Positions 1-64,000 of a DNA stretch of 64,000 nucleotides are shown here, piece after piece. The stretch covers positions 124,001 through 188,000 of the forward strand of contig JALHRQ010000001.1 of the NCBI GenBank assembly GCA_022841375.1. The letters run 5' to 3'. The DNA comes from Burkholderiales bacterium. GTDB taxonomy: Bacteria > Pseudomonadota > Gammaproteobacteria > Burkholderiales > SG8-41. A model generated the notes under the pieces. The model worked only from the letters and a program-made list of their open reading frames with translations. It was not told the origin of the DNA and made no database searches. Position 1 is the stretch's first letter. The number at the start of each line of letters is the position of its first letter. A program made the position numbers and the translations under genes.

Positions 1-872
1 CCCGACGGCGCAATCGACGGCACCCAGACATGAAGCGGCTGCTCCATGCCGGCTTTGGCATTGCCTTCGCCGATCTTGGTGCCGATGCCGTAATTGACGC
101 CGTAGCTGATCACCGGCCAGCCGTAGTTGCGGCCGGCGCGCATCACGTTGATTTCATCGCCGCCCTGCGGCCCGTGTTCATGGGTCCACAGCTCGCCGGT
201 CTGCGGATGGAATGCCGCGCCCTGCATGTTGCGGTTGCCCAGCGTGAACTTTTCAGGTTTTGCGCTGGCGCGGTTGACGAAGGGATTGTCGGCGGGCACG
301 CGACCGTCATCGTGCAGCCGGATCACAGAGCCGGCATGATCATCGAGATTTTGCGCACGCGGCATGTCGCCGCGGTCGCCGAGGGTCAGATAAACAAGAC
401 CTTTGCCGTCAAACACGATGCGCCCGCCGAAATGATGGCCGGTGCGCGTTTTCGGTTCCATGCTGAACAGTACCTGCACGCTGGTCATGCGATAGCCATC
501 GAGTTTTCCGCGCGCCAGCACTGTGCCCCATCCGCCCGGGCCGGGGGCGTTGTAGGCCCAGTAGATCCAGCCGTTCTGCGCGTATTGCGGATGCAGCGCG
601 ACGTCGAACAGGCCGCCCTGGCCGGTGGCGACAATCTCGGGCAGGCCTTCGACTGGCTTCGGGTCGAGCTTGAAATCCTTGCTGACGATGCGCAGCCGAC
701 CTTGGCGTTCGGTCACCAGCATGCGTCCGTCGGGCAGGAAGGTGATGGACCACGGGTTCTGCAGGCCGCGCACGAGGGTGACCACGCGGAAGGCGTGTTT
801 TTCGGATTGGATGATTTGGGCCGATGCCGGCAGCGTCGTCATCAGCACCATGGCCAACAATGCCATCGTCAT
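1..872 (-). CDS. PQQ-dependent sugar dehydrogenase (glucose/sorbosone dehydrogenase family), 3' end cut by window edge
   Basis: Minus-strand reading gives MTMALLAMVLMTTLPASAQIIQSEKHAFRVVTLVRGLQNPWSITFLPDGRMLVTERQGRLRIVS: signal peptide plus the GLxNPWSxxFLPDGxxLVTER motif. Missing from the ORF track because it is open at the window edge. Confidence 0.85.
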   Translation of the reverse strand, partial: MTMALLAMVLMTTLPASAQIIQSEKHAFRVVTLVRGLQNPWSITFLPDGRMLVTERQGRLRIVSKDFKLDPKPVEGLPEIVATGQGGLFDVALHPQYAQNGWIYWAYNAPGPGGWGTVLARGKLDGYRMTSVQVLFSMEPKTRTGHHFGGRIVFDGKGLVYLTLGDRGDMPRAQNLDDHAGSVIRLHDDGRVPADNPFVNRASAKPEKFTLGNRNMQGAAFHPQTGELWTHEHGPQGGDEINVMRAGRNYGWPVISYGVNYGIGTKIGEGNAKAGMEQPLHVWVPSIAPS

Positions 873-1000
873 TCCGGCGCGCCCTAAAAGAAGTCCCCTT
901 GGGGGGAAAGCCAGAATCCAGATGCCTTTGAAAGCGCTAAACATGCAGCTCGGTGGCAACCCCTCACCCCCGCCCTGCTTCGCTTCAAGTGTGCCCTTGT

Positions 1001-1018
1001 CTCCCCGCAAGCGGGGAG
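1001..1018. repeat. Intergenic palindrome CTCCCCGCAAGCGGGGAG
   Basis: Same stem as the palindrome at 2297-2322 inside mfd; only the two loop bases differ (AA vs TT). Confidence 0.7.
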
Positions 1019-1085
1019 AGGGGGTTTCGGCTTTGAAGCTCACACTGTCCATGACACGCAACAGGACTGGACACGCAGTGACTGG

Positions 1086-1105
1086 ATTCCGGCTTGCGCC
1101 GGAAT
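1086..1105. repeat. Intergenic palindrome ATTCCGGC-TTGC-GCCGGAAT
   Basis: 8-bp perfect stem with 4-nt loop; resembles widespread proteobacterial ATTCCGGC..GCCGGAAT dispersed repeats. Confidence 0.65.
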
Positions 1106-1192
1106 GACGAACGGGGAAGGTCATGCGCAAACGCTCCAGAGGGTAATAAACCGGCGCGTTTATAATAGCGCCCTTTTCAGAAGCAACATTTG

Positions 1193-4717
<3,525 letters not shown>

Positions 4718-4769
4718 TCCACCGACAATGGACCGCAGCACCCGCGCAAATGACTCATGGAGCATCAAC

Positions 4770-5576
4770 ATGAACCGTTTCAAGCATCTGCTGTTTTTTT
4801 TGGCAGCCGTACTGACATCAACGCTGCTCAACGCTCCGGTTTTTGCGCAAAACGCCCCGGCGGCCGGCATCGTGGTCATGCACGGCAAGGGCGGCCGGCC
4901 CGAACGTCACGTCAACCTGCTGGCCGAGGCTCTGGAAAGCAAGGGCTGGCTGGTCGCCAACATCGAAATGCCGTGGTCGGGACGGCGCGAATATGACGTC
5001 GATGTGGCCGCCGCTGAAAAGGAAGTGACGGCGGCGCTGGACGGCTTGCGCGCGAAGGGGGCAAAAAAAGTATTTATCGCCGGTCACAGCCAGGGCGGCG
5101 TGTTCGCGCTGCATTACGCCAGCCGCCACCCGCTCGCCGGCGTGATCCCGATCGCGCCGGGCGGCAGCGTCGATTCACCGGTCTACGCCCAGAACGTCGG
5201 CAGCGCGGTGGCGCTGGCGAAGCGCATGGTCGCCGAAGGCAAAGGCAGCGAACGCGGAACGTTCAAGGATTATGAAGGCTCGAGAGGAACCAACGACGTG
5301 CACACCACGGCCGCCGTTTACCTGACCTGGTTTGACCCGAACGGTGCGATGAACCAGGGCAAATCCTCACGCGCCATCCCCGCTGCCGTGCCCGTGCTCT
5401 ACGTGGCACCGCGCAACGACTATCCCGGGCTGATCCGCATCAAGTCGTCGATGTTTTCCGCTCTGCCGTCCAATTCGCAGACCCGCATCGCCGACATCGA
5501 CAGCGACCATCTGAACGCACCGCGCAACTCGGTCGACGAGATCGCACGCTGGATCGGCGAAGTCATCAGCAAATAA
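4770..5576 (+). CDS. Secreted alpha/beta hydrolase family protein
   Basis: Signal peptide MNRFKHLLFFLAAVLTSTLLNAPVFAQ; GHSQGG nucleophile elbow. Confidence 0.8.
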   Translation: MNRFKHLLFFLAAVLTSTLLNAPVFAQNAPAAGIVVMHGKGGRPERHVNLLAEALESKGWLVANIEMPWSGRREYDVDVAAAEKEVTAALDGLRAKGAKKVFIAGHSQGGVFALHYASRHPLAGVIPIAPGGSVDSPVYAQNVGSAVALAKRMVAEGKGSERGTFKDYEGSRGTNDVHTTAAVYLTWFDPNGAMNQGKSSRAIPAAVPVLYVAPRNDYPGLIRIKSSMFSALPSNSQTRIADIDSDHLNAPRNSVDEIARWIGEVISK

Positions 5577-5621
5577 AAAACACCGGACGGAATGGCACGG
5601 AATCCGCGCCACATCCTGCGC

Positions 5622-7235
5622 TTAAGTCAACGCTGAATTGGAATGAAAGATCAAACCGGCGTGCTCGCGCAACGCATGGAACTTGATCTTCGGCCATTGC
5701 TCCTGCGCGACATCGATTTCGATGGCATTGCCGGCAAGGAACGCCGGAGCGCCGACGGCGTCGTGCGCGACGCGGTGTGAATTGGCGTCGATGAAACGCT
5801 GCAACTCGCGATCGTCATCGCAGGTCACCCAGCGCGCAGCAACGTAACGCGCCGGCGCCATCCGCGCCTCACAGCCGTATTCGTGTTTCAGCCGGTGTGC
5901 AACCACCTCGAACTGCAGTTGACCGACAGCGCCGAGCAGCAACAGGCTCCCGGCCACCGGTTTGAACACCTGGATCGCGCCCTCTTCGCCGAGTTGTCCG
6001 AGACCGGTGCGCAACTGCTTGCTGCGCAGCGGATCGGCAACTTCGACGGTCTGAAACAGTTCCGGCGCAAAAAATGGCAGACCGGTGAACTGCAGGTCCT
6101 CGCCTTCGGTCAGGGTATCGCCTAATTGCAGCACGCCATGATTGGGGATGCCGATGATGTCTCCGGCATAGGCATCTTCGACCTGCTCGCGGCGCTGCGA
6201 CAGGAAGGACACCACTGAACTGGGCCGGAAAAACTTTTCAGTGCGGCAGTTTTTCAGACGCATGCTGCGTTCAAAACGGCCCGAGCAAACGCGGATGAAG
6301 GCGACACGGTCGCGATGCCCCGGGTCCATATTGGCCTGGATCTTGAACACCACGCCGGAGAACTTGGGTTCCGCCGGCTTCACTTCGCGCTGCAATGCCT
6401 TATGCGGCCGCGGCGGCGATGCAAAATCAATCACCGCATCGAGCACTTCCTGCACGCCGAAATTGTTGATCGCCGAACCGAAAAACAGCGGCGTCTGTTT
6501 GCCGGCGAGAAAGGTATCGCGGTCGTATTCCGGCGACACACCCTGCACCAGGTCAATTTCCTGGCGGGCGTGGGTGAAGATGTCGCCGAAGCGATTGTCG
6601 ATCTCCGGGTTGTCGATGCCGGAAATGATTTCGTCTTCGGCGCCGATACGGTCTTCGCCCGCGGTAAACACACGCATGCGGTCGGCACGCAAATCGAACA
6701 CGCCCTTGAACTGCTTGCCCATGCCTATGGGCCAGGTACACGGCACCACCGGCATGCCCAGCGTGCGCTCGATTTCATCCACCAGATCGGTCGGTTCGCG
6801 CACTTCACGGTCCATCTTGTTGATGAAAGTGATCACCGGCGTATTCTGCGCGCGGCACACCTGCAGCAGGCGCAGCGTCTGCGGCTCGATGCCGTTGGCG
6901 GCGTCGATCACCATCAGCGCGGCGTCGACAGCAGTCAATACGCGGTAGGTGTCTTCGGAAAAATCGCGATGACCCGGCGTATCGAGCAGGTTGATCACGC
7001 AGTCGCGGTATTCCATCTGCATCACCGAACTGGCGACCGAGATGCCGCGCTGCTTTTCGATTTCCATCCAGTCCGAGGTCGCGTAGCGCGACGCCTTGCG
7101 CGACTTGACGCTGCCGGCGATGTGAATCGCGCCGGCGAACAGCAACAGCTTTTCAGTCAACGTGGTTTTACCCGCGTCGGGATGCGAAATGATGGCGAAG
7201 GTGCGCCGCCGTGAAACTTCCTTGTCGATACTCAT
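5622..7235 (-). CDS. prfC: Peptide chain release factor 3
   Basis: 537 aa GTPase: ISHPDAGKTTLTEKLLLFAGAIHIAGSVKSRK, DTPGHRDFSEDTYR, NKMDRE. Confidence 0.97.
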   Translation of the reverse strand: MSIDKEVSRRRTFAIISHPDAGKTTLTEKLLLFAGAIHIAGSVKSRKASRYATSDWMEIEKQRGISVASSVMQMEYRDCVINLLDTPGHRDFSEDTYRVLTAVDAALMVIDAANGIEPQTLRLLQVCRAQNTPVITFINKMDREVREPTDLVDEIERTLGMPVVPCTWPIGMGKQFKGVFDLRADRMRVFTAGEDRIGAEDEIISGIDNPEIDNRFGDIFTHARQEIDLVQGVSPEYDRDTFLAGKQTPLFFGSAINNFGVQEVLDAVIDFASPPRPHKALQREVKPAEPKFSGVVFKIQANMDPGHRDRVAFIRVCSGRFERSMRLKNCRTEKFFRPSSVVSFLSQRREQVEDAYAGDIIGIPNHGVLQLGDTLTEGEDLQFTGLPFFAPELFQTVEVADPLRSKQLRTGLGQLGEEGAIQVFKPVAGSLLLLGAVGQLQFEVVAHRLKHEYGCEARMAPARYVAARWVTCDDDRELQRFIDANSHRVAHDAVGAPAFLAGNAIEIDVAQEQWPKIKFHALREHAGLIFHSNSALT

Positions 7236-7410
7236 GTATGGCCTGGTCAGGCGTCCGCGCGGGATGCGGCGAACGCAGTGCGGCGCGCATTATAAGCGAT
7301 ATTTTTTATCAATAAAATCAAATGGATACGAAAGGCTTTCGGGGCGCTGCGGCGTCACGCCGGTGCCAAGCCCGCAGTATGATCACGCTTCTCCATACGA
7401 CTGAATCGCC

Positions 7411-8193
7411 ATGCGCATCCTGACAATCCTCCTGGCCACGCTGCTGATCCCGATCAGCGCCCATGCGCAATCCACCCGCACCGTTGACCTGCCCACCCGG
7501 AGCGGCGTCACCCAGCGCATCATGGTCATCACACCGGATAAACCCAAAGCCGCGGTCATTTTGTTCGCCGGCGGGGACGGCGGCTTGACGCTGGAAGCCG
7601 ACGGCCGCATCCCCAGGCTGGCCGGCAATTTCCTGGTACGCTCGCGGCAGTTGTTCGTCGAACAGGATTTGACCACGGTAGTCATCGACGCGCCCTCCGA
7701 CAAACAGTCGTATCCATACTTGTCCGGATACCGTCAGACCGACAACCATGTCGCCGACGTCAAGGCGGTGATCGCCTGGCTGCGCCAGCAGGCCAAAATT
7801 CCGGTGTGGCTGATCGGCACCAGCCGCGGTACCCAGTCGGCCGGATATATCGCTACGCAATTGCCGCGGATTGAAGGCGGTCCGGACGGCATTGTGCTGA
7901 CTGCATCCATCGTGCGTGATCCACGCAGCCGCGCTGTGACCGAGATGGCGCTGGACCGTGTGCGCATCCCCGTGCTGGTCGCGCACCACCAGCAGGACGG
8001 CTGCCGTCATTGTCTTTATGCCGACGTGCCGCCGCTGATGGAACGGCTGACCGCCACACCGCGCAAGGAACTCATGACTTTTGACGGCGGCATTTCCGTC
8101 GGCGACCCCTGCGAGGCGCGCGCTTATCACGGCTTCAACGGTATCGAGCGCGAAGTCATCGAGCGCATCGCGGCGTGGATCACCACGCCGTGA
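7411..8193 (+). CDS. Secreted hydrolase-like protein (alpha/beta hydrolase fold suspected)
   Basis: Signal peptide MRILTILLATLLIPISAHAQ; WLIGTSRGTQSAGY (GxSxG-like). Confidence 0.75.
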   Translation: MRILTILLATLLIPISAHAQSTRTVDLPTRSGVTQRIMVITPDKPKAAVILFAGGDGGLTLEADGRIPRLAGNFLVRSRQLFVEQDLTTVVIDAPSDKQSYPYLSGYRQTDNHVADVKAVIAWLRQQAKIPVWLIGTSRGTQSAGYIATQLPRIEGGPDGIVLTASIVRDPRSRAVTEMALDRVRIPVLVAHHQQDGCRHCLYADVPPLMERLTATPRKELMTFDGGISVGDPCEARAYHGFNGIEREVIERIAAWITTP

Positions 8194-8248
8194 GCGCCTG
8201 CTGAACCGCGTCCGTTATAATCGCCGCTCATTTTTTCCGGAAACATTC

Positions 8249-9091
8249 ATGCATCTCGTCATCCAGGGCGCAGACATCGAAACGCGCGACCTCAAGGAAC
8301 TCGCCAAACTGTCCGGCGCCTCGGCCATCGACCGGCTGTCAGCCACCGCCTTCCGGCTCAGCGGCGCGCAGCCGGCTGCCGGCATCGCCGAACTGTGCGC
8401 GGGCGCGAAACTTGACCACGGCTTTGTTCCCGAAGGCCGCAAGCTGACGGACTTCCGGCTGCTGGTGATGGACATGGATTCGACGCTGATCACCATGGAG
8501 ACCATCGACGAACTCGCCGACATGGTCAACATCAAGACTGAAGTGGCCAGGATCACCGAACGCGCAATGCGCGGCGAGATCGAATATGACCAGAGCCTGC
8601 GCGAACGCCTGGCGCTGTTGAAAGGCCTGGATGAATCGGCGCTGCTGCGGGTTTATGAAGAACGGCTGAAGTTTTCACCGGGCGCGGAGCGCATGCTTGC
8701 TGCGGTGCGGTCCGCCGGCATCAAGACACTGCTGGTGTCGGGCGGATTCACTTACATGACCGACCGGCTGAAAACCCGGGTGCAGCTCGACTACACCCAC
8801 TCCAACGTGCTCGAAATCAGCAACGGCAAATTGACAGGAAAAGTCATCGGCGACATCGTCAATGCCGACGCCAAGCTGGCCGCACTGAAACGCATCGCCG
8901 GGGAAATCGGCGCAACACCAGCACAGATTGCCGGCGTCGGCGACGGCGCCAATGACCTGAAATTCCTCGCTGCCTGCGGCGTCAGCTTCGCTTACCACTC
9001 AAAGCCGGTGGTACGGGAAAAGACCACTTACGCCATCAACCACGCCGGTCTGGATGCGATGCTCTGCCTGCTCAGCGCGGAACAGAATTAA
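8249..9091 (+). CDS. serB: Phosphoserine phosphatase
   Basis: HAD motif VMDMDSTLITMETIDELAD, LLVSGGFTYMTDRLK, GVGDGANDLKFL. Confidence 0.95.
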   Translation: MHLVIQGADIETRDLKELAKLSGASAIDRLSATAFRLSGAQPAAGIAELCAGAKLDHGFVPEGRKLTDFRLLVMDMDSTLITMETIDELADMVNIKTEVARITERAMRGEIEYDQSLRERLALLKGLDESALLRVYEERLKFSPGAERMLAAVRSAGIKTLLVSGGFTYMTDRLKTRVQLDYTHSNVLEISNGKLTGKVIGDIVNADAKLAALKRIAGEIGATPAQIAGVGDGANDLKFLAACGVSFAYHSKPVVREKTTYAINHAGLDAMLCLLSAEQN

Positions 9092-9121
9092 AGCAACTGC
9101 CTGATTACTGTTTGATGCCTT

Positions 9122-9340
9122 TCAAGCCTGCCGGGGTTCGTGTTCGCCGACGGCAGCCTCCTCCTCATCGGCGGTTTGATCGCCACCGACTTGCAGGTGA
9201 TACATGCTGATCAGGCAGGCGGCGATGAGCATGGGAACCAGCAGTAGCAGTGCTTCACCGACATAGCCGGCGAAAAACAGCACTTCCGGCACGATGGCCG
9301 CCCCGGTAAAAACAAAATCGACGAATCCGGCATTGATCAT
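9122..9340 (-). CDS. Small hypothetical membrane protein
   Basis: MINAGFVDFVFTGAAIVPEVLFFAGYVGEALLLLVPMLIAACLISMYHL..; hydrophobic segments, acidic tail. Confidence 0.5.
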   Translation of the reverse strand: MINAGFVDFVFTGAAIVPEVLFFAGYVGEALLLLVPMLIAACLISMYHLQVGGDQTADEEEAAVGEHEPRQA

Positions 9341-9532
9341 GGTCTGTGTCTCCCGAAAAATTAACAGACCTCCATGCCTCCTCATGAAGGTGCCGTGATA
9401 CGCCGGAAGTACTGAGCAATTAGAATGCCAGTAAAAATATCATTTAAAAACAATTACTTGATGATGTGCCCGTAATAGACTATGCACCCCCGCGATGCGT
9501 CACCAACAGCCCCTGCACCAGTCTGATACGGA

Positions 9533-10579
9533 TCAGTAGACGCGCAGCCGGGCGCCGTCGCTGAGCTGGTAGGGTCGCATCGGTCCCGTGCCTTCGCTGC
9601 ACATGCCGTAGATGAACGGGAATACGTCGCGGCCCGGCGTCAGGAAACGCAGGTCCTTGAACCACACGCACAGGTGTGTGGCACCGATGTCGATTTCGTG
9701 CACTGCGGGGTACGCCGAAAACCAGCGGAAGAATTCAAATTCGGGATGTTCGAAGGCGGCGCGCACCGCGGCGCCCTGCGACCCCTTGCCGTAACGTACA
9801 GTGTTTTCCCACTGCGCCTGATCGAGCGGCCGGTACACCGCATCCAGCCGCGCAATCAGCCCGGCATCGGGTGCAGCGGTCTGCACCGCCTGACGCCGCA
9901 AATTGACATGGCTTAAGCGATAACCGGCGTCGCTCTCGAGAATGACCATCCAGTTGAATGGCGACACCGGCCGCGGCAGGGCACTGACCTTCACACCCGT
10001 CAGTCCCTGCTCACGCGCCGCACGTTCGCCGAAATCCACCACGCGCTGCAACTGCAGGAACTGGAATCCGACATACGCGACCAATACCACCAGCCCGGCC
10101 ACGGCGGGCAGCCGCGAACGCCGCCACAGCAGCGACAGCAGCAGCCCGGCGAGGATGATGCCGGAGAACCACAGGTCGATGATGAATGTGGTGCCGAGGC
10201 CATGGCGGTAATCCGACAGTGGCGCAAAAATCATTGTGCCGAAAGTGGTGATCCAGTCACCGGCGATATGAATGAACAGCGACAGCGCCACGACCGGGGC
10301 ATAAGTGCGCCAGCCAGGACCAGAACGCCAGATCCAGGCCAGCAGCAGCGATAGCAGTATGGTCCACACCGGCAGCATCACCAGTGAATGGGTGATGCCG
10401 CGATGGTGGTACAGATAAGCCAGCGGCGAAATCCATGACGCTATGACATCAATATCGGGGAACGCCGCCACCATAAAACCGATGCCGATGCGCCGCCGCA
10501 GCGGTAATGCCGGCTTTTCGATACCGGCGGTGGCACGGGCCAGCAGTGCGCCGGAAAGCGCGTGGGTAAGAGTGTCCAC
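9533..10579 (-). CDS. Metal-dependent hydrolase, YdjM/DUF457-like membrane protein
   Basis: MDTLTHALSGALLARATAG..., HHRGITHSLVMLP; typical of this membrane hydrolase family. Confidence 0.85.
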   Translation of the reverse strand: MDTLTHALSGALLARATAGIEKPALPLRRRIGIGFMVAAFPDIDVIASWISPLAYLYHHRGITHSLVMLPVWTILLSLLLAWIWRSGPGWRTYAPVVALSLFIHIAGDWITTFGTMIFAPLSDYRHGLGTTFIIDLWFSGIILAGLLLSLLWRRSRLPAVAGLVVLVAYVGFQFLQLQRVVDFGERAAREQGLTGVKVSALPRPVSPFNWMVILESDAGYRLSHVNLRRQAVQTAAPDAGLIARLDAVYRPLDQAQWENTVRYGKGSQGAAVRAAFEHPEFEFFRWFSAYPAVHEIDIGATHLCVWFKDLRFLTPGRDVFPFIYGMCSEGTGPMRPYQLSDGARLRVY

Positions 10580-10581
10580 TT

Positions 10582-10664
10582 CAGGAATGAGGATTGAGGA
10601 ATGAGGCGGGATTTTACACGATCACCCCCTCACGCCTTACTCCTCACTCCTCACTCCTCACTCA
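10582..10664. repeat. (CTCCTCA)3 tandem repeat with facing GA-rich complement; potential long hairpin
   Basis: CTCCTCA at 10640, 10647, 10654; GAATGAGGATTGAGGAATGAGG at ~10583-10604. Confidence 0.55.
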
Positions 10665-11654
10665 CTTCAGCACAATATCCAGCGATTTGCCGAGACGGTA
10701 ATAGGTTTCATACTGCTCCTGCACGAACTTCGCTGTGTCTTCCGGCGACTTGATGTGCGGAACGGAACCGATTTTTTCGGTGGCGCCGATCCATTGCGCA
10801 TCGGTACTGACTTTTTTCAAAGTGTCACCCCACACTGCGACCAGCTTGCGATCCATTTTGGGCGGGCCATAAAGCGCGCTCCAGCCGATGATGCGTTCCA
10901 GCGCCGGGTAACCCGCCTCCTTCGCTGTCGGAACATCGGGAATTTCCTTGAAGCGCTCCGGCGTCGTGGTCAGCAGCGCACGCATCTGCCGGTTCTTGAT
11001 GAAACCCAGCGCGGTGCCGATATTGGAGCAGCCGAAATCGACATGCTTGCCCAGCAGCGCGGTGGCCGCTTCGCCGCCGCCCTTGTACGGAATCTGGATC
11101 GCCGCTTCCTTGCCCAGCTTCTGCACGTCGAACAATAACTGTGGTCCCATCTCGTGAATGGTGCCGACGCCGGCGGTGCTGTATTTCAACTTGCCCGGAT
11201 TCTTGCGGATGCCTTCGACCAGGTCGCCAAAAGTGCGGTACGGGCTGTCAGCGACCACTGCGCAGACATAGGGATTGAGTTCGAGGATGCCGAGGAAGGT
11301 GAAGTCATTCCACTTGTAGCTGAGGTCCGGCTTCAATGCCGGCAGCGTAGCCTGTGAACCGACACGCGCGAGCAGCAGCGTATAACCATCGGGCGCCGCA
11401 TTTTTCACATGCTCCGAACCGATCGCGCCGCTGGCGCCAACCTTGTTCAGCACCACGGCATTCTGTTTCAGGTATTTCGGAATCACCGCGCCGAGGTTGC
11501 GGGCCGCGAGGTCGGAATCGCCACCCGCGGAGAACGGCGCGACGATCAGCAGCGGCCGCGTCGGATACTGCTGGGCGCCGGTTGCAAATGCTGAAACGGC
11601 AAAAAAGCAGCCGAGTACATGGATAAATACACGACGAACAGAACTGGATTTCAT
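10662..11654 (-). CDS. Bug-family tripartite tricarboxylate transporter substrate-binding protein
   Basis: Signal peptide then QQYPTRPLLIVAPFSAGGDSDLAARNLGAVIPKYLKQNAVVLNKVGASGAIGSEHVKNAAPDGYTLL. Confidence 0.9.
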   Translation of the reverse strand: MKSSSVRRVFIHVLGCFFAVSAFATGAQQYPTRPLLIVAPFSAGGDSDLAARNLGAVIPKYLKQNAVVLNKVGASGAIGSEHVKNAAPDGYTLLLARVGSQATLPALKPDLSYKWNDFTFLGILELNPYVCAVVADSPYRTFGDLVEGIRKNPGKLKYSTAGVGTIHEMGPQLLFDVQKLGKEAAIQIPYKGGGEAATALLGKHVDFGCSNIGTALGFIKNRQMRALLTTTPERFKEIPDVPTAKEAGYPALERIIGWSALYGPPKMDRKLVAVWGDTLKKVSTDAQWIGATEKIGSVPHIKSPEDTAKFVQEQYETYYRLGKSLDIVLK

Positions 11655-11744
11655 CTTGGGTCTCCTCCCGGTTGAAATGCCCGATGCCTGCGCGGGCATT
11701 GTGCGGGGAGGCTTATCGAAAAGCAACGACCGGGAAGTCAGCCG

Positions 11745-12071
11745 CTAATCCCAGCGATCATCCTTGACCTCGACAATGCCGTTTTCGACGCGCAGCGGCA
11801 ATTTTGCCGTGGGCTCGTAAGCCGGTGCCGACAGTGCCTCGCCGGTGCGCACGCAGAACCGCGCGCCGTGGCGCGGACAGATGACCTGGTCGCCTTCGAT
11901 AACGCCGCTGGCCAGTTCACCGCCGTCGTGGGTGCACACATCTTCAATCGCGAAAAATTCGCCGCCGACGTTGAACACCGCAACCGTCGTGCCGTCGACA
12001 TCGGCCACCTTGCAGCCCCCCGGGGCGATCTCACCGATCGCAGCCACTTTGATCCAATCCGCCACGCTCAT
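11745..12071 (-). CDS. Rieske-type [2Fe-2S] ferredoxin
   Basis: CTHDGGELASGVIEGDQVICPRHGARFCVRTGEAL: CxH...CxxH Rieske motif. Confidence 0.93.
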   Translation of the reverse strand: MSVADWIKVAAIGEIAPGGCKVADVDGTTVAVFNVGGEFFAIEDVCTHDGGELASGVIEGDQVICPRHGARFCVRTGEALSAPAYEPTAKLPLRVENGIVEVKDDRWD

Positions 12072-12081
12072 TACATCCCGT

Positions 12082-12648
12082 TTAAACCGCAATCACTTCC
12101 ATGTCGGGCTCAATCTGCCGCACCAGGTTTTCAATCCCGGCGAGCGTTCCGGAAAGCGAACTCGGACAACTGCCGCAGGCACCCTGATAATGCACGGATA
12201 GCGTGTTGCCTTCGAGGCCGACGACGTACAGATCACCGCCGTCATTCTGCAGGTACGGGCGCACCTGTTCGTCGAGCGCGGCATTGATCTTGTCCAGCCG
12301 CTCGCGGTCTTCCGGGCTCAGTTTGGACGAATCCATCGCCTCGCTCGACTGCTCGGCCAGTTGCGCCGACTGCGCGTCAGCCGACGGGGCTTCACGGATC
12401 GGCACCGCCAGATCGCGCATCAATTTATCCCAGTTGGCGCCGCCGTCCTGCGTCACCGTGACCCAGTGATCAACGTAGAACACGTTGGTGACATGGGCGA
12501 TGTCAAACAAAGCCATTGCCAGCGGGTCGCCAACCGCCTGATCCGGCTTGTCATAAGAGCGTGTAATGCCCCAGGTCAGCGGCTCCCGCAGGATGAACTT
12601 CATCGCGTTGGGATTGGGGGTCGGTTCGATTTCGGCGATTTTCGGCAT
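12082..12648 (-). CDS. Nfu-type Fe-S carrier (Nfu_N plus NifU domains)
   Basis: EPTPNPNAMKFILREPL (Nfu N-terminal) and GACGSCPSSLSGTLAGIE (CxxC). Confidence 0.9.
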   Translation of the reverse strand: MPKIAEIEPTPNPNAMKFILREPLTWGITRSYDKPDQAVGDPLAMALFDIAHVTNVFYVDHWVTVTQDGGANWDKLMRDLAVPIREAPSADAQSAQLAEQSSEAMDSSKLSPEDRERLDKINAALDEQVRPYLQNDGGDLYVVGLEGNTLSVHYQGACGSCPSSLSGTLAGIENLVRQIEPDMEVIAV

Positions 12649-12687
12649 GAATGAAAGTTGCAGATGCAGTTGCTGTTACGGTTTTTC

Positions 12688-13131
12688 TTATTCAGTAGAA
12701 GCGGTATCGCTGCCGGCAAACGCCGCGTGCAGCGTATGCCAGGGCAGGATCGCGCATTTGACGCGGGTGGGCAGTTCACTGACGCCGGCGAACACGGTCA
12801 GGCGTCCGAGGTGATGCGGCCCGCCGGTATCAAGCTTGCCGGTGGTCATGTCGCGGAATTCCTGCACCATCATCTCGGCATCCGTTTTGGTTTTGCCTTT
12901 GACCGCGACGGTCATCATCGACGCCGAAGCCTTGCAGATCGCACAGGCCTCGCCCTCGAAACCCACGGCCTCGACCTGATCGCCATTCAGCTTAAGCGAC
13001 AGGTGAATGTGATCGCCGCACAGCGGATTCACACCTTCCGCCTTGTGCGTGGCATCCGCGAGCATGCCCCAGTTGCGGGGCTTCTTGTTATGTTCCAGGA
13101 TCATTTCCTGGTAAAGGGCTCGACTATCCAT
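12688..13131 (-). CDS. sufU: SUF Fe-S scaffold/sulfurtransfer protein SufU
   Basis: NPLCGDHIHLSLKL, EGEACAICKASASMM, C-terminal RVKCAILPWHTL. Confidence 0.92.
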   Translation of the reverse strand: MDSRALYQEMILEHNKKPRNWGMLADATHKAEGVNPLCGDHIHLSLKLNGDQVEAVGFEGEACAICKASASMMTVAVKGKTKTDAEMMVQEFRDMTTGKLDTGGPHHLGRLTVFAGVSELPTRVKCAILPWHTLHAAFAGSDTASTE

Positions 13132-13150
13132 AAAATCAAAGTCAAAAAAC

Positions 13151-13225
13151 AGCCACAGAGGTCACAGAGAGCACAGAGAACGGCAAACCCGGTTTTCCTC
13201 TGTGATCTCTGTGCCCTCTGTGGCT
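13151..13225. repeat. CACAGAG inverted-repeat element, copy 1
   Basis: Left arm AGCCACAGAGGTCACAGAGAGCACAGAGAA; right arm CCTCTGTGATCTCTGTGCCCTCTGTGGCT. Confidence 0.9.
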
Positions 13226-13239
13226 AAAGGTTTTGGGGG

Positions 13240-14484
13240 TCATGCAAATAATTTCTGTACGCGGCCGATCGATGCCACCAGCGCATCGACTTCGGCCATG
13301 GTGTTGTAAAACGCGAACGATGCGCGCGAGGTCGCCGGCACCTTGAAACGCTTCATCACCGGCTGTGCGCAGTGGTGTCCGGTACGGATCGCCACGCCGT
13401 CGTCGTTGAGCAGCGAGCCGACGTCGTGCGGGTGCACGCCTTCGAGCGCGAACGACAATACCGCAGCCTTTTTCTCGGCAGTCCCGATCAGGCGCACGCC
13501 GGGCACGCGGTTAAGCTGGTCCGTCGCGTAGTCGAGCAGATCGGTTTCGTGCGCCGCGATGCGCTCAATGCCGATGGCGCTGAGGTAATCAATCGCAGCA
13601 CCCAGCGTGATCGCTTCGCCGATGGGAGGCGTACCTGCTTCAAACTTGGCGGGAATCGGCGCGTAAGTGGTTTTTTCGAAGGTCACCGACAAAATCATGT
13701 CGCCGCCGCCCTTGAACGGCTGCATTTTTTCCAGCAGCGCGGCCTTGCCGTACAACACGCCGATTCCTGTAGGGCCGCAGAGCTTGTGGCCGGAGAAGGC
13801 GTAGAAGTCGCAATCAAGTTCCTGCACGTCAACCTTCAAATGCGGCGCCGCCTGCGCGCCGTCGACCAGCACCGGCACGCCGTGCTCATGCGCAATCGCG
13901 ATCATTTCCCTGACCGGCGTAATCGTGCCCAGCGCGTTTGACACATGGGTCATCGCCACGAACTTGGTGTTCACGTTGAACAACTTGCGATAGTCCTCGA
14001 CCAGCAGTTCGCCGCGGTCGTTGATCGGCACTACGCGGATCGTCACGCCCTTCTCTTCGGCAAGCATCTGCCAGGGCACGATATTCGAGTGATGCTCCAG
14101 CGTGGTGAGAATGATCTCGTCGCCGGCCTTGAAGAATTTGCGACCATAGCCCTGCGCCACCAGATTGATGCCGTCGGTGGTGCCGCTGGTGAAAATGCAC
14201 TCGCGCGATTCTTTTGCATTGATGAAGGCCTGGACCTTGTGCCGCGCCTTTTCGTATTCCGCAGTCGCCGTTTCCGACAGGTAGTGCACGGCGCGGTGGA
14301 TATTGGCGTGCTGCGCACTGCGGTATTTCACCCAGCGCTCGATGACCGGCTGCGGCATCTGACTCGATGCCGCATTATCCAGAAAAATCAATGGCTTACC
14401 ATTAACCTTCAGATCGAGGATCGGGAACTCCCGGCGCAGCGCAGCCACATCCAGCGGCGCCGCAAGTTTGTCACGCGCGCTCAT
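13240..14484 (-). CDS. sufS: Cysteine desulfurase SufS
   Basis: PLIFLDNAASSQMPQPVIE, FSGHKLCGPTGIGVLYGK, RTGHHCAQPVM. Confidence 0.96.
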   Translation of the reverse strand: MSARDKLAAPLDVAALRREFPILDLKVNGKPLIFLDNAASSQMPQPVIERWVKYRSAQHANIHRAVHYLSETATAEYEKARHKVQAFINAKESRECIFTSGTTDGINLVAQGYGRKFFKAGDEIILTTLEHHSNIVPWQMLAEEKGVTIRVVPINDRGELLVEDYRKLFNVNTKFVAMTHVSNALGTITPVREMIAIAHEHGVPVLVDGAQAAPHLKVDVQELDCDFYAFSGHKLCGPTGIGVLYGKAALLEKMQPFKGGGDMILSVTFEKTTYAPIPAKFEAGTPPIGEAITLGAAIDYLSAIGIERIAAHETDLLDYATDQLNRVPGVRLIGTAEKKAAVLSFALEGVHPHDVGSLLNDDGVAIRTGHHCAQPVMKRFKVPATSRASFAFYNTMAEVDALVASIGRVQKLFA

Positions 14485-15797
14485 ACGCCGGCCTCGGTGC
14501 GCGCCATCACCAGTTTCTCCAGCACGGCCACCAGCGACGGCACCGGAATGTGATCAATGATCTCGGCGCCAAACGCATAGGTCAGCAGGTTGCGCGCCTG
14601 CGCTTCCGGCAGACCGCGGCTTTTCAGATAAAACAGATGATCGGCATCGAGCTGGCCGACGGCAGCGCCGTGGGCGCACTTGACGTCATCGGCAAAAATT
14701 TCGAGCTGCGGCTTGGTATCCACATGCGCCTTGTCCGACAGCAGCAGGTTGCGGCTCTGTTGTGACGAATCGGTCAGCTGCGCGCCTTCGCGCACAAACA
14801 CCTTGCCGTTGAACACCGCATGGCCAGCGCCGCCGACGATGGTCTTGTGCGTCTGCTTGCAGGTGCCGTGCGGTTTGGTGTGATCCATCAGCGTGTGAGT
14901 ATCTGCAGTCTGCCGGCCGCCGATCAGCGCCAGGCCGTCGATTTCGATCTGCGCGCCCTCGCCTTGCTGGGTGATGTTCAGATTATTGCGCGACAGCCGC
15001 GCGCCCAGTGTCACCGCATGGGACTGGAAACGGGCATCCTTCGCCAGCGTCACCGCGCAGGTGCTGATATGAAAGGCTTTCTGGCTTTCACGCTGCAGCT
15101 TGATATGCCGCACCGATGCATTCGGCGCCACGGCGATTTCGGTCACCGCGTTGGTCAGATACGCCGCTTCACCGAGCGCGACATAATCCTCAATGACGCA
15201 GGCTTCAGCGCCGCCTTCGGCGACGATCAGGCAGCGCGGATAGGTGGCGACCCCATTGCCGGCGGCAACAAACAGCAAATGGATCGGCGCTTTCAGTTGG
15301 GCGTTGTTCGCCAGATGAATGAATACGCCGTGCTGCAGAAAAGCGGTATTCAGCGCGGTGAACAGATCATCACCGGCGGGCTCGTTACCAGCCAGCTTCC
15401 CCAGATGCGGCTCGACCAGCGCGGCATGCGATTTCAGCGCATCGGTCAACGCAATCACTGTCACGCCAGCGGGCAATGCCCCTCGCTGCGCCAGTTCCGG
15501 TGCCGGCACGCCATCGACGAACACCAGACTTATCGCCGCTTCCGGCACGGCATGGGCGGCAACATCGCCTGCCGAGACCTTGACCGCCGTGGTCACGGGC
15601 TGCACCTGCAGTTTGGTCAGCGGCGTCAGATCGGTGAAACGCCATTCTTCGTCACGCGTCGTCGGCACCGCCAGCGCATTGGCACGCTCCAGCGCCGCGG
15701 CACGACGTGCATCAAGCCACGCTGCAGGGCTTTTGGGCAGTGCACCGCTGCCGGCGAGCAGCGCCGCCACGTAGGGATGGGTGGCCGTAACGTTCAC
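14481..15797 (-). CDS. sufD: Fe-S cluster assembly protein SufD
   Basis: [14 protein letters not shown]-terminal [36 protein letters not shown]. Confidence 0.95.
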
Positions 15798-16588
15798 GCC
15801 ACAGCCTTTTTGCTTATTTTGTTATCTTCGAGCAGCCAGTCGTAACCACGTGATTCCAGTTCCAGCGCCAGTGACTTGTCGCCGGACTTGATGATGCGGC
15901 CGGCGGACATCACATGCACGTAATCGGGCGTAATGTAGTTGAGCAGGCGCTGGTAATGCGTCACCAGCACGCAGGCGTTGTCGGGCGTGAGCAGCTTGTT
16001 GACGCCGCCGGCAACCACGCGCAATGCGTCGATGTCGAGGCCGGAGTCGGTTTCATCAAGCAGCGACAGCTTCGGTTCGAGCAGGGCCATTTGCAGGATT
16101 TCGTTGCGCTTTTTTTCGCCGCCGGAAAAACCGTCATTGACGCTGCGGCTCAGAAACTCCGGATTCATTTCCAGCAATTTCATTTTGTCGCGTACCAGAT
16201 CGTCGAACTCCAGCGGGTCGAGTTCGTCCTTGCCGCGACCGCCCTGCACCGTGTTGTAGGCGAGGCGCAGGAAGGAGCTGTTGGTGACGCCGGGGATTTC
16301 CACCGGATACTGGAAGCCGAGAAAAATGCCGGCGCGGGCACGTTCATCGGACCCCAGTGCAAACAAATCCTTGCCCTCAAACAGCACTTCACCGCCTTTG
16401 ACCACATAGGCCGGATGCCCCGCCAGCACCTTGGCGAAGGTGCTCTTGCCGGAGCCGTTGGGCCCCATGATCGCGTGCACTTCGCCGGCACGCACGGTGA
16501 GGTTGATACCCTTGAGGATATCCACCCCCGCGACGGTCGCCGTCAGGTCGCGGACTTCGAGAATTGTTTTTGCGTTCGCGTTGATCAT
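15794..16588 (-). CDS. sufC: Fe-S cluster assembly ATPase SufC
   Basis: [56 protein letters not shown]. Confidence 0.97.
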
Positions 16589-16613
16589 GTTATTTAAAAC
16601 CTAAAACCTTTTT

Positions 16614-16736
16614 AGCCACAGAGGGCACAGAGATCACAGAGAAAACCGTTGTTCATTTCGCCACCAAGACACGTAACTGGCATCAGAGACTCAACATTCC
16701 TCAAAACTCTCTGTGTTCTCTGTGTCCTCTGTGGCT
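16614..16736. repeat. CACAGAG inverted-repeat element, copy 2 (between sufC and sufB)
   Basis: AGCCACAGAGGGCACAGAGATCACAGAGAA ... CTCTCTGTGTTCTCTGTGTCCTCTGTGGCT, longer loop than copy 1. Confidence 0.9.
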
Positions 16737-16759
16737 GCTTTTGAATTTGCCTTTCAGCT

Positions 16760-18193
16760 CTACCCCACACTACCTTCCAATTTCAAACCGAGCAGCTTGG
16801 TCGCCTCGACGGCGAACTCCATCGGCAGTTGCTGGAAAACGTCCTTGCAGAAGCCGTTGATGATCATCGACACCGCTTCTTCGGTGGGGATCCCGCGGCT
16901 CTGAAAATAAAACAACTGGTCTTCGCCGATCTTCGACGTGGTGGCTTCGTGCTCCACTTTTGCCGTCGGATTGTTGACCTGGATATACGGAAAAGTGTTG
17001 GCTCCGCACTGGGTACCGATCAGCATGGAATCGCATTGCGAAAAGTTGCGCGCGCCGTCCGCCTTCGCGCCGATCTTCACCAGACCGCGGTAGCTGTTGT
17101 TGGAGCGCCCGGCCGAGATGCCCTTGCTGATGATCGTGCTTTTGGTATTTTTGCCGATGTGGATCATCTTGGTGCCGGTATCGGCCTGCTGCATGTGGTT
17201 TGTCAGCGCTACCGAATAAAACTCGCCGATCGAGTTGTCGCCGAGCAAAACGCACGACGGGTATTTCCAGGTGATCGCCGAACCGGTCTCCACCTGAGTC
17301 CAGGAAATCTTCGAGTTATGCCCCTTGCACAGCCCGCGCTTGGTGACGAAGTTGTAAATGCCGCCGACGCCGTTCTCGTCCCCCGCGTACCAGTTCTGCA
17401 CCGTTGAATATTTGATGTCGGCATCGTCCAGCGCCACCAGCTCGACCACCGCCGCATGCAATTGATTGGTATCGAATTGCGGCGCGGTGCAGCCTTCAAG
17501 GTATGACACCTTGGCGCCTTCTTCAGCAATGATCAGCGTGCGTTCGAACTGTCCGGAATCCTGGGTATTGATGCGAAAGTAGGTCGACAGGTCCATCGGG
17601 CATTTGACGCCCTTGGGAATAAAGCAGAATGAGCCGTCGGTGAACACCGCGGAGTTGAGCGCGGCGTAAAAATTGTCTCCAGCCGGCACCACCGAACCCA
17701 TATATTTTTTGACCAGTTCCGGATGGTTGTGCACGGCCTCGGAAATGGAGCAGAAAATGATGCCGACTTCGGCGAGCTTTTCCTTGTACGTCGTGGTCAC
17801 CGACACCGAATCAAAAATCACATCGACCGCAACGCCGGCCAGCGCTGCGCGCTCGTGCATCGGTACGCCAAGTTTCTCGAAAGTCCGCAGCAGTTCGGGA
17901 TCGACCTCATCCATGCTCAGTTTCTTTTTCGGCTTGGGTGCGGCGTAATAGCTGATCGCCTGGAAATCGATTTTCGGGTAATGCACGTTCGGCCACTGCG
18001 GCTCGGTCATGGTCAGCCAGTGACGATAGGCCTGCAAACGAAACTCGAGCAGCCATTCCGGCTCGTTCTTTTTCGCCGAAATCATGCGAATGGTGTCTTC
18101 GCTCAGACCCTTGGGCGCCGACTCGGACTCGATGTCAGTGACAAAGCCGTGTTTGTACGGCTGGCTGACGAGGTTGTCTAAAACGGTGCTCAT
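16760..18193 (-). CDS. sufB: Fe-S cluster assembly protein SufB
   Basis: [65 protein letters not shown]; ~477 aa. Confidence 0.96.
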
Positions 18194-18236
18194 GAATGCA
18201 TCCTGAAAATCGGGGTAAGGGTGATCAGGGCTTGGT

Positions 18237-18572
18237 TCAGCCGCCCGCCTTGACCGTAAAGCTTTCACCGCAGCCGCAGGTAGCGTCGACGTTGGGATTT
18301 TCGAGCTTGAACGTTTGCTTCAAACCATCACGCACATAGTCGACGGTGGAACCGTTAAGAAACTCCAGACTTTCGCCATCGACCACCAGTTTGGCGTCGT
18401 GCGCTTCGAATACCTGATCAGTGCCCTGCACCGCATCGGCGTAGTCGTAGGTGTAAGCCCAGCCCGAGCAACCGGTTTTTTTCACGCCCACGCGCAGGCC
18501 CAGCCCTTTGCCGCGTTTGGCGAGCTGCGCCTTGATCTGCTTTGCTGCACTTTCCGTCAGTTGCAATTTCAT
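18237..18572 (-). CDS. HesB/IscA-family Fe-S assembly protein (SufA/IscA)
   Basis: [36 protein letters not shown]. Confidence 0.93.
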
Positions 18573-18592
18573 TTCAGACTCCCGGATTTCAA

Positions 18593-19738
18593 TCAGACCG
18601 CAACGGCCTGCATCGTGCGCAGCCGCTGCATCACACCCGCCAGCGCCTGCAAAAATCCATCCACCTGTTCCGCGGAATTGGCCGCCCCCAGTGAAAAACG
18701 CACGGCGCCGCGCGCCAGTTCAGGCGCAACGCCCATCGCCAGCAGCGTGCCGGACGGCGCGTTGTCGGTGCTGGAACAGGCTGCGCCTGAGCCCACCGCA
18801 TACCCAACCTTGTCGAGTTCGATCACCAGCGCCTCGCCGTGTATGCCGCGAAACGCGAAATAAGAAGTATTGGGCAGCCGCGGCACGTTTGCGCCAAAAA
18901 TCATCGCGCCCATGCCGGTCAATCCGCGTTCCAGCCGCTCGCGCAATGCAGCCAGCCGCGGTGCCAGCTCCTGCAATCGCGATGCCGCAATTTCACAAGC
19001 CGCGCCAAAGCCGACAATCGCCGGCACGTTTTCGGTGCCGCCGCGCAAACCGCGTTCCTGGCCACCACCGGCAAGCACCGCGCGTAAATCGAGCCGCTTG
19101 TCGACCACCAGCGCACCCACGCCCTTGGGGCCGTAAATTTTGTGCGCCGACAGCGTCAGCGCCCGCACATTCAGCGCTGCAAATTCCACCGGGATCTTGC
19201 CCAGCGCCTGCACCGCATCGGTATGCATGATCGCGCCGGCGCGTTTTGCCCGTTCCCCCACGGCTGCAATATCCTGGATCACGCCAGTTTCATTGTTGGC
19301 GAGCATCACCGACATCAGCGCCGTTTTTTCGGCCAGCGCGGCATCCACGTCATTGAGGTCAATGGCGCCGTCGCGGGTCACTTTCAGCTTGCGGAATTTC
19401 CAGCCCTGGCGCACCAGATCCTGCGCCGGTGCGGTAACACAGGGATGCTCAATGCTGCTGACTGCGATCTGACCCGGCTCCATGCCTGCGGCCATGCCGC
19501 GGATGAACAGGTTGTTGGCTTCGGTGCCGCCGCTGGTAAACACCACTTGCGCCGGCTGCGCGCCGACAATCGCCGCCACCTGCTCGCGTGCGCGATCGAC
19601 TGCCGTGTGCGCGACCGTGCCGAACTCATGGCGGCTGGACGCATTGCCGCACTGCTCGCGCAGGAACGGCATCATCGCCTCCAGCACGCGCGCATCCAGC
19701 GGCGTCGAAGCGTTGTGGTCGAAATAGACGTGCGACAT
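18593..19738 (-). CDS. NifS/IscS-type cysteine desulfurase
   Basis: VYFDHNASTPLDARVLEAMMPFL, LSAHKIYGPKGVGALVV, GSGAACSSTDNAPSGTLLAMGV. Confidence 0.94.
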   Translation of the reverse strand: MSHVYFDHNASTPLDARVLEAMMPFLREQCGNASSRHEFGTVAHTAVDRAREQVAAIVGAQPAQVVFTSGGTEANNLFIRGMAAGMEPGQIAVSSIEHPCVTAPAQDLVRQGWKFRKLKVTRDGAIDLNDVDAALAEKTALMSVMLANNETGVIQDIAAVGERAKRAGAIMHTDAVQALGKIPVEFAALNVRALTLSAHKIYGPKGVGALVVDKRLDLRAVLAGGGQERGLRGGTENVPAIVGFGAACEIAASRLQELAPRLAALRERLERGLTGMGAMIFGANVPRLPNTSYFAFRGIHGEALVIELDKVGYAVGSGAACSSTDNAPSGTLLAMGVAPELARGAVRFSLGAANSAEQVDGFLQALAGVMQRLRTMQAVAV

Positions 19739-19762
19739 GGGGAAAGAAGCGGCAAAACCCGG

Positions 19763-20239
19763 TCAGGCGGTAACCGCGTCCTGCTTGCGCGCGACCTTGC
19801 GCATATCGTGAACCGGCGCAATACCCGCTTCCTTGGCGCGCTGGTTCTCCACCAGTTGGCGCAGCGTCACTGAGCCGAGATAATCAAAAATGCGCTCGTT
19901 AAGGTTGGCCCACAAGTCATGCGTCAGGCACTTTTCGTCATCCTTGCAGTTTTCCTTGCCGGCACACTGTGTTGCATCGATCGGTTCATCGACCGCGAGA
20001 ATGATTTCGGCCACCGTCAGTAGCGACATGTCGCGTGCCAGGCAATAACCGCCACCGGGTCCGCGCACCGAATCCACAATCTGCCGGCGCCGCAATTTGC
20101 CGAACAGCTGTTCCAGGTACGAGAGCGAGATGCGCTGCCGCCCGCTGATTTCGGCCAGTGTCACCGGCCCCGTGCCGTGACGCATGCCCAGATCCACCAT
20201 AGCGGTGACTGCAAATCGGCCTTTAGTCGTCAGTCTCAT
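19763..20239 (-). CDS. iscR: Rrf2-family [2Fe-2S] transcriptional regulator IscR
   Basis: MRLTTKGRFAVTAMVDLGMR; ligand pattern CAGKENCKDDEKCLTH (C-x5-C-x5-C-x2-H) as in IscR. Confidence 0.94.
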   Translation of the reverse strand: MRLTTKGRFAVTAMVDLGMRHGTGPVTLAEISGRQRISLSYLEQLFGKLRRRQIVDSVRGPGGGYCLARDMSLLTVAEIILAVDEPIDATQCAGKENCKDDEKCLTHDLWANLNERIFDYLGSVTLRQLVENQRAKEAGIAPVHDMRKVARKQDAVTA

Positions 20240-20322
20240 ATAGCACCTCAAATAATCATTTAAAAACAAATACTTATTAATAACCCTCAATTGCCCAAGA
20301 CAATGTCCTACCAACACACTCA

Positions 20323-20355
20323 AGTATAGATAAACCCCGGGATTTAGTCAACTAT
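20323..20355 (-). promoter_or_regulatory. sigma70-like promoter of the iscR-suf operon with overlapping IscR type-1-like half-site
   Basis: Minus strand: TTGACT (20346-20351) - 17 nt - TATACT (20323-20328); ATAGTTGACTAAAT (20342-20355) matches the half-site of ATASYYGACTRWWWYAGTCRRSTAT. Confidence 0.75.
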
Positions 20356-21066
20356 GCGATTAAGGCTGCCGGCGTCGAGTTTGGACTGTTCGGCCCCTTC
20401 AATTTGCAGTCCCAGGCGTTTCAGTTCAGCAAGAATCTGGTCGATGCGCTGATCGGTTTCAGCGCTGTGATCAATCAGCGCGTGCATTGCCCGCGCAACC
20501 GGGTCGTTGGCGTCACGCGCCACTGCGTAGGCAGCAAAGCCTGCTGTCGATTCGTGGGACTCCACCAGCCGCGCCGGTATGCCGATAGCAGTGGCGTGAT
20601 CCGGAACATCTTTCACCACCACGGCATTGGAACCGATTTTCGCCTGCTCTCCGATGATGATCGGCCCCAGCACTTTTGCGCCGGCACCAATGACCACGCC
20701 GTTTTTCAGTGTCGGATGACGTTTGCCCTTGTTCCAGGTGGTGCCACCGAGCGTGACGCCGTGATAGATGGTGCAGTCGTCGCCGATCTCCGCGGTTTCA
20801 CCGATGACGACGCCCATGCCGTGATCGATAAAAAAGCGCCGGCCGATGCGCGCGCCGGGATGAATTTCGATGCCGGTGAGCCAGCGTGCGCCGTGCGCAA
20901 CCCAGCGGCCCAGCCATTTAAAGCCGTGAGTCCACAGCCCGTGCGATACACGGTGGGCCAGCAACGCATGGAAACCCGGGTAACAAGTCACCACTTCCCA
21001 ACTGCTGCGCGCAGCGGGGTCGCGTTCAAAAACGACGGTGATTTCTTCCTTGATACGCTCAAACAT
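20344..21066 (-). CDS. cysE: Serine O-acetyltransferase
   Basis: [53 protein letters not shown] hexapeptide repeats. Confidence 0.96.
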
Positions 21067-21175
21067 TAGCGTGACCTGAACAATGGGGTATTCGTGCGAA
21101 GAAGCCTACTATTTTAATCAGGATTTCAGGGTGGCGGAAAATCCTTTTGTAAACATGAGGTTAATAACCCCACAT

Positions 21176-21907
21176 TTAATCCCGCTTTTTGGAGGTGATC
21201 AGGCTGCTGAGGATTCCGCGCAGGATATTGACCTCCTCCACCTGCAGGCGCGAGCGGGCAAACAGCCGGCGCAAGCGCAGCATCAGTTTGCGCGGGTGCG
21301 CCGGATTGAGGAACCCGGTCTGGGTCATGGTGCTTTCCAGATGACCGAAAAAGGCTTCGACTTCTTCGTGCGTGGCCAGCCGTTCATCCTTGGGCACCGG
21401 CAATGCGCCACCGCAGGCGAGCCGCAGTTCATAACAAAACACCTGCACTGCGGCCGCCACGTTCAACGACGAGAATTCCGGATCAACCGGTATGCTCGCC
21501 AGCAGATTGCAGCGCCCGACCTCGTCATTGCTGAGCCCGGAAGTTTCATTGCCGAAGACAAAAGCGACGGGGTGAGACTGGGCCACAGCAGCCGCCTGGG
21601 CCGCCGCCGCGCGTACATCGACCATCGGCACCGCGACATCGCGGCTGCGCGCCGAGCAGGCAACCGCGAATGTGGTGCCCAGCAAAGCCTCATCCAGCGT
21701 GGCGCACACCCGCACTGTTTCCAGCACATCGGTTGCGCCGACGGCGAACCATTGCGTCTGCGGATCCGGATAACGTTGCGGATTGACCAGCGCAAGGTCG
21801 GTGATGCCCATCGTACGCATCGCCCGCGCCGCCGATCCGATGTTGCCGGGGTGTGCGGTGTTGCAGAGGACGATGCGAATATTTTTGAGTGGGTCAGTCG
21901 GGATCAC
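21176..21907 (-). CDS. trmJ: tRNA (cytidine/uridine-2'-O-)-methyltransferase TrmJ
   Basis: [51 protein letters not shown]. Confidence 0.94.
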
Positions 21908-22038
21908 GTAAAATACGGCCGGTCACGCCGGTCCGGAATGATGTTGACAGTTTGATCGCATCTCCGTCCGCTGGCGCAGACAGCCGTTTTTTGCTCTTCG
22001 CTGTTTCGCTCTTTTTAAATCACTCATCGCAGCCCACC

Positions 22039-22836
22039 ATGCATCCAATGCTCAATATCGCGGTCAAGGCCGCGCGCCGCGCCGGTGGCATCATCAACCG
22101 GGCAGGGCGGAATCTTGATGTCATCGCCGTCAAGGAAAAATCCGCGAACGACTTTGTCTCGGAGGTGGACCGCGAAGCCGAAAGAGCAATCATCCAGACG
22201 CTGCGTGAAGCCTATCCGGCGCATGCGATTTTAGCAGAGGAGTCGGGCGCCTCCGGCAAATCAGACTACGTGTGGATCATCGATCCGCTCGACGGCACCA
22301 CCAACTTCCTCCACGGCTTTCCGCAATACGCGGTGTCGATTGCCATGTCACACAAAGGGGTGCTCACCCACGCCGTGGTTTACGATCCCGGCCGCAACGA
22401 CCTGTTCACCGCCAGCAAGGGCGCCGGCGCCTATCTGAACGACACCCGCATCCGCGTCAGCAAACGCGCGCACCTGCAACCCGCGCTGATCGGCACCGGT
22501 TTTCCGTACCGCCAGCTTGAAAATCTGGAAGCCTATATCGGCATGATGCGCGACATCATCAAACACACCGCCGGAATTCGTCGACCAGGTTCGGCCGCCC
22601 TTGATCTGGCCTACGTTGCCGCGGGCAGGCTCGACGGCTTCTGGGAAATGGGACTGAGCAAGTGGGATATTGCCGCGGGTGCGCTGCTGATCACCGAAGC
22701 CGGCGGCCTCGTCGGCGACCTGCAGGGCAACGATGGTTATATGGAAAAAGGCAACATCGTCGCCGGCAATCCGAAAGTTTTTGCGCAACTGCTGCCGCTG
22801 ATCGCGCCGCACCTGACCCCGGCGCTGAAGGCCTGA
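22039..22836 (+). CDS. suhB: Inositol monophosphatase family protein SuhB
   Basis: [69 protein letters not shown]. Confidence 0.95.
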
Positions 22837-22855
22837 CGACAGCTCGACCGCCGTA

Positions 22856-23551
22856 TCAGTTGTTCATCATCGCGCGCAGTTGGGCCGCACGCGGCGAGCG
22901 CATCTGTTCCAGCGCCTTGAGCGCCTCGCGCGCATCGGCATTGCGCGCCAGCCGCAGCGACGCGAGACCCAGACCGAACCACGCATCAGCGTAATTCGAA
23001 TCAATCGCCAGCGCGCGGCGATAGGCCGCCGCGGCGGGCACATACCGCGCGAGACCGCTGTTGGCTTCGCCCAGCAACTGATAAGTCACCGGCGACTCGC
23101 GCACCACCAGCAGCGCGCGCTCCAGCGTGGTCACCGCCCGCTCCGGCTGGCCGGCCGCGCGCTGGGTTTCTGCCAGAAAGTGGTAACCCGTCGCATCATC
23201 CGGCGCCATCCGCACCAGTTCGCTGAAATGGGCTATCGCCCGCGGGTAATCCCGCAATTGAGAGCGCGCATAACCGGCGACCACCCGCCATTCGGCGCTG
23301 AACGCATCCTTGGCAATATTGTCCTCGGCAAATTTCGCCAATCCCGCCCAGTCGCCCTGCTTTTCAAGTTCTGAAACGCGCTGGCGGTTGGCGTCCGGCA
23401 CACCCTGCATATGGCCGAGCAGAACCGACGCGGTGCCATCGGGCACCAATGCGTTGAGCAACATCTGTTGCGGCGTACACGCCACGCACAGTGACAGCAT
23501 CAGCACTGCCGGAAAAAACCGCATTGGAATACGCGCTTGCGAAAGATTCAT
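22856..23551 (-). CDS. TPR-repeat putative lipoprotein
   Basis: Lipobox-like LSLCVAC; TPR-like units (AIAHFSELVRMAPDDATGYHFLAETQRAAGQPERAV). Confidence 0.8.
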   Translation of the reverse strand: MNLSQARIPMRFFPAVLMLSLCVACTPQQMLLNALVPDGTASVLLGHMQGVPDANRQRVSELEKQGDWAGLAKFAEDNIAKDAFSAEWRVVAGYARSQLRDYPRAIAHFSELVRMAPDDATGYHFLAETQRAAGQPERAVTTLERALLVVRESPVTYQLLGEANSGLARYVPAAAAYRRALAIDSNYADAWFGLGLASLRLARNADAREALKALEQMRSPRAAQLRAMMNN

Positions 23552-23845
23552 GGCCTAATCATATCAACCATGTACGCGCTAAAGGCACACCTTTGAACGA
23601 GACGATCAGACACTGCGCTCAACGTGGCTGCTCATTGCGGCAGTTCAGTTGCTCAATCCGCGCATAAAGGTTGATTGCCACCCCCAGCAATATGAAAACC
23701 ACACGTTCTAAATCCAGCAATCGTCCCCAGTGTATTACCCAGTAAAATCTGTCATTAATTAGCAACTAGAAACATTTTTGCAGATCCTTTTCCGTATTTA
23801 GGCATTCCCGCACCTAAACCTCATCAAGTCATTGCATCCCCTCTT

Positions 23846-23908
23846 ATGAATCAAGCAGTTACCCACACCCCGATGATGCAGCAGCGTAGTCAACGCTTAT
23901 GCTGGTGA
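23846..23908 (+). pseudogene. mutS: Orphaned 5' end of mutS left of the integrated element
   Basis: ATGAATCAAGCAGTTACCCACACCCCGATGATGCAGCAG.. = MNQAVTHTPMMQQ, followed by RSQRLCW*. HTPMMQQ matches the intact mutS at 39904-39924. Confidence 0.88.
23873..23883. other. attL core
   Basis: ATGATGCAGCA, identical to 39913-39923. Confidence 0.8.
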
Positions 23909-23940
23909 TTTAACAGGGAAAGTTTTTAGGCTCTCGCAAA

Positions 23941-23964
23941 ACCTATACCGCCACCTATACCGGC
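23941..23964. repeat. Tandem 12-bp repeats ACCTATACCGCC/ACCTATACCGGC (putative integrase arm sites)
   Basis: Copies at 23941 and 23953; related copies near the right end at 39697 (inverted), 39737, 39749. Confidence 0.65.
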
Positions 23965-24270
23965 ATGAAAACATCCGAACAAATCCGACGCATCGCGGAC
24001 GAGATGGAAAGCGAACTTAAGGCGCACGAAATGCCGGACGCCAACCCACAACTTATTGGCCGGCTTCGTTTTCTCCGATCACCACTCGGCGCACTAGACA
24101 CCTATGCATCTGAGAAAGCCGGCGATCTAACGGCAAAAGCCGAAATTTTCTACAGTGCGCGCAAGCATTGGGATTACCCCGGGGGCACAGCGCTGCTGCG
24201 CGCCCAAATGTTTGCACTGCTTGATCGCATCCGCGGTGTCGCCGACACCCGCGAACGTAACGGGGGCTGA
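23965..24270 (+). CDS. Hypothetical protein (element)
   Basis: 101 aa MKTSEQIRRIADEMESELKAHEMPDANPQLIGRLRF...; only plausible plus-strand gene in the element. Confidence 0.5.
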   Translation: MKTSEQIRRIADEMESELKAHEMPDANPQLIGRLRFLRSPLGALDTYASEKAGDLTAKAEIFYSARKHWDYPGGTALLRAQMFALLDRIRGVADTRERNGG

Positions 24271-24289
24271 ACCCGCGAGACGGTTGGGT

Positions 24290-24577
24290 TTATTTCGGCC
24301 GCAACGGGTACGGGTTTTCAGTCGGTGCGGTGTGCGGTGCCGGAAAGATAATTCCACCCACGCCGCTGCGGCTGGGTGGGGGCTCCATCTGCTCTCGAAT
24401 CTTTGCAAGGTCTCTGCGGATTTGGTCAACGCTGGTTTCCACGCCTCGAATATCGGGCTCACCTCGATACCGGTGGAGATCCTTGAGCAGCACCAATGCC
24501 CAAACTGCGGCACATATGACCACCACACGATACACCGCCCGCATTTCCGCTTCGTTTTGCTCAAGCCATTGTTTCAT
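24290..24577 (-). CDS. Small single-TM hypothetical phage protein
   Basis: 95 aa MKQWLEQNEAEMRAVYRVVVICAAVWALVLLKDLHRYRGE.. then coiled-coil-like VDQIRRDLAKIREQM; overlaps the upstream gene by 4 nt. Confidence 0.6.
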   Translation of the reverse strand: MKQWLEQNEAEMRAVYRVVVICAAVWALVLLKDLHRYRGEPDIRGVETSVDQIRRDLAKIREQMEPPPSRSGVGGIIFPAPHTAPTENPYPLRPK

Positions 24578-24858
24578 GCGCGCCCTCCTCGGATTTTCGG
24601 TTTTGCGGTAAGCATACCTAGCATCTGCTGGAACCCAGCGTCGGCCCTCGCCCTACCAACCGGTGTCACCTCAAGATCGGGGCGGGCAACGATGTGTTGC
24701 AGTGTTCTGATCGCATCGCGCGCCTGGCTCATCTGGTAGGCGCTTAAGCGGTAGCGTGCCCCCTCGGCCTTGCCCGCGAGGCACTGCTCCATTTCAAAAA
24801 GCGTACGTTTGCAAGCCTCGGCCAAAAAACCCCGGTACAGCGATTTGTCGTCCTGCAT
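24574..24858 (-). CDS. Hypothetical protein (element)
   Basis: 94 aa; overlaps the next gene at 24574-24577. Confidence 0.55.
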   Translation of the reverse strand: MQDDKSLYRGFLAEACKRTLFEMEQCLAGKAEGARYRLSAYQMSQARDAIRTLQHIVARPDLEVTPVGRARADAGFQQMLGMLTAKPKIRGGRA

Positions 24859-24962
24859 GGCGGTCTCCGTCGAAAAGTGACGGCACCAATCTAACCCCGC
24901 GGTAAGGGGTTTTGTTACACAAAATGTGTATTTTTAAAAATAAAATTTCCGGCATTTGAGTA

Positions 24963-25985
24963 TCAACCCGGCACAGATTTGACAACGCTGCAAGCCGCCC
25001 TCGCGCTTTGGCTATTCACAAAACCTAGTGACAAATCAAAAGATCGCCGCCCTTTCGGGGCAAGCGATTGGTACAAGGTTTTCTGAACCGCGCCTAACCG
25101 TGTCCCGCTCTCACCATGGGTATCGCACCTAATGACAAAATCTTTTTGTGGCGAGGCAGTGTTGTTTTGCAGAATAAAGCGCACCAGCATTACACTTCCA
25201 AAGCCGCCCAACTCCCAATGCAGCAACTCAAAACCCGTGCTGCCCTGGCGTAGTTTTGCGTCAAGTTCTGCGGCTGCAGCGGCGCGGCCTCGCTGCGCAT
25301 TTTGTTGGGCACGCTCTTGACCTGATTTTTCCTTCCGGAGTTGAGCCACCCGCTCTGCGACTTCCTTGCGCATTTGGTCATCCGAACGCGTCCGCATGGA
25401 TAACAGCCGCAAAGTGTCGCACGCGGCGCGCTCCTCCCCGGCGCCGTATAGCCGCTGGCATTGTTGCTCCTCGGCCTTTTGCTTTTCCGCCTCGGCACGT
25501 GCGACAGCGGCGGCGGATTTTTTATACTCAGCTTCCGCCTGCACTATCGTCTGGCGTTCATCGTCACTGACAGGGGCTTTCCCGAGCCGCGCCCGCACAT
25601 CGGCGACCATCTGCACATCCGACCGCTGCGACATGCTCAACATCCGCAGGGTCTTGCATGCTTCGCGCTCCCCTGCATCGGTGAATAGTCTGTGGCACTG
25701 GTCATGCTGTTGCAGGCGGGCCGCTTCGGCCGCAGCGGCGGCGCGCTCATCGGCCTCACGTTTCGCGTGCCTGGCTTCCATCTCTGCGAAACCGACACCG
25801 TAAACCATTTGGCTAATTTTATCCCGCAGGGCGTCGTCGGAATATTCCTGAGAATTCATGTTCAGGATCGTGGCGCAGGTCGCTCTGGCGCTTAAGTCCG
25901 TAAATAGATTGGCGCAGCGAGCGCTGTTATCTGCCCACGCCGGAGAGATCAGACAACACAGTGCGCCTAAGTACAGCAGTCGCAT
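24963..25985 (-). CDS. Secreted/periplasmic hypothetical protein with three Cys-containing repeats
   Basis: Signal peptide MRLLYLGALCCLISPAWA; repeats CANLFTDLSARATC, CHRLFTDAGEREACKTLRMLSMSQRSDVQM, CQRLYGAGEERAACDTLRLLSMRTRSDDQM. Confidence 0.75.
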   Translation of the reverse strand: MRLLYLGALCCLISPAWADNSARCANLFTDLSARATCATILNMNSQEYSDDALRDKISQMVYGVGFAEMEARHAKREADERAAAAAEAARLQQHDQCHRLFTDAGEREACKTLRMLSMSQRSDVQMVADVRARLGKAPVSDDERQTIVQAEAEYKKSAAAVARAEAEKQKAEEQQCQRLYGAGEERAACDTLRLLSMRTRSDDQMRKEVAERVAQLRKEKSGQERAQQNAQRGRAAAAAELDAKLRQGSTGFELLHWELGGFGSVMLVRFILQNNTASPQKDFVIRCDTHGESGTRLGAVQKTLYQSLAPKGRRSFDLSLGFVNSQSARAACSVVKSVPG

Positions 25986-26042
25986 GCCACCCCCTGCGAG
26001 TTGTTGTTATTGCGGGTCAGTCTACCGCACCAACCTACCACC

Positions 26043-26067
26043 AAAAAGACGCCCACCGAAGCGGGCG
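26043..26067 (-). terminator. Rho-independent terminator after the 1954-aa gene
   Basis: Minus strand CGCCCGC-TTCG-GTGGGCG then TCTTTTTGG: 7-bp stem, UUCG tetraloop, U tract. Confidence 0.85.
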
Positions 26068-26092
26068 AAAAACCCACCATGCGCGGCAACAT

Positions 26093-29000
26093 CTAGCGCT
26101 TGGGCGGCCCCAGCAACACTGCCTGCATGCCGGCGTCATCGTCGGCCACGGCCTCGATCCCTGAGATCGTGCGCCACACCTGGTAACCCGGCAGCCCGAG
26201 CAGATACGACACCCCGAGAATGATATTTTTCGCGTCGGTCTGGTCGCCTTCACCGGCTGCCACATCGGCCGTGGACTTGATGCCCTTGCCCAGCCCCTCG
26301 AAAAACGATTCCAGCGGGGTGATGCGGAAACCGAAGTTGTGCACGTCCTTGTCGAACAGCGACCAGGTGAACGATGCGAAGTCGCGCCAGATCGGCACGA
26401 AACCTGAGGCATACATGGCCACGCTGCGCCCGATGCACTTGCCCCAGCCCGCGGCATCGTCGGCCTTGTCGCAGCGCCCGCTGGCGATCTCGGCCAGCAC
26501 GGCTGGCATCACCACGATCAGCGTGAAGTCGGCTGCCAGCCTGGCCACCGCGTAGGGGTCGCCAGCTTTGGCCGCCTGCGCGTTGATCTTCCCCGAGCGC
26601 ACCAGCATGCCCAACTGCGCGCCGAAGTAGCCGTAGAACATCGTGAATGCCTTTTTAAGCTGCCCCCACCCGCCATGCCCGCTCTGGATATTGGCCAGGT
26701 CAACGATGCGGCCAGAGCCGTGCGTTTGCCGTACGATGTGGTCAGCGTATTGCACCGCCTGCGCCTCGTCGTTCGCGTGGCGTTTCATGGCTTCCTCGTA
26801 GGCCGCCAGCCATGTCGGGCTGCTCGTGCCTTTGTCCACGTAAGTGATCAGTGCGAACCAGCCCGCATACTCGGGTAGCAGCGAACCTGCGGCGCTGAAT
26901 TTCTTGACGGCATCCTGCAGATCGCGCTCGTAGCTGTCGTGCCGGTTGCGCATGTAGTCAGATCGGTCGAGGATGAACCGGTAATGTTCGGCCATCTGCG
27001 GGCTATAAAATCGGCCAATGTTTCGCAGCAGCGCCCCGGCGTTGACTCGCGCCATCGCTGGAATGATGCCGGTGACGTTCACCAAAGCAGTTTTCACCGA
27101 TAACCCCATGGCCACCACCAGCGTATTTTTCCGCGCTACCGACAGCGTGCGCTCAATGAACCCTGTGGGGTTACGTGGCGGTGCTGCAGTCTCGCGCAGC
27201 CGTTGCACTATGGCGCGGTAAACCTCGGTGCCGCCTGCGGTCTTGATCGCGTTCTGCAGGCGGGCACTGTTCAACAGGCGCCAGGTGTCGGCGACGGCTT
27301 CACGGAATGCCAGGTCGTGCACAGTCTCGTTGATGGTTTCCGACATCACGCCGAGATCGAGTCGCATGGCGCGCTTCACTTCCTGCACGCGCTGGGTGCT
27401 GCTGCCCTGATTGGTGCGCGGCATGCCCATGCTGCCACCCAGCATGTCCTGCACGGCGCCGGCTTCATCGAACCGGTGCGCCCGCTCGGACAAGTCGGCA
27501 TCGTATTTGATGCGGAAATAACCCCCGCGGGCTTGGCCATGCGGGGTCTGAAACGGCAGTGGTTCCACTTTGGGTGGTGCCGTGCCGCGGGTGCGCTCGT
27601 TCAATGCCTGCAGTTCAGGCCACAGGTTTTCATCGAACATGCGCCATATCGCATCGACCAGGCGCCAATCTTTCGCATCGAGGTTAGCCACAACGCGCTG
27701 CACTTGCGCGTCAGTCCAGCCATGCCCCTGCAGCAACCGCTGCCGGCCCTCGGCGTTTCCGTAATGCAGAGCCACCACCACCATATTCTCGCGGGTCAGA
27801 CTGCGGCCGATCTCGGGCACGTAGATGCCGCGTTGGCTGAATGCCAGCCGTTCCTTGATGCTGTATTGCGCGAACAGCGGTTTAAAGTAGGCATAGAGTT
27901 CTTTGAGTTTTTCCGCCTTCCAGTCGGCGCGCGTGCTCAGCCGGCCGAATAGCGATTCATGCGCCTGCCCCACCTGCCCGCCGCTCATCAAGTTAATCAG
28001 GGTTTCGACGTTCAAGAATTCCGCCTGCAACTTGTCGCCGGCACGCGCCAGGCCGCGCTTAATGCTCGGCACGTAGTCCGGTTGCACGCCCTTGGGCTCG
28101 CCGTCCATGCCGAACGCCGCAGGGTTGTGTTGGCGCATCTCGGCCACAATCCGCGCTTCCTCGTCAGCAAAGGACATGCCGCGGATTTCCAGATACGCCT
28201 GCTGCTCGCGCCGGGCCAGCCGCTCAAGTTGCTTTACCGCGTCCACCAGGCCGCGGAATTCCTCAACGGGAAGATCCCGGAAATGTTTGCGGTAGGTCTC
28301 ATTCAGCAGCGCGGCCGGGATGTCGGGCTGCACGGCTGCCAGGCGCTCGGATTCCGCGCGCACCCAGTCGGCAAGCGGCATGCGCTCGGCGTCGATCTGG
28401 CGCCGGGTCAGGCTGGTGCGCAGGTCGAACCGTTCCAACAGGGTGTCGAGTTGTTCGAGGAATTCACCCCGCAGGTTTTTGCGCGTGCCTTCGTTGTCGA
28501 ATTTCTTGAGGTAGCGCACGCTGGCGTCCACCTCATCAACGGCTCGAGCAGCTGCGCGGTGCAATTGGTTGCTGAGCAGTTGCGCCCGCTTGTGCTGCGC
28601 CGCCTTGGCCGTGTCGCCTTTTTTCCATGCGGCCACAGTCGCCCGCGCGGCCTTGGCTTCGGCCACCGAATACTGCGACGGCCGCAGGTCGCGCACTTTG
28701 GTGCGGGCCACGGTCACCTCGGCAAACTGCCGGGCGGCGGTCAGTTGTGGCCGCCGCTGGCCGGTGGCATCCGATAAGGCATTCACCTCGCGCTCAAGAA
28801 AACGGGCGCGCACGTCGTTGGTTATTGCTGCCTCGGCACCACGCTGCAGCGCGGTAGGATCGGACAAATCCCCATAGCGTTCGAGCATGCGTTGATCGGT
28901 CATGCCCTCAATCACCTGATCAGGTGGCGGTGCATCGAGCAGCGCCCGCACCACTTCGTCACCGGATGTAAACCCGAACAGTTCCGCGTAGACATCCGGG

Positions 29001-31957
29001 TCTACGCCCTCGGTGGCGGCCAGCCCGTTGGTGCCCGTCGAGAGATACCGCCAAGGTGCGGCGGGGCCTTCGCCGTACATCTCTTTCAGCACCGGCAATG
29101 ACAGCTTGGTGCCGGACATACCCAGCGCGGTCAGCAATCGCGCCTGCCGGCTGTTCAAGTCGGCGTCGGTGGTGTCGCGCAGCGTGCCATTCGCTACCAG
29201 TTCACGCACGCGATACACCGGCGTGGCCATCACCTCGGCCTCGACTTCGGCGCGCACCTCGGCGCGCTTTGCCTCGGCCTGGCGCTGCAGTTCTTTCAGT
29301 TTGCGACCTTTGGCGTTGGTCAGCCATTGCATATCGCGGAGGCTGCGGCGCTCCAAATTGCCCACGGCCTCGCGGGTCGCGTCATGCCCGAGCGCCTGGT
29401 ATTCGCCCCATTGCTCAGGCGTCATGCCGGTGCGCTCGGCGGATTCAAACAACGGTGCATAGCTGCGCGATGCTTCGGCCACGCCGATTTGCTCGTCGGT
29501 CGCCAACAAGCGATCCATCACGCCGCGCACTTCGTCTGACAGTTCGACATTCAGTGATTTAAGCGACCGGTAGACGTTCACCATCCACGAGCGGAAACGG
29601 GCAAACAGCCCTTGCATTTGCAAACTGGGTGCCTGTCCCTCGAACAGATAAGCCTCGAAACCTCGGGCAAACTGCTCGTGGTGTGGGCGCTTTTGCTCAA
29701 GTGGCATGCTGCGCCAGGTGGCTAGGTCATGCACCCCGAACCATTGCAGCACCGCCTGCATGTCGTCCTGCAGTTGCTTCGGCGCGTCGGGACGGCTTGC
29801 CACGTCGGCCAACACTTCGAGGTAAAAGTGCCCCGACTCATGAATAAATGTGGACAGATCGGCGTTTTGTAATAACGTTAAGACGCTTGGGGTTAACGTC
29901 AAATCGCCAGTGACCCCGAACGCGATCTGCCCCCGTTTATTCACGGGCTTCGGTATAGATGATTCTGTAGGCGGCTGGCCAAACACCTGCCGCATTACGC
30001 GCGTGAGCAGTGTGGGCTGTTGTGTCAGGGCAGCGGGCACCTGCCCAAATATCTGCGCGCCCGGCACCGCCTCGGCGCGCACCTCAAGCGGGTAGCGTTG
30101 CTGCATTTCCTGCGGTGCCAATCCAAGGCGCTGCGCCATGGTGGTATAGAAATTGGCGCCAAGCTTGGCGTACGCTGAATTCACGTCATCCGTAAAGCGC
30201 CCCGCCTGCGTGAGTTGTTGCATCAGCACCGCCTCGACGGCCTGCGCAGCCTGCTGCACGCGTTGAGTGGCTTCCTGCTCGGCAACCACGCGCGACACTT
30301 CCGCCTCAAACGCCTTGGCTTCCTCTTGCTCGAAAGTCTGCACCTCGGTAACACTTGGCGCTGCCGGATCAGTGCGCAGGTGCGGCAACAGTGCATCAGC
30401 GTACGGCTGGCCTGCAATGTGCGCCGCGTATTCCCCAATGGGAATGCGCAAATCACCACCGGCTTCGAGGGCTTGCTCGATCTGTTCTGCCACGCTGGGG
30501 GCATCCGCGGCAAGCTGGTCGAGCGTAACGCCCGCCTGTTCAAGGGTCGCGGTGTCCACATAGACATGCGTGATGCCACCCTCGGCTGCATTTTCCACAA
30601 ACTCACGGAAGCTTTCAGGATCGCGCGCCCGCACCTTGCTCGCCTTGGCCACTTCGGTAAGCTGCTGCAGGGCCGCTGCGTCTTGTTTAGCTGTGGCTGC
30701 GACGGCCTGACGCTCGCGCATACGGTTAAGTGTCATCAAGGACACATCCACAGCCGCGCCAGGTATCTCGGCAATCATCTCGGACAGCACTGCGGCCGGG
30801 TTGACCTCCTGCCCCGATGCAGCAGAGCCCAGCGCCTCTCCGGTGCCACCACCTGCCGCCTGCACGCCCATCTGTGCTGCAATGTTCTTGGCCGGGCCTG
30901 CGGCCAGCCTGACGCCGGCCATACCTGCTGTTGCGGCGTCCACGGCGCCGATCACGCCAGCTTTCACCATGGCCTGCCGGTTACGTTGTGCAAACTCTGG
31001 CGATGCCATGGCGCGCTTGATCGCAGCCGGGTCGCGCACGTTCACGCCCATCTCGTCCAAAATGCCCGACAGCGCATTTACATACTCCGTGCCTGCCGAT
31101 GTGCTGCCGACCGTGTAGGCAAGCCCGCGCACCCCTCCTACAACGCCACCGCCAACGATCAGCGGCAAGCTGGGCAGCAGTGCGCCGGTGGATTCCGCCA
31201 TTACCTGCGCGGTGATCGAGCTGGGTGCATCGGTAAATCGGTTGATTGCCTGGCCAAACGTCTTGGACGCCTGAAACCTTTGCAGATCTTCGTCGGCCGG
31301 CAGTGCTGCGACTTCTTGACCGCGACGGATGAAACCCACCGCGCTATCAGCCATGCGCTGCTCATGATAGGCACGCGTGCGCGCCAGATTCTCGGGGGTG
31401 CGTCCCGCACCCATGAACACGGAGCCCAGCGGCGACGCCTGCAGAATCGCTGCATCGTCGGCCAATTCCCCGCGCTCGATGCGATCAACCAGATTCAGGA
31501 TGCCGGCCGAGTCTTGCACGGCCTGCGCCTCGCCACCTCGCTGCGTGCTCGCAAGCCCGCGTTTAAAACTGCTGGTGATCTTGCCAACCAGGGAAAGGTT
31601 GCCGGTGTCATCGTGGGCAATTTTGGCGAATGCCGGATCGGTCAACTGGCGCGCGAGCACCGGATCGAACCGCATGTCCTGTTGAATTTGACGCCGCTGC
31701 GCTTCACGCTTCACGGCATCAAAGTTGCGTTCCACTACGGGCTCAGGTGTATCGGTCAGGCCGGCCAGTCGTCGCGCCTCCGCAGCCTTGTCGGGATTTA
31801 CCTTGAGGGCGCCGCGCAGCGTTATGTCCGCTCGTTCGCTGGCCGGCAGTTCACCGGGTAACAGAAACCCGCTCGACGGCTCGGGCACCGATGGCGCAGC
31901 CGATAGCGCATTGCGTTGCATGCGCCCTTCCTCATCGGGCAACAGAAATTCACTCAT
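26093..31957 (-). CDS. Large polyvalent phage protein (virion-associated) with HExxH metallopeptidase-like domain
   Basis: 1954 aa; STFIHESGHFYLEVLADVA ... HEQFARGFEAYLFEG; C-terminal region resembles PLxRFG/large polyvalent proteins of podoviruses. Confidence 0.85.
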   Translation of the reverse strand: MSEFLLPDEEGRMQRNALSAAPSVPEPSSGFLLPGELPASERADITLRGALKVNPDKAAEARRLAGLTDTPEPVVERNFDAVKREAQRRQIQQDMRFDPVLARQLTDPAFAKIAHDDTGNLSLVGKITSSFKRGLASTQRGGEAQAVQDSAGILNLVDRIERGELADDAAILQASPLGSVFMGAGRTPENLARTRAYHEQRMADSAVGFIRRGQEVAALPADEDLQRFQASKTFGQAINRFTDAPSSITAQVMAESTGALLPSLPLIVGGGVVGGVRGLAYTVGSTSAGTEYVNALSGILDEMGVNVRDPAAIKRAMASPEFAQRNRQAMVKAGVIGAVDAATAGMAGVRLAAGPAKNIAAQMGVQAAGGGTGEALGSAASGQEVNPAAVLSEMIAEIPGAAVDVSLMTLNRMRERQAVAATAKQDAAALQQLTEVAKASKVRARDPESFREFVENAAEGGITHVYVDTATLEQAGVTLDQLAADAPSVAEQIEQALEAGGDLRIPIGEYAAHIAGQPYADALLPHLRTDPAAPSVTEVQTFEQEEAKAFEAEVSRVVAEQEATQRVQQAAQAVEAVLMQQLTQAGRFTDDVNSAYAKLGANFYTTMAQRLGLAPQEMQQRYPLEVRAEAVPGAQIFGQVPAALTQQPTLLTRVMRQVFGQPPTESSIPKPVNKRGQIAFGVTGDLTLTPSVLTLLQNADLSTFIHESGHFYLEVLADVASRPDAPKQLQDDMQAVLQWFGVHDLATWRSMPLEQKRPHHEQFARGFEAYLFEGQAPSLQMQGLFARFRSWMVNVYRSLKSLNVELSDEVRGVMDRLLATDEQIGVAEASRSYAPLFESAERTGMTPEQWGEYQALGHDATREAVGNLERRSLRDMQWLTNAKGRKLKELQRQAEAKRAEVRAEVEAEVMATPVYRVRELVANGTLRDTTDADLNSRQARLLTALGMSGTKLSLPVLKEMYGEGPAAPWRYLSTGTNGLAATEGVDPDVYAELFGFTSGDEVVRALLDAPPPDQVIEGMTDQRMLERYGDLSDPTALQRGAEAAITNDVRARFLEREVNALSDATGQRRPQLTAARQFAEVTVARTKVRDLRPSQYSVAEAKAARATVAAWKKGDTAKAAQHKRAQLLSNQLHRAAARAVDEVDASVRYLKKFDNEGTRKNLRGEFLEQLDTLLERFDLRTSLTRRQIDAERMPLADWVRAESERLAAVQPDIPAALLNETYRKHFRDLPVEEFRGLVDAVKQLERLARREQQAYLEIRGMSFADEEARIVAEMRQHNPAAFGMDGEPKGVQPDYVPSIKRGLARAGDKLQAEFLNVETLINLMSGGQVGQAHESLFGRLSTRADWKAEKLKELYAYFKPLFAQYSIKERLAFSQRGIYVPEIGRSLTRENMVVVALHYGNAEGRQRLLQGHGWTDAQVQRVVANLDAKDWRLVDAIWRMFDENLWPELQALNERTRGTAPPKVEPLPFQTPHGQARGGYFRIKYDADLSERAHRFDEAGAVQDMLGGSMGMPRTNQGSSTQRVQEVKRAMRLDLGVMSETINETVHDLAFREAVADTWRLLNSARLQNAIKTAGGTEVYRAIVQRLRETAAPPRNPTGFIERTLSVARKNTLVVAMGLSVKTALVNVTGIIPAMARVNAGALLRNIGRFYSPQMAEHYRFILDRSDYMRNRHDSYERDLQDAVKKFSAAGSLLPEYAGWFALITYVDKGTSSPTWLAAYEEAMKRHANDEAQAVQYADHIVRQTHGSGRIVDLANIQSGHGGWGQLKKAFTMFYGYFGAQLGMLVRSGKINAQAAKAGDPYAVARLAADFTLIVVMPAVLAEIASGRCDKADDAAGWGKCIGRSVAMYASGFVPIWRDFASFTWSLFDKDVHNFGFRITPLESFFEGLGKGIKSTADVAAGEGDQTDAKNIILGVSYLLGLPGYQVWRTISGIEAVADDDAGMQAVLLGPPKR

Positions 31958-32502
31958 AGTTTTGTGTTCTCGGTTTTTTGCTTCCAGTCATACCAGCGGC
32001 TTGCCACATTGCCTGCAGTGGTCAGAAGTGTGCCGGCCGTGGCACCGAAACCGTTTGACGACTTGGCACGCATGCGCAGCAGGTCGACATTGCTGCCGTA
32101 GTTCTGCGCCTGTGTGCGGTACACCCACGCCTCTTTGTTGGCGTTGTCCATGATGGTGTTGGCGTCGATTGCACCCATGTAATCGGTGTCGGTCAGAATG
32201 TTCAGGGCCGAGCCTTCCCCGAGACCAATACCGTTCTCGGCCATGCGAGCGATCTGTGTGCCTTTTAGTTGCCGCGTTTTCAGTTGCGAGGCGACCGTGG
32301 CTTTCTGCCCGCGCCGGATTGCATCCTCGGCTTGCCAGGTCGAATACTGCTTGTTGTTGTCGGCAACCTGCGCCTGCATTTCATAGGCTGACTTTTCGGC
32401 CTCGGCCTTGGTGTACGTGCCGTAGGCAGCCGCAACACCACCCGCGGCCTGCATGCCCATGCCTACCTTGCCGACCGTGGCTATCGTTGAGGGATCACAC
32501 AT
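31954..32502 (-). CDS. Internal virion protein-like (T7 gp14-like)
   Basis: MCDPSTIATVGKVGMGMQAAGGVAAAYGTYTKAEAEKSAYEMQAQVADNNKQYSTWQAEDAIRRGQ...; ATGA overlap with the 1954-aa gene. Confidence 0.7.
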   Translation of the reverse strand: MCDPSTIATVGKVGMGMQAAGGVAAAYGTYTKAEAEKSAYEMQAQVADNNKQYSTWQAEDAIRRGQKATVASQLKTRQLKGTQIARMAENGIGLGEGSALNILTDTDYMGAIDANTIMDNANKEAWVYRTQAQNYGSNVDLLRMRAKSSNGFGATAGTLLTTAGNVASRWYDWKQKTENTKL

Positions 32503-32722
32503 TGGCTTGCCTTTCTGCGGCGGCTTTTCGATCTGCTGCCACTTGGAGTATCTGGCTGATTTCAGTCGCGGCTGCACGCTCCATCTGCGAAGCCTCCGGC
32601 AGTCGCCCGCAATGAATTATTGCCGCCAGGTCTTGTGCCAACTCAGCATTCGTGAGCGGCGGCTGATTGATCCGGTTGGCGTGCGCTGCCTCCAACTTTT
32701 CAAGCCTGGTGCTGTTGCTCAT
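32495..32722 (-). CDS. Hypothetical protein (element)
   Basis: 75 aa; overlaps neighbours by a few nt on both sides. Confidence 0.6.
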   Translation of the reverse strand: MSNSTRLEKLEAAHANRINQPPLTNAELAQDLAAIIHCGRLPEASQMERAAATEISQILQVAADRKAAAERQANV

Positions 32723-33201
32723 GCCAAGTCCGATACGTCGTCAATTACCGGCCGCCATACGTGTCCGGCTTCCAGCGCTTTCAGTCGGCGGTCAAAGTCA
32801 TCAACCGCCACGGCGCGGGCATAGTTGTTGATCATGCTCAGCAGGCGGTCGGCCGCCTCGGCGGATATGTCGCCAGTGGCAACTGCAGCCACCACGGCCT
32901 CGCATTTATCTGTGAACGTCTTGGCCTCTTTCAGGCCCGGCACTTCGACCCGCTCGCTTTCTTGCTTCGGCACTGGCGCCAATCGCTCAAGGCAAATGCG
33001 CAGCGCATTGGCCGCAGCGAATGGATCCACGTGTTGCGTCAGTGCCAGCGCCCTTTCAATCAGCACCACCCGGTGCGGCTCGATCAGCGCGCGCACTAGT
33101 TCGCTTTGTGCACGCCCCTTGGGTCGGCCAGGGCCACCAGGGCCGCCCGGCAGAAACTTGCCCTCATGATCACGCGGCGCCACTGCGGTCTGCTCAGTCA
33201 T
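32719..33201 (-). CDS. Hypothetical phage protein with GRPKG-type N-terminus
   Basis: DHEGKFLPGGPGGPGRPKGRAQSELVRALIEP...; DUF5681-like/small-terminase-like N-terminus (tentative). Confidence 0.6.
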   Translation of the reverse strand: MTEQTAVAPRDHEGKFLPGGPGGPGRPKGRAQSELVRALIEPHRVVLIERALALTQHVDPFAAANALRICLERLAPVPKQESERVEVPGLKEAKTFTDKCEAVVAAVATGDISAEAADRLLSMINNYARAVAVDDFDRRLKALEAGHVWRPVIDDVSDLA

Positions 33202-33452
33202 GCCAAGTCACTCACGGAAACAAAATTGAATCTTTCAGCGGTTGGCAACCTCTCCCGCTGCTGTCGCTGGCACTCGTCGGCCATTTCGGCTTGCAGTATT
33301 TGCACCACACGGCTCCGCGCTGCTTTGTAGATTTCCGGGTGGTCACGCTTCACCCATCTCCGCTGCGCCACCAGCCAAAACAAATAGTGCTGATTGGCGC
33401 ATTCGGCCTCACCTATGGTGTGCCCCGCGTATTTGCCGAAAGGCAAGATCAC
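33198..33452 (-). CDS. DUF3820-like small protein
   Basis: MILPFGKYAGHTIGEAECANQHYLFWLVAQRRW: PFGKYxG motif. Confidence 0.6.
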   Translation of the reverse strand: MILPFGKYAGHTIGEAECANQHYLFWLVAQRRWVKRDHPEIYKAARSRVVQILQAEMADECQRQQRERLPTAERFNFVSVSDLA

Positions 33453-33453
33453 A

Positions 33454-33939
33454 TCAGCCTCGCTTCTTGTTCATCGCCTGCCGCACCAACCGTGCAGCTA
33501 TGCGGTAGTCGTCACCTGCCCCGGTCTTGTTGAGAAAATCCCGCAGGCGGGGATTGCTCTTAACCATGGCCTGCGCCGCCTGTATGCCCTCAATTGCGCG
33601 TCGCTCACCGTAGGTTTCCACCAGATGCGCATGGGTTTTGCTTCGCATCTCTGCTGCGCGCTCGGCGCTCGGTGGGTTCATTTCCAGTTCCGCCCGCACT
33701 TGCGCGAACACATCGAGTGCATCAGCGTCGAGCCCAACATCACCCGCTAACTGGCTGTATTCGACTGCGCGCGCCTGGCGGGTGGCATCGTCACCGGCGG
33801 TAGGCTCCAACCCCAGCACCTCGGCCGCTCGCGGCAATATCGTCGGGTTATAGAGCACTGCGGCCCGTTCTTCGCTGGATGTCGGCTCGTATGGTTTGTC
33901 CGCCAACAGGGTCGGGTTGCCGGTTGTTTGCTCAAACAT
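33454..33939 (-). CDS. Hypothetical phage protein
   Basis: 161 aa, coding-like composition, overlaps the upstream gene by 8 nt. Confidence 0.6.
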   Translation of the reverse strand: MFEQTTGNPTLLADKPYEPTSSEERAAVLYNPTILPRAAEVLGLEPTAGDDATRQARAVEYSQLAGDVGLDADALDVFAQVRAELEMNPPSAERAAEMRSKTHAHLVETYGERRAIEGIQAAQAMVKSNPRLRDFLNKTGAGDDYRIAARLVRQAMNKKRG

Positions 33940-34615
33940 TTGCGGTCTTCCCTTCGGCCAGGCGGATTTTCAATTGCTCTGCCATCGTGTTCGCAGCGTC
34001 AGCTGCGGTATTGCCACGGCGGCGGATGTCGATGCTCACATGCGTAAAGGCGATGTAGGGATCAACAGCCGCGACCAACCCCGTTTCACTGAGCACGCGC
34101 TGAAACGTTTGCGAGACCGCGAAGGCAATGGCGGGGCTTTCTCCCCGCGAGTTGTCGAGCAGTGCCCGCATGCGATCTGAGCGGGCACGCTCCGTCAGAT
34201 GTGTGGCAGGTGATAGTTTTCGTACCAGCGCGGTAATCTCGCCGCTGGTCGCTTGCCATCCTTCAAGCGCGCCTTTCAACGCACTGAATGCCGCGTCTAT
34301 CGCCTTGGCCTGCTTTGCGCGCTGCCCAGCGAGTGCGTGTATTCGTTCAACGCGGTCGCTATGTTCCTGTTGCCATTGGGTCGCCCGTTCTGTGCGTTCG
34401 ATCTGTTCAGCCGCTGCCAACGCCGTCTGCAGCACCTTGATGCGAGATTCCAGCGCTTCGACTTTACCGAACGCCTCGACGGCCTGGTCAACCAGTTTGC
34501 TGTCGGACTTTGATGCGGCCTCGGTCATTCTGGCATTGCCGACATTCGTAAGGGCGCCCTGCTCGGCCTTGAGTTCGGCGATCTGCTTTTTCAGTTGCTC
34601 GGTACGGGTGGACAT
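33932..34615 (-). CDS. Hypothetical phage protein, coiled-coil N-terminus
   Basis: MSTRTEQLKKQIAELKAEQGALTN...; start chosen at internal ATG. Confidence 0.6.
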   Translation of the reverse strand: MSTRTEQLKKQIAELKAEQGALTNVGNARMTEAASKSDSKLVDQAVEAFGKVEALESRIKVLQTALAAAEQIERTERATQWQQEHSDRVERIHALAGQRAKQAKAIDAAFSALKGALEGWQATSGEITALVRKLSPATHLTERARSDRMRALLDNSRGESPAIAFAVSQTFQRVLSETGLVAAVDPYIAFTHVSIDIRRRGNTAADAANTMAEQLKIRLAEGKTANV

Positions 34616-34680
34616 GGTTGGTGTCTCCTTTAATTTGATGCACTGATTGTCGGGCCGGGATTGCGGGGGCTGTCGATTAG

Positions 34681-35121
34681 TCACAGCGAAAACACAGGCA
34701 CCTCGATGCGGGGTGCCGATGTACTGGGATCGAAGACCACCGAACCGTGTTTGTGGCGAATGCAACCCGGCACCCAAACGAAGCACGGCACGCGATCCGC
34801 CAGGTGTTTTGCAACCCTTTGAGCGCGTTGCCACGCCACCCTGGCAGCACCCCCGCCTGGCATGTCTGATGCCCGCACGGGGCGGTTTGGCTGCGCCAGC
34901 AACGCCAACAAGTCGGGGAAGCCGTCCCCGCTGGGCGTGTACGGCCGCAAGTTGTCGGCATCACCCACCATGAACACGCCGGCATCCTCGGCGGGCTCGA
35001 TCACCAGCCGACGCGCCGCCCGACGCAAAGCGCGCAAACCTTCAACGGCGGCATGGTTCCCGCCCGCTGCTCTGATGCAGCGCTCAAACTCGTCAAGGGT
35101 TTCGGGCGGCAGGAAGATCAC
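34681..35121 (-). CDS. Hypothetical protein (element)
   Basis: 146 aa MIFLPPETLDEFERCIRAAGGNHAAVEGLRALRRAARRL... Confidence 0.55.
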   Translation of the reverse strand: MIFLPPETLDEFERCIRAAGGNHAAVEGLRALRRAARRLVIEPAEDAGVFMVGDADNLRPYTPSGDGFPDLLALLAQPNRPVRASDMPGGGAARVAWQRAQRVAKHLADRVPCFVWVPGCIRHKHGSVVFDPSTSAPRIEVPVFSL

Positions 35122-35124
35122 GGC

Positions 35125-35361
35125 TTACCACTCCACGCGCGTATTGGTTCGGAAACCTAGGCACGGCGTGGGGCAAACGGGGCTATCGGGGCTATCGGGG
35201 CGATGTGCAATTTTCTGCATGCAGTTTTTTGCAGACAGATATGCCCTTGCTTTTTCAGGTGTCCAAACGGTGTCTAGCGTGCCCGCGCGTATTGCTTGCA
35301 AAACCCCCTCTTTTTTAGGTGTCAGGTGGGTGTCCGGCGTGACAGGTTTTGACAGGTTCAC
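35125..35361 (-). CDS. Hypothetical small protein (element)
   Basis: 78 aa, GTG start; repeated DTHLTPKK/DTVWTPEK. Confidence 0.45.
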   Translation of the reverse strand: MNLSKPVTPDTHLTPKKEGVLQAIRAGTLDTVWTPEKARAYLSAKNCMQKIAHRPDSPDSPVCPTPCLGFRTNTRVEW

Positions 35362-35640
35362 GGACTAACAAACCTTAACAAACCATAACAAAACTTAGCG
35401 TTTTTGCCGCCCCAATTTGGGCCACATGCAACTTTCTGCACATACGGCTTGCCCGCGTGCATGCGCAAAGGATTGCGGGCAAAGCGGATTTTTCTGCTTT
35501 CGGCGGGCAATCCCTGCAATACATGCAACGTCTTACAGACAGACGTTGCATTGCATTGCAGCTTCGGGGATTTTGCAACGTGCAACACGCTGCAATTTGT
35601 TGCATGGCGTTGCGTGTTGCGTACGAATCTGCAACTTTTA
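35258..35640. repeat. Dense short direct-repeat region (iteron-like), candidate replication origin
   Basis: GGTGTC pairs at 11-bp spacing (35258/35269, 35318/35329); GACAGGTT at 35341/35351; TAACAAA at 35366/35376/35386; TGCAAC or GTTGCA at 35427, 35524, 35545, 35574, 35581, 35599, 35630 plus near-matches. Confidence 0.55.
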
Positions 35641-37713
35641 GCATGTTGGAAAGCCCACCTTGCCCTCTACCACTACAACCATGCCAGCCGTTTTTAACTT
35701 GTCCATGGCTGCCATGATTCGCTGCCTTCGCGTATCACGTCCCTTTTCAGGGTTTTGAGTCAGTCGGCTGGCGGCCTCATTCACCAACTCGTTTTCCGAT
35801 GGTTTTCCGCCGTCTAAGGCGAGCAAGTCGCGCAGCGCCCCCATGGCCGTTTCTTCGTTGACACCCAACCGAGCGCGGCGCGACCCTTTGACATGCTTGG
35901 CGGCAGCTACGTGATCGACCACGCATGACGTGGCCACCTCGCCTTCGTCGTCCAACCCCACGGGAATCTGCAGCAGCTTGAACCCAAATTCGGCGCCGTC
36001 CTCACCCTCTTTCAGTTTGGTAAGCGTGGCTACCCGGTCGTGATCGGCCCGCAGCACCTCGATCTCGGCATCCGCAGCCGCACGCAAACCAGACCACCCC
36101 CGCGCGCCCTTGCTCGCATCCTTGCCAGAATGATGAATCAGCACGACCAAGGCGCCGGTGGCCTGCCTGATATGCCGGCAATGACCCACCACCTGGCCCA
36201 AATCCTCGCCGCTGTTCTCATTACCGCCTGGCATCACCTGCGCCAGCGTATCGACCACGACCACCGACACGGGGCCGCAGGCTTTCAGCCCGAGGATCAC
36301 GTCGGCGATCTGCGACCGCTCCAAAAAATTCGGCGCGTCGGGTAAAAAATGAATGTCGATATCGGTGGGAGCAAGCCCTCGGTGCTTTGCCTGCGCTTTA
36401 AGGCGGTTCTGCGCCCCGCTGGCCCCCTCGGCCGCGATGTAGGCTACGCGCCCCTTCGCTACCCGGTGGCCGCGCCATTCCACGCCCAGCGCAATCGACG
36501 CCACCAGGTCGAGCGCAAAAAACGTCTTACCGCTTTGACTCTCGCCGTAGATCACCACCAGGTCAGCGGCCGGCAACACGTTCTTTATCACCCAGCCGGG
36601 CGGCTTGCGGTCAACAAATTCGCCCGGCGACAAAAACCGGAATCGCAGCGGCTTCGCAGCTACGGCTGCAGTCTCGTCCTTGAAGTCGGCCGCAATGGTC
36701 GGGTCGATGAAGCCGTGCGGTGCGGCCATGTGGTACAGCGTGCGCGCGGTGTTCTTTGTTTCCCGTGCGCTGTTGACGTGAGGCCAAAACCGGTTATCTA
36801 GGAATTCGGGATCGTATTTGCTGCTCTTGGCACTCAGTTCGTGGGCAAGCGCCAGCCCTTCATCACTGCCCCCGGTGGCGTCGTGAATACCAAAAATAGC
36901 GCTTCGCCATTCGTCGTAGGCCAACTCGTGCTCGCCCGCGTTGGGGATCGCATCAATGGCGGCGCGCAGCGTCACCAGATCGGCGGAAATCTCAGTGTTG
37001 ACGGACTCCCGCTCCGGCCGTTGCAACACCGGCACGGATGGTGACATCGGCCAATCAACGCCCGGTGTCAGGCGCTTCGATTTGCCAGCGCCAGGGAGGA
37101 TCACCATATTGCCGCATCCCCCGATAGGCACTTCCGATTGCTTCGGGTTGATCTCCACTTCACGTTTGATCACCCCGCCAGCGCCGTTCTTTAAATCCCA
37201 TACGGCCAACGCTGCGCGCAGCATCTCGCGCACGCTGTAGGCGTCCTGCGGTTCATCCCACACCAGCCATAAATGCAAACCCTTGCCACCGCTCGACCGA
37301 AACAGCACGGGCGCGTAACCATCACACTCAAGGGCGGTCATCACGCCCTCAGCGGTGGCGCGCATTTCTGCCCATGGGGTCCCGCCCTTGTGGCTATCGA
37401 AGTCCAAGCAGGCCGCGCGAACGGTGGAAGATCCCGGCGCGATGGGGCACAAGCCGTAAGCTTTCTGCTGCATCACGTGCTCGGATAACTTCACCTCGTC
37501 GAACGCTTGTTCGATGTGGCGCGGGCCGGCGCTTCCTTTGACCCAGCAATGGCCCGTAAACATCCGCTCGACCAAAGGCCGCAGCGCTGCCGCGCGTTCC
37601 TCTCGTGACGCCTTGACACCAGCCGAATGACTGCCTAAAATTTCATCACCCGTTGTTGCTTTACCTGAGCCCTGCAAGTTCCCGCTTGCGGGGCTTGTCG
37701 TTTGCAGGATCAT
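35638..37713 (-). CDS. Primase-helicase fusion: archaeo-eukaryotic-type primase domain plus RepA-like RecA-fold ATPase
   Basis: AACLDFDSHKGG...VLFRSSGGKGLHLWLVWD (AEP/TOTE-primase-like) and VIYGESQSGKTFFALDLVASIALG ... VVVVDTLAQVMPGGNENSGEDLG (RepA-like). Confidence 0.85.
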   Translation of the reverse strand: MILQTTSPASGNLQGSGKATTGDEILGSHSAGVKASREERAAALRPLVERMFTGHCWVKGSAGPRHIEQAFDEVKLSEHVMQQKAYGLCPIAPGSSTVRAACLDFDSHKGGTPWAEMRATAEGVMTALECDGYAPVLFRSSGGKGLHLWLVWDEPQDAYSVREMLRAALAVWDLKNGAGGVIKREVEINPKQSEVPIGGCGNMVILPGAGKSKRLTPGVDWPMSPSVPVLQRPERESVNTEISADLVTLRAAIDAIPNAGEHELAYDEWRSAIFGIHDATGGSDEGLALAHELSAKSSKYDPEFLDNRFWPHVNSARETKNTARTLYHMAAPHGFIDPTIAADFKDETAAVAAKPLRFRFLSPGEFVDRKPPGWVIKNVLPAADLVVIYGESQSGKTFFALDLVASIALGVEWRGHRVAKGRVAYIAAEGASGAQNRLKAQAKHRGLAPTDIDIHFLPDAPNFLERSQIADVILGLKACGPVSVVVVDTLAQVMPGGNENSGEDLGQVVGHCRHIRQATGALVVLIHHSGKDASKGARGWSGLRAAADAEIEVLRADHDRVATLTKLKEGEDGAEFGFKLLQIPVGLDDEGEVATSCVVDHVAAAKHVKGSRRARLGVNEETAMGALRDLLALDGGKPSENELVNEAASRLTQNPEKGRDTRRQRIMAAMDKLKTAGMVVVVEGKVGFPTC

Positions 37714-37979
37714 CCGGTGCCCCCATCACGCCTCATGCGGATGAAATCAGCGGCCACCGCGTTTTGCCCGCTCGCAGTCTCTATGGTCGCCCGCCCTTCC
37801 GTGTAACTGAGCACAGTGGACTCGTGCCAATACGGTTCATTGTCATCGCCGAAGTAATCAGGCTGGGGAAATGCACCATGCTCAACCGCACGGGTCAGCA
37901 CATCGCCTTGCATTTCCGAATAGATCAACGCGATGTCGTCGCGGCTGTAATCGGAAGGATCGCGCTTGCCAGTGCTCAT
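37710..37979 (-). CDS. Hypothetical protein (element)
   Basis: MSTGKRDPSDYSRDDIALIYSEMQGDVLTRAVEHGAFPQPDYFG...; overlaps primase start by 4 nt. Confidence 0.6.
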   Translation of the reverse strand: MSTGKRDPSDYSRDDIALIYSEMQGDVLTRAVEHGAFPQPDYFGDDNEPYWHESTVLSYTEGRATIETASGQNAVAADFIRMRRDGGTG

Positions 37980-38245
37980 GCTGCCGCCTGTTGCTTCGCT
38001 CGCTGGCGCAATTCCACACCGCTTAAACCAGTAAGTTGCACGGGCTTTTGCACCGCGATCCATTGCATGACATCGGAGCGCCGCCAGGCCACGTTGCACT
38101 CACTGCCGAGCCTGATTTGCCGGGGGAATGTGGGATCAAGCCGCATCAGCCGGTAAACGGCTTTGGTCGATCTTTTCCCCAGCAGCGTGGCAAGCGCCGT
38201 GGCGGTCAGCAGTTCAGGGGTATCAACTTTTGTGTATGCGGCCAT
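37976..38245 (-). CDS. AlpA-family/MerR-like HTH regulator
   Basis: LLTATALATLLGKRSTKAVYRLMRLDPTFPRQIRLGSECNVAWRRSDVMQWI. Confidence 0.8.
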   Translation of the reverse strand: MAAYTKVDTPELLTATALATLLGKRSTKAVYRLMRLDPTFPRQIRLGSECNVAWRRSDVMQWIAVQKPVQLTGLSGVELRQRAKQQAAA

Positions 38246-38293
38246 GGTGGCCCTCCTATATGGACAACAAAGGCGACTGTAGAGCGGTGAGTG

Positions 38294-38410
38294 GTCATCA
38301 AGGGCACCCCCACAGACACTGGGAGCGATGATGGAGCCGCACCGGGTCGTCAAGTGCACCCCTACAGACGTTGAGGGCGATGTTGGAGGCATACGCGGCC
38401 GTCGAGGGCA
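38294..38410. repeat. Imperfect 52-bp direct repeat (two full units plus partial third) between alpA and int
   Basis: GTCATCAAGGGCACCCCCACAGACACTGGGAGCGATGATGGAG (38294) vs GTCGTCAAGTGCACCCCTACAGACGTTGAGGGCGATGTTGGAG (38346); GTCGAGGGCACC at 38401. Confidence 0.75.
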
Positions 38411-38415
38411 CCACC

Positions 38416-38446
38416 CCAAAGCAAACGGCCCGCACGAGGCGGGCCG
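38416..38446 (-). terminator. Terminator-like hairpin downstream of int
   Basis: Minus strand CGGCCCGC-CTCGT-GCGGGCCG-TTTGCTTTGG. Confidence 0.65.
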
Positions 38447-38469
38447 ACGAATTTACAGGGGGTGTAAAA

Positions 38470-39717
38470 CTAGGCAGCCAGGGCAGTCTCGATATGCACT
38501 ACCTTGGGCGCCACGAGCATTTCGAGGTGGTCGGCCCATTTCTGCAGCCAAGTGCGAGCCTCGGCGTCATACCGGTGAACGTCATAGATCGCCCCGATGG
38601 AGCCGTCTACGTGGTTCAGGATGCGATCCTGCACCACCCGGGGACAACCCAGCTTGGCCAACCCTGTTGCCATCGTGCGACGCAGATCGTGCACCGTCCA
38701 CGGCACTTCTATCGGGTCTGGGCTCTCGCCTTGGTCACGAGGATGCCGAGCGGTGTATTGCGCCAGCCCCAGCGCCTTCTGCTGCACATGCTTGTCGTCC
38801 TTGGATGGAAAAACAAAGCGCGTGCCCATTCCCTCGCGGTAACGCAGTAATTGCTGGGCTTGCGCCGACAGCATCACGTTATGGGGCTCCTTGTTCTTTG
38901 TATCGCGGATCACCCACACACCTCGCTCCATGTCCACATCACGCCAGAGAGCCGCCACCACCTCACCGGATCGGCAGCCGGTCAGCAGCACCAACAACAG
39001 CGCATCGCGCACGGTGCGGCTGTATGGGCTGTGTGGCAGCCATTTCAGAAACATGGCCAGTTCGGCGTCAGTGAACGCCCGTTTTCTTCTCACCTGCGCC
39101 GCCCCTTTGATTCCCACTGTGGGCGAAACGAAGTCATCGGGCAGGCGCTGCTTGTCGGCAGCGTGCGCGTAGGCGCAGCGGATTCGAGACAGCAACATCG
39201 TGGCGCAACGCGGCGCCCGCCGCATCATCGGCTCGATCACGCGGTTGTAGAGTTCCCGCCGCGGCACCTCGGTCGCCGGCCGCATGCCCACCTTCGGCAC
39301 AAACTCCTTGCGCAACAACCTGGCGCTTTCTCCGCCGCGTTTCTGCTTTGAAAGCACCTCGTTGATGTAATCCTCGACCATGTGCGCGATCAGGTAGCCC
39401 ACTTGCCGTGTGGCCTCGCGCAATTGACGCTGCTCGTCGCGGGCCTTCCGCTTCTCGATCTGAGGGTCTACCCCCTGCTCTCTGGCTAATCGCCTCTTGG
39501 CCAACTCGGTACGGGCGCCGGCAAGGGTCAACGCGCCGAATTCACCCAGCTTGATCTGGCGCAGGGCGCCATCCGTCGAGCGGTACCGGTAAAAGAACAC
39601 CCGGGCCGAGTCGGTGCACCGCACGCGCAGGCCGGGATTTTCGGGGTCAGCGAGTTCCTCGCCGGGCTTCATATCGGCGATAATTTGGCGGGTCAGCGGT
39701 ATAGGTTTTGTGTTCAT
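38470..39717 (-). CDS. Tyrosine-type site-specific integrase (P4-type, DUF4102 N-terminus)
   Basis: LRQIKLGEFGALTLAGARTELAKRR; LLTGCRSGEVVAALWRDVD; HDLRRTMATGLAKLGCPRVVQDRILNHVDGSIGAIYDVHRY. Confidence 0.95.
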   Translation of the reverse strand: MNTKPIPLTRQIIADMKPGEELADPENPGLRVRCTDSARVFFYRYRSTDGALRQIKLGEFGALTLAGARTELAKRRLAREQGVDPQIEKRKARDEQRQLREATRQVGYLIAHMVEDYINEVLSKQKRGGESARLLRKEFVPKVGMRPATEVPRRELYNRVIEPMMRRAPRCATMLLSRIRCAYAHAADKQRLPDDFVSPTVGIKGAAQVRRKRAFTDAELAMFLKWLPHSPYSRTVRDALLLVLLTGCRSGEVVAALWRDVDMERGVWVIRDTKNKEPHNVMLSAQAQQLLRYREGMGTRFVFPSKDDKHVQQKALGLAQYTARHPRDQGESPDPIEVPWTVHDLRRTMATGLAKLGCPRVVQDRILNHVDGSIGAIYDVHRYDAEARTWLQKWADHLEMLVAPKVVHIETALAA

Positions 39718-39756
39718 GTGCGTGTCCGAATGTGAGACCTACACCGTAACCTACAC
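39697..39756. repeat. Right-end copies of ACCTAYACC (one inverted, two direct at 12-bp spacing)
   Basis: CGGTATAGGT 39697-39706; ACCTACACCG 39737-39746; ACCTACAC 39749-39756. Confidence 0.6.
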
Positions 39757-39852
39757 TCAGAAACGTCCCAAATTGACGGTAAAAGTAAGGACATCAAGGG
39801 ACATTAAGAGAATTACGCACCGCGATTTTCTGCGATAAAACAAAAACATACC

Positions 39853-42465
39853 GTGAATAAACCCATTGAAAACAAGCGTGTTTCGGAGGCCGGGATTTCT
39901 TCACATACTCCCATGATGCAGCAATATTTGCGCATCAAGTCCGAACACCCCGACATGCTGGTGTTCTACCGGATGGGGGATTTCTACGAACTGTTTTTCG
40001 ATGATGCTGAACGTGCAGCACGATTGATGGACATCACGCTCACCTCACGCGGCGAGTCCGCTGGCATGCCGATCAAGATGGCGGGCATCCCGTACCATGC
40101 GGTCGACCAGTATCTGGCACGACTGGTGAAACTGGGTGAGTCAGTCGCGATCTGCGAACAGATCGGCGACCCGGCTACATCCAAAGGCCCGGTCGAGCGC
40201 AAAGTCGTGCGTATTGTCACGCCGGGCACCTTGACCGAATCGGCGCTGCTTGACGAAAAAAGCGACAACCTGCTGCTCGCCGCGCACCGCGCCGGCAACG
40301 TGCTGGGGCTGGCCTGGCTGTCGCTGTCGTCCGGACGCTTTTGCGTCATGGAAACCGCGCCGGCCAATCTGGCTGTTGAGCTCGAACGCCTGCGGCCCGC
40401 GGAAATCCTGCTCGCCGAAGGGGCGAATATCGACATCAATGACCCCGGCGTGGCGATCCGTCGCCTGCCGCCCTGGCGGTTTGATGCCGAAGTGGCACGC
40501 CGCTCGCTGACTGCGCAATTCGAAACCCATGATCTGAGCGGCTTTGGCGCCCAGGGACTGGATGCTTCGGTGGCCGCGGCCGGCGCTCTGTTCGATTACG
40601 CGAAGTCGACGCAAGGCACGGCGATAGCGCATGTGCGCGCGCTGATCGTCGAATCCGAACGCGCGTGGCTGCGTATGGATCCATCGACACGGCGCAACCT
40701 CGAACTCACCGAAACCATCCGCGGTGAAGCAGCACCGACGCTGCTGTCCCTGCTCGACACCTGCGCCACCGGCATGGGCAGCAGACGCCTGCGTCACGCA
40801 TTGCATCATCCACTGACCGAGCGCACGCACGTGCAGTCGCTGCATGCCGCCGTTGCAGCACTAATCGACAACGAACGTCATGTCGCGGTACGCGCCGCGC
40901 TGAAACATTTTTCCGACGTCGAACGCATTGCCGCACGCATTGCCCTGGCCTCGGCGCGTCCGCGCGATCTGTCGGGATTGCGGGAATCCCTGCGTCGCCT
41001 TCCCGAGCTGATCACGGCGATCGGTGATGCCGCGACCGGCCGTCTCGGCACCATCGCAACCGACCTTGCTCCACAGGACAACCTGGCCCAGCTGCTCAGC
41101 GCCGCCATCAAAGCGGAACCCGCCGCAGTCATCCGCGAGGGCGGCGTGATTGCTGACGGTTACGACGCCGATCTGGATGAACTGCGCGGCATCCAGGACA
41201 ACTGCGGGGCTTTCCTCGCCGAACTGGAAACCCGCGAGCGCACACGCACCGGCATCACCACGCTGAAAGTCGAGTACAACCGCGTGCACGGCTTCTACAT
41301 TGAAGTCACCCGCGCCCAGTCCGACAAGGTGCCGGACGACTACCGTCGGCGGCAAACGCTGAAAAATGCCGAACGCTACATCACGCCGGAGTTAAAAACC
41401 TTCGAAGACAAGGCGCTGTCGGCGCAGGAACGTGCGCTGGCCCGCGAAAAACTGCTCTACGACCAGTTACTGCGCCAACTGGCGCCGCAGGTGCCGGTGT
41501 TGCAGCAGGTGGCCGCGGCGCTCGCCGAACTCGACATGCTGGCGGCGTTCGCCGAACGCGCGACAGCACTGAACTGGGCGGCGCCGGAATTCACCGACGA
41601 AGCGGTGATCGAGATTGAAGACGGTCGCCATCCGGTGGTCGAGGCGCAGGTCACGCCATTCATTGCCAACAACACCCAGCTGTCAGCGACGCGACGCATG
41701 CTGCTGATCACCGGCCCGAACATGGGCGGCAAGTCGACTTACATGCGGCAGACGGCGCTGATCGCGCTACTCGCGCATTGCGGTTCATTTGTGCCCGCGA
41801 CGCGCGCCCGGCTGGGCCCGATCGACCGCATTTTCACCCGCATCGGCGCCGCTGACGATCTGGCCGGCGGGCGTTCGACGTTCATGGTTGAAATGACCGA
41901 GGCCGCCTACATTCTTCATCACGCCACGCCGCAAAGCCTGGTGCTGATGGATGAAATCGGCCGCGGCACTTCGACCTACGACGGACTGGCGCTGGCCTGG
42001 GCAATCGCCCGCCACCTGATCGAGCGCAGCGGCTGTTACACGCTGTTCGCCACCCATTATTTCGAACTGACCCAACTCGCGGTGGATTTCAAGCAAGTGG
42101 TGAACGTGCATCTCGACGCCGTCGAACACAAAGATCGCATCGTGTTCCTGCACAGCGTCGAGGAAGGCCCGGCGAACCAGAGTTACGGCCTGCAGGTTGC
42201 ACAACTCGCGGGGGTACCGGCCGCGGTGATCCGCAGCGCGCGCAAACATCTGGCCGGGCTGGAAGCTGCGGCCGCCGCCCATGCGTCGCAGGGTGATCTG
42301 TTCTCGGCACCAGCGGCGAGCGCTGAAGCGCCCGCCACTGAGCCGCACCCTGCAGTCGATGCGTTGCGCGACTGCGACCCCGATGCACTGACGCCGCGCG
42401 ACGCGCTGGAGCTGCTTTACCGTTTGCGGGAGCTGGCGCAGGGTGACGCCAGCAATAAATCGTAA
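39853..42465 (+). CDS. mutS: DNA mismatch repair protein MutS, with element-derived 5' end
   Basis: [85 protein letters not shown]. Annotated start is GTG 39853; ATG 39913/39916 are alternatives. Confidence 0.95.
39913..39923. other. attR core
   Basis: ATGATGCAGCA, identical to 23873-23883. Confidence 0.8.
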
Positions 42466-42569
42466 ATTATTGATTTAATTAATATTTTTTACGTTTCGCC
42501 GGCGCGTGGTTTCTCGCCGTACGCCTCACCCCGTATCCCTTACTACTTACCCCTGACTCCTAACGACAA

Positions 42570-43049
42570 TCAATGGTGATGACCGTGCGCGCCGTGCACA
42601 TGGCCGTGTTCCAGTTCTTCACCGGTGGCCTTACGCACTTCCGCGACGATGCAGCTGAAATCCAGCGTCTGTCCCGCCAGCGGATGATTGCCATCGACAA
42701 CCACCTTGTCTTCGGCGACATCGGTCACCGTGTACACCATCGCCTGGCCCGACTGGTCGCCGCGGCCTTCGAATTGCATGCCGACGGCTACTTCGGGCGG
42801 AAATTTGTCGCGGGTTTCCATGTGCACCAGTTCGGCGTCGTACTGGCCGAATGCATCCTCCGGCGCCAGACGCACCTTGCAACTGTGCCCTGCCGCCTTG
42901 CCGTCGAGCGCCTGCTCGACCAGCGGAAAAATGCCGTGGTAGCCGCCGTGGAGGTAGGCGATCGGATCGTCGGTCTTCTCGATCACATTGCCCTGCGCAT
43001 CCAGCAATTCAAATGTCAGCATGACTACCGTGTTTTTTGCTATCTGCAT
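42570..43049 (-). CDS. slyD: FKBP-type peptidyl-prolyl cis-trans isomerase SlyD
   Basis: MQIAKNTVVMLTFELLDAQGNVIEKTDDPIAYLHGGYHGIFPLVEQALDGKAAG; His-rich tail HGHVHGAHGHHH. Confidence 0.92.
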   Translation of the reverse strand: MQIAKNTVVMLTFELLDAQGNVIEKTDDPIAYLHGGYHGIFPLVEQALDGKAAGHSCKVRLAPEDAFGQYDAELVHMETRDKFPPEVAVGMQFEGRGDQSGQAMVYTVTDVAEDKVVVDGNHPLAGQTLDFSCIVAEVRKATGEELEHGHVHGAHGHHH

Positions 43050-43570
43050 CAGATTTCCTTGATTAACTGCAGCACTACAGCCGCGTGGCCACGGGGGCTC
43101 ACACCATAGAGCGCGTGCCGCACGACGCCCCTGCGATCGATCACGAATGTTGAACGGCGTATGCACTCACGCCGCTGACCTTCGTATTCCTTCTGCTCCA
43201 GCACCCCGTACCGGCGGCACACATCACCTTCGACATCAGACAGCAGTTGCACGGCCAGACCATGCTTGTCGCGAAAATCCCCGTGCACCATGCAGTCATC
43301 CCGGCTGATACCCAGAACCAGCGCATCGCTGCCGCGAAAATCCATTTCCAGTTCGCTGAATTCCAGCGCTTCCGCGGTACAGCCCGGCGTATCGTCCCGC
43401 GGGTAAAAATAAATCACCAGATTTTGCCCGCGCAGACCGGCAACAGAAACCATATTGAAATCGGCGTCAGGAAGACTGAATGCCGGCGCGCGATCCCCTG
43501 CTCGCAGCGGCGCGGAAACTTTGCGCCGGGTACGATGGGCATTCGGAATCGCGGAATGCAGATTCGCCAT
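43049..43570 (-). CDS. bcp: Peroxiredoxin (Bcp/thiol peroxidase)
   Basis: GDRAPAFSLPDADF, YFYPRDDTPGCTAEALEFSE; stop overlaps slyD start. Confidence 0.9.
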   Translation of the reverse strand: MANLHSAIPNAHRTRRKVSAPLRAGDRAPAFSLPDADFNMVSVAGLRGQNLVIYFYPRDDTPGCTAEALEFSELEMDFRGSDALVLGISRDDCMVHGDFRDKHGLAVQLLSDVEGDVCRRYGVLEQKEYEGQRRECIRRSTFVIDRRGVVRHALYGVSPRGHAAVVLQLIKEI

Positions 43571-43640
43571 TCCGAATTCTGTGAACAAAGCGGCGCAAGG
43601 TCAAGCACACGCGGTAACAGGCCACTTATAATTATGCGTA

Positions 43641-44765
43641 ATGCGCAATAAATTGCTCAACGGCCTTACCCCGGCACAATTCCTGCGGCGGCACTGGCAG
43701 AAGCGGCCGCTGCTCGCCCGCAACAGCTTGCCGCAATTTGCCGACCTGCTGTCCAGGCGCACGCTGATTGAACTGGCCTTGCTGCCGGAAGCCGAAGCCC
43801 GGCTGATTACCCGTAAAGGGCGGCACTGGGACGTCCGCCACGGCCCCTTTCGGCGGCAGGATTTTGCCAAACTTCCGGATCGGGACTGGACCCTGCTCGT
43901 TCAGGGCGTCGATCTGCTGCTGCCCCGTGCAAAGGAACTGCTCGGCCGTTTCGATTTCATCCCCTACGCCCGCCTCGACGATCTGATGGTGAGTTATGCC
44001 CCGCCCGGCGGCGGTGTCGGCCCGCATTTCGACAGCTACGATGTTTTTCTGCTCCAGGGAGAAGGACAGCGTCGCTGGCAAATCAGCAGCCAGCGCGATC
44101 TGACCTTGGTGGAAAAAGCACCACTGAAAATTCTGAGCGACTTCCGTCCGACCCGGGAGTGGACACTCAACACCGGCGACCTGCTGTATCTGCCGCCGCG
44201 TTATGCCCATGACGGCGTGGCGCTCGCCAACTGCATCACGCTGTCGGTCGGGTTTCGTGCGCCTTCAGCCCAAGACCTGTGCAGCCGTTTTTATGATTTC
44301 CTGCAGGACAATCTTGATGCGCGCGGCCTCTATGCCGATCCCCACCTGAAAGCAACGCAGCAGCCGGCGCGCATCGCACCACAACTCGCACGCGGCCTGC
44401 TTGATCTGCTGGCGCAGGCCCGCTGGAAACGTGCAGACATGCTGCGTTTTATCGGTGAGGATCTCAGTACACCAAAGTCTCACGTCGTTTTTAATCCGCC
44501 ACGACGCGCGCTGTCGGCGCCGGCCTTTGCACGCACTGCCCGGCGTAACGGACTGCAACTGGTCCCGGCTTCGATACTGCTTTACGACGACCATGCGTTC
44601 TACATGAATGGCGAGCGCTGCATACCGCCGGCTGCGGCCAGACCGCTGCTGCGCCGTTTCGCCAACCGCCGCAAACTGGATCCGGCCGCAGCAATACCTG
44701 CAGGCGCCGCTGAACTCCTCTATGCCTGGTATCGCGCCGGTTTTATTGCACCGGCAGCCGAATGA
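43641..44765 (+). CDS. JmjC/cupin ribosomal protein hydroxylase (RoxA/YcfD-like)
   Basis: APPGGGVGPHFDSYDVFLLQGEGQRRWQIS (HxD), TLNTGDLLYLPPRYAHDGVA. Confidence 0.88.
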   Translation: MRNKLLNGLTPAQFLRRHWQKRPLLARNSLPQFADLLSRRTLIELALLPEAEARLITRKGRHWDVRHGPFRRQDFAKLPDRDWTLLVQGVDLLLPRAKELLGRFDFIPYARLDDLMVSYAPPGGGVGPHFDSYDVFLLQGEGQRRWQISSQRDLTLVEKAPLKILSDFRPTREWTLNTGDLLYLPPRYAHDGVALANCITLSVGFRAPSAQDLCSRFYDFLQDNLDARGLYADPHLKATQQPARIAPQLARGLLDLLAQARWKRADMLRFIGEDLSTPKSHVVFNPPRRALSAPAFARTARRNGLQLVPASILLYDDHAFYMNGERCIPPAAARPLLRRFANRRKLDPAAAIPAGAAELLYAWYRAGFIAPAAE

Positions 44766-44781
44766 TCATTACGCTAAGCGC

Positions 44782-45282
44782 ATGGAACTGACCGGCAACC
44801 CGCCCAACGCCCAGTACCGGCGCTTCGAAAGCAACCGCGAATATGAAGCGCTGATCGACCAGATGATTCCGCTGACACAGCGGATCATCCGCGTGTTCGA
44901 CAAATCGCTCAGCCGCGGCTACAACAGCCCTGCCCGCATCGAACTGCTGCGCCGGTTCCTGCTGGGGGCGCGCACCAACAAGCTGCTGATCGTGGTACAT
45001 GAAACCCGGCAGTTGCCGGCCGAACTGCCGCGCCTGATGGAGTTCGTCCGGCAATTCAGCCATGCCTGCACCATCCGCGAAACATTGAAAGGGGCGAAGC
45101 ATGTTTACGACCCTTTCGTGGTTTTCGACAGCAGCCATTACCTGCACCGCTTTCACCATGCCCATATGCGTGCTGCACAGGGACTGCATGACGCGGTCGC
45201 GGCGCAACAGATAATCGAGCGTTTTGACGAAATTTCGGAATGTTCCGGTCCGCCACTGGCGGCTCACGTCACCGGGTTGTGA
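44782..45282 (+). CDS. Conserved hypothetical protein (DUF7931-like)
   Basis: 166 aa MELTGNPPNAQYRRFESNREYEALIDQMIPLTQRIIRVFDKSLSRGYNS. Confidence 0.7.
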   Translation: MELTGNPPNAQYRRFESNREYEALIDQMIPLTQRIIRVFDKSLSRGYNSPARIELLRRFLLGARTNKLLIVVHETRQLPAELPRLMEFVRQFSHACTIRETLKGAKHVYDPFVVFDSSHYLHRFHHAHMRAAQGLHDAVAAQQIIERFDEISECSGPPLAAHVTGL

Positions 45283-45435
45283 CCACATGATGGTTATCTA
45301 CTGCTGAAATACAGTCCAAACGCTGGTAAAATATGCGCCGGACTGAAGGCGTCGCCACCTGCCATCACGGGGTTGCCTGCCTGAGGCACCAACCCATCTG
45401 TATTGATTTTTTACCTTCGAAGGATAGACATCATC

Positions 45436-45735
45436 ATGAATCGCAATCTCGTTATTGCCGCCCTGCTGGCGGTTGGTCTGACCGCCTGCGGCGAAAAACC
45501 CGCACCGGCTCCCGCTCCCGCCCCGGCTCCGGTTGCTGCTCCGGCCCCGGTTGAAGCACCGAAGTCTGACGCCAGCGCCCCGGCCGCCACTGCGCCGGAA
45601 GCTGCCGCTCAAGGTGCTGCTGACGCCGCCAAAGGTGCTGCAGATGCCGCCAAAGGTGCTTCTGATGCCGCCAAAGGCGCAGCGGATGCAACCAAAGGCG
45701 CTGCGGATGCTGCCAAAGACGCCGTCAAGAAATAA
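45436..45735 (+). CDS. Small lipoprotein, Ala/Pro-rich linker then AADAAKG heptad repeats
   Basis: MNRNLVIAALLAVGLTACGEKPAPAPAPAPAPVAAPAP... (lipobox LTAC) ... GAADAAKGAADAAKGASDAAKGAADATKGAADAAKDAVKK. Confidence 0.8.
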   Translation: MNRNLVIAALLAVGLTACGEKPAPAPAPAPAPVAAPAPVEAPKSDASAPAATAPEAAAQGAADAAKGAADAAKGASDAAKGAADATKGAADAAKDAVKK

Positions 45736-45752
45736 AGCAACACTGCACCATG

Positions 45753-45781
45753 AAAAAGCCGGCCCCTCGGGCCGGCTTTTT
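45753..45781. terminator. Bidirectional rho-independent terminator
   Basis: AAAAAGCCGGCCCCTCGGGCCGGCTTTTT. Confidence 0.92.
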
Positions 45782-45802
45782 CTTTGCTTGAATCATCGGC
45801 AG

Positions 45803-46570
45803 TCAGGACACACTTCGCCAATCAAACCCCTGCGCCTGATTGGCCACCGCAATCCATTCAGGAGTACAGCCGAGAACGCCGGCAAGCGCAGCAACGGCCA
45901 TTTCCGGGCGATTATTTTTTTGCGACAGGTGCGCCGCAATGACATGCTGCAGTGACCGGCAATCGATGCTGGAGAGGATCTGCGCCGCCTGGTCGTTGTC
46001 GAGATGTCCCAACCGGCCGCCGATACGCGCCTTGAGCCGTTCGGGATAGGCGCTGTTCATGAGCAGTTCCCGATCATGGTTGCACTCGATCACCAGCGCA
46101 TCCAGACCCGACAACATTGTTTCAATATGCGGCGTTGAAGCACCGGCATCGGTGAGCACACCCAGACGAACAGCCCCGTCGCCAAATACGAATTGCGTGG
46201 GCTCCCTGGCGTCGTGGGGGACCGGATAGGGCATCACTTCCAGATCGCCGATGCCAAAAGGTGTATGACTGTCAATGATGACGACATCGGCAAACTGGCC
46301 GTGCGCAGCAGACGCCGTGTAGGTGCCGTAGGATAAATATACGGTCGTGCCGAAACGCCGCGCAAACCGGGCAACGCCACCGACATGATCGTCATGCTCG
46401 TGCGTGACCAGGATCGCATCGAGTGATTCAGGCGGAATATTCAGGCGTTCAAGCCGGCGCACGGTTTCGGCCACACTGAATCCGCAGTCCAGCAAAAGCC
46501 GTGAAGTCCCGGACTCCACCAGCAGCGCATTACCTTCGCTGCCGCTGCCCAGGGATGCAAACCGGATCAT
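45803..46570 (-). CDS. MBL-fold metallo-hydrolase (YycJ/WalJ-like)
   Basis: MIRFASLGSGSEGNALLVESGTSRLLLDCGFS, VTHEHDDHVGGVARFARR. Confidence 0.92.
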   Translation of the reverse strand: MIRFASLGSGSEGNALLVESGTSRLLLDCGFSVAETVRRLERLNIPPESLDAILVTHEHDDHVGGVARFARRFGTTVYLSYGTYTASAAHGQFADVVIIDSHTPFGIGDLEVMPYPVPHDAREPTQFVFGDGAVRLGVLTDAGASTPHIETMLSGLDALVIECNHDRELLMNSAYPERLKARIGGRLGHLDNDQAAQILSSIDCRSLQHVIAAHLSQKNNRPEMAVAALAGVLGCTPEWIAVANQAQGFDWRSVS

Positions 46571-46628
46571 CAGAGCCGCGCCTGGGTGCAGCGAGCCGGC
46601 TCTGCCCCCGTTAAAACAAGGACATGAA

Positions 46629-47768
46629 TCACTTCAACTGGTCGAATAACAGGGTCAGGATCCGGTTGGAGGTATCCGTCTTCTCCCGCGCGCCGTCCTT
46701 GTCGAGCACCTGGACTTCAGTGCCGGCAGTCGCGTTCTGAATCAGGATGCGGTACTGCTCTTTGCTCTGCACTTTCGATGAACTGCCCCAGAACTTGAGC
46801 TTGGAGAACCAGCCTTTGTCCTCGGTGGTTTTGACATCGGCGTCAGGATCGATATAACGCACGAAATAAACGCCTTTCGAGCGGTCACGGTCTTCCACGG
46901 TAAATCCAACGCGATCCAGCGCCAGACCGACACGGCGCCATGCGCGGTCAAAAGGATCGGCCAGCGCCAGCCTGTCGCCATCCGCGCTGCGGTTGATTTT
47001 TGCCTGCAGCTCCGGCCGGGTAGCGGCAATCTGCGTCTTGGCGCGACCGTCCTCGACACCGAAGCGCACCATCAGCTTGCGCAGCATCTCCGCTTCAAGG
47101 TCGGGATCGGGCTTGCGCGGCTGCCAGCGCATTTGATCCTTGTACTCGGTGATAAAAACCTCCTCCATGCCGCGGTGACTGATGTATATCTCTGTAGTTC
47201 CTGATTGCGCACCGCGCTCAAGCCGGGTGCGGAACTTGTCGCGCTCGGCAGTGGAATACATGCTGTCGAGCGCACGGCCGATGATTCCGCTAAGGCCGGA
47301 CTGGGGAATCTTGGCGCGGTTTTCAGACCAGTCGGTTTCCATGACACCCGCTTCCGGTGCTTCCACATTAATGACGAAGCCGGTTTCCTGCCAGAACTCT
47401 TTCACCACAGACCAGAGTTGTTCCGGTGTACCTGGAACCACCAGCCATCGTTGCGTGCCGGCACGGTCGATGCGCACGTTTTCAACGTTGGGCAGCACTG
47501 CGGAGGACCCCGCAGAGGCCACGCCGGGTTTACCGGCCCGGTCCTTGTTGTAATCCGAAAAAGTCGCCGTGCCCTTGGGGTTACCGTCCGGCACCGCAAA
47601 CCGGTCATCGGTGCCCGGTCGCGCCAGATCGGGGGGGATGTCCAGCGGCGGCAGTTTGGTGGTGGACTTGTAATCGACTTTTTTGCTCGGCAGTTCGAAC
47701 GAACCGCAGGCCCCCAGGGCAAACCCGGTGGCGAGTGCAGTGATCACAACGGTAAATTTACGCAGCAT
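46629..47768 (-). CDS. bamC: Outer membrane protein assembly factor BamC
   Basis: Lipobox [31 protein letters not shown]; position downstream of dapA. Confidence 0.9.
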
Positions 47769-48684
47769 GACGCTTCCCTCCGGCAACCGCTGAAACACCA
47801 GCTTGTTGCATGGCCTCACTGACCAGTTGATGGTACTGCGGCGACAGCGTCGTCAGCGGCAGGCGGATGCCGCCTTTAATCAGACCGAGCTGCTGTACGG
47901 CCCACTTGACCGGGATCGGGTTGGCTTCGCAGAACAGATGGCGATGCAATCCAAGCAAGCGGTTATTGATTTCGACCGCCCTCGCGGCATTGCCGCCAAG
48001 CGCAGCCTCGCACATCTCATGCATCAGGCGGGGCGCAACATTGTTAGTCACGGAAATGACGCCGTCGCCGCCCAACAGCATCAGCGCGATGCCGGTGGCA
48101 TCGTCACCGCTGAAAACAAGAAAAGATTCCGGCTTGCGACGCAGCAGATCGGTACCGCGTTCAAGGTTGCCGGTGGCGTCCTTGATACCGACGATACCCG
48201 GCACCTGCGCCAGCCGCAGTACGGTGTCATTGGACATGTCGGCCACCGTGCGGCCCGGTACGTTGTAAAGAATCTGCGGAATATCCACGGCTTCGGCGAT
48301 GGCCTTGAAATGGCGGTAAAGCCCTTCCTGCGTCGGCTTGTTGTAATAAGGCACTACTGAAAGGCTCATCGTCGCACCCGCCTTCTTGGCGAACTGCGAA
48401 AGTTCGATGGCCTCGCGGGTGGAGTTGGCGCCGGTGCCGGCGATGATCGGGATGCGGTTCGCGGCGTGACGTACAGCGGTTTCGATCAGCAGACCATGTT
48501 CGTCGAAATCGACCGTAGGCGACTCTCCGGTGGTGCCAACAACAACGATACCGTCGGTGCCTTCGGCGATGTGCCAATCGATCAGTTGGCGGAATGCATC
48601 CAGATCCAGCTGGCCATCCCCATCCATGGGCGTGACAATCGCCACCAAGCTGCCGCGTACCCCAGCCAAGTTATTGTTTTTCAT
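47758..48684 (-). CDS. dapA: 4-hydroxy-tetrahydrodipicolinate synthase
   Basis: [77 protein letters not shown]. Confidence 0.96.
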
Positions 48685-48893
48685 TAGAAATTTATCACTA
48701 CTTGGAATAATCCCAATATTGTAGCCGAAGGCCAAGGTGCAGGGATACCCGTCTAACAGCGCCACGGCTGGCCAATTCCTGAACAACCACCACCTATTGC
48801 TGTACACCGCACCCTTAACGCGTCAGCCCTTTAATCTAGAACCTGCTATTTGTCTTACGGTTGTCACATTGGGGCTATAGATTGGCGCATTAG

Positions 48894-48909
48894 TTCAACA
48901 GTTGTTGAA
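48894..48909. promoter_or_regulatory. Palindrome TTCAACA-GT-TGTTGAA upstream of the ars cluster (candidate ArsR operator)
   Basis: Perfect 7-bp inverted repeat 27 nt before the first ars-cluster ATG. Confidence 0.55.
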
Positions 48910-48935
48910 ACGTCAAAATATTCCGGGAGTCATGA

Positions 48936-49979
48936 ATGAAAGTTGGTATCAATGGCATGGGCCGGATCGGGCGCTTGGCCTTACGCGCCGCAATGGGCGC
49001 CGCCGAGCGGCCCGGCGATGATCCCCGGGCCGGCAACCGCCTCGAGGTAGTGCATCTCAACGAACTCAAGGGCGGCGCCCCGGCTACCGCACACCTGCTG
49101 GCCTTCGACAGCGTGCAGGGCAAATGGCACGCCGACATCGCCGCCGAGAACGATCAAACCATCCGCATCGATGACCGGCGCCTGTCATTCAGCGCACAGC
49201 CCACCAGCGCCGAAATTCCCTGGGGCAATCTGGGCGTGGATGTGGTGCTCGAGTGCACCGGGAAATTCCTTACTCCCGAAACCCTTGAAGGCCATTTGCG
49301 GCGCGGTGCCAAACGCGTCATCGTTGCCGCGCCGGTGAAGACCGGAGGCATACTCAACATCGTCGTCGGCATCAACCATGATCGTTACGACCCGGCCAGG
49401 GACCACATCATCACCGCCGCCTCCTGCACCACCAACTGCCTGGCGCCGGTGGTGAAAGTGGTCCACGACAACCTCGGCATCCGCCACGGCCAGATCACCA
49501 CCATCCACGACCCCACCAATACCAATCTGGTGGTGGATGCGCCGCACAAGGATCTGCGCCGGGCGCGCAGCGCCATGTTGAGCCTTGCCCCGACAACAAC
49601 CGGTAGCGCCACCGCGATTGCACTGATTTATCCCGAACTCAAGGGCAAACTCAACGGCCACGCCGTGCGCGCCCCGGTATTAAACGCCTCGCTCACCGAC
49701 TGCGTGTTCGAACTCCAGCGCGCGACCACTGCGGAAGAGGTCAACGCCCTGTTTGCCGAGGCCGCAAAAGGATCCCTGGCGGGCATTCTCGGATACGAAA
49801 CACGACCGCTGGTCAGCGCCGATTACGCGCGCGACACCCGCAGCAGCATTGTCGATGCCCTGTCGACCATGGTCACTGACGGCACCCTGCTCAAGGTTTA
49901 CGCCTGGTACGACAACGAAATGGGTTACGCCTGCCGCATGGTCGATCTCGCCTGCATTATCAATGAGGCCGGGCTCTGA
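48936..49979 (+). CDS. ArsJ-associated glyceraldehyde-3-phosphate dehydrogenase
   Basis: [46 protein letters not shown]; directly upstream of arsJ. Confidence 0.93.
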
Positions 49980-49982
49980 CCG

Positions 49983-51224
49983 ATGCAGCACGCCGTGCGC
50001 AATTACGTCATCGTCACCGCCGCGTATTGGGGATTCACCCTCACCGACGGCGCCTTGCGCATGCTGGTACTGCTGCATTTTTACCGGCTGGGCTACTCAC
50101 CCTTTACGCTGGCCTTCCTGTTCCTGCTCTATGAAGCCGCCGGCGTTGTCGCCAACTTGATCGGCGGCTGGCTGGCTGTCCGCTTTGGCATTGCAAAAAT
50201 GCTGATGGTCGGACTCACCACCCAGATTATCGGTTTCACCCTGCTCTCGCAGCTCAATCCGGAATGGTCAGCGGCACTGGCGGTGGCCTGGGTGCTGGTG
50301 GCGCAGGGGATCTGCGGTGTGGCCAAGGATCTGACCAAGACCGCCAGCAAATCGGCGATCAAGGTGACGGCCGATCAGGTCAAAAACCAGGAGGCCGGGC
50401 AGTTGTTCAAGTGGGTAGCCTGGTTCACCGGCAGCAAAAATGCAATGAAAGGCGTTGGCTTTTTCCTCGGCGGCCTGCTGCTTGAAACGCTGGGCTTCCA
50501 GTGGTCGCTGTGGTTGATGGCCGGACTGCTTGCGCTGGTGCTGCTCGGCGTGGTGTTTTCGCTGCCGCCGATGATGGGCAAAAGCAAGGCCTCGAAATCG
50601 GCGAAGGAACTGTTCGCCAAAAATCCGGGCATCAATGCGCTGGCCGCAGCACGCGTCGCACTGTTCGGCGCACGCGATGTGTGGTTCGTGGTGGGCGTGC
50701 CGGTCTACCTGTATTCGGTCGGTTGGACATTTTCGATGGTGGGCGGTTTTCTCGCCGCATGGACCATCGGCTACGGTCTGGTGCAGGCGCTCGCGCCGCA
50801 GCTGGTTCACCGCAGTGCGGATGGCTTGAGCCGGGAGGTGCCCGCTGCCCGCGCATGGTCCGCCGCACTGGCGCTGATCCCCGCCGGGCTGGCGGCCGCG
50901 GTCTATCTCGATGCACCACAGCTGCAATGGGTAGTGGTCGTTGGCCTCAGCCTTTTCGGTTTTGTGTTTGCAGTGAACTCTTCCGTGCACAGCTACCTGG
51001 TGCTGGCTTACGCGGGCTCGGAGAAAGCCGCTGAGGATGTGGGCTTTTATTACGCCGCCAATGCACTGGGCCGCTTCCTGGGCACCCTGCTTTCAGGATT
51101 GCTCTACCAGTGGGGCGGCCTGATTTATGCGCTGCTCGGCTCGGCATTGATGCTGTTCATCTGCTGGCTGATCACCCTGCGCCTGCCGGAACAGCGCTCC
51201 ACCGCAGAAAGGGCAGCGGCATGA
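49983..51224 (+). CDS. arsJ: Organoarsenical efflux MFS transporter ArsJ
   Basis: MQHAVRNYVIVTAAYWGFTLTDGALRMLVLLHFYRLGYSPFTLAFLFLLYE; ~12 TM; paired with the GAPDH. Confidence 0.9.
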   Translation: MQHAVRNYVIVTAAYWGFTLTDGALRMLVLLHFYRLGYSPFTLAFLFLLYEAAGVVANLIGGWLAVRFGIAKMLMVGLTTQIIGFTLLSQLNPEWSAALAVAWVLVAQGICGVAKDLTKTASKSAIKVTADQVKNQEAGQLFKWVAWFTGSKNAMKGVGFFLGGLLLETLGFQWSLWLMAGLLALVLLGVVFSLPPMMGKSKASKSAKELFAKNPGINALAAARVALFGARDVWFVVGVPVYLYSVGWTFSMVGGFLAAWTIGYGLVQALAPQLVHRSADGLSREVPAARAWSAALALIPAGLAAAVYLDAPQLQWVVVVGLSLFGFVFAVNSSVHSYLVLAYAGSEKAAEDVGFYYAANALGRFLGTLLSGLLYQWGGLIYALLGSALMLFICWLITLRLPEQRSTAERAAA

Positions 51225-51650
51225 ACAACGAGCGGGCATTCACCGACGAAGTCCGTTTTGTCAAAGCGCTTGGGGGCGCTGGCCCAATCCTCATGGTTAA
51301 GGGTATTTCGCCTGCTGGTGGGCGCCGGTAATGACGGCCTTTATCCCGGTCAGATCGCCGATGCGCTGTCTGTTCCGGCCAACGCGCTGTCCTTTCACCT
51401 GAAAGAACTCCATTACTGCGGGCTGATCACTCAAGCGCGGGAAGGACGATTCCTGCGCTACCGTGCCGACCTGGAACAGATGCGGCAACTGATGGAATTC
51501 CTGGCCGCGCACTGCTGCCATGGGGAATCCTGCGGCGTAATGCCGATCATCGATTGTCAGACTCAAAACCATTCAGAAGGGCAGCCCATCACGAAACTGG
51601 CGGCCACGGCATCAATTTTCGATTTGAATAAGGGGAGAAATCATGGATAA
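51224..51650 (+). pseudogene. arsR: ArsR-family regulator with +1 frameshift at a G5 tract
   Basis: Frame A: MNNERAFTDEVRFVKALG|GAGPILMV; dropping one G at 51272-51276 gives ALGALAQSSWLRVFRLLVGAGNDGLYPGQIADALSVPANALSFHLKEL...HCCHGESC in the frame of ORF 51258-51650. Confidence 0.85.
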
Positions 51651-52142
51651 AAAAATATTCAACGTGTTGTTTCTTTGCACCGCAAATTCCGCGCGCAGCA
51701 TCATGGCGGAAGCCATACTCAACCAGACCGGGAGGGGTCGCTTCGTCGGCCACAGCGCCGGCAGCCAACCCGCAGCCGCGGTGAATCCGCACGCCATCGC
51801 GCTGCTGAAACGCCACAACGTCAGCACTGAGCAGTTGCGCGCCAAGGACTGGTCGGAGTTCGCGTGGCCGGACGCGCTTAAAATGGATTTCGTGCTTACG
51901 TTCTGCGATAGAGCTGCCGGCGAAGTCTGCCCGATATGGCCAGGCCAGCCGATGACCGCGCACTGGGGTGTCGATGACCCGGCGATGGTGGAAGGCGACG
52001 AGGCGACAAAATGAAAGCGTTCTACGACGCTTATATGGTGCTGAACCGGCGCATCGCGATTTTCCTCAGCCTGCCCATCGAAAAACTCGATCAGATCTCG
52101 CTGCGCAGGGAATTGGCCGGCATCGGCAGCATCAAGGCTTGA
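51643..52142 (+). pseudogene. arsC: Arsenate reductase (LMW-PTP/thioredoxin-dependent type), C-terminus frameshifted
   Basis: FNVLFLCTANSARSIMAEAILN; stops at 52014 after GDEATK. The C-terminus MKAFYDAYMVLNRRIAIFLSLPIEKLDQISLRRELAGIG lies in another frame (52011-52142). Confidence 0.82.
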
Positions 52143-52193
52143 ACAAAATACCGTCATTTTTTTCACCGGCCTCACCGTAGCAAAGGAATAGCC

Positions 52194-53207
52194 TTGGGAT
52201 TTTTTGAGCGTTATCTGAGCGCATGGGTCGGCCTGGGCATGGCCGCCGGCGTCGCACTGGGCCTGCTGATACCGGAATTTTTTCAGGCCATCGCGCAGAT
52301 CGAATACGAGCACGTCAACCTGGTAGTCGCCGTGTTCATCTGGGTGATGATTTAACCGATGATGATCCAGATCGATTGGAGCGCAGTAAAGCAAGTAGGC
52401 CGCAAACCGCAGGGGCTGATGCTGACGCTGGTCATCAACTGGCTGGTCAAGCCGTTCACCATGACGGCCCTTGCCGTGCTGTTTTTCGAATATATCTTCG
52501 CGCCATGGGTCGATCTGCAATCAGCCAGCGCATACATCGCCGGCATGATTCTGCTGGGCGTGGCACCCTGCACCGCCATGGTGTTTGTATGGAGCCAGCT
52601 GGTGAAGGGGGATGCCAGCTATACCCTGGTCCAGGTCTCCATCAACGATCTGGTCATGGTAGTGGCCTTCGCGCCGATCGCCGGACTGCTGCTGGGCCTG
52701 ACCAATGTCACAGTGCCCTGGGCCACGCTGCTGCTGTCGACGGTGCTCTGCGTGGTGCTGCCGCTGCTGGCCGGTATGATCACTCGCAATCTTCTCGCCC
52801 GGCGTTCGCCGCAGGCCATCGGCAACTTCATTCAACGCATCAAATCCTGGTCGGTGACGGGACTGATCGGCACCGTGGTGCTGCTGTTCAGCTTCCAGGC
52901 GGGCACCATCATCGACAAGCCCCTGATCATCGGCCTGATCGCAGTGCCGCTGGTGCTGCAGACTTACGGCATCTTTTTCATTTCGTGGTGGGCGGCGCGC
53001 CGGCTGAAACTGCCGCATGACGTCGCCGGACCCGCCTGCCTGATCGGCACCTCGAATTTTTTCGAGCTCGCGGTTGCCGTGGCGATCTCCCTGTTCGGGC
53101 TGAATTCCGGCGCGGCACTGGCGACGGTGGTGGGCGTGCTGGTGGAGGTACCGGTGATGCTGATGCTGGTGGCACTGGTCAATGCCTGGAAACCCCGCGG
53201 GGCCTGA
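52194..53207 (+). pseudogene. acr3: Arsenite efflux pump ACR3 interrupted by in-frame TAA
   Basis: TTG start [77 protein letters not shown] at 52353-52355 in the same frame as ORF 52359-53207. Confidence 0.85.
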
Positions 53208-53308
53208 GCGGTATTGCGTTGCAGCGGGTGTTTTTTGCCGGGTGCTGCCGATAAGTTAAGCAATATATTATAAGTATTTGTTTATATTTAATTTATTGAA
53301 TTGTGACA

Positions 53309-53330
53309 TTGTCATTCTGCTGCAACATTA
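53309..53330 (+). promoter_or_regulatory. Possible Pho-box-like sequence upstream of pstS
   Basis: TTGTCATTCTG/CTGCAACATTA, loose match to CTGTCATAAAN 11-bp repeats. Confidence 0.3.
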
Positions 53331-53409
53331 GAGCGTTAAAGTCCCTCCGGCCTATGAACTCCTTGCACCAGGTGTCATTCGCAAACTCTAAATTATCGAG
53401 GAAGATCAT

Positions 53410-54435
53410 ATGAACTCAATTATCCGAAAATTTGCAGTCGTCGCGGCATCCGCCCTGGCGATCGTGTCAGCCGCGCAGGCTGCCGACATCACCGGCGCCG
53501 GCGCCACTTTCCCCTATCCGATTTACGCCAAGTGGGCAGAAGCCTACAAAAAGAGCACCAACATCGGCCTTAATTACCAATCGATCGGTTCCTCCGGCGG
53601 CATTCGCCAGATCCGCGCCAAGACAGTGACCTTTGGCGGCACCGATGCGCCCTTGAGCGGTGCCGAACTCGACAAGGACGGCATGATGCAATTCCCCGCC
53701 ATTCTCGGCGGCGTGGTGCCGGTCATCAACCTCGACGGCTTCAAGCCGGGCGAACTCAAAGTCACCGGCGAAGTGCTGGCCGAAATGTTCATGGGCACCA
53801 TTACAAAATGGAACGATGCCAAAATCACAGCGCTGAATCCGGGCAAAAAATTGCCGGATCAGGCGATCACCGTGGTACACCGTGCCGACGGCTCCGGCAC
53901 GACTTTCATCTTCACCGACTACCTCAACGAAGTCAGCGCCGCATGGAAAGAAAAAGTCGGCAAAGGTGCAGCCGTTAAGTGGCCGGCAGCAACTTCGGTC
54001 GGCGGCAAGGGCAATGAAGGTGTCGCGGCCAATGTTGGCCGCGTCAAGGGCTCTGTCGGTTATGTCGAATACGCCTATGCCAAGAAAAACAACATTCCGC
54101 ACCTGCAACTGCGCAACCTCAATGGCAGGTATGTGGATCCGGATGACAAAACTTTCGCCGCCGCTGCCGCCGGTGCTGACTGGTTCAGTGTTCCGGGCAT
54201 GGGGATTTCGCTGGTGAATCTGAAGGGTAATGATTCCTGGCCCATTACCGGCGCCTCTTTCATCCTGATGTACAAGAACCCGTCGGACAAGGCCATGGCG
54301 CAGAATGCGCTGAAATTCTTCGACTGGTCGTTCAAAAACGGCAAGGAGATGGCGCTGGAACTGGATTACGTTCCGCTGCCGGATGTGCTCACCAAGGCGA
54401 TTGCAGAAAAGGTCTGGACGCAGATTGCCAAGTAA
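53410..54435 (+). CDS. pstS: Phosphate ABC transporter substrate-binding protein PstS
   Basis: ADITGAGATFPYPIYAKWAEAYKK, NYQSIGSSGGIRQI, FGGTDAPLS, HRADGSGTTFIFTDYL. Confidence 0.97.
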   Translation: MNSIIRKFAVVAASALAIVSAAQAADITGAGATFPYPIYAKWAEAYKKSTNIGLNYQSIGSSGGIRQIRAKTVTFGGTDAPLSGAELDKDGMMQFPAILGGVVPVINLDGFKPGELKVTGEVLAEMFMGTITKWNDAKITALNPGKKLPDQAITVVHRADGSGTTFIFTDYLNEVSAAWKEKVGKGAAVKWPAATSVGGKGNEGVAANVGRVKGSVGYVEYAYAKKNNIPHLQLRNLNGRYVDPDDKTFAAAAAGADWFSVPGMGISLVNLKGNDSWPITGASFILMYKNPSDKAMAQNALKFFDWSFKNGKEMALELDYVPLPDVLTKAIAEKVWTQIAK

Positions 54436-54448
54436 GTTTTAAACTACA

Positions 54449-54483
54449 GACGGAGTGCCCTGCACGGGCACTCCGTCTTTTTA
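54449..54483 (+). terminator. Hairpin after pstS (terminator/attenuator)
   Basis: GACGGAGTGCCC-TGCAC-GGGCACTCCGTC-TTTTT. Confidence 0.85.
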
Positions 54484-54525
54484 TGTGGCAAATTACGGCA
54501 GTCAAGCATTACCTCCGGAGCATTC

Positions 54526-55548
54526 ATGAACTCGTCCGCGGTAGATAACGCAACATCGTCCGGCAGTGCATCCGTGCCAGACAGCGGGATGCGCGACCTG
54601 CGTCTTCTGCGGATCATCAGGAAGCAGCGTTTTCAGGATTTCATATTCCACAAGATCACCCTGAGTTTTTCATTGATTGTGCTGGTCTCGCTTGTCGGGA
54701 TCCTGATCTCTCTCGCAATCGTTGCCTGGCCTGCGCTGCACAAGTTCGGCATAGGATTCATCTGGCGCGTCGAGTGGGACATCATCAATGAAGAATTCGG
54801 CGCCGCCATCGCAATTTTCGGTACCCTCTCCAGCGCCACCATTGCCATTCTCATCGCCATGCCGCTCAGTTTCGGCATCGCGCTGTTTCTGACTGAAACC
54901 TGCCCGGTCTGGCTCCGCCGGCCACTGGGCACCGCCATCGAACTGCTGGCTGCAGTGCCCTCGATCATTTACGGCATGTTCGGCTTATTTATCTTCGCTC
55001 CGCTGTTTGCCGAATATGGCCAGCCCGCGATGCAGTCAACCCTGGGCCAGATGCCGATCATCGGACCGCTGTTCGGTGGCGCCACCAACGGCATCGGCAT
55101 CCTTGCCGCAGGCCTGATCCTGGCGTTCATGATCCTGCCGTTCATCGCCGCGGTGATGCGCGACGTGTTCGAGATCGTGCCCCCCATCCTGCGCGAGTCG
55201 GCCTATGGCATCGGCTGCACGACCTGGGAAGTGGTACGGCACATTGTGCTTCCCTACACCCAACAGGGCGTCATCGGCGGTGTGATGCTCGGGCTGGGCC
55301 GCGCGCTGGGTGAAACCATGGCGGTGACCTTTGTCATCGGCAATTCCCAGCGCATCAGCGCCTCACTGTTCTCTCCGGGAACGTCAATCGCATCGACTCT
55401 GGCCAATGAATTCGGCGAAGCCGACGATTTCCACCTGGCGACACTGTTCGCGCTGGGCCTGCTGCTGTTTGTGATCACCTTCGTGGTGCTGGCCTGCGCC
55501 AAAATCCTGATCATCCGCACTGAAAGGGCCAAGGGCCTGAAAACCTGA
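54526..55548 (+). CDS. pstC: Phosphate ABC transporter permease PstC
   Basis: [56 protein letters not shown]. Confidence 0.95.
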
Positions 55549-55574
55549 ATCCGGCAAACGAGCGAGCAACCCTA

Positions 55575-56423
55575 ATGAATCAAAACCTGTATCGCAGACG
55601 CCTCCTGACCAACCGCATCGGCATTGCCTTGTCGATGATGGCGATGGTCCTTGGTCTGTTCGTATTGCTGTGGATCCTGTTCGTGCTGTTCAAGAACGGA
55701 TTCCAGGCGCTGGACTGGAACATGTTTTTCAAATCGACACCTGCGCCCGGCTCCGAGGGCGGCGGTTTGGCCAATGCCATCGTCGGCAGTCTGATGATGG
55801 TCGGCTTCGCGACCCTGGTCAGCACGCCGATCGGCATCCTTGCCGGCATTTACCTCGCTGAATTCGGAGACACCAGCAAAACGGCTGAAATCACCCGTTT
55901 CATGACTGACATCATGTTGAGCGCCCCGTCGATCGTGCTGGGACTGTTCGTCTATGCAATCCTGGTTGCCCAGGTGAAACACTTCTCCGGCTGGGCGGGC
56001 ACCCTCGCGCTCGCCCTGATCGCCATACCGGTGGTATTGAGGACAACCGAGAACATGCTGCGCCTGGTGCCCGGCAGCTTGCGCGAGGCTGCCTTCGCCC
56101 TCGGCGCGCCGCGCTGGAAAGTGACCACGATGGTGACATTGCGCGCTGCCAAAAGCGGCGTCGTCACCGGCGTGCTGCTGGCCCTGGCCCGAATCAGCGG
56201 CGAGACCGCACCGCTGCTCTTTACCGCGCTGAATAACCAGTTCTTCACACTGGACATGGGTGGCCCGATGGCCAACCTGCCGGTGGTGATTTTCCAGTTT
56301 GCGATGAGCCCCTACGACAACTGGGTACGCCTGGCCTGGGGCGGCGCGCTGCTGATTACTTTGACGGTGCTGGTGTTGAACATCCTGGCGCGGGTGTTCT
56401 TCCGCGAAAAGGTCTCCGCCTGA
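55575..56423 (+). CDS. pstA: Phosphate ABC transporter permease PstA
   Basis: [60 protein letters not shown]. Confidence 0.95.
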
Positions 56424-56473
56424 CCGCGTCTGTTAATAGAAACCATAACCAAATCCTGCCGAAAGAGCACTTC

Positions 56474-57253
56474 ATGGCCAAGACTCAAGAGCAAGACCCC
56501 AAGATCGCGATTCAGATCCGCAACATGAATTTTTTCTACGGAAAATTTCAAGGTCTGAAGGATATCAATCTCGATGTCATGGAGCACAAGGTCACCGCAT
56601 TCATCGGCCCCTCCGGCTGCGGCAAATCGACGCTGCTGCGGGCATTGAATCGAATGTACAGCCTGTACCCCGGGCAAAGAGCCGAAGGCGAAATCAACTT
56701 CTACGGCCAGAACATCCTCGAACCGAAACAGGATCTGAATCTGCTGCGCGCACGCATCGGCATGGTATTCCAGAAGCCAACCCCTTTCCCGATGTCGATT
56801 TACGACAACATCGCATTTGGTGTGCGGTTGTATGAAAACCTTGCCAAAGGGGAGATGGATGAGCGGGTGCAATGGGCGCTGACCAAGACAGCGCTGTGGA
56901 ACGAGGCCAAAGACAAGCTCAACCAGAGCGGCCTCGCACTGTCGGGGGGGCAGCAGCAGCGTCTCTGCATCGCACGGTCGGTTGCCGTCAAACCGTCAGT
57001 CATCCTGCTCGACGAGCCCACTTCGGCACTCGATCCGATTTCGACTGCGAAAATTGAAGAACTGGTCTCCGAACTCAAGTCCGAATATACGGTGGCCATC
57101 GTCACCCACAACATGCAGCAGGCGGCACGCGTTTCAGATTTCACCGCCTATATGTATCTCGGCGAAATGATCGAATACGGAAAAACCGACCAAATCTTCA
57201 TAAAGCCGCAGAAACAGGCGACGGAAGATTACATTACAGGCCGTTTTGGATAA
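56474..57253 (+). CDS. pstB: Phosphate ABC transporter ATP-binding protein PstB
   Basis: [67 protein letters not shown]. Confidence 0.97.
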
Positions 57254-57316
57254 GCGTGATCTCCGGGGAACGCACCCTTACCCAAGCCTCTCAGGCAAGC
57301 GGAGAGCGCCAGGCAC

Positions 57317-58666
57317 TCAAGCCGCGGCGCTTACTGCCCTGGCAATCGCAGCGGCACAAGCCGAAACGGTCTTTTTGACCTTGCCTTCCACCATCACCCG
57401 GATCACGGGCTCAGTCCCGGAAGGCCGCAGCAAAACCCGGCCATCATTGCCGAGAATGCGTTCAGAAGCTGCCACTGCTTTTTGCACCGGCGCTGCGGCA
57501 ACGATATCGCGCGCCGATCCGCCAGCGAAACGCACGTTCACCAGCTCCTGCGGATACAGTTTGAAATCAACAGCCTGATCGAGCGTTTTATCCGCCGCGA
57601 TCAGTGCCTGCAGCACCTGCAACGCGGATACGATGGCATCTCCCGTGGTGTGCTGATCGAGGCAGATCAGATGGCCGGAATTTTCGCCGCCGATCTGCCA
57701 GCCGCGGCCGTGAAGAAGCTCCAGCACATAACGGTCGCCGACCTTGGCCCGCGCAAAGGGAATCTTCAATTTGGCGAGCGCCTGTGCCATCGCCAGATTG
57801 GTCATCTGCGTGCCAACGACGCCGCCACGCAGCGTACGGGCCTTCTTGCGATGCGCCGCAATCACATAAAGCAATTCATCGCCGTCATAAATGCGTCCGC
57901 GGGCATCCGCCATGATCAACCGGTCGCCGTCGCCATCGAGCGCGATGCCCACATCAGCTTTGGCGCGCCTGACTGCGCGTTGCAACGATTCGGCATGCGT
58001 TGCGCCCACGCCCTTGTTGATATTAAAACCGTCAGGCGCAGCACCCACGGTCACCACCTCGGCACCCAGTTCATGAAACACGTGAGGGGCAATGTGATAA
58101 CCCGCGCCATGTGCGCAATCGACGGCGATGCGCAATCCGTGCAGATCGAGATTCGCCGGGAACGTGCTCTTGCAGAATTCGATATAACGTCCGGCAGCGT
58201 CGTCCATGCGCCGTGCCTTGCCCAGCCCGGCAGAAGATTTGCATTTGAGCGGCTGATCGAGTGCAGCCTCGATCGCCGACTCGGTGGCATCGGCCAGCTT
58301 GTTGCCGTCAGCGGAAAAGAACTTGATGCCGTTGTCCTGATAAGGATTGTGCGACGCGCTGATGACAATGCCGGCGGACAACCGCAGCGCCCGGGTCAGA
58401 TAGGCGACGCCCGGTGTCGGCATCGGCCCCACCAGCAATACGTCGACACCCGCCGATGACAACCCGGCCTCCAGCGCTGATTCCAGCATATAACCGGAAA
58501 CGCGGGTGTCCTTGCCGATCAGCACTGTCGGCCGGCCCCCACCTGTGGCTTTACGGGCCAGCACCTTGCCGGCGGCATAGCCCAGACGCATCACAAAATC
58601 AGGCGTTATGGGCGCCTCGCCCACCGTGCCGCGCACGCCGTCGGTACCAAAGTATTTTCTGGTCAA
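57317..58666 (-). CDS. glmM: Phosphoglucosamine mutase
   Basis: [53 protein letters not shown]. Confidence 0.97.
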
Positions 58667-58689
58667 AAGGTTCTACCCCTAAAAGCGTT

Positions 58690-58828
58690 AGCCACAGAGG
58701 GCACAGAGAAGGGCAAAAACAAAAACCCCGAAGGACCATCCAGAGAGCCCATGACAAACCAGCAGGCGAAAATTCCGCGGGCTGCTCTGTTTGGGTTTTC
58801 TCTGTGGGTCTCTGTGCCCTCTGTGGCT
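58690..58828. repeat. CACAGAG inverted-repeat element, copy 3 (between glmM and folP)
   Basis: AGCCACAGAGGGCACAGAGAA ... TTTTCTCTGTGGGTCTCTGTGCCCTCTGTGGCT. Confidence 0.9.
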
Positions 58829-59664
58829 TAGTTTTTGATTTTGATCGATTCTACCGCGTTCCATACCGCCAGCGCGTCACGCGTCGCCGCGACGTCGTGA
58901 ACGCGCAGTATGGCGGCGCCCCGCTGCACTGCGATCAACGCCGCAGCAACACTGCCGAACACGCGGTGGCCGACTTCGCGCTCGGTCAGCGCACCGATCA
59001 TCGATTTTCGCGACAGGCCCGCCAGCACCGGCACGCCGGCCGCCGCCACCCGGTCCAGTGCACGCAGCAGAGTGAGGTTATGTTCCAGCGTCTTGCCAAA
59101 ACCAAAACCCGGGTCAACGACGATGCGTGATTGCGTGATACCCGCCGCTTCTGCGGCTGCGACACGGGCCCGCAGATAACCATCGACCTCGGCCACCACA
59201 TCACGATATTGCGGCGCCTGCTGCATGGTCTGTGGTTGCCCCTGCTTGTGCATGATGCAGATCGCGCAGTCGCTGCCGGACACTGCCTGCAGCGCATCTG
59301 CTGCCTCGAATCCATTAATGTCGTTGATCATCGCTGCACCGGCCGCGGCGGCCTCGCGCATCAATTGCGGCTTCTGGGTATCGATGGATAACGGCACGCC
59401 TGAAGAGAGCAGTGCATCCAGCACCGGCAATACACGCCGCCGCTCCTCTTCCAGGCTGACCGCTGCGGCTCCGGGCCGCGTTGACTCGCCGCCGATGTCC
59501 AGCAGGTCTGCGCCCTCGTCGATCAGCCGCCGTGCATGCGCCACGGCTGCATCCAGATTGTGGTAATGCCCACCGTCGGAAAAGGAATCCGGGGTGACAT
59601 TGACCACACCCATGATCAGCGGCCGGTTCAACACCAGCCGGAATGTGCCGCATTGAAGATTCAT
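58828..59664 (-). CDS. folP: Dihydropteroate synthase
   Basis: PLIMGVVNVTPDSFSDGGHYHNLDAAVAHARRLIDEGADLLDIGGESTRPGA. Confidence 0.96.
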   Translation of the reverse strand: MNLQCGTFRLVLNRPLIMGVVNVTPDSFSDGGHYHNLDAAVAHARRLIDEGADLLDIGGESTRPGAAAVSLEEERRRVLPVLDALLSSGVPLSIDTQKPQLMREAAAAGAAMINDINGFEAADALQAVSGSDCAICIMHKQGQPQTMQQAPQYRDVVAEVDGYLRARVAAAEAAGITQSRIVVDPGFGFGKTLEHNLTLLRALDRVAAAGVPVLAGLSRKSMIGALTEREVGHRVFGSVAAALIAVQRGAAILRVHDVAATRDALAVWNAVESIKIKN

Positions 59665-59732
59665 CTGCCGGAAATGAAACGAGGGCACCTGGGTACCCTC
59701 GTTTTACTTTTTAATATATAAACGCGAACAAA

Positions 59733-61622
<1,890 letters not shown>

Positions 61623-61740
61623 AGCCGCTCCTTATGAGGCATCATTTTGCACCCCGTTTTTGGGCCGGCGCACACCCTAAGCTCTTCAATTCTAAACGCT
61701 TTTACGAAGCACCGCTGAAGGGCACGGTGCAACATTCCTG

Positions 61741-62367
61741 CTAACGACCTGCTTTGAACCCCTTGGCAACCAGATAAACCTCGTTGGAACGACTGCGGGA
61801 GGCATCCGGCTTGCGGATCAGGACTTGGACAAAGCGACGGCGGATGTCCGCCACCAATGCTTCAAATCCCGATCCCTGGAATACTTTGACCAGAAAATTG
61901 CCTTGTGGTTTCAAATGGTTGGACGAAAAATCCAGCGCCAGCTCAGCCAATCCGATACTGCGCGCCTGATCAACGCCGGCCACTCCGCTCATATTGGGTG
62001 CCATATCCGAAAGCACAAGGTCCACCGGCCGGCCATCGAGCCATTTTTCGACTTCCGCGAGCACGGCATCATCGCCGAAGTCGCCCTGAACAAAGCGCAC
62101 GCCGGAAACCGGCAGCATTTCCAGCAAATCGACCCCGATCACACGCCCTTCGGGGCCAACCACACGGCCGGCCACCTGCGACCACCCGCCGGGTGCGGAT
62201 CCGAGATCGACGACGACCATGCCGGGTTTCAGCAGATTGTCGCGCTCGGCCAGTTGCTGCAGCTTGTAGGCGGCGCGCGAGCGCATGCCCTCCGTCTGTG
62301 CCTTTCGCACATACGGATCGTTCACATGCTCGTGCATCCAAGCCTTGCTGGTCTTGTTTTTCGCCAT
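61741..62367 (-). CDS. rlmE: 23S rRNA (uridine2552-2'-O)-methyltransferase RlmE/FtsJ
   Basis: [53 protein letters not shown]. Confidence 0.96.
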
Positions 62368-62423
62368 GCTCAGAACACCGATCTGCAGGCCGCGCATGCA
62401 GCACGACCTGTTAAACTGCGCCC

Positions 62424-62795
62424 ATGATTACCCTCAATGCCGCTCAACGCCGCGTACTCAAGGCGCGGGCTCACCCGCTGCATCCCGTCGTGATGATCAG
62501 CGATGCCGGCCTGACGCCGTCCGTGCTGCATGAAATCGATGTCAATCTGAAAAGTCATGAGCTGATCAAAATCCGCGTATTTGGCGATGATCGCGCCGCG
62601 CGTGCCGCCATGATCGACGACATCAGCACCAAACTGGACGCGGCTCTGGTGCAGCATATCGGAAAAATTCTGGTCATTTACCGGCCGCGCCCTGAAGATA
62701 TGCAGGATGCCGGCAAAACCGGGAACAAGAAAACCGGTCGCTCACGAGCCAAAAAAGGGCCGAGACGCACCAAGCGCAGTTTCCAGATGGCATAG
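62424..62795 (+). CDS. yhbY: CRM-domain RNA-binding protein YhbY
   Basis: [54 protein letters not shown]. Confidence 0.93.
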
Positions 62796-62840
62796 GTAAG
62801 ACGCGAGGCAAGCCGCCGTTTCCGCATTCGCGGCAGAAAC

Positions 62841-63299
62841 TTACTTCGACCGGCCCAGCAACACGACCAGCGCAGCGCCAAGAAGGCTCTGAATGATGTA
62901 GAGCACGCTGGACACCCCATGCCACGCCGCAAAGCGGTCGCGCAGCACCGACTCCATGACCTGCTTGGGCAACGCTTGCTCCTTAAGCGCCGCCATGATC
63001 GGCTGTATACCGAACTCGCCGGCACATACCAGCGCCAGCATCAGCAGCACAATCCAGAATACGCCTTGCCTGAAGGTGCTGCCTCCGTAACGCAACAAGC
63101 GAAACAGCAGCAGATAAATCGCGCAGCCAATGCCGATCCAGGCTATCAGCGAAAACAGTTTCCCGGCAATCAGCCCGGCCAGCGCGCGGTCACCAAGGCG
63201 GGAGAACAGAATGGGGGCTACGATGTAACCGATGCCCCACATCGCGCCAACCCACAGCGTCACTGCAATTGACTGCAGGGCTTCAGCCAAACGCCCCAT
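62841..63299 (-). CDS. DUF4149 domain membrane protein
   Basis: SIAVTLWVGAMWGIGYIVAPILFSRLGDRALAGLIAGKLFSLIAWIG. Confidence 0.85.
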   Translation of the reverse strand: MGRLAEALQSIAVTLWVGAMWGIGYIVAPILFSRLGDRALAGLIAGKLFSLIAWIGIGCAIYLLLFRLLRYGGSTFRQGVFWIVLLMLALVCAGEFGIQPIMAALKEQALPKQVMESVLRDRFAAWHGVSSVLYIIQSLLGAALVVLLGRSK

Positions 63300-63778
63300 C
63301 AGACGTAGCGGATCTCGACGATTTCGTATTCGCGCACGCCGCCCGGCGCCTGCACTTCGGCGACATCACCCTCGTATTTTCCGATCAGCGCGCGCGCGAT
63401 CGGCGAGCTGATTGAAATCTTGCCCTGCTTGATGTCGGCCTCGTCGTCGCCGACGATCTGGTATGTCACCTTGCCGCCGGACGTGATGTCTTCGAGCTCG
63501 ACCGTGGCGCCGAAAACGCAGCGGCCATCCGTATCGATGGTCGCCGGGTCGATGATCTGGGCATTGGAGATTTTTGATTCGACTTCGGCGATTCGGCCCT
63601 CAATAAAACTCTGCCGTTCTTTGGCTGCGGAATATTCCGCGTTTTCGGAAAGATCGCCGTGCGAACGCGCCTCGGCAATCGCGGCGATAATCGCCGGACG
63701 CTGCACGGATTTCAATTCATGCAGCTCCGTGCGCAGCAATTCCGCACCGCGAACCGTCAAAGGCGTTTTTGTATTCAT
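63299..63778 (-). CDS. greA: Transcription elongation factor GreA
   Basis: [58 protein letters not shown]. Confidence 0.97.
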
Positions 63779-63807
63779 GGGTTAACCCCGGTTATTTCAG
63801 GCAGACG

Positions 63808-64000
63808 TCAGGCAACCAGCCGCTTGTGCAGATTCTGTACTGAATAAACCTGCAACTCTCTTACCTGCGCCATGCCATTGGCTGCAGCGCGCGCACCGGC
63901 GAGCGTCGTGTACAGTGTAACTCGCTGCTGCAAAGCTGCGCGGCGGATCGAGTAGGAATCGCGAATCGCCGAGCGTTTTTCTTCGACCGTGTTGATGATA
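63808..64000 (-). CDS. carB: Carbamoyl-phosphate synthase large subunit, C-terminal end (partial)
   Basis: Minus strand: IINTVEEKRSAIRDSYSIRRAALQQRVTLYTTLAGARAAANGMAQVRELQVYSVQNLHKRLVA*. Absent from the ORF track (open at edge). Confidence 0.93.
   Translation of the reverse strand, partial: IINTVEEKRSAIRDSYSIRRAALQQRVTLYTTLAGARAAANGMAQVRELQVYSVQNLHKRLVA

Follow-up and report, generated by a model that had tools for sequence, protein, structure and literature searches.

A Putative Replication Origin with Lineage-Specific Iterons Directly behind a Fused Primase-Helicase Gene

Introduction

In a 64-kb stretch of a Burkholderiales genome of 4.08 Mb (bases 124001-188000 of the contig, hereafter the window), the segment 35515-35621 is very probably a replication origin, and its TGCAAC-type iterons would be bound directly by the winged helix of the adjacent primase-helicase, as judged from the comparison of related loci. 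A preliminary description of the window had proposed an iteron cluster beside the primase-helicase gene as a candidate origin. The conserved position and layout of the repeats, their lineage-specific words, and the covariation of these words with a recognition helix all favor that proposal, over a narrower extent than was claimed at first.

The Primase-Helicase and Its Integrated Element

The primase-helicase (691 aa; 35638-37713, minus strand) carries the Pfam domains AEP-TOTE, PriCT_2, and AAA_25 (RepA-type helicase). Primase, RepA-type helicase, and winged helix are all found in one protein, for which a hexameric form is predicted from its type. In a PDB sequence search, the helicase part matches RSF1010 RepA (1g8y, E 1.3e-5) and the primase part matches a CRISPR-associated PrimPol (7nqf, E 1.6e-4); nothing useful was found there with the sequence of the C-terminal domain. 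In the AlphaFold2 model, residues 600-691 (92 residues) form a winged helix with three helices and a two-strand wing (mean pLDDT 89.6), and the domain itself is placed at about residues 617-691 (35641-35865, minus strand). Its Foldseek matches are generic winged helices with E values of 0.03 and up.

The gene lies in an integrated element (24963-39717) that adjoins mutS (39853 onward, named from its sequence). The primase-helicase gene is followed on one side by genes for an AlpA-family protein (37976-38419, Pfam) and an integrase (38470-39717) and then by mutS, and on the other side by small ORFs and phage-family proteins. The internal virion proteins of the element are a 1954-aa LPD22/phrog_9880 protein and a phrog_418 protein, and one internal virion protein is located at 31954-32577. 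The ORFs scanned include no recognised gene for a capsid, portal, or terminase, and further left there are suf/nifU genes and a host-like TPR gene; the element is therefore an integrated, phage-derived unit of about 15 kb, either a satellite or a prophage remnant. Near the integrase side, no shared repeat of more than 12 bp was found that could mark attachment sites.

Repeat Families of the Window

The preliminary description listed four families of short repeats between 35258 and 35640, and a motif search of the window recovers every one of the motifs at its coordinates: GGTGTC (35258/35269 and 35318/35329), GACAGGTT (35341/35351), TAACAAA (35366/35376/35386, in 10-bp steps), and TGCAAC (35427/35524/35574/35581/35630) with its reverse complement GTTGCA (35545/35599), together with the near-matches TGCAAT (35515/35591) and GTTGCG (35609/35616). 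By chance expectation, TGCAAC/GTTGCA is the sole family that is remarkable in itself. The short form TGCAA/TTGCA reaches its maximum over the 64 kb at this cluster (12 in 300 bp, where the window averages 0.70); this number was attained in nine of 5000 sequences simulated with a first-order Markov model of the same composition, and at least seven copies of GTTGCA/TGCAAC in none of the 5000. In the 300 bp past the stop codon of the primase-helicase gene, GTTGCA occurs 7 times where 0.89 is expected, and this span ranks first among the 75 windows of the locus. If a 600-bp downstream window is taken instead, the locus ranks second, with GACACC as the top word; the 300-bp scan is preferred as the span where the iterons of the relatives sit.

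In relatives, equivalent repeats at this position exist for the TGCAAC family alone. GGTGTC, GACAGGTT, and TAACAAA lie outside the conserved array, and no conservation of them was seen in the comparison with relatives. The extent is narrower as well: the proposed origin core lies at about 35515-35621, containing the TGCAAC family and a central dyad, and does not take in all of 35258-35640; a role of the three other families is unproven. The near-matches, on the other hand, do belong to the TGCAAC family, and the greater part of them falls where sites are expected from a ten-site layout that the window shares with relatives.

It should be mentioned that the span 35250-35361 contains two 32-bp repeats, 60 bp apart and 75% alike, each with a GGTGTC pair at 11 bp, followed by TGACAGGTT twice at 10 bp. 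These repeats overlap a 78-aa ORF (35125-35361) with no match in relatives or phages, and the region is possibly an operator or an unwinding region. The AT content of the window rises modestly to 0.54-0.60 at 200-275 bp past the stop codon (window mean, 0.40), and the AT profile marks an AT-richer stretch with the TAACAAA repeats (35362-35437, assigned to neither strand) as a possible candidate for an unwinding element. In the relatives, an AT rise of +0.13 is seen at 150-200 bp past the stop codon.

The Ten-Site Array and Its Counterparts in Relatives

Aligned with the arrays of relatives, the window has ten sites, which are numbered here from the stop codon. Iterons 1 and 2 (CGCAAC; 35616-35621 and 35609-35614) and iteron 3 (TGCAAC; 35599-35604) are on the minus strand, and they are followed by the inverted iterons 4 and 5 (TGCAAC; 35581-35586 and 35574-35579) on the plus strand. 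Then comes a minus-strand triplet at 5-bp spacing, made of iterons 6 and 7 (TGCAAT; 35555-35560 and 35550-35555) and iteron 8 (TGCAAC; 35545-35550). Iteron 8 is also the left arm of the central dyad, the right arm of which is iteron 9 (TGCAAC; 35524-35529, plus strand), and iteron 10 (TGCAAT; 35515-35520, plus strand) closes the array. Three of these ten sites have a final T and two an initial C, which speaks somewhat against the origin reading. The dyad (35523-35551, minus strand) is a perfect 11-bp inverted repeat, ATGCAACGTCT / AGACGTTGCAT. Outlying copies at 35427-35432 (TGCAAC, plus strand), 35591-35596 (TGCAAT), and 35630-35635 (TGCAAC) fall outside the conserved layout.

Counted from the stop codon, the sites of the window are offset by 16, 23, 33 / 51, 58 / 77, 82, 87 / 108, 117 bp, and those of the relative L005 by 34, 41, 52 / 65, 74 / 95, 100, 105 / 125, 133 bp; after a shift of 18 bp, the two series agree to 0-4 bp, near-matches included. 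The exact 5-bp triplet is also found in L005, L158, L160, L164, and L165.

For a wider comparison, loci were gathered with the primase-helicase as the query from viral contigs, genome contigs, and whole genomes, and the most over-represented 6-8-mer in the 300 bp past the stop codon was compared with that in all other 300-bp windows of the same locus. In the main set of 131 non-redundant relatives (<90% identity, window locus included), the downstream span is the top repeat window of its locus in 85 cases, where 2.8 are expected. The comparison with homologous elements that had been suggested as a check reveals repeat clusters at the same position. In the other 46 relatives the span is not ranked first, and some have no visible cluster; the motif finder misses degenerate arrays. 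The repeat word varies by lineage and includes GCAAC, GCACC, GAAGC, GGAACA, GCCACA, ACCCTT, GTATTAA, and others.

The arrangement of the repeats is more constant than the words. In the 81 loci with a confident motif, the array extends from a median of 27 bp past the stop codon to near 128 bp, with a median of 7 copies and equal use of both strands, and the spacings peak at 9 and 21-22 bp. The recurrent layout consists of about 7-10 short sites, 9 bp apart and in both orientations, around a dyad of 21-22 bp: the first two or three sites are direct, a pair in inverted orientation comes next, and another direct group is separated by the gap of 21-22 bp from a last inverted pair. Layouts of loci with unlike words agree at 0.479, against 0.395 after shuffling, in pairs that are not independent of each other.

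In the same 81 loci, the three phases are about equally represented among the iteron spacings (179/184/154), which argues that the repeats are not a coding effect. This bears on the reading that the region is the gene of a Cys-rich peptide or a transcription terminator, with the repeats as a by-product. Frames over the TGCAAC repeats do give Cys- and Gln-rich ORFs, and inverted repeats are able to form hairpins. Nevertheless, these frames either have no relatives or give a few weak protein matches, which are to the equivalent repeats of relatives; no terminator-like site was found in a scan of the array region, and no Rfam family scores above its gathering threshold, the matches being sub-threshold microRNA models. 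The earlier remark that no convincing gene covers the array is thus borne out, the conserved Cys-rich peptide that had been named as a refutation of the origin finds no support, and we regard the peptide or terminator reading as hardly credible.

Covariation of the Repeat Word and the Recognition Helix

The similarity of iteron profiles was compared, using plain identity, with every 8-residue window of the helicase and the C-terminus, with the identity of the helicase core partialled out. The covariation peaks at residues 658-665 (GRDTRRQR), with a partial r of 0.478 in 78 loci, 0.586 in 63 loci, and 0.563 in the 47 loci below 70% identity, values in which the partial correlation only approximates a phylogenetic correction. 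Outside the C-terminal region, no window exceeds 0.13-0.16, and none of 10,000 permutations reaches the correlation observed at 658-665. The top covarying columns are R659, Q664, D660, T661, and R662. Because the third helix of the modelled winged helix starts at residue 662, the peak lies at the N-terminal edge of the recognition helix; the helix and this edge comprise residues 659-675 (RDTRRQRIMAAMDKLKT; 35689-35739, minus strand). A BLOSUM-normalised scan was set aside, being distorted where rows are gapped: its helix test is not significant (1637/5000), and its single columns already fall at 659-664.

Several rough rules can be read from the pairs of helix and word. Helices with RD[TSLM]RxQ and no H after it pair with GCAAC; for RDxRxQH the word is mostly GCACC, for RDQR it is often GAAGC, and for RDRRR often GCCACA; RDKRR[ED]H is paired with GCCCCA, xDPK with ACCCT, and TRTAxRxVN with GTATTAA or GTATTCA. 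L165 and L160, for example, have Q-H in place of Q-R at residues 664-665, and GCACC where the window has GCAAC/GCAAT. There are exceptions: L105 combines RDARKQR with GCACC, L099 combines RDQRRQH with GAAGC, and L114, L042, and L217 have RDQ with other words. Leave-one-out prediction is only moderate (0.66 when the nearest helix is used, 0.55 with the nearest core; p 0.0017); in the case of the window locus itself, the relative with the nearest core is a slightly better predictor than the one with the nearest helix.

Natural Exchanges of Tail and Array

In near-identical phages, tail and repeats are swapped jointly. L187 and L182 share 88-91% DNA identity over most of about 4 kb upstream, until about 180 bp before the stop codon; the identity is gone across the winged-helix tail and the iterons, and it is back downstream at 79%. 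L201 and L164, with helicase cores identical in nearly all aligned columns, have a like pattern of exchange, as do the pairs L055/L216, L228/L187, and L214/L219. Where helicase cores are at least 70% identical, the iterons are alike (>0.75) in 68% of the pairs when the helices are similar and in 8% when they differ. The cultured Roseobacter phages offer a further example: CRP-823/811 carry ACTACAAA ten times and CRP-821/831 carry GTATAAA ten times, with matching layouts and an identical central AAACCCTTTAGGGTTT hairpin, and both iterons and recognition helix differ between them. Covariation and natural exchanges together strongly support the view that the C-terminal winged helix of the primase-helicase itself reads the repeats.

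These exchanges also weigh on the idea that another protein of the element, such as AlpA or a small downstream protein, binds the array for excision, partition, or packaging. AlpA-family proteins do bind DNA, and the element encodes one. However, the identity of the iterons follows the recognition helix of the primase-helicase and not the rest of the protein, winged-helix tail and iterons are swapped jointly, and neither the AlpA of the window nor the ORFs downstream of the array have counterparts in the relatives fetched. This idea therefore appears very improbable.

The Central Hairpin

In many relatives, the gap between the dyad arms contains a CCC-TTTA-GGG hairpin that is strand-polar. Hairpins with a TTTA loop number 33 in the relatives, where 0.93 are expected, and CTTTAG is found 43 times (2.1 expected), against 4 occurrences of the reverse word (3.4 expected). 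The stem pairs vary jointly, with, for example, C-G, G-C, A-T, and T-A at one position. In the window, an inner hairpin GTCT-GTCTGTA-AGAC (35530-35544) occupies this place; it deviates from the common TTTA form and resembles that of L160.

Taken together, phages with an AEP primase, a RepA-type helicase, and a winged helix may share an undescribed modular origin, in which a lineage-specific array surrounds the widespread strand-polar hairpin as primase start, some six helix residues spell the iteron, and tail and array form an exchangeable specificity cassette. We consider the chances of this broader proposal to be about even. If some six residues spell the iteron and tail and array move as a cassette, origins would be readable from the protein sequence, and they perhaps diversify to escape interference or competition.

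A Proposed Route to Initiation

I would picture initiation at this origin as follows. The C-terminal winged helix would bind the TGCAAC-type iterons at 35515-35621 directly, and this binding would bring the RepA-type helicase and the AEP primase together on the DNA immediately past the gene that encodes them. A helicase hexamer would be loaded at or beside the central dyad, the DNA would open, and the AEP primase would lay the first primer, for which the hairpin of the dyad is a possible place. The comparison of loci supports two of these steps, namely the conserved iteron array and its recognition by that helix; origin firing, helicase loading, and hairpin priming are inferred from known systems.

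The main objection to an origin is that the array may be an operator, through which the primase-helicase or its winged helix regulates the transcription of its own or the next operon. The array does sit between the primase gene and the next gene, plasmid iterons often double as origin and regulatory sites, and the covariation speaks for binding by the primase-helicase, not for origin firing. Against this, the array is 3' of the gene and not at its promoter, a consensus scan of 35000-35800 finds no promoter, dense arrays with 9-bp spacing about a dyad, accompanied by an AT rise, are in keeping with origins, and a replicative helicase would be an unusual repressor. An operator alone is thus improbable, though less so than the other alternatives, and an origin remains the preferred reading.

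Comparison with Known Systems

In the SaPI/PICI elements SaPIbov1 and EcCICFT073, iterons lie directly 3' of the initiator-helicase gene and are recognised by the C-terminal domain of the helicase (PMC7581432, PMC6092414). The iterons described here are likewise directly 3' of the rep gene. Unlike the SaPI Rep (D5/SF3-like), the helicase here is of the RepA/AAA_25 type, as seen from Pfam and the RSF1010 RepA match, and primase, helicase, and winged helix are fused; two iteron sets flank an AT-rich region in the PICI origin, whereas the iterons here surround a dyad. In P4, the alpha protein has an SF3-type helicase with its own origin-binding domain acting on iterons, and crr is far from ori. 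A primase-helicase with its own origin-binding domain and iterons are common to both systems, but the helicase here is of the AAA_25 type and no second TGCAAC cluster was seen within the 64-kb window.

The ORF904 protein of pRN1 combines an AEP primase, a helicase, and a winged helix, its origin, which includes a stem-loop, lies just downstream of the gene, and for phage BIP-1 a stem-loop has been proposed past the replication gene (PMC4234260). Like ORF904, the protein here unites AEP primase and winged helix; the pRN1 helicase is of the SF3 type, in contrast to AAA_25/RepA, and a stem-loop of about 100 nt with a binding motif "not yet identified" stands against iteron arrays, an inferable code, and a small central hairpin. 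RSF1010 has an AEP-type primase and an origin with iterons and stem-loops (ssi) where the primase starts (PMC4234260, PMC4538821). It resembles the present system in its RepA-type helicase, AEP-type primase, iterons, and stem-loops, but it uses separate RepA, RepB', and RepC where one protein holds the three roles here. By analogy, the central hairpin may act like an ssi site of RSF1010, and from these sites and pRN1 it can be taken as the putative priming site.

Iterons and the DNA-binding region of the initiator are described as changing together between relatives in the geminivirus Rep (PMC12548392) and in the PLE RepA (PMC8263062). Both initiators, the former of ssDNA plant viruses and the latter of the RepA_N type, belong to families unrelated to this primase-helicase. 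Unlike DnaA-dependent iteron plasmid origins, the arrays here have no DnaA boxes beside the iterons (0 over 81 loci, 3.2 expected).

An origin behind the initiator-helicase gene, or the use of the initiator's own DNA-binding domain, is known from SaPI/PICI, SCCmec Cch2, P4, and pRN1. The present system is set apart by its RepA-type helicase, by the complete fusion, by recognition rules that can be inferred, by the hairpin, and by helix and array being exchanged as one unit; no description of such an origin type was found in the mostly open-access literature searched. The comparison locates the probable replication origin of a large group of phages and prophages, most of which are uncultured and for which the cultured Roseobacter phages offer test cases, and it extends an origin organisation said to be PICI-specific to a different helicase class. 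Some 60-80 pairs of helix and DNA word, together with the near-isogenic exchanges, form a natural data set for the joint change of initiator and origin specificity. A conserved hairpin is exposed that may be the priming site of the fused AEP primase, and a testable lock-and-key code is offered for how such phages start DNA copying.

Arrays in More Distant Relatives

Several relatives (L030, L059-L065, L067-L069, and L072) match the query in the AEP primase half only, and strong clusters often lie behind their genes, with words such as GGTTAC, GGTCGTA, TGTAGACA, and AGTGTAAC. The arrangement is therefore probably wider than this helicase family. No array was found behind the RepA-type helicase genes of Caulobacter phage GB2A, Vibrio phage 1.210.O, and Mycobacterium phage Dove (L230, L237, and L238). 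Caulobacter phage GB2A has an RDVRKQN helix despite this, and its iterons may be elsewhere in its genome. L089 has eleven CGCCGAAG repeats in one orientation at 293-569 bp past the primase-helicase stop codon, farther than usual, possibly a different origin design or an unrelated tandem repeat. Finally, in Burkholderia phage BcepGomr (L232, behind gp62), the RepA-type helicase gene is followed by an AT-rich region resembling AAATAAAT, together with a long GC hairpin, CCCTCTCCCCTTTAGGGGAGGGG; the central TTTA hairpin is shared, without a clear 6-8-mer array.
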